A stretch of 64,000 nucleotides of DNA from Daphnia pulex (lineage: Eukaryota; Arthropoda; Branchiopoda; Diplostraca; Daphniidae). The translations under genes and the position numbers were made by a program. The notes beneath the pieces were generated by a model. The model saw only the letters and a program-made list of their open reading frames with translations. It made no database searches and was not told where the DNA came from. This document shows positions 1-64,000 of this stretch, one piece after another; the stretch's first letter is position 1; every line of letters starts with the position of its first letter. The stretch covers positions 13,507,001 to 13,571,000 of the forward strand of contig NC_060026.1 of the NCBI RefSeq assembly GCF_021134715.1, given 5' to 3'.

Positions 1-315
1 AAGCCTCGCCAAAACGATCCGCTGTCAATGTTGGCTTGATGTATAGGATCCCATCTCGAACGTAACTTTAAATTGAAATGAGTTATTTCCATTTTGAAAT
101 TCAATTTGAAAATAATACCTGTTTTCGGGTAGATTGTCGTAATATTGGAATTCACTGTTGCCCCCTCGCCATGCTGTAATTAGGTGCTTCCATTTGTTTG
201 TGTCAAGAAATTCAAAATCATCTTGCCAGAGGATTGGTCCGCGCGCTTGGTTGTCAATGCTAGATCCGTGACAAACTGCCAGAGCAAAAAGGGCGATAAT
301 AGAGAGCTTCATCAT
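1..315 (-). CDS. Secreted GH16 beta-1,3-glucanase / glucan-binding protein, 5' part only
   Basis: First two exons (315-119 and 65-1) of a gene that runs off the left edge. Exon 1 starts MMKLS with a hydrophobic signal peptide of about 18 residues, then the family start GPILWQDDFEFLD and a WRGGNSEFQYY stretch. The 53-bp intron (118-66) has AG|GTATTA and AAAG|TT ends. Joining restores N-S-YVRDG, then [13 protein letters not shown], the same block as in the complete paralog at 8262. The family binds or cleaves beta-1,3-glucans, in digestion or immune recognition. The catalytic region lies outside the window, so activity cannot be judged. Unlike its paralog, this gene has no intron between FLD and NKW. 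Confidence 0.85.
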
Positions 316-342
316 GGCTTTGGCAGTGAACGGTAAGGAGAA

Positions 343-350
343 TATTTATA
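343..350 (-). promoter_or_regulatory. TATA box of the left-edge GH16 gene
   Basis: TATAAATA on the minus strand, about 28 bp upstream of the predicted ATG (313-315). A start of transcription at the usual 25-30 bp from a TATA box would leave almost no 5' leader, or would favour the second in-frame ATG directly behind the first. Confidence 0.5.
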
Positions 351-1529
351 ATTCTGACTGTTACCGGTTAAAGAATGAACGTAACATAGCTTTTATACTT
401 TACCACAAGGACATATAGGATTTGAATCAGAAAATATTTTTTATCAATTCATGACATAAGCAAGACTCATTACACTTTGACCGCAAGATGCTAAATATTT
501 TGACCTTTGAAAATATGGTGTAAAGGATTTTTGTTTGTAACGACGAGTATCCGGGTGGATTCAAGTCGAAATAAAATACAGCTTAGGTTATTCAAACATT
601 TTTAAAACTGAACTATTTTTTTTTTTACTGTTTTACATTTATTCCCAATGTCAATTAAAAAATATTTTTCCTCGTCACCGTGGTATGTTTCTAGTACCGC
701 TATACTTGAACTGAATAAAAAATAATCAATTCAAATGTAGTCAAGCGGACTTGGAAGGAACGTGATCGCGACGTGACAAAAACGTGATTGAAATGTGGAA
801 CAGCATTACGTAATAACACAAATTCTGTGTGTGATGTAGTGGTTAATAGACTAATAGTTTCCAGTAAGTAAAGGGGTTCAACGTTCTTTTTTCCCCCGAC
901 TCTTGTCTGTTATTTTACTTTGAAACAATATCCGGTAAGCCACCGGAATTGCCAAACAGTTATTGGTACTGTTATTCTGTACTGAAGGTTAAGAACACAT
1001 ATAACACTATAATAAATCCGGCTATATTCATAAGTATGAAATTTAATTGAAAGTACTTTAATTAACATGTTTATACGCTCCGACTCCGAGTAAATAACAT
1101 AACCTAAATAAGGAGAGAAACACTGCGAGGCAACGATAGCGTTATCAGCCTACAGCTATCGACGAAAGAGGATACAAAAAAAGAAAGGTAAAATATTTAC
1201 TTTTTTGTTTTTTTCTGAAAAGGGCCAACCACCCAACAACTTGGGTTGGTTGTTGGTATGCTCCGAATGTCCGCAGTCCTCCGCACCTTGATTTTCTATA
1301 ACAAGCCAGTGATTGTGTTGTAAGGTCGATCTGGCAATGTTTTTCCCAGCCCCGTATTACTTTTAGGCGACTTTCATCTGTAATCTACACTTTCTAATCT
1401 ATTTCGTCAAGCAATTACTTTTTAAAGCTATATTACTTATGACTGTAGAAAAATTTCACTATATTTAGTGCTCAACTCTTAGGATTTGGGTGGGGCTTTC
1501 AGTATAAACAAACAATTCAACCGGAAAAC
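351..1529. other. Intergenic region between divergent genes
   Basis: AT-rich sequence between the minus-strand GH16 gene and the plus-strand CASC3 gene, with several T tracts. It must hold both promoters. No coding exon or RNA gene is supported. Confidence 0.5.
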
Positions 1530-4500
1530 ATGGCCGACGACGACAGCAGGCGTGGTGTAACCAGTGTGGCAGATGCCGACTCGGCTGAGCAAAGCACTAA
1601 CAGCGGTGACAATCCACAGGTGAAAATAGTTGTGTTAATTTGACAACCAAAACAATGTCCAATAATATTTCCCATTGTCTGTTTAGGCTGAATCAAAAGC
1701 GGTGACAGATGACGTTGCAGTTGCCAGTCAACCCACTGAGGAGACACCAGAAGACAAGACGATTCCAGATGCCCCCAAAGCTTCTGCAGAGGTGATCACG
1801 TCTGCCACAAGAGATTCAGAAGAAACCAAAAATCGGTTGGCCAAGGCCAGAGAAGAGCTTAACAAAGCAAGAGAGGAATCGGCTAGAGCTAGGGATGAAG
1901 TTGAAAAAGCAAAAAAAGATCTTGCTGTGGCTAAGCAGGACACCTCAGCAACAATCCAAGTTGCAGTTGAAAAGCCATCAGCAGAAGTCAATGTTGCTGC
2001 TTCAGAATCCACCCCGAAAGTCGAAACAGAAATAGAAAAGCCTAGTAAAGCGGAAGAAGCTCCAGCTGTCACTGAACATGTTGAGAACAGCAAGAAAGAG
2101 GAAAAACCAGAGATACAACCAGAAACCCCTAAAGAAGAAAAGCTGGTACCCGAAGATTCCAAAAACTCAAATCAAAATTGTGAAGCTACTGAACCAAACG
2201 AGGAAGTTGGAGAAGAAAAACCTGTCACAGCCCATGAATCTCAGTCAGCAGTAGAAACTAAAACAGTCGAAGAGGAAGCTAAGGTAGAAGACACAGTAGT
2301 GACTGCTGACAATTCAAATGCCACCAAGGAAATTCAAGTAGAGAGCAACAAAGAGGTGGAAACACCAGTTGGAGCAACAGAGGAAGTGCAAGAAGAGTCT
2401 CATGTGGAAGAAAAACAACCTGAAAGCAGTAAAGACGAAGAAGGTGAGATAGTTGAAGGTGAAAACGAAGAAGGTGAGCTAGTTGAAGATGAAGAAGGCG
2501 AAGAAGTTGAAGGAGAACATGAAGAAGAAGAGGTTGTAGAAGGTGAACGGGAAGAAGGCGATGGAGAAGAAAGTGACGACGAAGATGCTCCAGCCAAGCC
2601 GTTAGATGATGATGAAGACCGTCGAAACCCTCAATATATTCCAAAAAGAGGTGGCTTTTATGAACACGATGACCGAAATCGTGAAGAAGTTGAAGAGGCA
2701 GCTGCGTAATTATAACAAGTTTCCCCTTTAACTTGTTTCATTTAAAATAATATTATTTTTTAACATTTTTGCAGTGAAGAGCCTGTAGCCGGAGTAGAGG
2801 TGGAAAAGCCGAAGAAGACGAGAAGTGAAGCCATCGATCGTTGGGGTCATGATATGTTTGACCCAAATCAGCAAGTGCCCAAGAGTGATCAAGAGTTGGT
2901 TGATCTCTATGGATACGACATTCGCCAGGAAGAAGGAGCTCCGAGGTATAATGCACGTCTATTGAGTTAGCAAGCACTTGTTTTTACTAACCGTCTGGGG
3001 AATCTATTTTTACAGGGCGCGCCGTCGCAGACGTTATGGTCGTGGCCCAAACAAGTACGATCGTACATGGGAAGATGAAGATGCTTATTCTCGGCCTCGC
3101 GGACGTGGTGGTGTTGCCTCAAGAGGTGGTCCCTCAGAACGTGGCTCTGGATTTGAACGCAATCCCGATTCCCGTCCGCGCACGCAGCGCCAAGAAATGC
3201 CCAAAAAGGATGAATTCCCCGCATTATCGGATGGCAAACAGGAGCCCAAGGCCCAGGGAGAGACTGCCCCAAAGCAATCTTCCCAATCCAATTGGAGAGA
3301 AGGTGAAAGAGGAATTGGAATGACTGGAGGCAACGAACGTCGCGGCGGTGGTAACAGCAACAATAGCAATAACAGTAAGGCGAACGCTGTTTCTTATCGA
3401 CGTGGAGGAGGCGGACGAACATTCGAAGAGCGTCGAGAAATGAGAGAAGCCAAAGGACTTAGAGCCCGAAGTGACAGTGTGCCACAGTCTGGTGAAGGAG
3501 ATGAAGAACAGTCTGCTGACCAACCTCCCAAAGAAAATATTAGAAGCCCCAGAAGACCAATGGGAGCAGAAGCTTCTCCTCGCGGTGCCCCTCGTGGAGG
3601 AAGCTCACGAGGCACTGGTAATCGTGGAGGTGCAATGGGTTATTCGGGACCCCCTCGCGGTGGAGCTTCACCTCGAGGAAGAGGAGCTATCAGTTCACGC
3701 GGCCGTCGTAATGACAATCCCAACTGGAATCGAGGAGATGAAGAAGGAGGAAATAGTCGACCAGGACCACCTCATCAGCCGTTCAACCGTGGCCCCAGTG
3801 CTTCTCAGGACGTGCGAATGGATCATCGAGGTCCGTTTGAGGAGCCTCGAGGTCGAGGAAGAGGCAAATTTGGTCGGCCGATGGATGGGAACGCTGATCA
3901 AGCTGTGGTGGGTGGAATGGAGCAGATGCGTATCGAAGACCACTCTGCTCCGCGGAACCAAGATGCCGCTCGCTCCAAGCGTTATTCGTCCCAGCGACAG
4001 AGGATGACTACTCCTCCTCCGGCCAATGCTGGAGCTGCGCCAATTCAACAGCCACCCTATCCAGTTGCTGCCGGAGGAAGTGCAGCTTACTATGCTTCCT
4101 ACAACGATTCGCCGCCACCCAACTACGTTTCGGCAGCTCCGGCTCCTCTACTTCCTATGGCTGTGGCTGCTCAAGGTGCGCCTCCGACTTTCATTACCCA
4201 GCCGATCTATCCCGCTGGTCCTGGCCCGGCTCCTTTCAACGCTGGTCCCTATCAAGGCTATCCTCCGGCTCCAGCTCCACCCACGGTACCGGTGGGCGTC
4301 CCCATTGGTTCACCGACACAGGATTACATGTATGGCGGTGGTACTATGTACTACGATCCAGGAAGACAAGTATTATCTTAAAAACTATTTAGGAAAAGTT
4401 TCCGTATTTTAATTTTGTTTACGTTTGCCTTCTTTTAGCAGCCAATTAGGCATGGAAATCAACCTACGCGGAGAGCTAAGGCTGCTATACCCATCGTTGC

Positions 4501-4558
4501 ACCAGACAACGAAGTTGACAGTTATTTAATATCTGGACGACGACTTAATCATGAATAA
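1530..4558 (+). CDS. CASC3: CASC3 / Barentsz (MLN51), exon junction complex core protein
   Basis: Five exons: 1530-1619, 1687-2705, 2775-2945, 3016-4369, 4439-4558; phases join to 917 residues. Exon 1 encodes MADDDSRRGV. Exon 2 holds a KAREEL-type helical stretch and a long acidic tract. The Btz/SELOR domain spans about residues 340-450 across exons 2-4: RRNPQYIPKRGGFYEHDD, WGHDMFDP, LYGYDIR, RRRYGRGP and WEDEDAY. This region clamps eIF4A3 onto spliced mRNA in the exon junction complex, acting in mRNA localisation, translation and decay. The rest is RGG-rich and Pro/Ala-rich and probably disordered. The last exon adds QPIRHGNQ...AIPIVAP; if its 69-bp intron were retained, the protein would end at a stop at 4379. 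Confidence 0.93.
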
Positions 4559-4685
4559 TTATTTCACTCAAAAACCATCATTTGTCCTATTTCAGCCCAT
4601 AAAGAGTTCCGACGTTTCTTCTTCCTTTCTTTCTTGACTAAATATTTTCTTGTTTTGGTTAACACAGATGCAGGGCAAATTGACA

Positions 4686-4691
4686 AATAAA
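4686..4691 (+). terminator. Poly(A) signal of CASC3
   Basis: AATAAA 128 bp downstream of the CASC3 stop codon. Confidence 0.6.
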
Positions 4692-4726
4692 GGTTTCTCT
4701 TCCTGTCGTGCTTTTCTTAACATTTC

Positions 4727-4732
4727 TTTATT
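4727..4732 (-). terminator. Poly(A) signal of LETMD1
   Basis: AATAAA on the minus strand (TTTATT on plus), 60 bp past the LETMD1 stop. It faces the CASC3 signal about 36 bp away, so the two 3' ends probably touch or overlap. Confidence 0.6.
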
Positions 4733-4791
4733 GAAAATCCAGCATTTACAGGCTTAAATTGTAGGACTAGGTTTTCACCGATAGTAATTAG

Positions 4792-6520
4792 TTACTGAAT
4801 AAGCACACGGTTAGTGGGTTGGTTATAGGCAAGTAAAATCGGGCAATGAAGAACGAGAGAATAGGTCGCCGGATCAACATGAACAGACACTGCAATCCAC
4901 TGCTCTAAATATTTCACCATATCTTCGGTTCTCATGTTGGAAGGATTCAGTCCACGAGAATAGCAAGCCTGCAAATTTCAAAACACATTTTTAATTAAGA
5001 ATAACGATGAAATAATCGTACTCTGGTAGGAATAGGTGTCGAAAGATATTTACAGATCGTAGTTCTTCCAATGAAAGTGACGTCACTCCTTCTCGTTCAA
5101 GAACTTTATCTTTATTAAGGATTTCCTCTGCTCTTTGCGACAATCGACGCCGACGAGACCATAATGTATGCATACCATGCACTTTCAACAGTTGATTCTA
5201 GAAAATATGAAATGGATTTAATTACAAAATTTTAAAAATATGTGGGAGAAATATTATAACTTGCCTTGTGTCGAGGATACAAACAATTGAGATGGAATGG
5301 TTCTCGTTGAAATAAAATTTTCACTTCCAAGATCTCTTCAACAGTTGGATGAACACCACTGGCGAGTTTGGATAGCATTTGACTCAGTTTCTTCGTAAGA
5401 TCTGTATCGTTAACTGAGGGGATTCTTGCCTGCATGCAACGAAAGGTTGGTCTAAAGTGCTGGACGCTTTTTTTATGATCCTGAAGGGCAAAATCACGTC
5501 GTTGCTGAAGCGACCAAAAATGAGTAGAGAGCAATTGCTTGGGAAGCACATACCTGAAAAACAAAATTGTACAATAGAATCAGTAGTTAAATGTTTAGAG
5601 GTGGGGTTATAAATTACGTCATTATCCCTTTTGTTACAATTAGAACAAATACTAATCCTTCCCCTAAAAATTACATCAACAAAATGTTTCCTCTCCCTTT
5701 CCCTATTCAACATGCAAAATAATGTTTTCAGAAAATGTCCCGAACAGACGGAAGACATGGTCACATTTTTCGTTCGGCCTCCTCCACTCATCCTATTTTT
5801 CAAATCCTATCGCAAAATTCATCCCCCCCCCCCTTCTCGGTGCATGACGTAATTTGTGGAATTGGGAAAAATCTGTAATAGCCTACTTACGCCAGAGGAA
5901 AGATTATGTAATTGGCAAATGGTAAAGCACTAATGAGAAGAACTGGTGAAACCTTCAGCATTTCTCTAGGCACTGAAATAAAATGTCAAAATAAAAACTA
6001 ATGAAACAAATTTGATTTGTCTTACTGCGGTAGAAAATGTCAATCTCCTTCAGCCCCACTGAATGAATTCCACCACCATTTTTTTTGGCATTCCGAATAA
6101 GACTCTTGACTTTAACAAATGTTTTGGTGTCTTGGTAAAGGTCTTTGATACCCACAGAGAACACCCTGTAGACTCTACATTAAATATTGCATTCAGATTA
6201 ATATTTTGTTAAATGTACATTATAAGTGACATATACTTCATTGCTCTTGGAAAACGCACCTCCAGAATCTTGTCATAGTTTCTTACATAATCCACATACT
6301 TTGTCAAGGCATAACTCTTGATTTCTTTTGAAACTTTGTGTCCAACTTCTTGGACCTTTTTCTTTACAACACCTTCATTAGATGCATTCCTTTACAAAAT
6401 GAGGAAGTTTTACTGAAAGCATTTCATAATGAAACTAAATGGAAATGTATGAACTTACCTGAAACAGACATAAGGTGCAATTCTTACGCAACTCAAAATT
6501 CGCCGGTTATTGGGAAACAT
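4792..6520 (-). CDS. LETMD1: LETM1-domain-containing protein 1
   Basis: Seven exons on the minus strand: 6520-6459, 6389-6237, 6165-6026, 5972-5891, 5553-5265, 5197-5054, 4968-4792. All phases join to 348 residues, close to the usual length. Recognisable blocks in order: KYVDYVRNYDKILEVRFPRA, then MPREMLKVSP, a hydrophobic membrane segment (VLLISALPFANYIIF), LPKQLLSTHFW, the SGVHPTVEEIL helix, and the C-terminal SLEELRSACYSRGLNP block. LETMD1 is an inner mitochondrial membrane protein related to LETM1. The N-terminus is short and basic (MFPNNRRIL), as for mitochondrial import. Exon 5 is preceded by a GC-AG intron, and the 337-bp intron 4 carries a MITE-like insertion. Confidence 0.92.
5198..5264 (-). 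other. GC-AG intron of LETMD1
   Basis: 67-bp intron with donor AAG|GCAAGT and acceptor TTCTAG. The reading frame continues only with the GC donor; the nearest GT, four bases downstream, puts exon 5 out of frame. The flanking bases match the strict consensus known for the minor GC class of U2 introns. Confidence 0.85.
5611..5855. mobile_element. MITE-like insertion in LETMD1 intron 4
   Basis: A 245-bp block bounded by perfect 12-bp inverted repeats, AAATTACGTCAT at the left end and ATGACGTAATTT at the right, with an 11-base C run close to the right end. It sits wholly in the enlarged 337-bp intron of a gene whose other introns are about 50-75 bp. From memory, ends of this ACGTAATTT type next to poly-C runs occur in non-autonomous DNA transposons of arthropods; this was not searched. 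No transposase and no clear target-site duplication were seen. Confidence 0.5.
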
Positions 6521-7206
6521 AGTAATACCTGAGAAGGCAGACCTACTTATAGAGATTACGAAATTTGATCAGCAGAAGTCGAGACAAATTTTTATATGCG
6601 TTGAAAAAAAAACTGATTGTGGTTCTTTAGCAAACATCAAATACAATTTATTTTCATCACTCATTGAAAATAAATTGTCCACTTCGTTTATTTATTTACT
6701 ACGACGGAGAACTGTCCCGTCTTCTGTCTATTTACGACTTTGACTGGTTAAGTAATCTTACAGACAACACGTTCATCTAGCGGTAAATAGTCACACCACT
6801 GTTACATAATACGTCAAAAACGGTCATCTCATCAAAGTTCACGTATCAAATTAATATTTAAATGAAATACAATTCATATTACACTAAAAATGTTTGAAAA
6901 TAATCTACTGCGCATCCACAATTGAGACTAAGCTGTAAATGGGGTAAAAACAAGTTATGCGCGTTATGCGCTAATTTTAGAAATCCCTTAAGAGATAATT
7001 GTTCTTTGAATTGTTGTTTCGTTATTTCCTTGTGAAAGAAAACAACATCTTCTGTTTCCCCCGGCGGATTCATTCTACATATACAGTTCAAGATTATAGA
7101 TGCCTTCAAGCGTGAATTCGTGCTGGACGGAGAAGTAAGTCGAGGGCGTGCGCAGCTGGCATTATTACTGCTGGAGGTGTGCTTCTTCGCTTCAATTCCA
7201 TTATCG
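6521..7206. other. Intergenic region between divergent genes
   Basis: AT-rich spacer between the LETMD1 start and the TATA box of the next gene. No supported exon. Confidence 0.5.
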
Positions 7207-7214
7207 TATAAATA
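7207..7214 (+). promoter_or_regulatory. TATA box of the small secreted-protein gene
   Basis: TATAAATA 68 bp upstream of the ATG at 7275, which would give a 5' leader of about 35-40 bases. Confidence 0.5.
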
Positions 7215-7274
7215 CCTGTTGCAATACTACCACGGAATTTAGTTTCCTTCTATTTTTGCTCGTAGACGAACGAG

Positions 7275-7745
7275 ATGGCACAGTCTTCCTTGATCGCGCT
7301 AACAACTATTGTTTTAGCTGTTATTCATGCGGGTTACCAACAAAGTGAATTTTCTTCTACGTACCCAATAGTGCGGACAAAACCAAGGATTTACGAACAA
7401 AATTTGCCGACTTATCAGTTAAAAAGAAAATTCATACCTAAGTATCCCATGCCGGATTTGAGTGGCACAGTTTTTCATCAACCTTTGAACGTTTTGAACT
7501 TGCCTGTGGTTATTGCACTCATAGAAAACGGTCCTATTAACAAAGACACAGTTCCCGTTGTCCATCAAAGTTTGGATAAGAATTTGACTTCAGAAATACC
7601 TGCTCCGGCCGTGAAGATTATCAAGACTGACCCGGCGTCTGAGGTTATCTCAATGACTTCCCTAATTTGCCTCAATTCTTTATCGAGCATCGCCTTCAGC
7701 TTTCTACCAATCAACTCGTCAAGACTAAGTGGTTTTTGCAGTTGA
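7275..7745 (+). CDS. Uncharacterised small secreted protein
   Basis: Single open frame of 156 codons starting MAQSSLIALTTIVLAVIHAG, a good signal peptide. The next part is rich in Pro, Lys and Tyr (PIVRTKPRIYEQNLP, KFIPKYPMPDLSG) and looks like an extended secreted peptide. I do not recognise a family. The last 30 or so residues turn Ser/Leu-rich, and the opposite strand there reads as a well-formed amphipathic helix, so the true 3' end may lie earlier or be spliced. A TATA box upstream supports transcription. Confidence 0.55.
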   Translation: MAQSSLIALTTIVLAVIHAGYQQSEFSSTYPIVRTKPRIYEQNLPTYQLKRKFIPKYPMPDLSGTVFHQPLNVLNLPVVIALIENGPINKDTVPVVHQSLDKNLTSEIPAPAVKIIKTDPASEVISMTSLICLNSLSSIAFSFLPINSSRLSGFCS

Positions 7746-8261
7746 AATGCGACCGCTTTAAGTGTTTCTATTCGTATTTATTACCACGACCACAGAACTA
7801 TTGTTTGTTCTAAATGTTCTTCTCAGCATTGTGCAATTTTGTATTGTCTTTCAAATGTGGTGTTGTGCTACTTTAACCTACACGGAACTATTAAATTTTT
7901 TATTTGGGCATTTGATTTTGTTCAAAGGAATTTTTTAAAAATAAATTTTTTAATTAACACAAAAATTATCGATTAAATTTATTTAAATAAATCTACAGCG
8001 CTGCCTGATATCAAACATCTAGCACAAAACACAGCAAAAATATTTGGCATCGACCACTGGATCCAAAAAACTTGCATTTGAAATCAAAGCAGCCGATCTT
8101 AGCATTTTGAGCATTTCTAAGGAATCCAGAAATTAGGTTAAGCGTAATCAGTCTTAAGATAGCATTCCCCTGACCAGTCGTATCTACCCTATGTGGTCGT
8201 TATCGCGTTCTACGACAGTTAGTCTAGAACAGTTTTTGGCAAGTAAAAGGAGGATACGGTA
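7746..8261. other. Intergenic region
   Basis: AT-rich 3' flank of the small secreted-protein gene and 5' flank of the GH16 gene. Nothing else recognised. Confidence 0.45.
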
Positions 8262-9897
8262 ATGGAATTTCTCGTTTTCTGTGCGGCCATCTTCTTTGTT
8301 GATGCCGCAGTCGGTTGCAATTTGTTGCCACGATTACCGTCTTCTAAGAAAGTTTCAAAATTTGATTACCTGCCGCGTCGGAGCTTGAAGAGGTCGTCAT
8401 TTTCACAAACTCGTCGCGGGCCTTTAATTTGGGAAGACGAGTTCGACCATTTGGACGTAATTGATTTTTTAGTTTTATTACCAGAGTAACGGGAATAATA
8501 ATTAATTGTCAAAAAGTACAACAAATGGACGCCCATGATCAGCGGCTGGCGTGGAAGCAACTCGTTCCAAATCTATGTCAACCGCAGTGAAAATCTGTAC
8601 TACGTGAAATAATCAATTACATTTTACCGTACGGTATAATAATATACCACCAACAAGATTAATGTGTTTTTTCTTTTCTTTGTCGGCGAATAGTTACGTT
8701 CGAGACGGTCATTTGTTCATAAAACCGACGCTGACAGCCGATCGATTCAGCCCCGAATTTCTTTACAACGGGACTCTGGATTTAACTCTCGAAGGATGCA
8801 ACGTCAATTGGGGAGGTGGATGCTTTTTGTAAGCACTTTATTAGGAACCCCACCGTGTTCTCCCGCAGGTTACTTAACATGTTCTGCGTTTATTTTGCGT
8901 ACCAGAGAGGCCGGTGATGACATAATTCAACCGATTCAATCCGCTCGGATTCACACGAAAAAGTCGTTCAGTTTTACCTATGGTATTGTGGAAGTTCGCG
9001 CTAAAATGCCCAAAGGCGACTGGATATGGCCAGGTAAAAAGTGCACTTATTATGCCATCTAATTTCTAAAAGTACTTTGCTTTTATACTACTTGATTACG
9101 ACACAAAAAAGCTGTTTGGATGTCGCCTACCGACTCGGTCTACGGAAGTAATCCGCGATCGGGCGAGATCGATCTAACGGAAGTCAGAACTAACACCAAT
9201 CTCTCTTGCAACGGTAAGCCTTATGGAAGGCAACTCAGTGGTACCACCTTACACTGGGGACCAGACGCTCAGCATAACGGCCACCGAATGACGTACTGGC
9301 CAAAGTATGGAAATTTTGTAAAAATTTAAATACGATTCAGGTGGAGGATAAATCGTACACGGAATTCTTTTTCAGAGTTTTAAGCCATCCAGATTTCTCT
9401 TCAGATTTCCATCTATTTGGATTGGAATGGTCGCCAACTGGCTTTGAATTTTCTGTCGACAACGTACTAATTGGTTCCATGTCTCCACCACCTGGCGGTT
9501 TCTGGGAAATGGGTGGTTTTGAAGGTGAAAATATTTGGAATTTAACGGGTAACGGTACTCGAATCGCCCCTTTCGATCATCCGGTAATATCAGTTGGTCT
9601 CAACTTTTATTTAATACTGTAAAAAAATGGGATATTCACTGTCTGGTGGTTTTCCTGCAGTTTCATTTCATCCTGGATGTTGCGGTCGGTGGCAACATGT
9701 TTCCAGACTGGTGTGTCAACCAGCCTTTCGGTCAACCACTTGAAAAACCCTGGAAGATGTCAGATCCTGTTCAGATGCGACCGTTTTGGGAGAAAAGGGA
9801 GCACTGGTTACCCACCTGGAACATCGAGACGGAAGACAACGCCATGCGTATCGATTACATTCGCGTTTACGCTCTTAATCAAGATAAAAACACCTAA
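8262..9897 (+). CDS. Secreted GH16 beta-1,3-glucanase (GNBP/LGBP family), complete
   Basis: Seven exons: 8262-8456, 8517-8596, 8694-8828, 8906-9033, 9112-9304, 9376-9583, 9661-9897; 391 residues. A signal peptide ([16 protein letters not shown]) and a basic linker precede [15 protein letters not shown], the start of the GH16 jelly roll. [17 protein letters not shown] and [17 protein letters not shown] follow. The active-site strand is SGEIDLTE, with the catalytic pair at about E198 and E203 and D200 between, so hydrolase activity is likely retained; many insect GNBPs have lost these residues. The C-terminal part has [16 protein letters not shown] and ends [11 protein letters not shown]. The likely role is cleavage or recognition of algal or fungal beta-1,3-glucan. 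The intron at 9305-9375 uses the GT after WPK, because the next GT leaves no workable intron. Confidence 0.9.
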
Positions 9898-9918
9898 GAA
9901 GTAAGTGAATTACAGTGA

Positions 9919-9924
9919 AATAAA
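9919..9924 (+). terminator. Poly(A) signal of the GH16 gene
   Basis: AATAAA 22 bp after the stop codon, which implies a very short 3' UTR. Confidence 0.55.
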
Positions 9925-9931
9925 TCACCGT

Positions 9932-9937
9932 TTTATT
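9932..9937 (-). terminator. Poly(A) signal of the lyase-like gene
   Basis: AATAAA on the minus strand, 61 bp past the stop of the lyase-like gene and only 7 bp from the GH16 signal on the other strand. Confidence 0.5.
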
Positions 9938-9997
9938 GGCTAATAGCATAAAATGTTATATGGGAAAGCACGGTGCAAATTGGCTTCAATGTAACAG

Positions 9998-10864
9998 TTA
10001 CATCTTTTTCCATACTTGAAGATTTTGAAGGAGTAGATACACTGAGTTGTGATAATCTTGAGATACTGTGCGGCTGAGTCCCCATTTAGGTCGGACGGAT
10101 GTCCATTCGCTGTGGAAAGTATCACCATGAAAGATTCCAGTCTGATTGGCTGCCGGAAACAGTTGATGGCCTAAAATATCTTTCAGAATGACGTTGATGA
10201 ATCCAGCCGCTTTCTTGTATTGAACTTGAACGAACGCTTGAATCCACGCTCCACGAACAGCTGAGAGGGGCAGCATTAAAATCTTGGTGGTATGCGGATT
10301 TTTGGCGTCTAAATCAAAACGAAGATTAAGTCCCAGCTTTTTACTGAGGGAAAACGAAGCCAGGGAGTGGTTGTGAGAATCTAGACTGCCAGTTTTCAAC
10401 GAAAAGATGGTGAAGGTTTGTTTTTCCACCGTTAAAGAAGGATCGACGTAAAACCACCAACTGTAAATTATTTCTTCGTCACGGTGTGCAACAAGGGACT
10501 TTGATTTACTGGCCGACTTCAATTCTAACCGTTGCATGTGTCCGTGCTTGGGAACATCGTCCATTTTAAACAGTGTCAAGTTGATGGCTTTGCCCATGAA
10601 CGGATCATCAACGCAGGTGACGTGCGAAAGATTTGCGATGTTGTGTGGTTGTTGAATCACGCCTTTATGTTTCATTCCTCCTAGTACACGGTTGATTTCT
10701 TGCTCTAGGTTGACGGCATCGCAGTCGGTGATAACAAGTTTAGCTTGATTAGTAAAACCACTGGAATTGAAATTAACATCCCAGGCGTTGGTCGCGCTAA
10801 CAGTATTCCAACTGAAAATTGTAAAGAAATTATAGAAAAACAGATAAATTACAACGGACTTCAT
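9998..10864 (-). CDS. Secreted polysaccharide-lyase-like protein (jelly-roll fold), intronless
   Basis: One uninterrupted exon of 288 codons from the ATG at 10864, chosen because the signal peptide MKSVVIYLFFYNFFTIFSW follows at once; an in-frame ATG ten codons upstream (10894) also exists. The mature protein has HMQRLELKS, IIYSWWFYVDPSL, FTIFSLK, a GAWIQAFVQVQY strand and a C-terminal RPKWGLSR...VYLLLQNLQVWKK block. This order resembles heparin-lyase/glucuronan-lyase-type concanavalin-like lyases as I remember them; the exact family is uncertain. The lack of introns among intron-rich neighbours suggests retrocopying or horizontal transfer. It lies tail-to-tail with the GH16 gene, and both products are secreted and probably act on polysaccharides. 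Confidence 0.7.
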   Translation of the reverse strand: MKSVVIYLFFYNFFTIFSWNTVSATNAWDVNFNSSGFTNQAKLVITDCDAVNLEQEINRVLGGMKHKGVIQQPHNIANLSHVTCVDDPFMGKAINLTLFKMDDVPKHGHMQRLELKSASKSKSLVAHRDEEIIYSWWFYVDPSLTVEKQTFTIFSLKTGSLDSHNHSLASFSLSKKLGLNLRFDLDAKNPHTTKILMLPLSAVRGAWIQAFVQVQYKKAAGFINVILKDILGHQLFPAANQTGIFHGDTFHSEWTSVRPKWGLSRTVSQDYHNSVYLLLQNLQVWKKM

Positions 10865-10933
10865 TTTGCAATGATTGAAACGACTAGCATGCAATTAGAA
10901 AACGAAATGAAATGATGTCAGCAACATTACAAC

Positions 10934-10941
10934 TACTTATA
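10934..10941 (-). promoter_or_regulatory. TATA-like box of the lyase-like gene
   Basis: TATAAGTA on the minus strand, about 40 bp upstream of the first in-frame ATG (10894) and 70 bp upstream of the preferred one. Confidence 0.4.
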
Positions 10942-11270
10942 CCCACCAACAAAAGAAGGAAGCTTACTTTATCGCATAAACCGCAATCCCCGGCATTGAG
11001 CAAGAGCCACGAATGAAAGCAAAACTAAAACTTTGCATAACCACGATAACGAAATTAAGATTAATAGGAAAAATTTTGACAATACAACTTTGTTCAACAA
11101 AACGAGTAAAGTGTATTTTATCTATACTGTACACCACTCTGTAAATGAATCTAAGTGTGACTTACTAGACTTTACCGGCAGATCATAGAATATATTATCC
11201 AATATCTAGTTCACTTTATCTTTTTGTTGTAAAGTTCCGAACGGGTCTCGTTTCCAAGAAATCCACATAT

Positions 11271-12890
11271 TTAGTTTTTCTGGACAAACTCCTCACCCTT
11301 CTTGATGTTCTTCTTCAATTCGGGAATGGAGGCTGCAACAAGTTGCTTTTCGTAATCGGACAAGTTACCGAGTCCAAGGTTCTTTTCAATACCATTGGCC
11401 TGTAGAATGGAGTTTAAAGATAATTAAAAGACAATATTTTCTCACATATAAAAATGATAAAAGACTTACGCCCAAAAGGATGGGGGTGGAGAAATACTTG
11501 GATTCGGTCAAGTCAGAGCGCACGTACGCACACTCAACAACTCCCTGTTCGCCACGAAGAGCTCGGATCAACGAGACGGCGAAACGGGCACCAGCCATGG
11601 CCATAGACAATGTAGCAGATCCCGCACCAGCCTTGGCTTTCACGACTTCAGTTCCAGCTTCCTGTAGAAAAATAACGGTGAGCATTTTAATTGTTGAATT
11701 GGCATTTCTAAACTAGTTACCTGGATACGTTCGGTGAGAGCTTTGAGCTGGTCAGTGGGGAAGGAAACACCTGGCATGCATTGGGAAATCAGAGGAATAA
11801 TGGTGATACCGGCATGGCCACCAATGACTGGGCAGTTCACAGTGGTTGGGTCCAAACCCTTTACACAGAAAATTGTTACAAAACGTTTTAACACCAAAAG
11901 ACGGCAATCGCTATTACCTTAAGTTCAGCAATGAAGGTGTTGGCGCGAACGATATCGAGGGTGGTAATACCGAAAATTCTGTTGGCATCGTAGACTCCGG
12001 CCTTCATGAAAATTTCACTGGCAATGGGGACGGTGCTGTTGACCTGTTTTTAAACCCAACAAACAATGATAATTGTTGTACAAAGACTAAATATTTAAAT
12101 ACGTACGGGGTTAGCGATGATTCCAATCAAAGCTTTGGGGCAAACTTCAGCACAAGCAACGGCCAAGTCACGAACGATCGAAGCATTGATGTTGAAAAGA
12201 TCGTCACGGGTCATGCCGGGCTTGCGCGGAACACCAGCGGGAATGATGACTACTTCACAACCTTCTAGAGAGCTCTATTTCAACAAGAATGAAAATAAGT
12301 TATTTGAAAATAATTTTTGATAATTTTTGGTTTTTACCTTCAACTGATCAGGACCAACAAAGCCTGTAACTTTGGCTTTGGAGTTAATATGGCTCAAATC
12401 AGCAGCAACCCCAAGGGTATGAACAATATCATACAAATTCAATTGAGAAACCAATGGTGACTGCTTCAGCAACAGGGAGAGAGGTTGACCAATTCCACCG
12501 CTGGCTCCCATAACAGCAACCTTTGTGTGGCTCTAGATTCATAATGTTAAAATATTAGCTACTCGTTTCTGAACTTAAATCCCCGAAGTTGTAGAGGTCA
12601 CAGAAGTTTCCCAGACAAATGATATACCCATAATGACATAATGATTAACCCAAATTATAGAACATGTAGAAATCTCGATTTTCGTTATCACAAATTTGTG
12701 AAACACGGGATTAAACCGGTATCACATGGTTTGATGATATAGGTCGATTTTAGAAATACCGACATCCAAAAATGTATTGCATAAGAATTTAAGATTTTTA
12801 AACTGTAAAATATACTTTAGTGGAGGTTGAGAACTGCTTGGCTCCATTGAGGACCGACTTCAAAATTTGGGGTTTCGTTACTGCTGCCAT
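11271..12890 (-). CDS. MDH2: Malate dehydrogenase, mitochondrial
   Basis: Seven exons on the minus strand: 12890-12816, 12532-12338, 12274-12107, 12043-11918, 11858-11721, 11661-11470, 11399-11271. They join to 340 residues, the usual length. Exon 1 is a presequence ([20 protein letters not shown]). The NAD-binding glycine loop [16 protein letters not shown] follows, then the mobile-loop substrate arginines in [12 protein letters not shown] and the catalytic histidine region [12 protein letters not shown]. The enzyme interconverts malate and oxaloacetate with NAD in the matrix, in the TCA cycle and the malate-aspartate shuttle. Six introns, five of them short. Confidence 0.97.
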
Positions 12891-13184
12891 GGTGTAATTG
12901 GAAATGATTGTACGTGATTTCGTTTTCAGGTAACCACAAATAAAACCGTTCAAGGGTCCTAGAAAATGGAGTGAGAAGTTCCGTCCTCGTCGCTATTTGC
13001 AGCGCTGCCTCTTCGGCAATTCTGGCCAATTTTACAAAATCAATTTGCGAGAGCTTTAGATATAAAATTGGCAACGTTTGTTCAAGCGCCAAAACAACGG
13101 CTAGACTCAGTACAGACGATTTCTTCACACTGACTCGGTTTCCCATGGCTTTTGGTTGTTTAAAAATCGTATAATTTAAATAAA
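12891..13184. promoter_or_regulatory. Shared promoter region of MDH2 and TMEM209
   Basis: The two start codons face away from each other across 294 bp, so both promoters must lie in or near this stretch. No TATA box is evident. Confidence 0.5.
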
Positions 13185-15322
13185 ATGGATCAAAATGAAA
13201 GTTTAATCGTTAGGACAATATCTAAGAAAAGACAAATTCTTGAAGTTCAAAACCAAAAACCCTGGCTTGTCGGTAATCTAGTTGGAGCATTATTCCTAGC
13301 ATACTACCTGTGAGTATAATGTCGATACAAAATTTGAAATGATAAACTTCTATCCAAAACATTAAAATCTTACATGTTTTAAAGGCATTTAGAAGATGAG
13401 TGTTATGAAATGACATCCACCCTGCTGTGGTACTCAAGTTTGGTTGTTTGCCTTGTCTTTGTATTGAATTTTGCCATTGGAGTCTTCTTCTATGTGAAAA
13501 GGACTAAAATTGACCCTCCCGTAATTCTCAGTCCTCAACAAAAGAAATTACTGGGTGTAGGAAATGATGGTTAGTAATTTGTGTTAACTATTCCCTATTT
13601 TGCAATGAAACCTAACAAAATTTTGAACTATTACAGAAATAGGATTTGTCACATCAACACCCACTTGCTCACCTATTTTGAAACGACCACCTTCTATTCC
13701 TTATATTCCTGTTGGATCTTCACCATCAACACCAGCTGTGAAGTGTAATTATATCCTTCAATTTAATCAAGAAGATATTTTTATTAAAAATTCTCCTTTT
13801 CTGAAAATTTGTTTTAGATCAACAAGCTGCAAACCAGTCTACAGGAAATTCCTCCTTGCAATTTCAAAAGGGAAGTAATAGCTCAGTGTTGTACACTTCA
13901 CAAAATTGGGATCTGGAAGATGAACTTTATGAAGAAGATTCTTTTATGAAAATGTGCAAAAGTGTTGAAAGAGAGGAATTTCAAACAAGCAAAGGTAAAT
14001 TTTGTTGAAAACCATTTGCAACCAGTATTTACACTTATTTATTCAGGCCAAAGCCAAGATGTCACTGGTATGAGCACAACAGCCTCTTCCTGGCATTATT
14101 CCCCATCTGCGTCAGGAATAGCGGATTTCTCTCCTCTCTTGAAAAAGTATACGTACCAACTTTCTTTTACAGGTGATTGAATTCATTAAAACGCTTTTTA
14201 ACGCAAAATAACATTCATTCGTTTTTTGGTTATAGTACCAACCGCTGGAATAAGTGGGGTCGACGAAAGTACCAGTACTAAATCTCCTGCCAAAATAAAA
14301 GGTCGCGATGTATGGCAACAGTTAGGGATTTCTGATTCTCAACTACTAGAATATAATGAAAAATTTCGACTATGGCTTTCTTCGACTGTGCTTCAACCAT
14401 TAGTTGCTGAAATTAATCGAATTAATGAATCATTGACAGCGCATGGGTTAGCTGATGCTAGAATTGGTAATTCATTAAAATAATATGCATTTTCTTGTGT
14501 ATATTTGTTCACGTCTTATTTTATTAATTGCTTATTTATTAGGTGAATCGAGTTTGGAAAAATTGCGCAAAACCTGTCAACTAGCCCCTGTGGCAGCTAA
14601 TATACCTTCTCTTGTCGAAGTACTTCCTTACTTGGAGGTGACTTCTCACCAAGATTACCTTGTTCGCTGCCTAAATCGTAAGTGTATTACATTGGAAATT
14701 GAAGATGATGAACCGTAAATTTTAAAATGTTTGCTTTCGTCATGTTATAGAACTAGCAGCCGGAGGATGCATGGGTAATTTCCGGTGGGATGGAGGGGCT
14801 AAGCGGAAAGATTTAGACGATAGCTGCCCCACTGACAGTGCGGTAATCATGCATTGCCTCGCTACCTATCTAGACAGCCAACTGCCGGCTTTCACAGATC
14901 GCCCAGATAGACGCCCCTTTACCGGACAGGTATGCAAATATTGCTTTCCGCTCTATCATTTTAGTGGTAAATGTTCCTAATTTTCATCATTTTCTCGGTC
15001 GTGTTTTTACAGTATTTAGTGAAATGCCCAGAGAAGCCACAACCGACTTCGAATCCCCTAATTGTCGAAGTCCAACTTAACCCACCTCATTACAAACTGG
15101 TCATGGGGCCAGATGAATACGAACTTCCGAAGGTATGATTTATTTTCATTATTTTAACGATTGATGCAGCTTCATTAATTTCATTATGTTTACCAGGGTC
15201 GAAACAACATGCTGCATACAGTGATACTTTTCTTTTGGTTAGTTAAAACGAAGTTTGAAGGTCGCATTGGACGAATTACTCTAGGTGACGCCGGACTTAA
15301 TTTACTGTGGATATTCAATTAA
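13185..15322 (+). CDS. TMEM209: Transmembrane protein 209
   Basis: Ten exons: 13185-13309, 13385-13569, 13637-13744, 13818-13994, 14047-14172, 14236-14466, 14543-14677, 14751-14929, 15013-15132, 15197-15322; 503 residues. Two membrane segments lie near the N-terminus (NLVGALFLAYYL; LVVCLVFVLNFAIGVFF). A Ser/Thr-rich linker contains short proline motifs. The conserved C-terminal domain starts near DVWQQLGI and includes YLEVTSHQDYLVRCL, GGCMGNFRWDGG and KGRNNMLHTVILFFWLVKTK, ending LGDAGLNLLWIFN. TMEM209 is a nuclear-envelope protein reported to associate with Nup205. The identification rests on the C-terminal domain, and every intron phase agrees. Confidence 0.9.
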
Positions 15323-15413
15323 TGATGACGTCTGTTAGTTAATTTTAAATGTTCATAAGACATTGACAGACTTCAAAAAATCGACTCAAGTAAAACTGTT
15401 TTTCCCTTTTTGA

Positions 15414-15419
15414 AATAAA
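15414..15419 (+). terminator. Poly(A) signal of TMEM209
   Basis: AATAAA 92 bp after the stop codon. The following 400 bp up to NOB1 are AT-rich and hold no supported exon. Confidence 0.5.
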
Positions 15420-15817
15420 TTTCTCGCCCAAAAGTCTTTTTCGTCTTTTGAATGTTTGATTGAAGAAGTTATTCGTGTAAGACAAAAAAGGAAGTAAGCA
15501 TTGATAAAATGAAATTCAATCTTAATTTAATTGAGATTATGATTTTTTAATTTCCAAACTGGCCTATCTATAGAATCAAATAAACACACTCTTCGGCAAA
15601 ACCAAAATTATATAAAGACAAAGTGAATTTTTAAAAATTGCGCATGAAAAACAACTGAGAAACGAAATATTTGACTTCAAGCCACGAAGGTTGTGCTAAA
15701 CAGCTATTCATTCACCATAATAGCACACGTGCGAGTATACATACATGTCCTGCAAATTTATTTTGTTCGTGAAAAGTTTTGAACTTATACTATAGTGTTA
15801 ACTACATTGAATCCAAT

Positions 15818-17519
15818 ATGAACGATAAAAAGATTAGCAAGCTAGTTGCTGATTCAGCAGCTTTCATCAGAAATGCGCAAATGCAGGTAACTTTAAAGAT
15901 AGTTTCAAAATGTGTGTTCTTGTCTTGCATTTGCTAGATGACATTGTTGCTTGACTGTTCGTTTAATGTTTTACTACCCTAGGATATCGCTGAAGTTGTG
16001 TACACAGTAAGAGATGTAGTTGATGAAATCAGGGATGCAGCCACAAAACAGAGACTTAGAGTGTTACCTTATGAAATTAAAATGATGGAACCATCCCCTG
16101 ATGCTATTGTTCGAGGTAACTATTGTCACTATTGTTTAGAGTCATAAAAATGTCATTAACAATAACTGTGTTCAACAAATTTCAGTGACTGAGTTTTCCA
16201 AGAAGACTGGTGATTATGCGACTCTGTCAGCCACTGATATCAAAGTTATGGCTTTGACATATCAGCTTGAAGTGGAATCTAATGGCAAAGAGCATCTGAA
16301 AACTGAACCTACTATCAAGAAAACTATAGTTATTGGTCCTAGACCACCTGGCCCTGAAAAAGTTGAAACATTGGCTGGCTTTTACATGCCCAAAGGCGGT
16401 GTGAAGCCAGATGATGAGATTGAAAAAGTGACTGAGCAGTTGTCAGAAGTTGTATTAGTACAAGATGAATCCAAAAAAGAAGAGGTCCATTCAGAAAATG
16501 AAAACACAAATGAAGAGAAAAATGGTGATTCTGGTAAAGGTGAAGATGAAGATGAGGAAGGATATGACACTGAAGAAGAATGTGATGAAGAAGAAGAAGA
16601 GGAAGATGAGTCTGAAGAAGAAGATGATGATGATGATGGTGGTTGGATTACTCCTGGAAATATCCAGCAGGTCAAGCATAGCATGGCTGGAAACACTGAA
16701 ACTGTCCAACTTGATGTTGCATGCTTGACAACTGATTTTGCCATGCAGGTGGGATACATTAATGGACTTCAAATTAAATGAAGTTTTACTTATTCCCAAC
16801 TTTACCATTTAGAATGTCTTGATGCAAATGGGTCTTCATGTAGTCTCCCTTGAGGGTCGACTGATTCACGAAGCGCGAACTTACATATTGCGTTGCTATG
16901 CTTGTTTCCGAACGACCAGCAATGTAACCAAAGGTAAATTTATACAATAATGTTTCTGCCTTTGTTGATGCATTTTTATTTACCGTTGTTTATCTTTTTC
17001 AGTCTTCTGTCCGAAATGTGGAAATCAAACATTGAAAAAAGTAGCCGTTAGTTTGAACGAAGACGGCACACTGCAAATTCATATCTCTAGCAGAAAAAAG
17101 TTGACAGCTCGTGGGAAGAAGGTAAATACGGCTTTCGTCATTAAACTTTAATTAAAATCAAAATTAATCGTAGCCTTTTCTATTTTTTCAAAGTTTTCTT
17201 TACCAACACCAAAGGGAGGCAAATACGCTTGCAATCCAATTCTCGTAGAAGACCAAAGAGAAGCTCAGCAACGCGCTACTCGTCTAGGTCGTACTAAAAC
17301 GAATGCCCTAGATCCCGACTATGTTGCAGGTTATTAAACAAGTTTTAAATTGAAATCCTAACCGACTAACAAGATGTTTACTCGACTCGTGTAGGAAATT
17401 CACCTTTTGCTGTCAACGATGTCTATTCTCGCGCAGCGCAACTTGGACGAACAGGTCGTGCAACTAGCAACTTTAATCGCCGGAACCCTGCTGAATATCG
17501 TAAAAACAAAAAACGTTGA
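15818..17519 (+). CDS. NOB1: NOB1, 20S pre-rRNA endonuclease
   Basis: Seven exons: 15818-15886, 15983-16115, 16186-16748, 16813-16933, 17003-17121, 17194-17329, 17395-17519; 421 residues. The N-terminal PIN nuclease domain has LVADSAAFIRNAQMQ (first acidic metal ligand), TVRDVVDEIRD and FSKKTGDYATLSATDIKVMALTYQLE. A long acidic insert (about residues 165-215) follows, then the GGWITPGNI block. The zinc ribbon has paired cysteines CYACF and CPKCGN, and the C-terminus has the GGKYACNPILVEDQ and NFNRRNPAEYRKNKK region. NOB1 makes the final D-site cut that matures 18S rRNA in cytoplasmic pre-40S particles. Length and domain order are normal for the family. Confidence 0.95.
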
Positions 17520-18411
17520 TTGTATCCTTAGGTCTGTGTTACGAAAATATACTATGCCAAGCGGCTGTGTTTAAAAATTAAATTAATGCAAAAATATTGG
17601 TGGAGTTCATTACTTTGTATTTACGTAATACAGTGTAGGATGCCTTTTCAAGCGATTGGAATTTGTACGCCAGCCAATCAAACAATTTGTAAATTAGTCC
17701 ATTGGAACTTAAGGTGTGAGAGTCAGACAATTACAGGGAGGAGAACAAACAGGCATAATTCAACCCGTAACAGAACATTTGGGTTGAATGTGTCAGTGAC
17801 AGTATGCGTTGGTTGAAACCAGAAAGCAGTCTGGTGACAACGTACCAAGGGATTTTTTCCGAGTAGCCCCATACATCAAGCTAAAGTAAATCTTCACATC
17901 ATAGGTTCTTTCTGTTATGTTTGTGACATCTTCTGCTTTTCCCCAATCAATCGCCGATCCTCGGTGACAATGAGGGGTTAACACACACAAGTTGAACGGC
18001 TGCTGAAAGATATAAAATTCCCGTTCAGAAAGTTTAGATTGGATGGCTCGCTACGATAGACCTGCAAACAAACGGATTATCCAGAAGGTGGTAGTAGGGA
18101 AAGAAAGAGGGGAAAGGTAACTAAGGCAAGGGATAAGAATAGAGAGGTAAAACGGGAAGGGGTACGATTAAACGTGGCAGGTGTACAAGGGGATAAAAGA
18201 GTGAAGGAAATTAGGGAATAAGGTATTTTCCGTAAGTTCTAAATTTTTAATTAAAAAAGAACAAGGTGTTTTCTTCCACGTACAATTCGAGAACTCGTCT
18301 CCCAATTCAAGAGTAGTTGTAGTCATCTTGCAGCTGATTGGTTTCTTTCTAGCCCAATCTTCTCCGAACCAATCAGTGTTGTGACTGAAGATTGTTAAAT
18401 ATTCGTCATCT
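17520..18411. other. Tail-to-tail spacer of NOB1 and Acinus
   Basis: Holds the 3' UTRs of two convergent genes. A 66-codon minus-strand open frame (17990-17793) has no start context or splice partner that I can justify. No canonical poly(A) signal was found for either gene. Confidence 0.45.
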
Positions 18412-21400
18412 TTATCTCTTGCGTGGGGGCGTTTTACTGTTGTTCCGTCTCTTGTTCGGACTTGATGAGGTAGTGCTCGACGAGCTTCTAGATGAAGATC
18501 TGCTGCGTTTGCGAGAGCGTTGGCGATCTTTTTCGCGTTCCTTTTCACGATCTCGTTCCCGAGCACGCTGCCTTTCGCGCTCGTTTTCACGCTGTTTCTC
18601 TCTTTCACGTTGTCGCTGTTGCAGCTCTTCGTCCCTGCGTTGCTGAACTTCTCGTATACGAGTCTCTCTTTCAGCAAGCCTCTGGCGACGCATCTCTTCC
18701 TTCTCTGCAATTTGACTTGCAGTCAGGGGCAACCAATAAATGAATGGAGCGGCTTTGGTTTTTCGGAACAAATCGTCCAACAGTTTGGCGGGCGTTTCGT
18801 CTTTTGGTTTGAGTTCTCCGTCGTCTTCCCCAGCGGGGTGTGCTCCTTTGTGGGCTTGCTCTAATTTCTCGGATCCTTGTTCACCAGTTTTTCCCAAATC
18901 CCATTCGCGTACTTTTTCAGCCTTGTCTCGCTTCCCTTCAATGGACTGGATGGCTGCGGCGGCCGCTCGCATTGTTGGTTCAATTTTGGCTACAGGTGGG
19001 TTGGTTGTTTCTTTACCAGACATGCGGTTCTCTAATTCTTCTACAGTTGAGTAATCAACCAGGAGGGTTTTGGGATTAGATGTAGGCCAATGAATTCCGT
19101 GTAAGGCAGCCCGAGTTTCTTCAGCTTCTTCCTCAGTTTCGTACTGTAGACACAAGAAAAATATAAGTCATCTTTTATGAACTGTAAAAAAGGATTGAAG
19201 AAAATTACCTGGATCAAACAAGAGGACTTGACTCTATCAATCCAAAACTTTCCATCGATGAGGTGTCCAGTACGAGCAAGCAATTCTTTAAGCTGATTAA
19301 TAGTAAATGGTCGAACCAAATTTGAAACATTAAGAACGGATGATCGAGGTTGTTGGGCTGGACTAGTTGCTTCTAATAATGGGGCAGCAGCAGCTAGAAC
19401 AACTTCTGGTTTAGCAGGGGCGAAGGCTTCGGCCGCAATTTCAACTGCTACACGTCTCACAACCTCCATTTTTTCAACTTTTTCAGCAGCTGGTAAATGA
19501 TGGTCTTCACTTTCTTGGGCCTGATTAACGGTGGGTTTTGTTGAGGGTTGAAAGTTAGGACTGCCGAGGCGAACTTCTTCCGCTGAGAGTGGTTTAGCAT
19601 CCGGTACGAGAGACTATTTGAAGAATTGCAAGCAATTATTTTTGTGCTCACTTAACACATGAAATGTATTGATGTGTTACCTTAAGGGAATCTGTGGAAA
19701 TAACTAAGGCAGGCTTCTTGGTAGGCAGAAGCTGGCTAGTTCCCCATCTTCGTTTTCTTGGTGCTTCAGTTTCTCCTGATTCAGCCTCAACATTAGGCAA
19801 CTGTTTCCTTATTTTCCATTTTCTCACTGTGTCTCCTTTTATTACTTCAGACTGAGGTGCTACTTCAACCTTCTGTTTGGTGTCATGGGGTGATACACTC
19901 CTTCCATTCCTGTTTCTCTCAACTTCTGGGCTGCTTTGTCGTGGGCTAGGTGATCTGGAACTTGAAATATTAAAGAAAACACTAACTTTATTGCTTGTTG
20001 TTGTGACATTTAATAAAAACGCCTACCTTGATTTTTCACGCCCCTGGTCACGATTGTCAGCAACTTCTTCTGCTTCAGGTGCTTCTGTAAGTTTCAGGCT
20101 TTCATCAATTGTTTCAGTGGTGTCCATCTGAAGTTCATCTTCTTCATTGTCATCAGTGGGTTGTTCTTCAGGAACTGGGTCTACTTTGACAACTGGTTGC
20201 TCACACACATCTGATTTGATCAACGGTGGCGTTTCGTTTTCGACAGCCATTGCAGTCACAGCCTACAGAAATAAATATTAGGTTAAGTAAGTAAATTGAT
20301 TCAATGAAACAATGCCATATTACACACGTGGCAGATGCTAGTGAGATACCCTAGTGCCGAAGAAATATGACTAACAACAAAATGGTATCACGTGTAAAGA
20401 TAAGACTATTAATATCAAGTTACAGTTTAAAAACTCGGAACGGCCAACGACAACCGATTGTTAATACGCAACAGATCTTATGAGCTTAAAGGTTTGTGAC
20501 GACAGCGAGTTTTCATTCTGCTAATTCTCTACCCCTAATTGAAACAACGTTGCCAGGTACTCAGAGGGAGTGAAAAATGGGAATAAAAGAAAAAATTTAA
20601 ATTTTCCATAAAGAATTGGGTCAGAAACAAAATTTAAATGGTACATAAAAATTATCTGAAATTATGAACAACTCTAAATAAAAAATTTATAACATTTTTA
20701 GAAATATTACCTTAACCGGGGGTGAATCGACGCTATCTTCTTGCGAATCGGTAGGTTTAGTAACTTCTTCTTTAGACTCTTTCGTTTCGGGCTGATCCTT
20801 CAACTCAGGCTCTTTCGTTTCGGGCTGATCCTTCAATTCAGGCTCTTTCGTTTCGGGCTGATCCTTCAACTCAGGCTCTTTCGTTTCGGGCTGATCCTTC
20901 AACTCAGGCTCTTTCGTTTCGGGCTGATCCTTCAACTCAGGCTCGCATTTCATGATTGGTTTGTTTTCACACAGATCCGTTTTCTCTGGCTCGGATTGAT
21001 CGGTTGGTGTAGTTTCACACTGATCCATTTTCTCGGGTTCCGATTCCGTGATTGAAATATCTCTATTGGGGGTTTCAGAGGGGACATTTGTCTTTTCTAC
21101 AGTTACGAGATCTACAATCGGTTCTTCGATTTCAGCGGGCGGTACGATTTCCACAACAGATACAGAAGCGTCGACAGTATCGTTTTCATGTACCTCAATC
21201 GCTGAAGAGTTCGCAACCGGTTCCTCTAACTTTGCAGTCTCTACTTTTTCCTCTAAAATTACGAGATCCGCTTTTTGAGAAGCTTCATCTACCTTGCTAT
21301 CCGTGGTCATATCTAACGCTTCATCCTCCTTAACATCCTCTACCTTTTCTACGTTTTTTTCTTCGATTTTAACTTTTTCTACAACTAATTCTACTGGTGG

Positions 21401-23264
21401 TACTTCTACCGCGCATTCGCTTTTAACCGGTTTTGCTTCATCCTCGACAGAAATGGTTTCTGTCTTGCTTGGATTATCTGCTAGCGGATCGGTAGCGCAA
21501 GGCGCTACATCCTTCGACTCTTCTTCGCTACACTTTTCAACAAGGGTTACAGTGACAACGGGCTTGTGGGGTTCAGGGTCTTCCTGTTTAACATTCAACG
21601 AAGGATGTTCAACATTTTCTTTAGGTTTTTCCGATTTGTGTGCTAAAGATTTTTCAGCCGAGGCCGAAGCTGCAGCTTCTTCCTCTCTTTCTTTCTCTGA
21701 CCAGACCTCGACAAGACGGGGAAAGACTCCTTCTTCTTCTTCTTCGTCGTCGTCCTCCTCATCCTCAGACACATCGGTGGGTGGAGGTTTCACACTATGC
21801 GCCTTTTGTCCTCGCAATACTCGTCCGTCTTTCTTTACGGGGGAAGGAGTTTCTACCTTAACCGGTGAAGGGATTTCTTTTTTTACCGGTGAGGGTTCTT
21901 TCTTAACAGGTGAAATCTCTTTCTCTTTTTCCACCTTCAAATTGATGGCTTCACCATAGAGACTGGAAGGCGGTGGATCCCGCCTTTCTGATGTCCCACT
22001 CCCTTGATATCTATCCACATGGTCTGCAATTGAAAATTGTCCGGTATCCGACTTACCAGGACCCTTACTAGAGGCAGGCTGCTGAACATATTTGAGTAGC
22101 TTATGTTTACGGGTCTGGGGAGTCATGGATTCTTCCTCCTCACCGGTGGTATCACTCTCGTGTCTCGCCCCGTCTTCATCTCGCTTTTCTTGTGGTGGAG
22201 TGGAGTAAGGCATCGACTCTGGTGTTTGAAAATCCAGTGCGGATTTGTGCGCTTTTGGCGTAGATGTAGACTCTTCGTTTTTCCTACATTAACATACACT
22301 GTGTTGAGTAAATGTTATTTTTTATTTGAAATTACTTTAGAACTTACTTTGGCCTCATGGCTTTTCTGGGAGATTTTTTGGTTGGAGATACATCAGACGC
22401 TTCATCCTCGTCTTGAGTTGTTTCTTCAGCACTAGCTTCTGATTCACGCTTCTTTTCTTCATATTGTTTCTTGGCTTCTCTTTGTACTTGGAACCTGGCC
22501 TGCTGTGCAGCCAAGTATTCACGAATGAAATCATTTTCAGTTTCATTGCATAGCTAACATGATGAAAGATCATTTAAAAATTGTCTGTAGATCAGTGCAA
22601 ACAAATGTGATAAGAGTACTTACCGAAAGGTTTGGAACATGCTCTTCATCAGCTAAGGCAGCCTCGCGGTCTTCCTCTAATTGCAGGTGCTAATGAAGAA
22701 ACAAATGCAACAAAAGTTTAGCTTACTTCAGAATCCTTCTTATATAATAAACTAAAAAGAAGTTTGGCTCCTAGTCTTATCATATTGCATTATCATTCAT
22801 GTGGGATTTCATTTAAAGTCAGAAGATGGAGTGATGAAATCCAAACATATGTTAGTTCAAATATAGCCTGTAGGGGGTCTGAAATGTAAACAAAATTTGT
22901 TTCTGCTTAAAAAAAAGGGAAAAAAATTGCAATGCTACCAGAATATGAGGTTAAGACTTAATATCCTATATTGATTTGCTTAATGACAGATCCCCCCCCC
23001 CCCATGGCGACACACGCTGAAAGCGTCTGTTTGCGTCGAGGGGGATGGGCTAACAACAAAACCCGGAGCTAGAGGACGGGAAACACATTAGCGGTTTTTT
23101 CAAGTTAAAAGAATATTTACCAATCTGAGCCGCTCTAGCAAATCCTTTTTGCTTCCTGATTTCGGGAGGCTCCTTTTTTCTAGTTCCTGTTTCAAATCAA
23201 CGACGCGTAGGGATGAAATAGGTTTCCCCCCAACACATAACTCTCTTCCCCGATTGTCCGCCAT
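18412..23264 (-). CDS. ACIN1: Acinus (apoptotic chromatin condensation inducer), ASAP-complex scaffold
   Basis: Eight exons on the minus strand: 23264-23121, 22689-22624, 22553-22348, 22283-20711, 20262-20027, 19960-19681, 19613-19209, 19143-18412; 1,213 residues. Exon 1 encodes a SAP DNA-binding motif ([20 protein letters not shown]). The long acidic middle has repeated SPVKKE motifs and five copies of an 11-residue unit. An RRM-like fold near residues 925-1010 ([20 protein letters not shown]) is followed at about 1091 by the RNPS1-SAP18 binding motif [20 protein letters not shown] and an Arg/Glu/Ser-rich tail. Acinus joins RNPS1 and SAP18 in the ASAP complex, which works with the exon junction complex in splicing control. 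Confidence 0.94.
20777..20941 (-). repeat. 33-bp minisatellite inside Acinus exon 4
   Basis: Five almost perfect tandem copies of a 33-bp unit, encoding five copies of [11 protein letters not shown]. The unit length keeps the frame, so copy number could vary freely. Confidence 0.95.
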
Positions 23265-24329
23265 CGTTTTCCTGTGAAGAATCAAGTGTGATGCTAGCTA
23301 TCTCAGGCCAGCGCATTCGCTCGGCGACGTTTGTACAGCGCACCTAGCGGTAGCTTCGCGCAACACGTCATAAACATCAAGTCCTACTCCTTCAGTCCTG
23401 CTGCTGGTCTATATTTACTGCATCTACAGTCTACACGATGATATACGTTTAAAAAAAATAATGTCTGGTCATATTTAAATAAACAGCAATTAAAATTCAA
23501 CCAACTATACGTATTGGATTACTTAGAAGTATTTTGTTTAGATTAATCCTTACTGTTGCTGTTGAAACGGTTTTTGCCTGCACACGACTAATAGGGTCAA
23601 CACGAACACAAGCAAAGTAGAGCAACGACTGTGCAGTTTGAAACAGCTTTAGTAGAAATAGCAACTGCAATGGGAACAAGGGGGTAATTAAGATATGGAG
23701 GGTCAGGTCCAATCAAAAGTCCAATGATTCATGAAAGGTAGAGCTCAATGACCCGTACCCTGTTGTTTCTAGTTTCTAACGAACAATTTATTTTCCCCAT
23801 GATACAAAAATAAGCATTATTTATTCATTGTTAGCAGCAGAGCAATTTCCTCTGGAAACACAATCATTCACACAAATGCAGTGTGACCTACTTTGAAGAG
23901 GATTCCTTAACAAACCTACAACTGCTTGCTACTTCTTATTAGTTGAAAATTTGAAATAGACTATTGTGCAATTGAAATGAAAAGCTTTTTTCAATTCAAT
24001 TTCATCCAAAACAAAATTAACTCTGCTATTACATCAAATAACTGCGCCACTTTTTACCTGCTATTTTATTGGTTGCCAAGTTTAGACATTCCCCTTAAAT
24101 TGTCGATCAAATATAAATTACTTATTTCCCACTAAATTATTTTAACTCATGTTATAGAATTATGAAGATGATGAATAACCGAAAATGTTTTCATTAAAAT
24201 TTTTCTCACCGACTACTTGACAATGCTGATGCTCAGCAGGAAATCCAGTCGGAGGAAATCACCAATTGCCAATTGCAGACGTGCAATTCTGTCCGGTTTC
24301 ATACTTTCATTGGTTCCGGTCAGCACAAC
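23265..24329. other. Head-to-head spacer of Acinus and GOT2
   Basis: AT-rich region with no supported exon. It must contain the promoters of both flanking genes. Confidence 0.45.
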
Positions 24330-26074
<1,745 letters not shown>

Positions 26075-26522
26075 AGAGCTCCAAAATGTCCCTCCGATGA
26101 TATTCTAGGATATGTAATCCTGTTTATCAGCTAGCTGCATCATAGTCAACTGTCGGATCACCACGGTATGGAGACCTGCAATCGCCCTTGGAACCCCCCC
26201 ACTCCTTAATGGATGTTATCCTTCCCGGTTATTATTTCCACTTGTTTACTTTAATGGTTATGGTAGTCCTCGAACTTTTAGCGATCGGAGAAGATAAGTC
26301 ACCACTGGATGGGACATCCGAGTATATCTTTAATCATATACAATTCTGTTCATGAATACAGATGGTGATAGTCTTGTCGGTTGACGACCCAACTAAACTC
26401 TCTGTGAATTCAATTTATTTTCTTTGATTGTACTTTTGAGACATGGGTAACGTTAATGATGTGTGATTAAATGTTAATTAATGTTTGTCGAGTATTCATG
26501 TAGTGAGGAAGGTTCTTCCACT
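26075..26522. other. Tail-to-tail spacer of GOT2 and the membrane-protein gene
   Basis: 3' UTR sequence of two convergent genes. No other feature seen. Confidence 0.45.
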
Positions 26523-27191
26523 TCAAGCCGTCGTCGATTGTAGTCGCCGACTTCGTGATTTGGGACGGCGGTTACCTTCTTCTACTTCCGCTCGTCTTGA
26601 ACCTATTGAAGAACAGGTTGGATATAGGAAAGGTATTAAAGGTTTAATGGTATTGTTTTTAAACGAACTAAATTGACGCGCTGAAGCACGGTGACTGAAC
26701 CTAGACGGTGTAGAATGTGGAACTGATGGTTTGGGTGTTGGAATAGCATTGCGGACGGAAGGTGCCGACGAACAACTCGTTGATCGAGTGTGTTGGCTTG
26801 CGCCAGGACGTGATCGTTCCAATCCGCCCCAGTCGAACTCTTCTTGCTCTACATGTTTCCATCTGGAATTTAAATAGTTGAAACTGAATTCTTATTGAAT
26901 TAATTGCTAATTTAAGCACCTGTTGCGACAGGATTTAATGAGGAGTGTGATAATAGCTGCTGTTCCAGCTGTGATCCATGCGATGAGTAACCAGAGAAGA
27001 ACGCCATCAACGCAAAGCACAACCGGACTAGATATATTGTTACTTTCAGCCGGTGTGACGGCTGGTGTTGTTCGATTGATGATGTTATTCGATAAACCGC
27101 CTCCTTGCATCCGAGTGGAATTCCGGGTATGAGCTTCGTAAAGGTTGGTTGTTGCAGCTGGATAGAAAGCGGCGATGGGTAATTTCGACAT
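26523..27191 (-). CDS. Uncharacterised single-pass membrane protein
   Basis: Two exons on the minus strand, 27191-26920 and 26862-26523, joined in phase to 203 residues. The N-terminus lacks a signal peptide but has Asn-X-Ser/Thr sites (NST, NRT, NIS). One strong membrane segment covers about residues 58-85 (VVLCVDGVLLWLLIAWITAG). It is followed by a basic stop-transfer (KSCRNRWK) and a Ser/Pro/Arg-rich tail ending RRPKSRSRRLQ. This suggests a type III topology with the N-terminus outside. I do not recognise a family. Two exons with a matching phase and a good membrane segment support a real gene. Confidence 0.6.
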
Positions 27192-28335
27192 TGTAATGTA
27201 TTCCTTTTTTTATTGATTCAACTGATATTCATAACTCCTCCAACTGAACCGCCTTTGTGAAGCCAAAAACCAAACACCAAGTGAAATAAAGAAACACGAG
27301 CCCAACCAATTCTAACCGAAGACAGAACTCGACTGGACGTCCGAACGGTCTCGGCTTGAGAGGCAACCGTTCGCTCCTCTGCAGGGAGTAGGCTACCTGC
27401 TCTGCGTAAAAGAAGATTTCAAAGAAAGAGAAATGCTGTTGTTTTTCTTCTCAACAGCTTGTCCCGCAAGAGTGTTTAAAGCGCCAGCTGCTAATAGCCG
27501 AGCCCATGCAATGCGTACTAACTTGTGTTTTGGTGCTAGAAATAGGAAATAATCATCATAAATGGACTTATTTGTTGCAGCATCGCATTTCAGTCCCCCC
27601 CGCCGGAGGCCTTTTTAAATAGTCAAAAGTCGCAACGGTTCATCTCAGCTGCAAATCCTCTTCATTCTTGTTCCCTTTTATAAGATTTCTATGTCTTTTC
27701 AGTTTTTTGATAAAAAGCTTTGATTCAGGAAGGTTTTCCAGCCGGCGACCACCAACGACCTCCCAAGTATTCGCTTCCGAGTTAAGTAACATGACGTTGA
27801 AGGAAATGTACAATGAATAAAAGTCAATGGAATGTAAAAAAAATGAACGTGAAAAATTCCCCTCATCTGTAGATGAAAGTGCAATAACATTTTCGCAGTC
27901 CGTAAAACTTTACGAGCTATTGACGAATTCCTATGTTAAGCGTAACATTTTTACGATCGTTTGGTAATTAACATTATTTCTTTTTATTATCAGATCCATT
28001 TGGAAAATCTCAACGACGTGTTTTTATTATTAGCGCTCCAATCTTCCAAGAAATTTACCGGTACGTTTTAATTTTTTTTTTTTTTGTAAATCTTAAAATG
28101 AAATTTCAGTTTTTGTGTCTTGTATTTTCTGTTCGTCTCCCGTTGACAAAATAAGTGTATATGTTCCATTCTCTTGGAATTGAACTGAGAAAACAATTTG
28201 AGTCGAGTGGTAATGGTTAAAGAGTGGTTTGGGCGACGAAATCCGGGGCGGAAACAAGTGGGTAGAAGGGCGGCAGATTATTTTATTATTTATGATTGTT
28301 TCTTGAACAGTTGATTATTAAGGCATAGGTGGTGC
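27192..28335. other. Intergenic region
   Basis: 5' flank of the membrane-protein gene and 3' flank of the phospholipase gene. No supported exon. A short 5S-rRNA-like stretch near 27730-27790 was judged too weak to call. Confidence 0.4.
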
Positions 28336-31300
28336 TCATTGGCCGCGCAGAATCGGATGTTTGATTCGATTGCGGTGCTTGCGTAATCGGTTTCCCTTCA
28401 GTTTGGCGTTGATCATGTGTTTGGCGAAACAGGAGGCTGCAATCCGATCGCATTCGCAAGTCATGTCGGCGCACCTGTCACCTGTTCTGACTGAAATTCA
28501 ACACATTCAAAAGAAACAGAAATGATTACAGACAATGTCTGTCCGGCCACTGGGCGGATGCGACGGTAAGTGTGTCTAAAAGAAAACTTCTTGTCTCATG
28601 TTACGGTATCGTGATTAAGAGTTTACAAATTCCCGTTAGGGATTTTGATCAAACAAATTGTCCAACACAATTTTCGGGAAACCACAAAAGTCTAAGATAG
28701 ATAATCCTGTCACAATTTCATTTTAATTCTACCTGCGAGCTATGGGTTTTTGTTTGTTTATCAAAGGTGTCGGACATTTTGTTTGTTTCTAGATTTCGAA
28801 ATAATTCCGGGAAATCAAAAATTTCCAATGCCGGAAAACAGATTTAAGACAAATGTGAATTCCCATTCTTTTGATTTTCTTAAATCGATTTGAACCAAAA
28901 TTCCTGTAGAACTCCGTCGCTTCCATTACATCTGTAGGGAGATGTGAACCGTTTTCTTTACGGTGTCGATGAAATTTGAATTTCACCGCGCGCTAAAAGT
29001 GCTACACGCTGTCGGAAATGTTATCCATCTGCTGCTGCTGCTTGCGTTTACTATGCAATTGTACGTCGGCGCCAGATGGCTGAGCTCCTCATCAAATTAT
29101 ACACGGCATTCACCTCCCTCCGGCTCCGATTATGCCCGAGTCGAAAGGTGAACGGTCGGAAGAAGGTGCTGGTGAACCATCAAAAACACACACACACTGG
29201 ATGGTCCATCAACAACAGCATGTGTAAATCATTTATTCTCTAGACTCTTAGAAAAACGGGACTAGAGAAAAGAATTTTTTGGAGAGAATCGTGTCATTCG
29301 CTAGCGAAAGTGTGCGGGTTGACGTCATAGTCCCTACATATTTCATCTCAGTTTCCTTATTCCTTTTGTTTTTTAATAATTTTGTTTTTTTTTTCTCATT
29401 CTTTCACCAGCACTTTCTTCTTTTCTCTTTTATGTTAACCGCCTTCGTCTGCCTCGACACTGGTTTTTGGATCTCTATTTCGAAAGCCGATTCGAAAATT
29501 TTTCCGATTGGAAAAAGAATTTTGATTTTTATACGTACGGCAGTAAGCTTGTTTCCGGTCCTCTACCCATCGCCAAGCATAGTGAACCTAAAAGGTAAAA
29601 AAAAATTAATTAAATTCATTTAAATCTAATACGCGTAGTGGAATGATTTTACTGAATATGGAGTCTGGAAAATGCCTTTGCACGGAAGTCTTTCCACGTC
29701 ACCGTAACATTTATCGTGAGTCATGCTGGAAAGAGAGATCAAACGATTAAATGATTGCGTCGTGTTATATCAGATTAAGATAATTAATTATGCAAATTAC
29801 CAGCATTGGTCAATGTTGTCTAGCGCCGGTCCCATACCACCAGATCCGCACCTGCAATTAATGAATTAACCGAAATCACGATTTTACAACGTTTCAAATG
29901 CCATCTAGTAGTCGAGTATGAAACCGCGACGAAAAGAAAAGGTCGTGATTGAAACAAATTGATTTCCGATCCAATTAAAAATGAATCAAGGGGTGACCGT
30001 GGAAATCAATTAGTTTGGAAAGGAAATGCGACGAAGAAACCCGAGATTCGTTTAGAAAGTTTATTTTTAAAATAAGATAATATCGTACCAATTTCCGTAG
30101 TAAAGTAGACGCAGAGGACTGGCGCGAGTGTAGAGGATCACCTTGAACATTTCAAAAAAGGATAATCGTTAATGGTCGTAACATTAGTCGTTCGTCCACC
30201 AAACTCTCTCTCATCAATTACCCTAATCTTTTCAAAAAAATTGAATTCAATCAAAAGAAAGAAACTCTTGTAACGTTAGGAAGACAGAGCTACGGTACTG
30301 ATAAGATGAAGGTCAACGAACACGTATATAGAAAATATCCTTACCATGCCACCGAATTGAGGAATGCTGCGCCGCTCAACCTGCCAAAAGCATCAACACG
30401 TTATCGCTCGTCGTGGGGGTATCAAACAACAATAATAATAACACAACCCGTCCAACAAGTTTTCCGTCAGCCGGAAGGGTAAAAAGAAAAGACAAAAAGG
30501 CAAGAATGGATTATATAGTATAGAAGTTGTTTTTTCCATAGTAGATAACACTAATCACCCCCAGCTGCTGAGTAGCTAACGTGCTTGTGACACAGCCAAT
30601 GGCATTCATTTTGTTTTTTCCCCCTACAGAGCTGCAGGTGAATCAGAATTAGACCAAGACCGAAAAAAGATTCTCATTTTTGTTGAAATGAGCAAAGGGC
30701 GGATGGAATTGACATTCCTTTTATTTGGCCTAGCGTGACTGGGATTTCTGTCTATCCTCGTTTTTATTATTTTCTTCTTGTCCTCGACGCATAATGAACT
30801 TGTCGACGAGGAAATGACAGACATGTGGGTGACGGCAGACCTGACGTCACACGTACAAATCGAAATGGATAACGTTATTTTTCAAGAAACAAAAGATTTC
30901 CCCGTATACGTGTATTGTAACACGACATGCATTCATTAAGAAAGAAGTGCCAGAAATGTAGAAAAATGGAGTGAGAGGGTGTGAAAATGAAATTCAGGAA
31001 CTTTGTGTTAGTGTACCATGGGTAAGTCGTTCATAATCATTTCTCCGTTGGTGATGACGAAAGGCGTTCGGGTTTGGACGACTTCGATGGTGGCCGACGT
31101 TTCCTCAGCCTCGCCATTAACTAATTGATTTCTCCTTCTTTGGCGGGTCAGGTTATCTCGCAGGAGCTGGGCCAGTTCGGCGGAAGAAACCGGAGAAGCC
31201 AGAGCAGTCGACGGAGGACTACCCCCTGGAATTTGAAATTGGCGCCTTGGATTATTATTACGGCGACTGATGGCCGATGATGGATGGGCCGCTGGCTCTT

Positions 31301-31902
31301 TTCGACGGAAGAATAAAGCTCTGCCTTCCGGTTGGTGGTGCTCTTGGGCCGTGCTCCGCAACACCCTAAGATGGATGTGAGAGTCGGCGAAGCGTGACCA
31401 CGACTGGCCAGCAGTCAGGTTGTTATTTTCATCCGTCACTTCGTCCGACTTGATGGTTTTCCCCTCGCCGCTGTTGGACAAATCGCGGCCCTCGAGCGCG
31501 TCTGGATTCTCTTCCGGCCGCGCCAAGTACGACAGAATAACGGAAAGGAAAGCTTGTCGCTGGACCTGCAGCGATTCGGCGGCGACCAGCGCCGATGGTG
31601 TCATGAACGATGACTCTGTTGACGTCGTCGTCGTCGTCACAGTGCTGTTATTCCGGGCGTGCCCAATCCTCACCAAATTACGAATCCTTCCCGATTCCGT
31701 TGTGTTGCTCCCTGCGACCGCCAACACCACCAGCACTGCAGCACATTAACACATTAAAAAGACCCCACAAAAATTGGTTTTTCTCAAATCATTTGAAACC
31801 AAAAATAAAAGAATAACGATCATCGATCAAAAACAAAAATTCGAACTTACGTAAAATCGCGGATGTTAACCGCTTCTTTATCCTTGGACATTTGAACGGC
31901 AT
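28336..31902 (-). CDS. Secreted phospholipase A2 with a long N-terminal region
   Basis: Eight exons on the minus strand: 31902-31851, 31735-31017, 30380-30345, 30141-30089, 29851-29801, 29725-29653, 29587-29535, 28474-28336; all phases join to 391 residues. Exon 1 plus the start of exon 2 give a basic, hydrophobic signal peptide (MPFKCPRIKKRL, LLLVVLAVAG). Exon 2 encodes about 230 unrecognised residues rich in Ser, Thr and Arg with several dibasic sites. Six short exons then build a classical calcium-dependent PLA2: SIPQFGGM, calcium loop WCGSGG (288-292), catalytic CCMTHDKCY with H307 and D308, then CECDRIAASCF with D355. Ten cysteines fit the conserved core; the usual Cys of YGCYCG is Asn. 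The PLA2 exons are secure. The link from exon 2 (donor ATG|GTACAC, then a 636-bp intron) is less so: without it exon 2 ends at a stop at 31008. Confidence 0.83.
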
Positions 31903-34900
31903 TCCGAATTGAAATGTCTTTTACTTCAAATTTCAGAAAAATATAACTTGCACTGCGAATGAAATATGTCGAGATCTGCTGGAGCGGCGGAAATCGACCA
32001 CCAGTCACAACGGCGATCTGATGGCTTCTCTCTTCTGGAAATAAGAAACCCCCAAAAAGTTGGGAGCAGAGAGAAACGAAACAATAGCGAACGAGAAGAA
32101 ACGTCCGATAGAAGGAAAAGCAGCGCGTCTCTACCGGTCCGTGAACTGAAAAACTGCAAAAAAAAGGGGAAGAAAACAAACCCCAGCTTACAAAGGAGAA
32201 AGTGAAACCGACTGCATAGAGACATACGACTATATTTGGTCATTGATCACACACCTAGTATACATACTATGTATACGTGAACCAAAAACAAAAAAAAAAT
32301 TGAGTAATTGCCAGACCGCTAAGGCGAAAGAGATGGGCATCGAAATTTTCTAATTTGGAAGGCGTAAGTGATTGCTAGTGCAGCACGTGACGAATAAAGG
32401 AGATTGTGTGTGTGTTTTTTCCTTCGGGCAGCAGGTTCCATTTTGCGCATAGGAACTGGGAAAATATAGGTAACTAGGTGGATGCGGATGAGCGGATATC
32501 CCGTTATGAAATTAATTTTTTCAACGTTCGCAGAAAAGGTGTGCGGAACTGCGGATGAAATTTGTGCAGTAATTAATTTCACTTTTCAATTATTAATCGA
32601 TTGATCATTAGGTTAACAAGAATATCGAATGGAATAACTTTCTAGGCAATTGTGAAAATAAGTCGAATCACGGATACCAGTTTTCGGGAAATCAATTCCG
32701 CGTTTGATTTGAGCCCAATTTTTTTGTTTCTTAACCAAAAGAGAAATTATCATTTTGGTTGTGTACATATGCAACAACGACGTAAATTCTCAACAAACTT
32801 TCTCTTGGAAAAATAAGAAAAAAAAAAGCAACTGGGTCCTCTCTCCGATTTCTCCTGGCTGACTTTTATTCTTTTGGCAGAAAGTGACGTTGTTTAGGTG
32901 CGTCGCGTTGCTGGCACAAATACCCTCATTCCCGGGGGTTGGAAGAGAGATAGCACTAGAAAATAAAAGTGCTCCGACAAGAAATCTTAGACATTATTTG
33001 ACTTTCCCTTTTAACTTTCTTGTGGCGGCTGCAATTTGAATAAGTCCCGATTGTGCGTTTAATTGATTGATTGATAAAATTTCACGTGACATTTTCTTAT
33101 TCACCAAATTTGATATTTTCCCCTTTTTATTTTCAGGGCATTGACCACTGGAATTTTTTTGGCGGAGCGTTTTGGCTAAAGGCTTCGTGAAACAGCAACA
33201 CTCGAATGATGGCCTCGAGGATACGCAGACACCACTCACGCAAGAGCAGAGGGTGCGGCACGCCATTCATCCGGATAGCGGGAGGAATGTTTTCACGAGC
33301 AGACCACGCCAGGTGTAAAAGAAAAAAAGAAAAAAATCAAAATGTTGTTGAACCATCTGTCGGAATCAATTTCAAATGGGTAAAAATAAAAAGTTCAACC
33401 GTATTCACGCTTGGTCGCATTGAATAACATCGAAAACATTTTACTGGTTATTATCTTTGTGGAGATTGTACACATACTTAATTCTAAATTTTTGAGTTGC
33501 TGTTGTTGTCCGCTCCGGGGTTACACACCGTATCAATAAGCAACAACCGGATGCAACAACAACAACAACCGCTTAGCCGTATATAGTAATAATAATCATT
33601 ATTTTATTTTTTTTCACGAGACGCGGCGTGCAGAATGCTTTTGTCTCGGCTCTTTTATATACGTGGCTGTTCCACCATGACCATTTGTTCCAGCCATTCA
33701 ATTCTGATTATATCAGGCTAGCTTGTTTATTTGAATATCTCACACACATATCTCCCATGTTTAGTTCACGGCGTCAATGTCCAGCTGCCCAAACAGTGAT
33801 AGATTCACCATCAACGGTGAAAGATGGATCTCTTCTTCGTTCCTCTGGGCCCAACAACCTAAACTGTAAAAACGTGAAAGACCAAAAATACTGGGAGGAT
33901 TATTATTTTTTTATTTATTTTTTTTTTTTGTGCTGCTGGCTGAGCCTCCTGATGAAGCTATAGCTCCTAGCTAGACTACGAAGGGGGGAAAAAATCCGGT
34001 AAATTTTTGGCACGACGACAAAGAGCTCCCTCTTCTTCTTAGCACCGACTTATTTCAGTCCACCTCTTGAACTCGACTCTTTTTGTCACGCGTGAGCCAT
34101 TAGGCGCGAGGAGACGAGGAAAATATATACACTCGAGGAGGAGGGGAGTGAGGGAAACAGACGGCAGTAAGGAACAAGATCACGTCGGGTCTTTGCGGTC
34201 GTTCTTCTGTCTCTCCCGAGCGTTTCGTGTTGTCATTTTCTTCCAATTGAAAAATCTACCGAGCCAGCCACCACCGCCAACCGAAAAAACATTTCTTTTG
34301 TGGTATATTTTATTATTCACTACGGTTCATTTTTTTTTTTTTTTCCAGCTCGTATTTTTCTTTTTATTTATTTTTTGTCGTGACATTTTGTTCAACACAA
34401 AATAAAATCTGGCAATCACACAGAGTTGAATTGATGACCGGTAGGTGGCTCTGCACGTGGTCAAAAAGTTTGACGTTTGGCTGGGGCATGGAGAAAAAAA
34501 AATAAGTTTCTCATTTCTCCTTCGGGCTTGCGCTGGTAGTGCAGCTGGAATATAAAGGAAAAGAGGGGAAAAAGAAGAAGAAGAAGTAAGAAAAAAAGGT
34601 GGGCTTGTTTCTAGCTGCACCGGGTGTAAATGCTGTGCTGTCATGTAAAAAGGAAAGAAAAGCCCTGCGGATTTGGAAACTCGACCGTGTTTGCAATCAG
34701 AGAGTCTCAGACTTCTCTCTCCAACTGTGTGTGTTGTGAGCTCAGAGTGTCCGGCAGCGGAGTAATTAGACGCTCCGAGTTGCTGGCTCTGTTAAAAGAC
34801 GAGCTGCTGTGTGTGGTGTTGAAGAAGAAGAAGAAAAGGGTGTTCTCTCGTTCGTTCGTTCGTGCCAGTCACGGCACACACACAAGACTGTGTGGAAAAG

Positions 34901-36549
34901 AAGAAAACGGCGTGGATATGACATTGATTTTGTGGTGGAAAACTAATCAGAGAATGACGAAGGCAGCAACCGATCGAGTTGACTGACGCCGAAGGTATCA
35001 TTGAACATTTTTATCGACAAAAGATTAGCTTCTGTGTGTGTTGTTTGGCCTTTTTTGATTTCCAGTTTATCTCTCTCTTCGGTCAATTGTGTTTGCCCTG
35101 GGTCCAACGCCTCCCTCCCTATCCCTTCTCAAGAATTTGGACTATTTCTACAGGGGGTTCAGCGTCCCTTTTGGAAAAATCAGTGCATTGAACTCTTTTT
35201 TGCTTACACAAACTTAATTGCTCGTTCTGGATGTGCATTCTCATGGCTGTCATCTCTTTCGCTGGATGTCAGCCTGATGGCTGCACACTTCTGCTCGAGC
35301 TGCAATCAATACCCACCAATCCCTTGCATGGCCCACCGTGTGTGTCACAGCAGTAAGGCCCTGACTCCTGGCAGTGCTGAAATCGCTCATGCAAGAGTGA
35401 TGTCACCCTCCTTGATTGGTGACTTAGCCACTGCGATCCAGGGCAATCAGTGGGGTGTGGTGGCCAATTGAGCCTGTTCGCAGCCATTCCCTTATCTTGT
35501 CTGACTTTTTATTTGTCCCCCCCCATTAAAGGTAATCCATACTTGGGCAATCTCCACCCTGCATTTTTACGATCGTGATGTTCGTCGTCTGTGCCATTGT
35601 GTATATGGCTCGCGACATGAGCTTATCGATCCATCACTGATAGCTTCGGAAAATCTGGTCACATTGTGGCCGGGCACACGATATGTGCATGTTTTTCTCA
35701 GAGATGGGAGGGAGCGATTTGACCAAAATACGGGTACACAATAAGAGTACCTGCTGTAGGTAGGACCCGTGATGGGACCTTATTCCACTCGGCCACCCAC
35801 GCCACCCTAACTACCCACCCACCCACCGGTCCACAACAACCACACATATACGAGCCTGCAACTACTACCACCTCCTTGTTTTTTTTTTTTTTTTAATTTA
35901 TTTCGGGTATAACGGGCAGTGGGGCTTTGGCCCGAATTCATCCGTGCGCAGTGGAACTTCCGGATGGCTCGAACTTGCAACATAAGTTTAGTGTGTAGCT
36001 TGTTGTTTTTTATGTTTCTTTTGTGAAAGAAAAACAACTACGTCACTGAATGGAGCTACAAAACAACTTTTTCCTATATTCCCCACATCACGATGTGGCC
36101 TTAGAGCTCACATGTCCAGCACATGTTTGGTTTTTTTCGGGGCCCTTATTCATTTTTTAAAAACCCACGTCCATTTTTTTTCGGGGGGTATTTTTTCTTA
36201 TTCGTTTACAGCGCGAAAAGATAAAAGAAAAGAAAAACCGCACAGTTTAACAGCTCCCCTGTCCTTCTGGGCTACCCGGCGGTGGTAAAGAATCGAAGAA
36301 GAACCAGACTGACCAGTTTTTTTTTAAACATTTTTATTTTTGTTCTTGTTGTGGGGATTCTGATGATGTGAAAAACTATTAACATATTTCTATCCGTTTT
36401 GTGTTAACAACAGGTTGACGTTTGTCTGGGGAGCTCCAGGAATTGCAACATTGGATAACAAAGAAGACTGTCAAATTTAAGCTCTATCGACTAGTGAAAA
36501 CTGAAACAGACAAAAGTTTTGAACGAGAAAAAGAAGAAGAAGCTCAGAG
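31903..36549. other. Long non-coding region upstream of spinophilin
   Basis: About 4.6 kb, AT-rich, with many homopolymer runs. It contains the upstream region of the phospholipase gene and, on the plus strand, the probable promoter and 5' leader of spinophilin: an acceptor ACAACAG at 36413 starts a leader segment running into the ATG at 36550. Around 35,000-35,700 base composition is more balanced and two moderately long plus-strand frames are open, but no family is recognised. Confidence 0.4.
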
Positions 36550-39500
36550 ATGTCATCGTCCGTTCGGGCCGAGTTTATGAGCCGGCCCGGTCGCCATGTT
36601 AACAATTCCGCCCTGCAACCACAACAACACGGTCAACATCGTGATAAGGTGAAAAGTTTGAATCGATTGGGGTTTTTATTTTGTTTAGTTTTTCTTTAAT
36701 GTCTAGTCCCCTTTACACACTTTCACTTTTCTTTAATTACAAAATTAAATCCCCCCAAAAAGAAGCGTCTGTGACGTCACACGACGCTTCGTGAAACCGT
36801 GAGGGGGTCTTGATCAAATCGAATCACACGGATGGCCTCTCTTTTCTCTGGATGTCGGCTGTCTCCCGTCCATGTTATATTCATTTGATGGATAACGAGC
36901 GCGTTGTAAAAGCGCAGGGAACTTTTTTTTCTTTTTATTTACACGCTCAGCTGCCGTGATTGGGCCATTGTTTACGCGCGGACCATTTTTGCGTTGTGTA
37001 TCCACGAATGTAAGAAGGAGACGCATTTTATGTTTTCTTTCCTATTGGACGGCGGCGGCGCCCTGACCTCAAAACCGTAACGCTTGACTTGAGTCAACGG
37101 ACGACGGTTGCCTAGTGGCGGTGTCGTCGCCAGGCGTCGCGGTCCACTTGGCATTGTCAAGAAACGCCTCGTTGAATTTTCAAAGAAGAAAAACAAATAA
37201 AAATAAAAGGACAAAGCTAAAATTTTTATTTTTGTAGATGGAAGAAAAGAAAAGATTCGGAATCAAACAGGAAACTTAAACGGAAAGTGGGCGGAGTTCA
37301 TTAATTCTTTTTTTATTTTCCTTCATGTAAATTTTGAAGTTTCTTTTTTTTTCTTTTCCTAATCGATAGAAAATGTAGACAATCTTTTCATTTTATTTCT
37401 AGTCTAGTCTCAGCTCTTCAAACAGAATCTCGTGGCTCCGATATTGACACATTCTTTGATAAAAGACTGTACATGTACCAGATCTGTGTGTGTTTCTGTC
37501 AATAGCCGCTGGGGGGAAAAAAAGATTAAAAGGACTCACGTGCGGTGGTGGGCTGGGGGGATGACTATCGGACGCTACGAAATCAACAGCAGTCGAACAT
37601 TCGTTCCGCCAACGAGATGGTGTTCGTGGTTGGTTTCTTTGTTCCAATCACCTTCGAGTGCTTCCATAGTTGGCCAACCTCCTCCTCAGACTACTCCTGG
37701 GAAGAGTTTCTCTTCCAACATCCAACTCGTCAGTCACCGTTGCCTCGGTCCAGCTGAACAGTCGACGATATTGCACACACGTGTTAGTTTTCTTTTATTC
37801 AACTTAAATCTACCGAAAATAAGTTTCAGTTTTTTTTCCTCTTATCTCTTGATTTTTCCTTTTGGAATAAATTATTGACATCTGGATCGTTGCGCAAGTC
37901 CGAATCTTTAGCTCCTTTGAGGCCCTTTCTTTTTATCGCTCTACTCCAGCTGGTTTTTATCACAGAACAAAATTTTTTTGCCCAGCTCCATGTTGGTGTA
38001 GTAGTAGCGGTGACGTGCCTCCCATTTACCGTACGTTGCCCTAATCTGTGGAATTCCAGACTTTGTGTGTGTTTGTTTTTTTAATATTTCTCCTTGCCTG
38101 GCCAGCCAGCAGGAGTTCTTGTGTGAAATCTAGTGGATATTTCGTGACTGCCGGATACTTTTTTTTTGTCTTATTTGTGATCGGCTTCGATAGTAATTAG
38201 TGTGTGATGTTTTGGCTTCATTGATTTTTTCCAAACAGGGACGGCCGCTTAGCCAGCACTCTAACGGTGAGGACGGCCAACAGTCTGCCACGGCCAAAAG
38301 TGTCGTCGGGGCCAAAGTCTCTCAGCTGGCCCATCTCTTTCAGAGCCGCTCCAAGGAAGCAGAGGCGGCCATTCCAATAGCGACGACAACAACAACCATT
38401 TCGCCCAGCGCCGCTGCGGTTCCTCCAGTGTCTCCGACCTCGTCCGTCCCCGCTCCGCCGACTGCTGCCGTCGTTGGCGGCCGCACGAAACCGTCCAGCC
38501 GCAGCGAAACCGACAAGGAAACAGCGGCCCATCAGGACGTAAATAATAGAACGAGGCGCAATTATGTCGTGAACGACTGGTGGAAAAACAACGTTATCTT
38601 TTATTATTTTATTTTGTCTGGTTCCAGGTTCCGACGCTGGGCCCAACTGTCGTGCGGACGGAGAGCCAGTTGGCCCGGTTCAACACGGCCAGAGCTTTGT
38701 TCGAAAAGCTGGGCTTTGACGACAAGAAGTCGGATCCAGGGTCCAATAAGGGCGTCGAGAAGAGTTTGAGCGGGCGGTCCAGCCGGGTGGGCAGCGAAAG
38801 TTCCAGGCATTCGCATTACTCGTCGCGTTCGCCTTCACCGTTGTCGACGGAGCGGCACCAATCGGCTCCCGGGATCCGGACGGGCCGCTCTCCGTCGCCC
38901 AGCGCGACGCCGGCGTCGGATCGCAACCGAGGCAGCTCGGTGGATGCGTTGCGCTCCACTCGGACGGAACGGAAGCCGCCGCCCACCAACGGCCACGAAC
39001 ACAAAATGGAAACGGTTCAAGTCCAGGTGGTCAACAAAGTGGCTATGCCTCCCAGCAAGCCCGAGCCGCCGGCCAAGACGGACAAGGCCCGAATCTCGAG
39101 CAAGGAGCTGATTGAGAAGCAGAAGAATTGGATCCAGCATTTCAAGGGCAGTTCCAAACCGGCACAGGTGCAGGTCCAGCAGAGTAAGCCGGCCTTGAAC
39201 CAGGAGGCCATCAACCGGATCAACAGCGAAAAGAAGGGTCCTTCGCCTCTTCCGGCCAATTCGCCCATCAGCAATGAGAAGGAGAAAGAAGCCTGGGTCA
39301 AGGAACGGGCTGGATTACTCTCCGGATGGATGGCCTCGCCAGCCGTACCCCTTCCAGTCTCACCTACGCCTCCTGCCAACAACGTCTCTGAGTCCAGCAA
39401 AGAGAGCTCCTATTTCCTATCGGCCCGCCAACGCTTCGAGGCTCAGACCAAGTTGACGGAACGGGTCACCACCACCAGTATTTCTAGCACCACCACCACT

Positions 39501-42500
39501 TCGTCCAACCGGATACTGAACCAGTCGGCGGATAATCTCAATGAATCCTTTGAAATCCGGAGTAACAGCAGCAACAGTTCGCAGTCTGTCCGTACGGTGG
39601 AACTCAACGAGACGACCAGCCTCAACAAATCGTTCCGCTCGACGACGTCCGCCGAAACGCCAATTCCTTCCGTCGAGCTGGATAAGGAGGAGGAGGAGGA
39701 GGATTGCAGCCGGAAAAATGGCGTCGGCGGAAGCGATTTGCTCAGCACGGACAGCGGCATCGTTGTCCTTGCCGTTGAAAACGTGACGACCGAGAAGGTG
39801 ATCGAAGAAGCGCTGGACCGGATCGACTGTGAGAATCCCGTCTCTCCTCCACCTGCTTCCGTTCCTGCTGGCCAGGTTTCGTCTTCCCATCAGTCTGAGA
39901 AGGCGGCCTCGCTCAACAGCAGCCTCCAGGAAAACGAGGAGGTTTTCTACGACAATTCGGTGACCAGCGCCCGTTTCGACGAGTGGCAATTGCGTACGCC
40001 CACCCAGCTGGACGACTCGCCCGTCTTCAAGAGCGCCACTTTGGACTTCGACGCTCTCGTCTCGGACGGAGACGAAGCCAAGCAGCTGGAGCCCGACGAC
40101 GAGGAACTCTTCCGCACCAGTTCCGAAATGTCGGAAACGGATCTGTCGCCGCTCAGCAGTCCTCCGCCGGAATTCTGCAAAGAGCCAGTCAGTCCAGCAC
40201 CTCCTCCCAGTACGTATTTATTTATTTTTTTATTTGTTTTTCCATCCAGCGGATTAATTTTTTTGGATTTTTCAATTGTTCCAGTCATCGTTCAAACGAA
40301 CAATGTTGAGGATGACTTTGAGGAGCCCGCCGCGCCCATCATTCTGGCGCCGACGGTTGTTGAAGGCACCAATCGTTACGTTCTCCAGCTGGAAGGTTTC
40401 TCCGACATGCTGGAATCTTCCGACGACACTGCCGTCGACAGCCTGGAGCCGGAGCTGGTGGAAATCGCCAGCACCCACGACCAATCGCATCCCGAATTGG
40501 AACTAGACGAGATTCAAATGTCACCGGCCATGGAACAGGAAGTCACGGTCGTTGTCATGCCCACCATTCCGCCCAATCAAGCGGCGGCGGAAGTGGATGA
40601 GCCAGCTGCGGAGGAAGAGAGCGAGATCTACCTCCGGCGGCCGCAGTTCCGCGTCGACGTGGAATCGTCGGATGTCGAATGCGATTCCGACGAACTTTTA
40701 ATGACATCCGAAGAGGCCGACAGTCTCCTGAGTTCCAGGTAAATGAACTACGACTCGCTAAACAATTTTTAATTGCCCGAAATTATTCCGGCTGGGTTTT
40801 TTTTTTGGCTTCCACCACTGCGGTCCTCCCTGTGTTTTGTTTTTGTTGTTGTTGGCAATGGCCCGAATCTTCTTTTCTATTTGTAGCCTCTCCTTATATG
40901 TTTTTGGCATTAGCCTTTTTTTGATTTTTTTTTACAAGTCGTCAATTTTTATCTTTTAACCTACTTATTTTTTTATTGTATTTTTCCTGTCGCTCCTGCC
41001 TCTCTCCCACCACGCAACGCTGCACGTTATTTCTGTACACACACACTGGAACTCTGGCCTTCCTATTCCGCACATTCATCGTGGCGCACGCTCTTCCTTT
41101 TTCCGTTTAATTATTTCCACTTTTATTTATTTTTTTTTTTTCATTTTTGTAATTCAATTAAAAACTTGGCATCTCGCAGAATTTTGGAAAAACGTGTCAA
41201 GTGAGTTGTTGTTCCAGGAATTTTTATTTTTTATTTTTGTTGTTGTTGTTGTTTTTCGCCTCGACTCCCGCGTGAAATGACTCACATGTTGTTTTGCATT
41301 CCACTTTAGATCGGGGCAGACGGCGACCAACGCCCATGAAGGCGAGTCCATCTCCTTAGAGCCGGACAGTCTGGAACCGGCGCCCATCAGCGCCGGTGGC
41401 AACAGCGGCAAATTGTTGAACGCCAATCAGCCGACGACGACGATGGGCAACGTCAAGAGCAAATCGACGCTGGAAGATATCGACGAAGTGTCGGTGACCA
41501 ATGTGACTGTCGCCGTGGCTGGCCCTTCCATTTTGGATCAGATGGCCGAAGACGTGCCCTGGGCCGACGACGATTCGTGGCAGGCCACCAACCAGCCGGA
41601 CACGCCAATCCGCCAGGATGAAACGGACAAATCGGTGGCCCCAGTTGAGGATTCGTCCATGACGGGACCTTTCGTCGACGAAGATGGCGTCCACTACCTC
41701 CACGACGGCCATTATTGGCTGGAAATGCCCGGATTACCACCGGCCGAAGAGACTCCTGTGCCTCTGATCATCACCAACGGCGAACCTGAGCCCAGGAGCC
41801 GAAACATTCGTGTCCGTTTCACCACCGATCCCATCCGAGGTGCGTTTTCGTGATTCATCCTGGAACGTGTCCAGTGTCTTGCCCATTTTGCAACGTTTTG
41901 AAATTTCTATTCTTGTCCCGTTTGTTTTTTTGACGCTTGCACAGTCTACAGCACATTCTCCGTCAACGATTACGACCGGCGTAATGAAGACGTTGACCCA
42001 GTTGCCGCATCGGCCGAGTACGAGCTGGAGAAACGGGTGGAAAAGATGGACGTTTTCCCCGTCGAACTGATCAAGGGCCCCGAAGGATTGGGATTGAGCA
42101 TCATCGGAATGGGCGTGGGTGCCGACGCTGGACTGGAGAAGCTCGGCATCTTTGTCAAGACGATCACGGACGGAGGAGCCGCGGCCCGCGACGGCCTCAT
42201 CCAGGTCAACGACCAAATTATTCAGGTGGACGGCCAGTCGCTGGTCGGAGTGACTCAGGCTTACGCCGCTTCCGTCCTACGCAATACTTCCGGTCTAGTC
42301 CAGTTTCTCATTGGACGCGAGAATGATCCCCAGAACAGCGAAGTGGCCCAACTCATCCGCCAATCCGTCCAGGTGAAATTTTTTAAAAATTTTGATATTC
42401 CAGTTTGAATTTTATCAATTCCATTTAATCTCTCCCAGGCTGACCGTGAACGTGAAGATCGTCGTCGGGCCATGGAAGCCGAGTTGACACGTCATTTCAT

Positions 42501-45439
42501 GAACAACGTGGCGGAAGAGCCTGACATGAGTTCTGGCGCCGGGCCACCGCCTTACGTAAGCGCCCCGCCATCTTATCACAGCAGCAATAGCGCCCCAGCA
42601 TCTCTAGCGTCCAGCCATCCCGCACCAGCCTCGCCGGAAGCGAGCTTAGCTGTTGGTACCAATTCCATCCCAGGCGTCCTCAACGCCCAGGAGGAAAGTG
42701 TCCAGGTTCTTCAACAAAAGCTCAAAGAGGTTCAAAATGAATTTTTAATTTATTGAAATCAAATTCAAATTTCCCGCACTTTCACCAAACGAAACAAAAA
42801 CAGTTCCCCCTTCAAACACGCCCCCTTTTTCTTACAATTATGTCTATTTAATTTATTGCCATGTGAATGACGCAGGCCGTGACCCGCTCCGTCAAAGCAG
42901 AAAGTGAACTGCTCAGCTTGAAAAAGCGGGTAAGGAACCATACCAAAGATAGTGGTAGAAATAGATAGACCGGACAAGAAAAGTTAAAAATTGAGACTTT
43001 TTTATCGTGGCCTTCGTTGGCTCTTAACAAACCACAAGGCCCTACGCGACGCACTTCCCTCCCTCCTTTTGTTGTTGTTGTTGTTGTGTGACGCTGATTT
43101 GGACTGCGGCATGATCTCAACAACACTCAAGACGTTTTTGACACAGACAGCACTTGTTTTAAATTCCGGAATCGGTCATTTTTTCGCGGGATTTTTTATT
43201 TATCAATTTGGTCTTTTTCCAGCTTACGGAATTGGAGGCCAACAGCCGACACCAGGAAGCCGAGTCCAGCAGTAACGTCCGAGAATACGAGCGAGCCTTG
43301 TCCGGTGTCCAGCAGGAAGTCACTGCCTACCAAACGGTCCTGGCCCAAACTCAGGTTGGTGGATGTTTTGTTCAACCATTGAAATGATTCCAGTGAAATG
43401 AATTGAACATTTGATTGATGAACACAGACCCAGTACAGCTCACTGGAGGATAAATACAACAAGGCCAAGCAGATGATCCGGGGGATGCAGGAGCGGGAGC
43501 GAGAAGTGCTGCTGAAGGTGCGGCATCGTGAGGCCGGCTTCCACACGCTCCTCCAGGCCCTGCAGCATCGCATGCAGCTACTGGAACTTCATTTGGTTGA
43601 AGCCCAGAGAGCCGCCGGTTTGCCCGTCTCCATCCCACCTCCTCCGCCCAATCTGGGCGGACTCCTCTCTGTCGGATTTGTCGAAACTTCGCTGAGTGAC
43701 GTCACAGACTTGTCCATCCTTGACAGCAGCCAGGCAGACTCGTCCCTGGCCGTCGAGCTCAAGGAAGAGCTGGACAGGGTAAGTCATCCATTGGAAATCG
43801 TTTCCCTCCCCTTTAATGCAAATTTTTATTGAAAATTGTTGAAAATGTAGGTCATTCCTCCTCACGAGCCGCTGGACACATCAGCCGCCCGTGGACGGGC
43901 CGAATTGGCTTCCCGTGGTGGCATGGCCCTGCGTCAGTCACCGTCCCAGGGACTCATCCGCCGATCCGGCTTGGGTGGAGGAGGCGCCAGCATGTCGTCA
44001 ACGTCGTCTTTGGAACACAGTTTCATCGAAGAATCGTCGCGACTGGAAGTGGATTCGATGACGGAATCGACGGGCCACGACCGCTCGCAAGAATCCATCC
44101 AGTTCCACGAAGCTTTTTTTGCTTCCGCCTCCTCTACGACGACCAGCGCTGGTCGATCGGCCGTCACCAGTCGATCCCAACAGCAAGTCCAGCAAGTCTA
44201 CTCGACCAGCTCTCAGCAACAACAACAATACTACCAACAACAACAACAGCAGCTACAACAGGAGGCCACCCAGCAGCTCCAGCAGCAGCAGCTTTTACAG
44301 ATGCAGCAAATTCAACAGCAACAAGCCCAGCAACAAGCCCAACAACAAGCCCAACAACAAGCCCAACAACAAGCCCAACAACAAGCCCAACAACAAGCCC
44401 AACTTCAGCAACAGCAACAACTCCAACTTCAACAACAACAACAACAACAGCGTCACTACCACCACTCTGCCACCGTATCGTCCGTCAAGGCTGAAGAGCT
44501 GCACCAGTCGACGACGACGTACTACCAGCAGCACGAGCACCAACATTTCACGACAACGAATAGCAGCGCCAATAGCGGCGGTTACGTCAACGTCCAGCAA
44601 CAACAACAACACTCCCAACCGCCTCGTTCACTGCCACAACAACAACACGTCAACGAGCAACTGAAGCAGCTGCTGGCCGAGCGGGAATTCTTGAGGGAAC
44701 ATTCCAACGTCAACTCTGGCGGAGGAGAACCTCCGGTTGTTCCCAGTCGACTCCAGCCGGCCACTTCGTCCAACCGCAGTATGGGTCGATCGGTAGCGCC
44801 GGAACAGCAGAGGCCCGTCCCACCGCCCCATCAACCACCCAACGTTTTTTATCCGGTCGGCAGTTCGGTACAAGACGGTCGGCCCGCCGCCCTGGACTCC
44901 CAGATGAGGGGCTCCATGCGCTCGAATCCGACCAGCGCGGCCGTCACTCCGGACGGCGGAGTGGTACGGAGTAACAGCGCCAGTGGGATGACGGACTCGC
45001 TGACGTCGTCGATCGTGTCGATCTCGTCCAACTCATCGTCGCACACTCCGTTCCAGCAGTCGCCCGTCTCGGACTGGAACGTGGAACACGTCGGCAATTG
45101 GCTGCGATCCATCGGTACGTTGAATTACTAAAAAAAAGCCGAGCCAATTTGGATTTTGATTGTGTCGCATTTGCCCCTCCCCAAACAGGATTGGAGACGT
45201 ACGTTGTCCATTTCGCGGCCAACGGAGTGCGCGGCGAAGAGTTGTTGACGATGGAGTCGCCCCGGATCAAGTTACTAGTGCCGCAGGCGGCCGAAAGGGC
45301 CCGACTCAAGCACCGACTCAAGGAGCTCCGAGCGGCTGCCGACAAAGACAAACGCAACCGCGAACGGGAGCGCAAGGAAAGGGAAAAACTCCAGCGCAAA
45401 GCGGAGAAATTGGCCGAGAAAGCGTCCAGGAAAAAGTGA
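36550..45439 (+). CDS. Spn: Neurabin/spinophilin, PP1-targeting actin scaffold
   Basis: Thirteen exons: 36550-36648, 38239-38538, 38628-40209, 40285-40738, 41180-41200, 41310-41839, 41945-42372, 42439-42729, 42876-42929, 43223-43354, 43428-43778, 43851-45114, 45189-45439; 1,918 residues. The N-terminal half is disordered and Ser/Pro-rich, with the family block [20 protein letters not shown]. The PP1-docking motif RVRF lies at about 986-989, followed by [18 protein letters not shown]. The PDZ domain (about 1033-1120) has [20 protein letters not shown] and [16 protein letters not shown]. Coiled coils and a polyglutamine region follow, then a SAM domain ([29 protein letters not shown]) and a Lys/Glu-rich tail. 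The protein anchors protein phosphatase 1 to actin at synapses and cell junctions. The first intron is 1.6 kb; the 21-base exon 5 can be skipped in frame. Confidence 0.93.
41180..41200 (+). other. 21-base in-frame microexon of spinophilin
   Basis: CGCAG| acceptor and CAA|GTGAGT donor bracket 21 bases that add ILEKRVK. Both flanking junctions are phase 2, so inclusion and skipping both keep the frame. The neighbouring exons end CCAG|GTAAAT and begin CTTTAG|A. Confidence 0.75.
44316..44399 (+). repeat. 12-bp tandem repeat coding Gln-Gln-Gln-Ala
   Basis: Seven consecutive copies of CAACAACAAGCC (CAG for the first CAA in two copies) inside a longer CAA/CAG-rich tract of spinophilin exon 12. It encodes seven QQQA units within a polyglutamine region. 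Confidence 0.95.
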
Positions 45440-46200
45440 AAACGTCTTGGAGTTTTTTTACTTGACTTTGATTGGCAACTGACCAAAAAAACAACAACAA
45501 TTCTGATGGATGAAAAAGAAAGCGAAATATTATTATTGCATTCCAGCCCAACACCCAATTATTATTTTTTTTTCAATTAGATTTAAACAAAATTTGATGG
45601 GGCGGCAGCTGCCACTATTTTATTTAAAATTTCGTAATTTCTGCTTTAATTATTCGTCCCTATTATTTTGTTATTTGTAAGATTTTTTTTTTCTTTTGAA
45701 TGTCAACTTTTTTCCTTTCGTCTGTTTTTAAAATTGAAGTGATTTTCGATGGATGTAGTGGAATGAATCAAATGTTTGTCCAAAATTTTTGCTAGCGAGA
45801 TTATTGTCTTGATCTCCGCCTACTTTTTAAAAAACTAGATTGGTGTGTGCTCCTCCCACTCACCTTATCACGTGCAAATAACTTGTATAGTGTCAATTTG
45901 TTTCTCGTCTTTGTTTCGCTATTATTTTTCTTCATTTCTTTCTATCTCTCTTAATGAGTTTGTGTATAACAGACTGGAATTGAACCCGGAAGAGATTCTC
46001 TTTCTGCAATTTACTTGACTCGACTCGTTCAAGATCAAAACCCGGATGAGTTTATTTTGTTTTCAACTCGACTTTGAAATTTATTTAATTTCTTTTTTTT
46101 TTTTTTCGTATGTGCGCTCTCTCTACCCTTTTTTGTGTGTGGTTTCGATGAATTAGCCGGCGCTCCGTTTGTTATTTTGTCGATGATGGATATATTCCTG

Positions 46201-46218
46201 CTCTCTCTCTCTCTCTCT
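46201..46218. repeat. (CT)9 microsatellite
   Basis: Nine perfect CT units in the spinophilin 3' UTR. Confidence 0.95.
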
Positions 46219-46304
46219 ATCCCACCCCCAAACTGTTTGTCTCTTCAACTCTTGAAATGAAATGAAAGAACAATTGTACAATTGGCATTCAGTGACGTTG
46301 TAAT

Positions 46305-46310
46305 AATAAA
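46305..46310 (+). terminator. Poly(A) signal of spinophilin
   Basis: AATAAA about 870 bp after the stop codon; the first good signal in a region preceded by long T-rich 3' UTR sequence. Confidence 0.5.
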
Positions 46311-47185
46311 TGAAAAGGGTATTTTATCCGTCACCGTTTTTTCATTCTAGAGGCCAATGTTCACTCGATTTAAATATAGTTGCGGCTGCTGCTAACAGAT
46401 GGCGTTTTACTAGCAGACGACTGGAATACCAGTTTTTTGGTAACAATTTGATTGTTTGCTCTGTTGTCCTGTTGATTGTGATTTGTTAAGTGTACAGAAT
46501 GAAGGTGAGTGAACGGTTGAACACGCTGTTGATTATGTGAAGCCAATTTGTCATTCATATCTATTTTTGAATTAGAATCTGCAATCCTATTGTGGACCAA
46601 ATCATCTTTAGCTCATCCTTAAATTCATCTACAGTTGTTCTTCATCAGCAACTTTCGTGTCTTCTCGTTCTCGGTGTGTCAAAGTAGTAAGTTTTTAATC
46701 TAATTTCTTTTAAAGCTGAAATGATTCGTTCTCGTGGTATGAGTGGAATGAACGAGTTAGTTTTGCATATATTTTGCAATATCTTTTTTGCTTTGTCAAG
46801 TGGACATGTTGGGGATCTGGCCACGATCTGGCAATCAAAATGAGTTTTTTAATGTCCTTTTTTATAAATATTTTCATACAGATTTATGTTTAGTGAATGC
46901 GCACTATAGTGTGCATGTAACCGTGAACATTTTCTTGAAATATTCGAATCCGTTAACGAATTAGACGAGAATGAATTTTCTCCTATTTCCATTCCGTTTT
47001 TATTTGTCGCGTGTACATTTTCGTAGATACAAACTTCAAAATTGGTTAGTGTATTCACAAAATCTTATTGCAGACACAGTCAAATTTTTGTGAAGAAATC
47101 CCCACCCCTTAATGGATTAGAATCGAAAGAATTCTTTTGCCATTCCCCCTTGCATTACCCAATGAAAATTTTTTCCCCAAAAACC

Positions 47186-50100
47186 TTAAAGGGACGCCCC
47201 AATTTCCTCCTCCAACATGAATCCCGTGAAATGGGTGTTGTGCTCACCGTCGTCATGCAAATAAAAATTCGAGTATGAACCAGAATAAGAAATCGCCACC
47301 CAAACTCGATCGCCTTTTTTCATACTCAGCGTCGATTGGAGGGTCAACGGACTAAATTGATCCGTGGCGCTGTTGTACTCCTGAACAAAACTACTCGCAA
47401 TTAGATTGCCGTTCAAATAAAGACGAGAACTTAACCTAGAGTGAGATGAAGCTGAAAAAATTAACGAAGAACTTTTGAACTTCAGACGCGCCACTCCCGT
47501 GAAAGAGAAAAAATAAATTCCCGGTCGCGGTGCCGTGAATATTCCCGATGCCAAATTCATGGCATTTCCCTCGTTCACCCGCGCCAAATTGAACGTAATC
47601 GGAGTGTATTGGTTGTAACATTCAGAATTTCTCTGGACGTAGAAATGGACGGGCGCCGATTTGACGTCGGCGTATCCGATCCATTTCTGTGTGTCTGTAA
47701 ACAAAAGAATTAGACAAACAATAACCAGGAAACGTGAACAAGTCGTACCATTTTGATCAGCATTAAAGTTGCAGTAAATCATTTCCATCTTCTTTGATCC
47801 TTTGACAGAAAAGAATCCGCTCAGTTTATGCCCCATTCGCTGCAGATCTGCACACGAGTTCGGCATTTTACCAATGTCAACTTTTTCACTCGTTCGCTCT
47901 GTTAAAATAAAATTCAGATTCTTTTCATCGTGTCACATAAAACAATTCTTTCAGATTTTACCATTTAATTGGGTCGTCAAATCCGCAACGGCGGACTTGG
48001 TGCTGCTCAATTCCATTCTCGTTGAGGACAAATATGTTGTTGCAGTTTCCAATTGACTTAGAGTTGCTGAACCATTTCGTTCGATCATATTAAAGCAAGT
48101 TAATAAGTTTAAAGAAAAATGAATAATACCTTCAAGTTCTTTTCTCAGATTGTCTGCGGTGACTTTAAATTCGAACCCTAGCTGTTCCAATTTCGCTAAC
48201 AATAATAGAAAACAAAATGAATCTTATTTCTTTTGTTTTTCAATCGATAATTCAATGTTTTAGCATAACAGCTGTTAAATACCGTTTAGTATTGCTAATA
48301 AATCGTCGAAATTTTTCCTTAAATCAGTCCCCGTTTCCTTCAGTTCAGTTTTAGTATTCTCAAGCTCCTGCCTAGTCTCTAAATGGAATCGCATCATTAG
48401 TTTGTTCAATTTCCCACCGAGTTTTCATGTTCAATTCAAAAATAATTCTTAATATTCCTTCTAATTTTTTAGTCAAATCTGTCATATTAATTCTTATGTT
48501 TGCTAATACTAATAGTACTATAGTTTCCAAATCATTTGAGGTTGCTGAATTTTACCTTCCAGTTCCTTTTTCAGATTTTCTTCAGCAACCTTTAGTTCTT
48601 TTTCTTCTTGACCTATTCGTTGAAAATTCGCGTCACACTCTAAGAAAAAAAATTTATAGAATTTTTTTTAAACAAAAACATTTAATAAAAATTTTAATTT
48701 ACTTTTGAGTTCAGTTGACAAATTTGCGGTCGTGATTTTTATTTCCGCCAACTCTGTTTCAGTCGCTAAATTTATTGAAAAAAATTTTTGCATTTGAATT
48801 TCTTGCTAATCAGTATGTAACAATGAAATACCCTTTAATTTTGTAGTATAATTATTGACATTGGCCATGGTTTTGTCCAACTCGATTTTGCTTTTCTCCA
48901 ACTCCTGTTTAGTCACTTCAGTTCAATCACAACATCTTTTTAAAATGCTGTTTTTGTTTATTCTTAAATAATTAGAAATACCTGCTAATTTATTAGTCAA
49001 ATCACTCTTCACATTACCCAGTTCGGTGTTCGTATTTACCAAGTTCATCACAGTTGTCCTTAAGAGTTCTTTAGTATCTGAAATGAGATTGCAATTAATC
49101 AATTGTTAATTAAATGAAATGTTTCGTCAAAATGCCAACAAAAACCTTTGAGCTCGTCTTTCAGATTGTTCAATTCGTCGGTGATAGTCAATCTTGCACG
49201 TTCCATAACTTTAATCGGCGCCGACAGTTCGGCGGTCGTGTAACTGACACGAATGTTGTGATCCTGAAACGATTGAGAATCACGAAATGTGTCCAAATTG
49301 ATTCTGCTCAGTTGTATCGGTTTGGGCACGAATTTCTCTCCGTCCCATTGAACGTGGTTTCTGCTTTTTTGCAATATATTTTCCACTTCTGCTGTCAATA
49401 TTTCGGATGGGCGGGAAAAGGAATCGTTCCACATTTTTCCTGAAATTGTTGAACTGATTCTGTCCACGTCAGCCCAACTATTTGAGTCGTAATTGTGCTG
49501 GATTTTTTCTTTATTCTCCACATTTCTATTATGTTCATTCGAAATTTTCTTTGCGTTTTCACTCGTCTCGTTTTCTTGTTCGGTATTGTGAGTGTTGATA
49601 TTTTCTATTGCGACTTTAGTGTCATCATCAAAAACCAACACACCGGCAGTGACATTCGTGTCATCTCTGCTGGTTGTCGATTTGTCATCGCGAGTTTGAT
49701 TGCGGCTGGTTTGCTCTTGGTCTGTTGCTTCTGATCTTCTCATTTCATTTTCATTCGCATCGTTCGTTTGATTTGAGCGACCAGTTTCTCCATCCATTTT
49801 TACCTCCTCGTCTTGATTACTCGAATTTGATATTTGAATGACATCCGATTGTTTCTCCGCTTTTGGAAACATGTCCGCCAATTTCTTCTGAGTTTCCTTG
49901 TCCAGTTCGTTGATGATTTCATTCAAAGTTTTCGTCGTCCAATCCGGCCGGTGATTGTCCTCATGCCAGAAAACAGAGTCCCACATTTTGTCACTTTGTT
50001 CTCTTATGGTCGTCCTGGATGTGACCAGCAAATCTTTTAAAATGTTTAAAATTTGCGATTCCGTGTCCGGAGACACGACCTCGTAGTCGTCAAATGTGTC

Positions 50101-50871
50101 CATTCGGATGTTAGTGACCATTTCCGCCAACATTTTCTTCTCATCGCTGGCCGTCAAAAAAATTTCTTTTTTGTCTTTAAATTTCTGTAAAAGAGTAGAA
50201 ACCAATTGACCGGAAGTGACACTGTCGATGCTGATGGTCGTATGTTTAGTTTGCGACGTTTGCGATGACAAACTGTACAGCAGTTTTAAATGGTCAAATT
50301 GTTCGGGTTTAGATCGCATTTCGTTGGCCAGTTTATCGCAGATTTTCTGCTCATGACACGATAGAGAAAACCACAGGATTTTGCTCTCGTCATAATTGGT
50401 CCACTCTGGATACAGCCAATAATCCACTGTGGGTCTTTTGCTCGTGAGGATGACCTTCTCCAACGGAATAACTCTCACTTTATCGGATTGTATTTCTTGA
50501 CCGATAGATATTTTTAAATGTTTGACCACTTCCTTTTGGACTTTGTCGTTCCACATTTCCACACGAAATCTCATCTCTGGTTGATTCGTGACGTTGTTGT
50601 ATACACTAACGGCACTGTTTTGGTCCAATAGCGCAAGGGGAGAGTAGAAGTATTTTTTCTGGCTGGTACTCGTTGTTGCTTTGTGATTATTGGCGTGTTC
50701 GTAAATTTCAACGAGAAAGTCGCCGTACTCCATGAAAGTTAACGTGTCCGGTGAGATTTGCAGTTTTTCCCAAGAGGAAGAAACGCCGGGGTCGATTGAT
50801 TGGCAATTGCAGCAAAATAAGGCAAAAGCCAAAATGATGGCGAGGATGATTTGCATTGGAGTCATAGCCAT
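47186..50871 (-). CDS. Secreted coiled-coil C1q-domain protein with a large unrecognised N-terminal region
   Basis: Ten exons on the minus strand: 50871-49146, 49077-48982, 48915-48832, 48765-48703, 48639-48556, 48378-48283, 48195-48130, 48066-47962, 47898-47749, 47694-47186; all phases join to 992 residues. A signal peptide (MAMTPMQIILAIILAFALFC) starts a 575-residue single-exon region of unknown type: an ordered first half (LTFMEYGDFLVEIYEHA) and an Asn/Thr/Glu-rich, glycosylation-prone second half. Seven short exons of 63-105 bases, all phase 1-1, encode coiled coil (for example KQELEKSKIELDKT). The next exon has PNSCADLQRMGHKLSGFFSV and MIYCNF, like the start of fibrinogen-type heads. The last exon is a C1q/TNF-like head (GIFTAPRPGIYFFSF to HFTGFMLEEE). 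It is probably an extracellular oligomer, with either a lectin-like or a structural role. No function is assigned. Confidence 0.82.
48458..48502 (-). pseudogene. Degenerate coiled-coil cassette exon
   Basis: A 45-base stretch with a good acceptor (ATTAG|), the same phase 1-1 layout as its neighbours and a matching peptide (NMTDLTKKLE), but with GA where the donor GT should be. Skipping it leaves the gene in frame. Confidence 0.55.
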
Positions 50872-51775
50872 TTTGAATTAAAAGTTTTTCGTTTTTTATT
50901 GCAAATCAATTGAAATTCAGTTACTATTTTCCGAACCAATTTTCCGAAAATTAAAGAAAACGTACTATGGTAAAAAGGACCAACTTATCTTAAATGGTGA
51001 ATGGTGAACATATACCGAAACTAGATTAATTTATTGTCGCGATTGTCGGCCAATATTTTAAAAATGGGAACTCACACTTTACTGCGTATTCATAAAGAAA
51101 TATAACGACAGACTAATTCGATTTGGGTTCGTTCCAGAGTCTTGCCAGTGGGTAATCAAGTGTGTCGACTGTGTCGTATTTACGCGATTGACAACTATAA
51201 ACAGAGACTGTGTAATTTGATATGTTTTCGGGTGGGAGCAGAACGTAGGACCCATTCTGGATACGCAAACACATTTCGATCTTTTCCAACCAACGTACCG
51301 TGCAGAAAAATAAAATAGAAAAAAAGATGAGAGAAAATCTGAAATGTCACCAAATAAAAAACGGCACCGATGCATCGCGCTATGGATCGCATCAGGTTGT
51401 TGCTGTTGTTGCGATTGTCATCTACTGCTTAAATCCTGTTCTGACCTAATCTTTGCCTTTCGATTGCCTTTATTCATATTGGTTTTACTCTACCGCAGGC
51501 AGGTTACGGTGGTGCTATGGATCCGCTCCTTGGAAATTGTATCCTGAAAATTGTGAAATATGTAACCCGAACTAGCAGATCTCCAACCAATACCCTCCAT
51601 CTCGTTGCTGTTGCTGTTTCCACAAATCCAGCAGCGAACACTGGAATTCGTCCGACATGATGCGTGAAATCTCCAAGTCGTCGGTGGTGTCTGCAATGAA
51701 GAAGAAGTAAGAAAGGTAAATTTTTTTTCTTTTCTGGTTGGCAGTTGTCGTTGCCTTGTAAAAGAAAGTTGCCGA
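50872..51775. other. Upstream region of the large C1q gene
   Basis: Promoter side of the 47,186-50,871 gene. The part around 51,060-51,170 is duplicated near 51,945-52,050. No exon recognised. Confidence 0.4.
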
Positions 51776-52050
51776 TACTCCATGAAACTTAACGTATCCG
51801 GTGAGATTTGCAGTTTTTGCCATTTCCATTCTTGAATGGAAAACTTGAATGAGAAAGATTGATCTGTAGATGGTGAATGTACATACGGTGACCAGTATTA
51901 GTTCTATTTTACACTTCGACGTATGTTTCAAACTAAATGGGGATAACTCACGAATTACTGTGTATTCATACTGAAAAATCAGGCAAACTCATTCGAATGG
52001 GTTTTTCCAGAGTATCGGCATTGCGTGTGCAAGTGTTGGGTTGGGTTCGC
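51776..52050 (-). pseudogene. Truncated copy of the 5' end of the large C1q gene
   Basis: 51,776-51,822 repeats the part of exon 1 at 50,730-50,767 that encodes TLTFMEY (shared GTGAGATTTGCAGTTTTT), with the rest of the exon missing. Behind it, 51,945-52,050 resembles the upstream flank at 51,065-51,165 (shared ACTCAC, GTATTCATA and TTCCAGAGT blocks in the same order). So a piece holding promoter and start was copied and then lost most of its coding part. Confidence 0.6.
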
Positions 52051-52769
52051 GATAACATTATTAACTTATTTATTATTCGTTTGTTCGATTAAAGTCCAGC
52101 ATCGAGTGGACGGCTTAACAGATGTGTAATTCAATATTCCTGGCGTGTATAGTAATCCCGGGCAAGTAAAATAAAACGAACTAAAAGCGGCTAAAAGATC
52201 AGAGAGAAATGCCTCAAATTTTAGATTAAATCAGTATTGACTGTACCACCAACACTGAAGCACCATTGATAATGGCAGATTGATCTTGTTATTGTCATGG
52301 TTACTTTTGTAAATTGGCTGGCCAAATCGAAACGTCACGTAGGAACGTTACGTCAAACGTTACGTCAAACGAAACGTCACGTCAGGAATTTATTGAAGTT
52401 AAACAAGATAAAAACAAATGAAAGCGTTTCATTTTCGTGTGGATTTCATTTGATTTCAAGCTGCGACTGCCGTTGAGAATTCCAATATTCAAACGGATTT
52501 GAAGTGACAAAAGTCGACCAAATTGTCTACCCTTCCCTCTTATTTTTTCATAACGTTCATAACGTCTAGGGTTTGCAGATAGAATGTTGAAATTTGGCTT
52601 GTGTATTCAGTAAGTGTAATTACATCCACAGTTCAATTTTGTTAAAGAAATGTCCATTCCTTAATGAATTGGTAACGAATGAGTTTATTTCCTTTCCCCC
52701 TTAAAATTCCCTTCCCCAAAATTCGTGTTGACGTTCATTTTGCGAATTTTGGATGTTGAACCCGAAACC
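52051..52769. other. Intergenic region
   Basis: AT-rich, with a short run of ACGTCA-type direct repeats near 52,330-52,385. No exon recognised. Confidence 0.4.
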
Positions 52770-54731
52770 TCAGAGGGACGCCACAATTTCCTCCTCCAAC
52801 ATGAAACCCGTGAAATGGGTGGCGTGGCCAACGCTGTCATACAAATACGAGGATGAACCTTCGTACCAAGGATAATTAATCTCCACCCAAAGTTGATCGC
52901 CTTTTTTCAGGTTCAGCGTCGACTGGAGGGACAACGGGCTATATTGATCAGCGGGGCACTTACTCTCTATAACAGAACTCAATCCGATTCGATTTGATCG
53001 ACTGTTCATATAAAGAATAATATCTAAATAAGAAATATCAAAAGAAGATCTATAATCTTCAAGACGCGCCACTCCCGCGAAAGAGAAAAAATAAATTCCC
53101 GGTCGCGGTGCCGTGAATTTCCCCGATGTCAAATTCATGGCGTTTCCCTCGTTCACCACCGCCAACTCGAACGTAATCGGAGTTGAAGTTTTGTTAAAAT
53201 TAGAATATCTCTGGACGTAGAAATGGACGGGCGTCGATTTGACGTCGGTGTATCCAATCCATTTCTGGAAAACTTTTCATTCGATTATAAAATTAGATAA
53301 TTGCAACTGAATAATTCTTGAGAATCATCAGACATTTACCCGCATCGTCCGGTAGTTTAGTGAAATCGCAGTAAACTGATTCCATCATCGCCGATCCCAT
53401 GACGGAATAAAATCCGTTCAGGGTGTGGCCAATTAACCACAAGTCTTGGCACGACTTTGGTAGTCCAGTCAAAGTCACTAATCCGGTGCACACGAGTCGG
53501 CCCAGCGTGTGGACGCCGGATGAAGTTTCCAGTTGAGTTCGTCCGAAATTCAAACGAGTGACGGGCAGAACATTTTTGTCGGTAATGACACCTGCAATCG
53601 AAATTAATTTTATTCATCTTAATTCTGTACAAACGTGGGAACCGTTACACACCGTCGTCGACTAATTGAATTGGTGAAATCGTGTCGCAGTTGCATTTCA
53701 CTGCAGAATCGACACAGTTTCCATCAATTCCGCACTGGCAGGTGTGAACTCCGTCCGTGTTATTTCCGGCCCAAAAGTATTGCGCGTTTTCTTCTCTGTC
53801 GTTCCACCAACTGTAGGCGACGCCATTTAACTCGAACGGGACGTAGTAGCAGTCGTACTAATAATAAAATTCAAAATTCAAAAAAAAAAAAAGGAAAGAA
53901 AAATCAAACTACTGAAACTGACTTTAATCGACTGATGACATTCAGTGGACAATTCCATCAAAGCTTTTATTTGTCCCATTGACGAATTGTAGTTGATGGA
54001 GCGTGAATAGCACCCGGCATCGGCGCAGTGGCCCACATTTAAAGAAGATTCACTATCGTGTAGAATTGAGGTCGATCCTGTTTTCATGGAAAGATGATAA
54101 ATCAGATCTTTAATGAAAAATTTAGCTATTTTAAACTTTTTGACCTGATGTCATATCGCAGTAAACGTAAATTGGGTCATCGCCGACTCCTTGCCCGTCC
54201 GGATCGATCCAGTGCATTCCGGATGAAAGTGAAGGATCGATCGCTTGAAGTTGTCTGCATGTCCTTGGAATTCCGCTCTTTCCAGTTGATCGAATTGAAA
54301 TTTCTTTTTTAACTGGAAATAATTTTGAATCAGTGGAAACCGGAAGTTCAGTCGCTTCCAACAGGGAAGTTAATTTTCTTTCTTGGTCCTGAATTTTGAC
54401 TTCCAGTTGGACATTTTTGGCCTCTAATTGAATTACTTTCAATGCCAAATCTTGTCTTAGTTCATTCTGTCATAGAAAAGGCAAAAGTGTTTACCCACAG
54501 TGAAACTCTGAATTAAACTAACAACAGCAGACTTACATTTAGTTCAAGTTGCGCCTCTAGTTGCGTCACCTTTTCTTCAAGTTGAGCATTTTTAGCTTCA
54601 ATTTTGGCTTCTAGTCTCAATTCCAATTCTTGCAGTTTATCTTCTAAGGAAAATGTGGTAAGAGCAGAGGAACAAATTGCCCCGCAACTCAAAATCAACA
54701 TCAAACCAAAAAAACCCGTCAAACGAGCCAT
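52770..54731 (-). CDS. Secreted protein joining coiled coil, Caspr/neurexin-IV-like region and C1q head
   Basis: Six exons on the minus strand: 54731-54537, 54466-54145, 54077-53923, 53857-53653, 53591-53340, 53272-52770; 543 residues. A signal peptide (MARLTGFFGLMLILSCGA) is followed by a coiled coil (EAKIEAKNAQLEEKVTQLE). Exon 2 contains CRQLQAIDPSL, WIDPDGQG and YVYCDMTSG, as in fibrillar-collagen/fibrinogen-like heads. Exons 3-5 (ELSTECHQSI, YSWWNDREENAQYFWAG, CQCGIDGNCVD, CNCD, VDDG, VITDKNVLPV) follow the order seen in Caspr/neurexin-IV proteins. A second head start, SCQDLWLIGHTLNGFYSV, leads into the C1q domain. The last acceptor (AAAAG|TTTTCC) was chosen because the more obvious TTTTCCAG site breaks the frame; that choice is the weak point of the model. 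Confidence 0.78.
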
Positions 54732-55060
54732 TTTTACTCGATTTTCTTTGTAACAAAAGCGACACTTAACAATCGATAGAATAAAACTCTCCAGTCTAAA
54801 TACCTTTTGTGCTGTTTTATCAATCGCCTATCTTGCAAAGAGTCCAAAAAGATAACTACCGAGACTTTTGTTTCGAAATTTGGTTTTTACTGTTGTGCAA
54901 CATATTTTTTTAATGATGACTCAAATAGTTACGTCACTATTATAATCCAATCATCCGTTAATTTTAGTTGAATCTATAGGTTCAATAAGTTAATAGTAAT
55001 AGTTAATAATTAATGTTGTCATTCAAATCAGAAGAACCGCGATGCACATGATAAGTGACA
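54732..55060. other. Spacer upstream of the Caspr-like C1q gene
   Basis: AT-rich, with no exon. Presumably the promoter of the 52,770-54,731 gene. Confidence 0.4.
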
Positions 55061-55912
55061 TCATAAGTCAACCAGACTTGATCGCCTTTTTTCAAGTCCA
55101 GTGTCGACTGGAGGGTCATCACTATATTTAAAAGTGACGCTCGTGTCCTCTTGAATATAACTCGTCCCGATTAGATTCCCGTTAAAAAAAAAAAAATAAA
55201 CAGTAAAAAAGTAAGGCGATGGATCCGAAATACGGGGATGTCCCGTGAATGAGATAAAATAGATTCCCGGTCGCGGTGCCGTGAATTTCCCTGATGCCAA
55301 ATCCATGGCATTTCCCTCGTTCGCTCGCGCCAATTCGAACGGGACCGGAGTTGATTGTGTGTCATATGAAGAATTTCTCTGGACGTAGAAATAGACGGGC
55401 GCTGATTTGACATCGTCATATCCAATTGATTTCCGCAAATCTGCAAATAAAAGAAAATTAGACAAACAATTAATAAGTCAAATTAAAACATGTCGTACTA
55501 TTTTGATTGGCGTTAAAGTTGCAATAAATCATTTCCATCAATTGTTATAAATTTGAAGTTCCGTATCAGGAGATGCGACCTCGGAGTCGTCAAATGTGTC
55601 CATTCGAATGTTGGTGGCCGTTTCCACCAGCATTTTCTTCTCGTCGTTGGCCGTAAGAAAAATTTCTTTTTTGTCTTTAAATTTCTGTAAAAGAGTAGAA
55701 ACCAATTGACCGGAAGTGACACTGTCGATGCTGATGGTCGTATGTTGGGTTTGCGACGTCTTCAATGACAAACTGTAGAGCAGTTTAAAGTGGTCGAACT
55801 GTTCGGGTTTACCGGGGTTTACTTCACATTTCATTAGCCAATTTATCGCAGATTTTACACGACAGAGATAACCACAAAATTTTTCTCTTGTCATAATTTG
55901 TCCACTTTTTTT
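55061..55912 (-). pseudogene. Pseudogene of the large C1q gene, internally deleted
   Basis: 55,538-55,912 matches the part of exon 1 of the 50,871-47,186 gene that encodes KPEQFD through MDTFDD. It then jumps directly to the last ~40 bases of the fibrinogen-like exon (55,495-55,540), its intron, and a C1q exon (55,443-55,061). The middle of the gene, including all coiled-coil exons, is gone. The former donor GTACGA now reads AGTACGA, exon 1 runs into a stop at the join, and the C1q part is frameshifted near YSDDPPV and lacks the C-terminal HFTGF block. A 267-codon frame reaching up to 56,341 is open by chance. Confidence 0.85.
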
Positions 55913-57164
55913 TTTAATTTGTTGGTGTGGTTTTCTGCTGTTGATTGATTGGTTGGACTGGTGGCCAAATCCAAACGTCAAATTCCAAATCGAACGGTCT
56001 GATAATCCCAGCTCGTTTTGTTTTCTGTTTAATTTGGTCTCAGTTGTTTCTTCTCTGTAAATTTGTCTTTTTTTTTTTCGAAATGTGAAACATTCTGCAT
56101 TAAAATAATCAGAATTAAGTTGAAGTCGAAAAATGGAAACACACATTTTTCGGCGTTTGTTTTCTTTTGCGACCCACAATGGATGATGCCGGTGATCCAT
56201 CACCTCGCAAAATGACACGACAGCCGCCATTTTATCGGTCATCGCCCGACTTGAAAGTTCTGCCTTATACGCAACATTTGAATATTTAGGTCCAGTAGAA
56301 AAAAAAGTCTCAGATTCTGGGTTAGGCAATCTGCTTGGCATTCTGAATTCGTACGTTCCCCAACCAATTCTATGGCCCTCGCTGCATCCTCAAAACTTAT
56401 TTTTGTATGCGCCGTTATTTATCATGACGGTGCAATAGTTAAAGAATAGTAAACTCATCGCCTTTCTTTTAGAAGGAGAACTTTCGGGGATTACAGCACT
56501 TTGAATTGCGTCAGACCTTACTGCGATCGTCGTTTTTAATTATATGATCTTGTCAATATTTAACTTGAATTTTGAAATCCAATTTCGCTTTTTTTAAAAG
56601 ATGATTGACGCGGACGTGAGGTACGTGCGTGAGCTCGGACACACCAGTTATGTCTAGGCAAGGATATAGCTTTCTCCTTTTTTGGCGTTTTAACATTTAT
56701 TCGTGTAGAGTTTGAAATCACGTATGCGTGAAATGCGGAAGGGACTCCCCTCCCAAATATGGCTGCTCAACAACAAAAAAAGGCCTGTCCTCTATACGTT
56801 CGTTACTTGTGTAAATGGCCAAAAAAAAAAAAAGGATTTAGGTCTAACAAGTCGGTGAGGGCCCACTGGCCACCTCCAAGGAATAACGGGATAAATATAA
56901 GAAATTCAAACCTCCTTTTCATACACCTGAACAACTCATCACAAAACAGTTTGGCTCGAGTGTAGCTCCTCCGCCAAATATAATTTATAAGATTTCTCCG
57001 CTGTTTGCTCTTTGTTCAGACTGGTTCTCTCCACTTCTGTGCCCGTAGCTAACAATCATCAAGACTCGTATTTCAGCTCTCACTTTCTCTGTGATTACAC
57101 CAGCAAGGAAAAGTGTCGAATTAATTATTGTGTTAGACAGCAAGGAATAAGATATTGTCGAGAA
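55913..57164. other. Spacer between C1q cluster and ABC genes
   Basis: No recognised exon. It contains the chance extension of the pseudogene frame and the 5' flank and leader of the first ABC transporter gene. Confidence 0.4.
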
Positions 57165-60100
57165 ATGAAGAAAAGTGTCGAACTCTCGTCGGAGGTGTTT
57201 CTTACGTCACACCGTTTGGATAGTGAAAATGAAACAAATAATAATAACGGTGGGGTTGCTAATGGTGTCATCGTACGCAATGCGATTAAAAGTTACGGTG
57301 TCGGAAGTAATCGCTACGTTATACTAAACGGATTAAACATGACAGTGAAAAAAGGGACAATGTAAGTAAAATTGATTGATTGAACCAAGTGAATTATTTA
57401 GCCGTTAATCAACTGTAACAGAAATATAGCGAAATAAAATTATTTATTTCTATTACTTTGGCAAAGAGAAACTATAAAACATTCACGCTACTTTCGTTAG
57501 GGAAAAGTGTCAGGTGCGAATGGGAAAATTGAATGGCGTATCACGAAACCGCCGAAAGCCATTACTTTCTCCTGACTGTTTTTATAACTATATTTAAAGG
57601 ATTTAGTAGCAATTTGAATAAACTATAAACGCCCATACTCCCACCATAAATAATGCATCTCAAACAAATCTTGATGTTATGTCTAAACATTTTATTTTTT
57701 AAACTTGACAATTATTTCTTACTGTTTTGGGGTTTTGTCTGTTTTACAGTTACGGATTGCTGGGGGCCAGCGGCTGCGGTAAGACAACACTGTTAAGTTG
57801 TCTCGTCGGACGACGAACCTTAAATAACGGAGAGGTACTCGTCCTGGGACATGAGCCGGGCTCTCCTAACAGCGGAATTCCCGGACCGCAGGTCGGCTAC
57901 ATGCCACAGGAATTGGCACTGTACGACTATTTTACCATCAAGGAAACCCTGGAATATTTCGGGCGCATTTACAAATTGAAAAGTGCTTTTGTGAAATCGC
58001 AATTGAAGTTTCTGTCCAATTTATTGGATCTACCCTCGTGTGATCGTTACGTCAAGACGCTGAGTGGCGGACAGCAACGGCGCGTCTCGTTCGCCGTCGC
58101 TTTGTTTCACGATCCTGATTTGCTCATCTTGGACGAACCGACAGTCGGCGTTGATCCTTTATTGAGTAACAGGTAAAATATTTTCATTTCCGCCATTTTT
58201 GTTTTGACTTTTCTTTCAGTTTATGTTACCTACCCTTTTTGAAAACGATTTTGAGAAAGGATAGGTGAGCTTGGTATTTTGCTAACCCATCCTTATGTAA
58301 GGGTAGTTGAAAGCTATTCCATGTAGGAGAGGGGGTAGGCAAAGTTTTGCTTCAACTCTTAGTTCGAGTACAATTTTTCAGTGCGCAAAAATGGTTCCGT
58401 TGAAGCAGTTCTCATTTCTGTGTCGTCAATTATTTAACAAAAAGGGATAATTGTCCAGTGATTTAGTGATTTTTAATTTACATGATAATGTTTAAATTGT
58501 TCATTTTTAATTTACAGCATTTGGAATCATCTTGTGCGTCTAAGTGTCGACCATGGAAAAACGGTGATCGTCACGACTCACTACATCGAAGAAGCAAAAC
58601 AATCGCACACGGTAGGAACTTCTATTAACTCATTTTCTAATTTTTGCTTTGGTAAAATTCGCATTCATTTTTTTTAATGTCTAAAAGTTTATCTTATTAT
58701 CTGTTAAAAATAAGAGGGGAAACGTATACTGTTGCGTGACTTTTGAACTAACCGAGTGCGTAATTGAAATCCTGGTTTTTCCAAGCTGGTTTTTTCCACT
58801 GGATTTTACATGACCCCAATAATAGCAGATGTTTGAGCTTTTAATAAGATAAGTCGTTTATTTTGTCTAGAAATAGTTATATTTAAAATGACCTTGATAG
58901 AAATGGTTGAAAACGAATTTTAGATTGGAATGATGCGATCCGGCCGTTTGCTGGTCGAAGAGTTGCCGGCAAATTTGTTGAGAGATTACGGACTTTCTTC
59001 ATTAGAAGATGTTTTCCTGAAGCTTTGCCTGAAAGACGATGGCAATGTTCCAGCCGGCCAATCGACTGAATTGCCCAATATTGTAGCTTTAAAAGACACT
59101 GACCAAATCAGTGCCCAACAGCCACCAAATGGGCATGTAAACATGTCCGTCCAACAAGGTACGGTACATCTCTATTAGACCAAAACCCAAAAAGGTGTTA
59201 AACCCGATAGCGATGTAACAGTTGTCATTTAAATATTCTTTTGTTTTTAGTAAGAATTCCGTCTTCCAGCAAACGACAATCTTTTAAAATGGCACTGCCG
59301 TCTCCTCATCGGGTCGGCGCACTCATCCGGAAAAATTATTTGCTGTCGTTTCGAAATATCGGGTGGGACAATTGCTATTATTTTTAATTGTTTATTAATC
59401 GCTAAATCTTTGCGATTTTTATCCGCAGGATATTTTTATTCACGTACTTGTTGCCGGCCTTGCAAGCAGCCCTATTCAATGTGACCCTTGGGCACGAGCC
59501 AATGGGCCTGAAAATGGCCGTCGTCAATGAAGAAATCGATCCGAGTCTGGGCCGCGTTTGCAACTACACGACAGATTGCGCTTATTCGATGCTCAGCTGT
59601 CGCTACCTTCGCTACATCAATAACAACATCATTCAGGTTGAATAATTGATTTTTAAAAAATTATATGAGCTACTACAAAGGATTTAATTTACGCAGGTTC
59701 CATATGAGAATGTATCCGCCGCTATAGAAGCGGGAAGACATGGGAAAGTCTGGGGTGTCATCCACTTCGGGAAGAATTTCACTCAAGAATTTGAGATGCG
59801 ACAGTCGAACGGCGATTCGGCGGAATTGGACAATATCATCCGCAGTCGAATCAGCATCAACATGGATTCTTCCAGTGAGTTGCTGGTTAAATCTTAAAAA
59901 ATTAACCGGATTTAAAATGTAAATTTCAATTACAGATCAGCAGATTGACGTGTTTATTGAAAAATGGCTAGTGGAAGCATTTGAAAATTTTATTCAAGAT
60001 TTCTTGAAGGTCTGCGGAAACGTACCAGAAGCTGGTTACTTGCCTATCGTGGTAACAAAAATCTGTTTTTAAATTTGTTTAAATTTAAGTATATTATTAT

Positions 60101-60969
60101 TTCCCGAAATAATTGAACCAAATCTTTTAGTTTCTCGATCCAGTTTATGGCCAGAAAAATACCCCTTTCACTGAATTTATGGCCCCCGGTCTTATTATCT
60201 CGTAAGTTTCATTACGTAATCACTTAATCATTTTTATAACGATGGCTATTATTTTGCATCCAGAATTGTGTACAACATGGCTGTGGCCTTAACAGCCGGT
60301 GTTTTCATCACTGAAAGAAAACAAGGACTCATCGACCGCAGTCTAGTGGCAGGTATATTTACAAAACCAAATTGTATTTGTGTTGAATCTAAATCGAACG
60401 TTTCACAGGTGTTCAGATGCCTGAGATCTTGCTGAGCTACTTGATAAACCAGTTTACCATCATCATTGGCCAAACCGCTTTGGTGTACCTGTTCATGTTA
60501 ATGGTGTTCAAGATTCCTTGTCAGGGCGATTTGGCGCTAGCCATTTTGATCACTCTTCTCCAAGGGCTTGTCGGCATTTCTTTCGGTAAAATATTTTGTT
60601 CTTTTCCTAAATTGAATTCAGGTAAATTATTTCTGTTATTATTGCGCCATTTTGAATGAAGGACTGCTGATATCCACCGGATGCGATAACGAAATGGGAG
60701 CCCTTTCACTCTCGCAGGCCAGTTTTCTTCCGTTGTTAGTTATAAGTGGAATTTGCTGGCCGATTGAAGGTATGCCTTTCTACCTGCGCAAAATCGCATA
60801 CGCCATGCCCTTGACGTACGCCATCGAATCTGTCAGATGCATTTTCGCAAGAGGCTGGGGTGTGGAGCAGCCCAACGTCTACGCCGGAATTTTAGTTAGT
60901 TGCGGATGGATTTTGACTTTTCTCGTTCTCTGCTTGGTTGTCGCTCGCGTCCGCAACTCTTCCAGTTAA
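57165..60969 (+). CDS. ABC half-transporter, subfamily H (ABCH)
   Basis: Twelve exons: 57165-57361, 57750-58172, 58518-58611, 58924-59158, 59251-59362, 59429-59636, 59697-59874, 59936-60051, 60131-60201, 60264-60352, 60409-60585, 60662-60969; 735 residues. The nucleotide-binding domain comes first: Walker A GASGCGKTT (71-79), Q-loop region VGYMPQELALYDYFTIKE, signature LSGGQQRR (170), Walker B LLILDEPT and the H-loop VTTHYIEEA. The membrane half follows, with one segment (FTYLLPALQAALF), a large loop with CNYTTDC, and five more segments, ending VLCLVVARVRNSSS. The SGIPGPQVGYMPQ block and the NBD-first half-size layout point to ABCH, an arthropod group close to ABCG and linked to lipid and cuticle-barrier transport. 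The start was set at the ATG giving MKKSVELSSEV. Confidence 0.9.
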
Positions 60970-62272
60970 TAGAACATTTTACTTTGGCCAGTTCCAGTGA
61001 AGTATTCTACTGATTGAATTAGATTTCTATCATTCACCCTTGCGCTCTTTTATTATGGCTATATTCTATGTGCAGGCATATGTCGTGTTAGATAATTTGT
61101 TATCCCAACAGCCCCTAGAATAACCACTATTTTTTTACATCCATTTGGTTGGAATTTTGGTTAACTTGAATATCTTACTGGCTCCTCGGGAAAATTAATT
61201 TACTACCTGTACGTACGTGTAAATTTTAGAATATGTACTGTATGCGTAATAGATTAGCCCATGTATACACCGTTATTAATTGAATTTACCACAAATTAAT
61301 GAGAATTTCAAGAAGGCAAGTGAAAATTCGTGATCAGGAGAAATAAGATTTTAGACGAAAACCACTGCTTGTAATTTACCTGTTAATAAGCGATTAACTT
61401 CCTTTCTATTTCTATGTAAGATGACTTATATTGCTACACATTTAAGAACTTGGGTTTGTGGTTGTTATACGGAAAACGGCACTTTAAATTTCCCGATCCG
61501 AAATGACCATTTTCTGCTCTACCCAAACGCAAATGAAAACAGGAGAAACGACGGTTTGCATGAGGGTATTACGTGTCACCGTATTACTTTATCTAGGTTA
61601 ATGTCAGCTGAAACTGGTTGAGAAATTAGATTTTGGAAAGAAGAACGAGTTTTTTTTTTCTGCTATAACACACTAGTTCAGTTCTAAACCACGTCCATGT
61701 TTGTAAGTTGCGAACTAAATAAGAAGGTGAATGGTTATTTTTAGAAAGAACCGTACTTTCAAAACATTTAGCCTGTTAAAACTATACCAAAGACGATATA
61801 ATGAAATGTTTAACAAGACCCCAGCAGACGTGTATAATGTTGACAGAATATTGATTTGATTACAGTAAATTTATTGATTAAAATCGTACACGTTTTGGTT
61901 TAAAATGCCAATAAGTCCTTGAGTTTTGCTAATATTTCAATTAAAGCATTTTGATTTTTGCGTAAAATTCAAAAGGATCCTCTTGCTATTCATTTGCATT
62001 TAGAAATTTTAATTAACTTGTGCTTCAATGCTGTTTTTATTAGGCATTGTACACTTTCACCTATAGTACCTAAAGGGCCACAAAAGGCGAAAGGGAAATT
62101 GTTCAAAAACCGGTTAGTTTAAAGAAGTGAAAAAAATGACGCCTTTTCATTTTCGTGTTCAAACTGCTATGGGAAAATAATATTCACTAGGGTCTAGCTA
62201 TTGATCAAGTGTTGTTCTCATATTTCATCCTTCTATTGTTTTCCCCGATCCATTAAAAAATCGTCAACGAAA
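60970..62272. other. Spacer between tandem ABCH genes
   Basis: AT-rich 3' flank of the first and 5' flank of the second transporter gene. No supported exon. Confidence 0.45.
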
Positions 62273-64000
62273 ATGACGGAAAATGTCATTGAAGAATCGG
62301 CGGATGTGCTCTCCCCTCCTCACCGGATTGCTAACGAAAACAACAACCCCAGTGATTCTTGTGTTTACGGTGTTCTCGTCCGCAACGCGACCAAGACATT
62401 CGGATCTGGAAGTAAAAAATGTGCAGTTCTGCAAGGACTGAACTTGTCTGTTAAAAGGGGATCGATGTAAGAAACGCTATTCCGTCCCAATTTTATTTAT
62501 AATTCTGGGAAATTGCAATGAAAAGATTCCGTACGGTAGGATAAACTAATAACTAAAACTATGTCAACATTTTTTAAAAATAGATACGGATTGCTAGGAC
62601 CCAGCGGCTGTGGAAAGACGACACTGCTAAGTTGCCTCGTCACTTTACGCTCCTTAAACAGTGGGACGATTCAGGTGTTGGGACACGAACCAGGCTCTCC
62701 CAAAAGCGGAGTTCCCGGACCGCAGGTTGGCTACATGCCACAAGAATTGGCCCTGTACGGCGACTTCACCATCAAGGAGACACTTACATACTTTGGTCGC
62801 CTTTACAAATTGAAAGCGACTTTTATGAAATCGCAATTGAAATTTCTGACCAGTTTACTGGATCTGCCAACGAGTAATCGTTACGTCAAGACGCTGAGTG
62901 GCGGACAGCAACGGCGCGTCTCGTTTGCCGTCGCTTTGTTTCACGATCCTGATTTGCTCATCTTGGACGAACCGACAGTTGGCGTTGATCCTTTGCTTAG
63001 GCACAGGTAATTTTGTTCAATTTGCCATTGTTATTCTAAATCATTAAAATTTTCTTATTTGACAATGCGCAGCATTTGGAACCACCTTGTCCGCCAAAGT
63101 GTCGACCATGGCAAAACGGTGATCGTCACGACTCACTACATCGAAGAAGCAAGACAAGCCAACACGGTATGAAAAATTACATTTAAATCTTACCATTACA
63201 CGTAATATAAATGCTGTTGGATTTTTAGATTGGATTGATGCGTTGCGGTCGTTTATTAGTCGAAGATTCGCCCGAAAATCTGTTAAGGAATTATGGACTC
63301 TCAACATTGGAGGATGTTTTCCTTCAACTCAGCAGAAAGGAAAATTCTAAAAATCCAGAAGTCGAATCTGCAGAGATTGAAGCAAATATGGCCAGCATGA
63401 TTCCGGGTTCCAGTGAGTCAGACCCCAACACCGGCGTAGCGCAAACTCTGCCATTTCATGAAATCGCCAGAGTTTCCGTAACCAATTTGGACCGTCAGTG
63501 TGACATAAATGGAATTGCATTCCCATCGACTGGTTGCTCTTCTCCTACAGTAGGAAATCATTCATGATCTTTAATGCACTTAATTTTTAATTTATTTTGT
63601 GACCCCAGAACAGGCAAACAAGCCCTTGTGCACCCATACTACATACTACATCCGGAAGTGCATTATTGGAAGAAAAATGGGAAATATTCAAAAAGGTCCT
63701 GCCATCCCCCTATCGTGTTGGGGTCCTTGTTCGGAAGAATTACTTGGTATCCATTCGTTTTACATTGTGAGTTTCTTTTTTTAGTATTTAAACAGCGAAC
63801 TGTTGATTTAATTAACAATTTAAATATTTGTGATGTTGAAGATTATTTCTTGCGACTTTCTTCGTGCCCGCCATTCAAACGTATATCTTTAACATATGCA
63901 TCGGACAAGACATGACTGCCCTCAAAATGGCCATTGTTAATGAGGAAATCGATGTGAACCAGGGTCATCTATGCAACAATGCGACTGATTGCTCGTATTT
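62273..64000 (+). CDS. ABC half-transporter, subfamily H (ABCH), tandem paralog, 5' part
   Basis: Six exons visible: 62273-62466, 62584-63006, 63073-63166, 63229-63549, 63609-63766, 63842 to the edge. The gene continues past the window. It starts MTENVIEESADVL, and its NBD has Walker A GPSGCGKTT, LSGGQQRR and LLILDEPT, all intact. Exons 2 and 3 have the same lengths as in the upstream copy (423 and 94 bases) and introns keep position and phase. The linker after the NBD is longer than in the first copy. Exon 4 is taken to end at ACA|GTAGGA, giving a 59-bp intron; a GT at 63479 is an alternative. The first membrane segment (LFLATFFVPAIQTYIF) and MAIVNEEID match the paralog. Confidence 0.85.

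Follow-up and report, generated by a model that had tools for sequence, protein, structure and literature searches.

The ten-exon gene on the minus strand of the analyzed stretch of DNA (the window, 64,000 nucleotides, C10:13507001-13571000, in a Daphnia pulex genome of 133.19 Mb in 13 contigs) encodes, with a probability that we put at roughly 60%, a lectin-like recognition protein that is secreted and oligomeric, belongs to a large Daphnia family, and for which we infer an immune function. The computational basis of this reading consists of a signal-peptide-like start, a conserved N-terminal module, a coiled-coil stalk, a C1q-type head, the diversification of this head and one apparent exchange of the head type. 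The faster evolution of the head, the discordant histories of the head and the N-terminal part, and the apparent replacement of C1q with a ricin-type lectin in one relative point to a modular recognition family.

The predicted spliced frame consists of 992 codons, from the ATG at 50871 to the stop codon in the C1q exon, with 5' GT and 3' AG in all modeled introns and every junction in phase 1 (Table 1). The analysis confirms the gene at the position given in the earlier note; its reality beyond chance follows from the purifying selection that affects the paralogous exons (see below). The sole hydrophobic segment of the protein is located at its start (19-residue hydropathy above 1.6 in windows starting at residues 1-10) and the highest later window of this profile scores 0.82, so that no membrane anchor is seen.

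Table 1. Features of the window gene and its neighbors (window positions)
Feature	Position	Strand	Basis
Ten-exon C1q gene	50871-47186	-	splice model from reading frames
Exon 1: signal-peptide-like start (~residues 1-24) and N-terminal region	49146..50871	-	ORF, splice model; 575 codons plus one base
Coil exon 1 (32 codons)	48982..49077	-	splice sites, phase; recovered by automatic coil-exon search
Coil exon 2 (28 codons)	48832..48915	-	splice sites, phase; acceptor weak; missed by automatic search at threshold used
Coil exon 3 (21 codons)	48703..48765	-	splice sites, phase; recovered by automatic search
Coil exon 4 (28 codons)	48556..48639	-	splice sites, phase; shortened version from automatic search
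Coil exon 5 (32 codons)	48283..48378	-	splice sites, phase; recovered by automatic search
Coil exon 6 (22 codons)	48130..48195	-	splice sites, phase; recovered by automatic search
Coil exon 7 (35 codons)	47962..48066	-	splice sites, phase; recovered by automatic search
Fibrinogen-like hairpin exon (50 codons), invariant Cys pair	47749..47898	-	found in relatives; weak resemblance to fibrinogen gamma profile
C1q head exon, including stop codon	47186..47694	-	PF00386, E 5.3e-15
C1q gene of another build, apparently intact: signal-peptide-like start, coil, partial COLFI, hairpin, C1q	52770..54827	-	reading frames
Signal-peptide-like start and coil of this neighbor	54516-54827	-	by eye
COLFI match of this neighbor	54134-54469	-	E 8.3e-10, over cut-off; positions 28-71 of 233
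C1q exon of this neighbor	52773-53276	-	over Pfam cut-off
Pseudogene: N-region piece (residues 186-286), broken C1q piece ~40 bases away	55064..55813	-	genome matches, frames

The N-terminal exon has no credible match to a known domain in the libraries searched, in line with the earlier note. The 575-codon exon yields zero Pfam matches at E-values up to 1, and no credible solved structure was found in the PDB with either the single sequence or a 24-member profile; the match of the N-terminal sequence to a spore coat protein (PDB, E 0.087) was taken as chance. The Pfam matches of 24 selected relatives (E up to 0.5) are scattered over 23 families, each found in at most 4 of the 24 members, with the best E-value of 6e-4, and were also attributed to chance; no Ig family is detected at E up to 0.5 among the 24 members. 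In the N-region alignment of 24 rows, which we chose from the fetched relatives, eight positions are invariant, two of these being cysteines (C172 and C178). By conservation, the region can be split into N1 (44-212), N2 (213-340), a linker (341-457) and N3 (458-575), the borders being our own; the linker is polar and varies in length among the members. N1 (approximately 44-205) is present also in shorter genes, and the two of these that were inspected have coil-like frames (by eye), a hairpin exon and C1q. The AF2 model of the N-terminal region, made without an alignment, has a pLDDT of 35.6, too low for use. The idea of internal repeats, conceived by eye, was abandoned as the hhalign probabilities are below 2%, save for one comparison of two overlapping slices.

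A search for relatives of the N-terminal region in collections of viral, bacterial and archaeal contigs gave no confirmed match; this result has no bearing on other crustaceans because the collections comprise viruses, bacteria and archaea, and records near the Daphnia genome may be absent from them. In the literature searched, no paper naming this domain was found among the portions of text available. A paper of 2026 refers, in the part available and with no data given, to a conserved domain that is frequent beside C1q in Daphnia (PMC13322756), possibly the N-terminal module of the window gene. Within the libraries and papers searched, the N-terminal domain appears to be undescribed.

The seven short coiled-coil exons read from the sequence in the earlier note withstand analysis: in addition to the intron borders and phase, their heptad periodicity reaches z = 6.0 over 209 residues compared with 300 shuffles. 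The stalk is a coiled coil and not a collagen tail, with 4 glycines in the 209 residues. The lengths of six of the seven exons are 7n or 7n+4 codons. When the seven exons of the window gene were used to train a search for phase-1 exons with a coil-like composition, with no rule on sevens, 65 exons were detected. They come from 17 of the 18 loci, L024 having none, and the reversed sequences gave none; in the window gene itself, the search recovered six of the seven at the threshold used, one of these shortened. Among the 65 exons, 55 have lengths of 7n or 7n+4 codons (binomial 8e-21, a value that overstates the case because same-place exons of related genes are not independent). These lengths suggest that the coil exons may be cassettes, the gain or loss of which would keep the reading frame and, mostly, also the coil register.

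The fibrinogen-like start that had been proposed to precede the head stands as an exon that exists and recurs in relatives, but its resemblance to fibrinogen is weak. When the family profile of this exon is compared with the PDB at E up to 1, fibrinogen accounts for 15 of the 16 sequences (14 named as gamma chain), with the best E-value of 0.25; the Pfam models of fibrinogen and COLFI match none of the 24 members at E up to 0.5. A longer frame in L052 matches Fibrinogen_C at E 0.026, short of the cut-off. The exon was found at E < 1e-6 in 23 of the 24 relatives searched, L028 being the exception, and both cysteines of its pair are invariant across the 24 rows of the alignment of this exon. At 50 codons, it is hairpin-sized only and does not amount to a full FBG (fibrinogen C-terminal) domain.

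The C1q head was correctly identified in the earlier note, the PF00386 match being over the cut-off. By sequence, the closest solved heads are those of adiponectin and cerebellin, with collagen X also among the matches. The AF2 model of the head is weak (pLDDT 53.5, built from three window sequences); Foldseek with this model retrieves C1q/TNF structures, the best being C1QTNF5 (E 5.1e-5, TM-score 0.39 by query length). In solved structures, C1q heads are trimers, and glycans are often bound by C1q heads.

The survey of paralogs that had been suggested reveals a large family in the D. pulex genome. The search with the 575-codon exon gives at least 100 matches that fall into at least 65 loci, some of them broken, with at least 41 loci on C10, the contig of the window (76 of the 117 candidates were scored, so that all family counts are lower bounds). 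Further pieces were found with two divergent queries. A C1q match is located downstream, on the same strand and within 8 kb, in 44 of the 65 N-region loci (30 of the 49 long and 14 of the 16 short ones), the window pseudogene being counted among these. C1q matches number at least 150 genome-wide (150 of the 276 candidates scored), at least 96 of them on C10 beyond 10 Mb, a portion that makes up about 5% of the genome. The architecture described as new appears so in its N-terminal region, which has no credible known domain in the libraries searched, but the build recurs across the genome and the combination of a coil with a C1q head is known in bivalves.

The downstream DNA was inspected for seven of the 21 N-region loci without a listed C1q match. 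L050 and L052 have divergent C1q sequences downstream, both over the Pfam cut-off, whereas no head is recognizable by eye within ~3 kb downstream of three loci. In L055, on C8, helical-looking frames are followed by Ricin_B_lectin (PF00652, E 4.1e-12, over the cut-off), tied to the N-region gene by order, strand and distance (~1 kb) only; judged from this arrangement, a ricin-type lectin appears to take the place of C1q in one relative. The surrounding region, C8:13009500-13019700 (L055, L040, L041, L052), contains head-to-head N-region genes, with the ricin-type lectin after one and coil, hairpin and C1q after the other. At C5:118300-122500 (L042, L053), an N-region gene precedes a frame of 208 residues that contains three repeats (EYLYP...RRxVFTWR, by eye), has no Pfam match and has a best PDB E-value of 0.33; this frame may represent a separate trefoil of lectin-like type. 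Elsewhere on C5, broken relatives are present.

The 18 aligned paralogs are 66-78% identical to the window gene in the N exon, and the duplication adjoining the window gene accordingly looks old. An N-region array is located at C7:2412271-2437607, with the last four members ~6.09 kb apart, of equal match scores and with internal stops, which looks like a recent tandem duplication of a broken copy. Near-identical N-region copies in opposite orientation lie ~0.47 Mb apart at C2:10772824 and C2:11244245. The earlier claim that the family is still duplicating is not supported by the surroundings of the window gene, the recent-looking copies being located elsewhere, on C7 and C2.

What had been taken for a truncated copy near the window gene looks like a different C1q gene with its own start, coil, COLFI match and hairpin exon, the latter 45% identical to that of the window gene; BLAST produced no alignment between the fibrinogen hairpin and the COLFI start of this neighbor. 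The nearby pseudogene is real, with an N-region fragment beside a broken C1q fragment. Elsewhere in the window, similar ABC transporter exons are found in tandem on the plus strand at 57709-58176 (PF00005, E 2e-25) and 62540-63010 (known from its frame alone), and a polysaccharide lyase match (PF14099, E 1.6e-5, sub-threshold), with a start that by eye looks like a signal peptide, on the minus strand at 10001-10894. Fucosyltransferase (PF00852) gives 135 matches (exon pieces) genome-wide, 36 of them counted on C10 beyond 10 Mb; in the available text of PMC9894429, this kind of gene is linked to Pasteuria resistance in D. magna. Numerous fucosyltransferase matches do not in themselves test synteny with the D. 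magna F locus; the idea of such synteny was dropped, the WSC genes listed there giving one match here, on C2.

The two ends of the protein evolve differently. Among 21 loci (the window gene and L009-L028), L013, L020 and L028 were excluded from the N-exon dN/dS, the tree and the coil counts because of stops in the N exon or the lack of a C1q match, with L013 retained among the 19 C1q heads. For all 153 pairs of the 18 genes, in which both ends are open, the C1q exon exceeds the N exon in dN/dS (medians 0.64 vs 0.29), which represents consistency rather than 153 tests because the pairs share ancestry. Over ungapped columns, the dN/dS is 0.26 (0.22-0.30) for the N exon of 18 genes and 0.63 (0.49-0.79) for C1q of 19 genes, and by part, it is 0.19-0.29 for N1, 0.26 for N2, 0.23 for N3, 0.53 for the linker and 0.66 for C1q (19 genes), all by pairwise counting that is rough for paralogs with gene conversion. 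The paralogous exons are under purifying selection, and the N-terminal region is conserved in the paralogs, with N1, N2 and N3 all below 0.3.

When the most variable quarter of the sites was picked in half of the genes and measured in the other half, the held-out C1q sites have a dN/dS of 1.79 (5-95% range, 1.51-2.19), above 1 in 200 of 200 splits, compared with 0.63 for the held-out N-exon sites (above 1 in 0 of 200) and 0.62 for random C1q columns. Because loose constraint predicts a dN/dS of up to 1, the value of 1.79 argues for diversifying selection on the head over loose constraint alone, as measured by counting methods that conversion between copies can bias. The same value bears on the possibility that the protein belongs to an extracellular matrix (egg coat, cuticle, or peritrophic or mucus layer), in which the N-terminal module would build and a loosely constrained C1q head would cross-link. 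C1q heads are also matrix parts, as with collagen X among the matches, the N-terminal module is conserved, and the kairomone study, in the text available, reports C1q genes as enriched among the repressed genes and cuticle genes among the induced ones (PMC4514973). However, loose constraint falls short of the dN/dS at the held-out sites, and the apparent replacement of C1q with a ricin-type lectin is easier to reconcile with ligand binding than with cross-linking; a matrix role is, in our estimate, unlikely.

The histories of the two parts also disagree. The N and C1q trees have 1 of 15 splits in common, the C1q tree being well supported at 1 of its 15 inner branches only. In AU tests of groups picked after the trees were seen, a common history of N and C1q is rejected in three of six cases (L009+L010, p 0.003; L015+L017, p 0.022; L010+L016, p 0.001), with two rejections surviving the correction for six tests, and is not rejected in the other three. 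These three of six tests suggest that the disagreement between head and N-terminal part might result from swapping of heads between copies. The expected concentration of variability in the C1q loops was not observed: on the weak AF2 model, mean pN is 0.228 for loops and 0.246 for strands, an equally good result came from 82 of 134 circular shifts, and predicted strands contain 15 of the 32 most variable sites.

Diversifying selection and head swapping, both suggested for the window family, are known in gamete and allorecognition proteins, and diversification of the head would be expected also of a protein that serves reproduction or the recognition of self, gametes, mates or kin. Tens of copies, one apparently with another head type, nevertheless fit a multitude of external ligands better than a single partner, and nothing in the analysis indicates reproductive tissue, so that we give such a role little credence. 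Least credible is a C1q/TNF-like signaling ligand of the adiponectin/cerebellin type with an unusual propeptide-like N-terminal region, which the closest solved heads by sequence (adiponectin and cerebellin) and fold (C1QTNF5) would favor, because signaling ligands are usually few, with a conserved head, whereas here the head has the highest dN/dS among the parts measured and C1q is apparently replaced by a ricin-type lectin in one relative.

Pathogen recognition, listed in the earlier note as a candidate role, fits the evolution of the head. In such a recognition protein, three chains would be wound together by the stalk coil and the C1q head, the head's variable part would bind glycans or other molecules on microbial or parasite surfaces, and the N-terminal module would gather the resulting trimers or hand the bound target on to a downstream partner that the copies share; a shared assembly role or a shared partner would explain why this module is constant among the copies. 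Duplication, head swaps between copies and selection on the heads could then produce a germline repertoire of binding specificities. More tentatively, and at clearly less than even odds, the family might constitute a germline-diversified recognition system of Daphnia's own. Its N-terminal effector module would be constant and of a new fold, its stalk would consist of heptad-sized phase-1 cassettes whose gain or loss leaves the frame, and mostly the register, intact, and its heads would be interchangeable and under positive selection, with C1q, ricin-type and, perhaps, three-repeat lectin kinds; the system would be concentrated in the final 6 Mb of a single chromosome.

For the study of coevolution, Daphnia and its parasites serve as a standard model, and a large family with a constant front and a diversifying head would supply this field with new candidate recognition genes. 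The window family would be an arthropod counterpart of the lectin repertoires of snails and bivalves, and the N-terminal module would be a new domain that deserves a family entry and a structure.

In Daphnia, C1q genes have been noted before. The D. magna gene 11F-21.35, which combines COLFI and C1q and lies near the ABC/F Pasteuria resistance loci, displays trans-species polymorphism and is upregulated after exposure (PMC11193740); like the window gene, it is a Daphnia C1q gene that is a candidate for parasite recognition, but its build, for which the available text mentions no N-terminal module, is closer to that of the neighbor at 52770-54827. In D. pulex, 172 genes with a C1q signature are reported, and Omcl23 ('Neurexin/Complement C1q', 82 genes) is over-represented among the kairomone-repressed genes (PMC4514973). 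Omcl23 is a large D. pulex C1q family, like that of the window gene, and may include the window gene or its neighbor, but no N-terminal domain is described for it in the available text. A 2009 survey of immunity in D. pulex has no occurrence of C1q in its main text, as available (PMC2685406). The cladoceran-specific CS1 and CS2 of D. magna are described as having 239-365 residues, with a transmembrane segment close to the C-terminus in CS1 (PMC9894429), and differ from the window protein, which has 992 residues and no later hydrophobic segment.

Complement C1q proper (type I) has a collagen tail that the window gene lacks. The closer parallel is with the bivalve sC1q-like type II proteins, in which a coiled coil precedes the C1q head (PMC6835236): the window gene has a C1q domain, a signal peptide (by hydropathy) without an anchor, and a coil before the head. 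As far as the available text of that study extends, secretion, the coil-then-C1q order, massive expansion spread unevenly over the chromosomes, and positive selection that acts on a limited set of sites in the head are common to both. Unlike the window gene, the bivalve type II proteins have no large conserved N-terminal module named there, and the window gene differs further by the fibrinogen-like hairpin exon and by a coil assembled from many phase-1 exons, mostly of whole heptads or of heptads plus four residues. Snail FREPs combine fibrinogen with Ig domains (PMC7588048) and QREPs combine Ig-like domains with C1q (PMC8878817). A likeness to these may lie in the pairing of an N-terminal module of a secreted protein with different lectin-like heads, which in Daphnia would be C1q, matched after 44 of the 65 N-region loci, and Ricin_B_lectin, tied by order, strand and distance to the one relative on C8; the difference is that the snail module, as described, is Ig-like, whereas none of the 24 Daphnia members has an Ig match at E up to 0.5. 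So far as the available texts of these studies go, the coil-C1q build, together with expansion and selection on the head, is already known from bivalves, and the N-terminal module matches neither the bivalve nor the snail kind.
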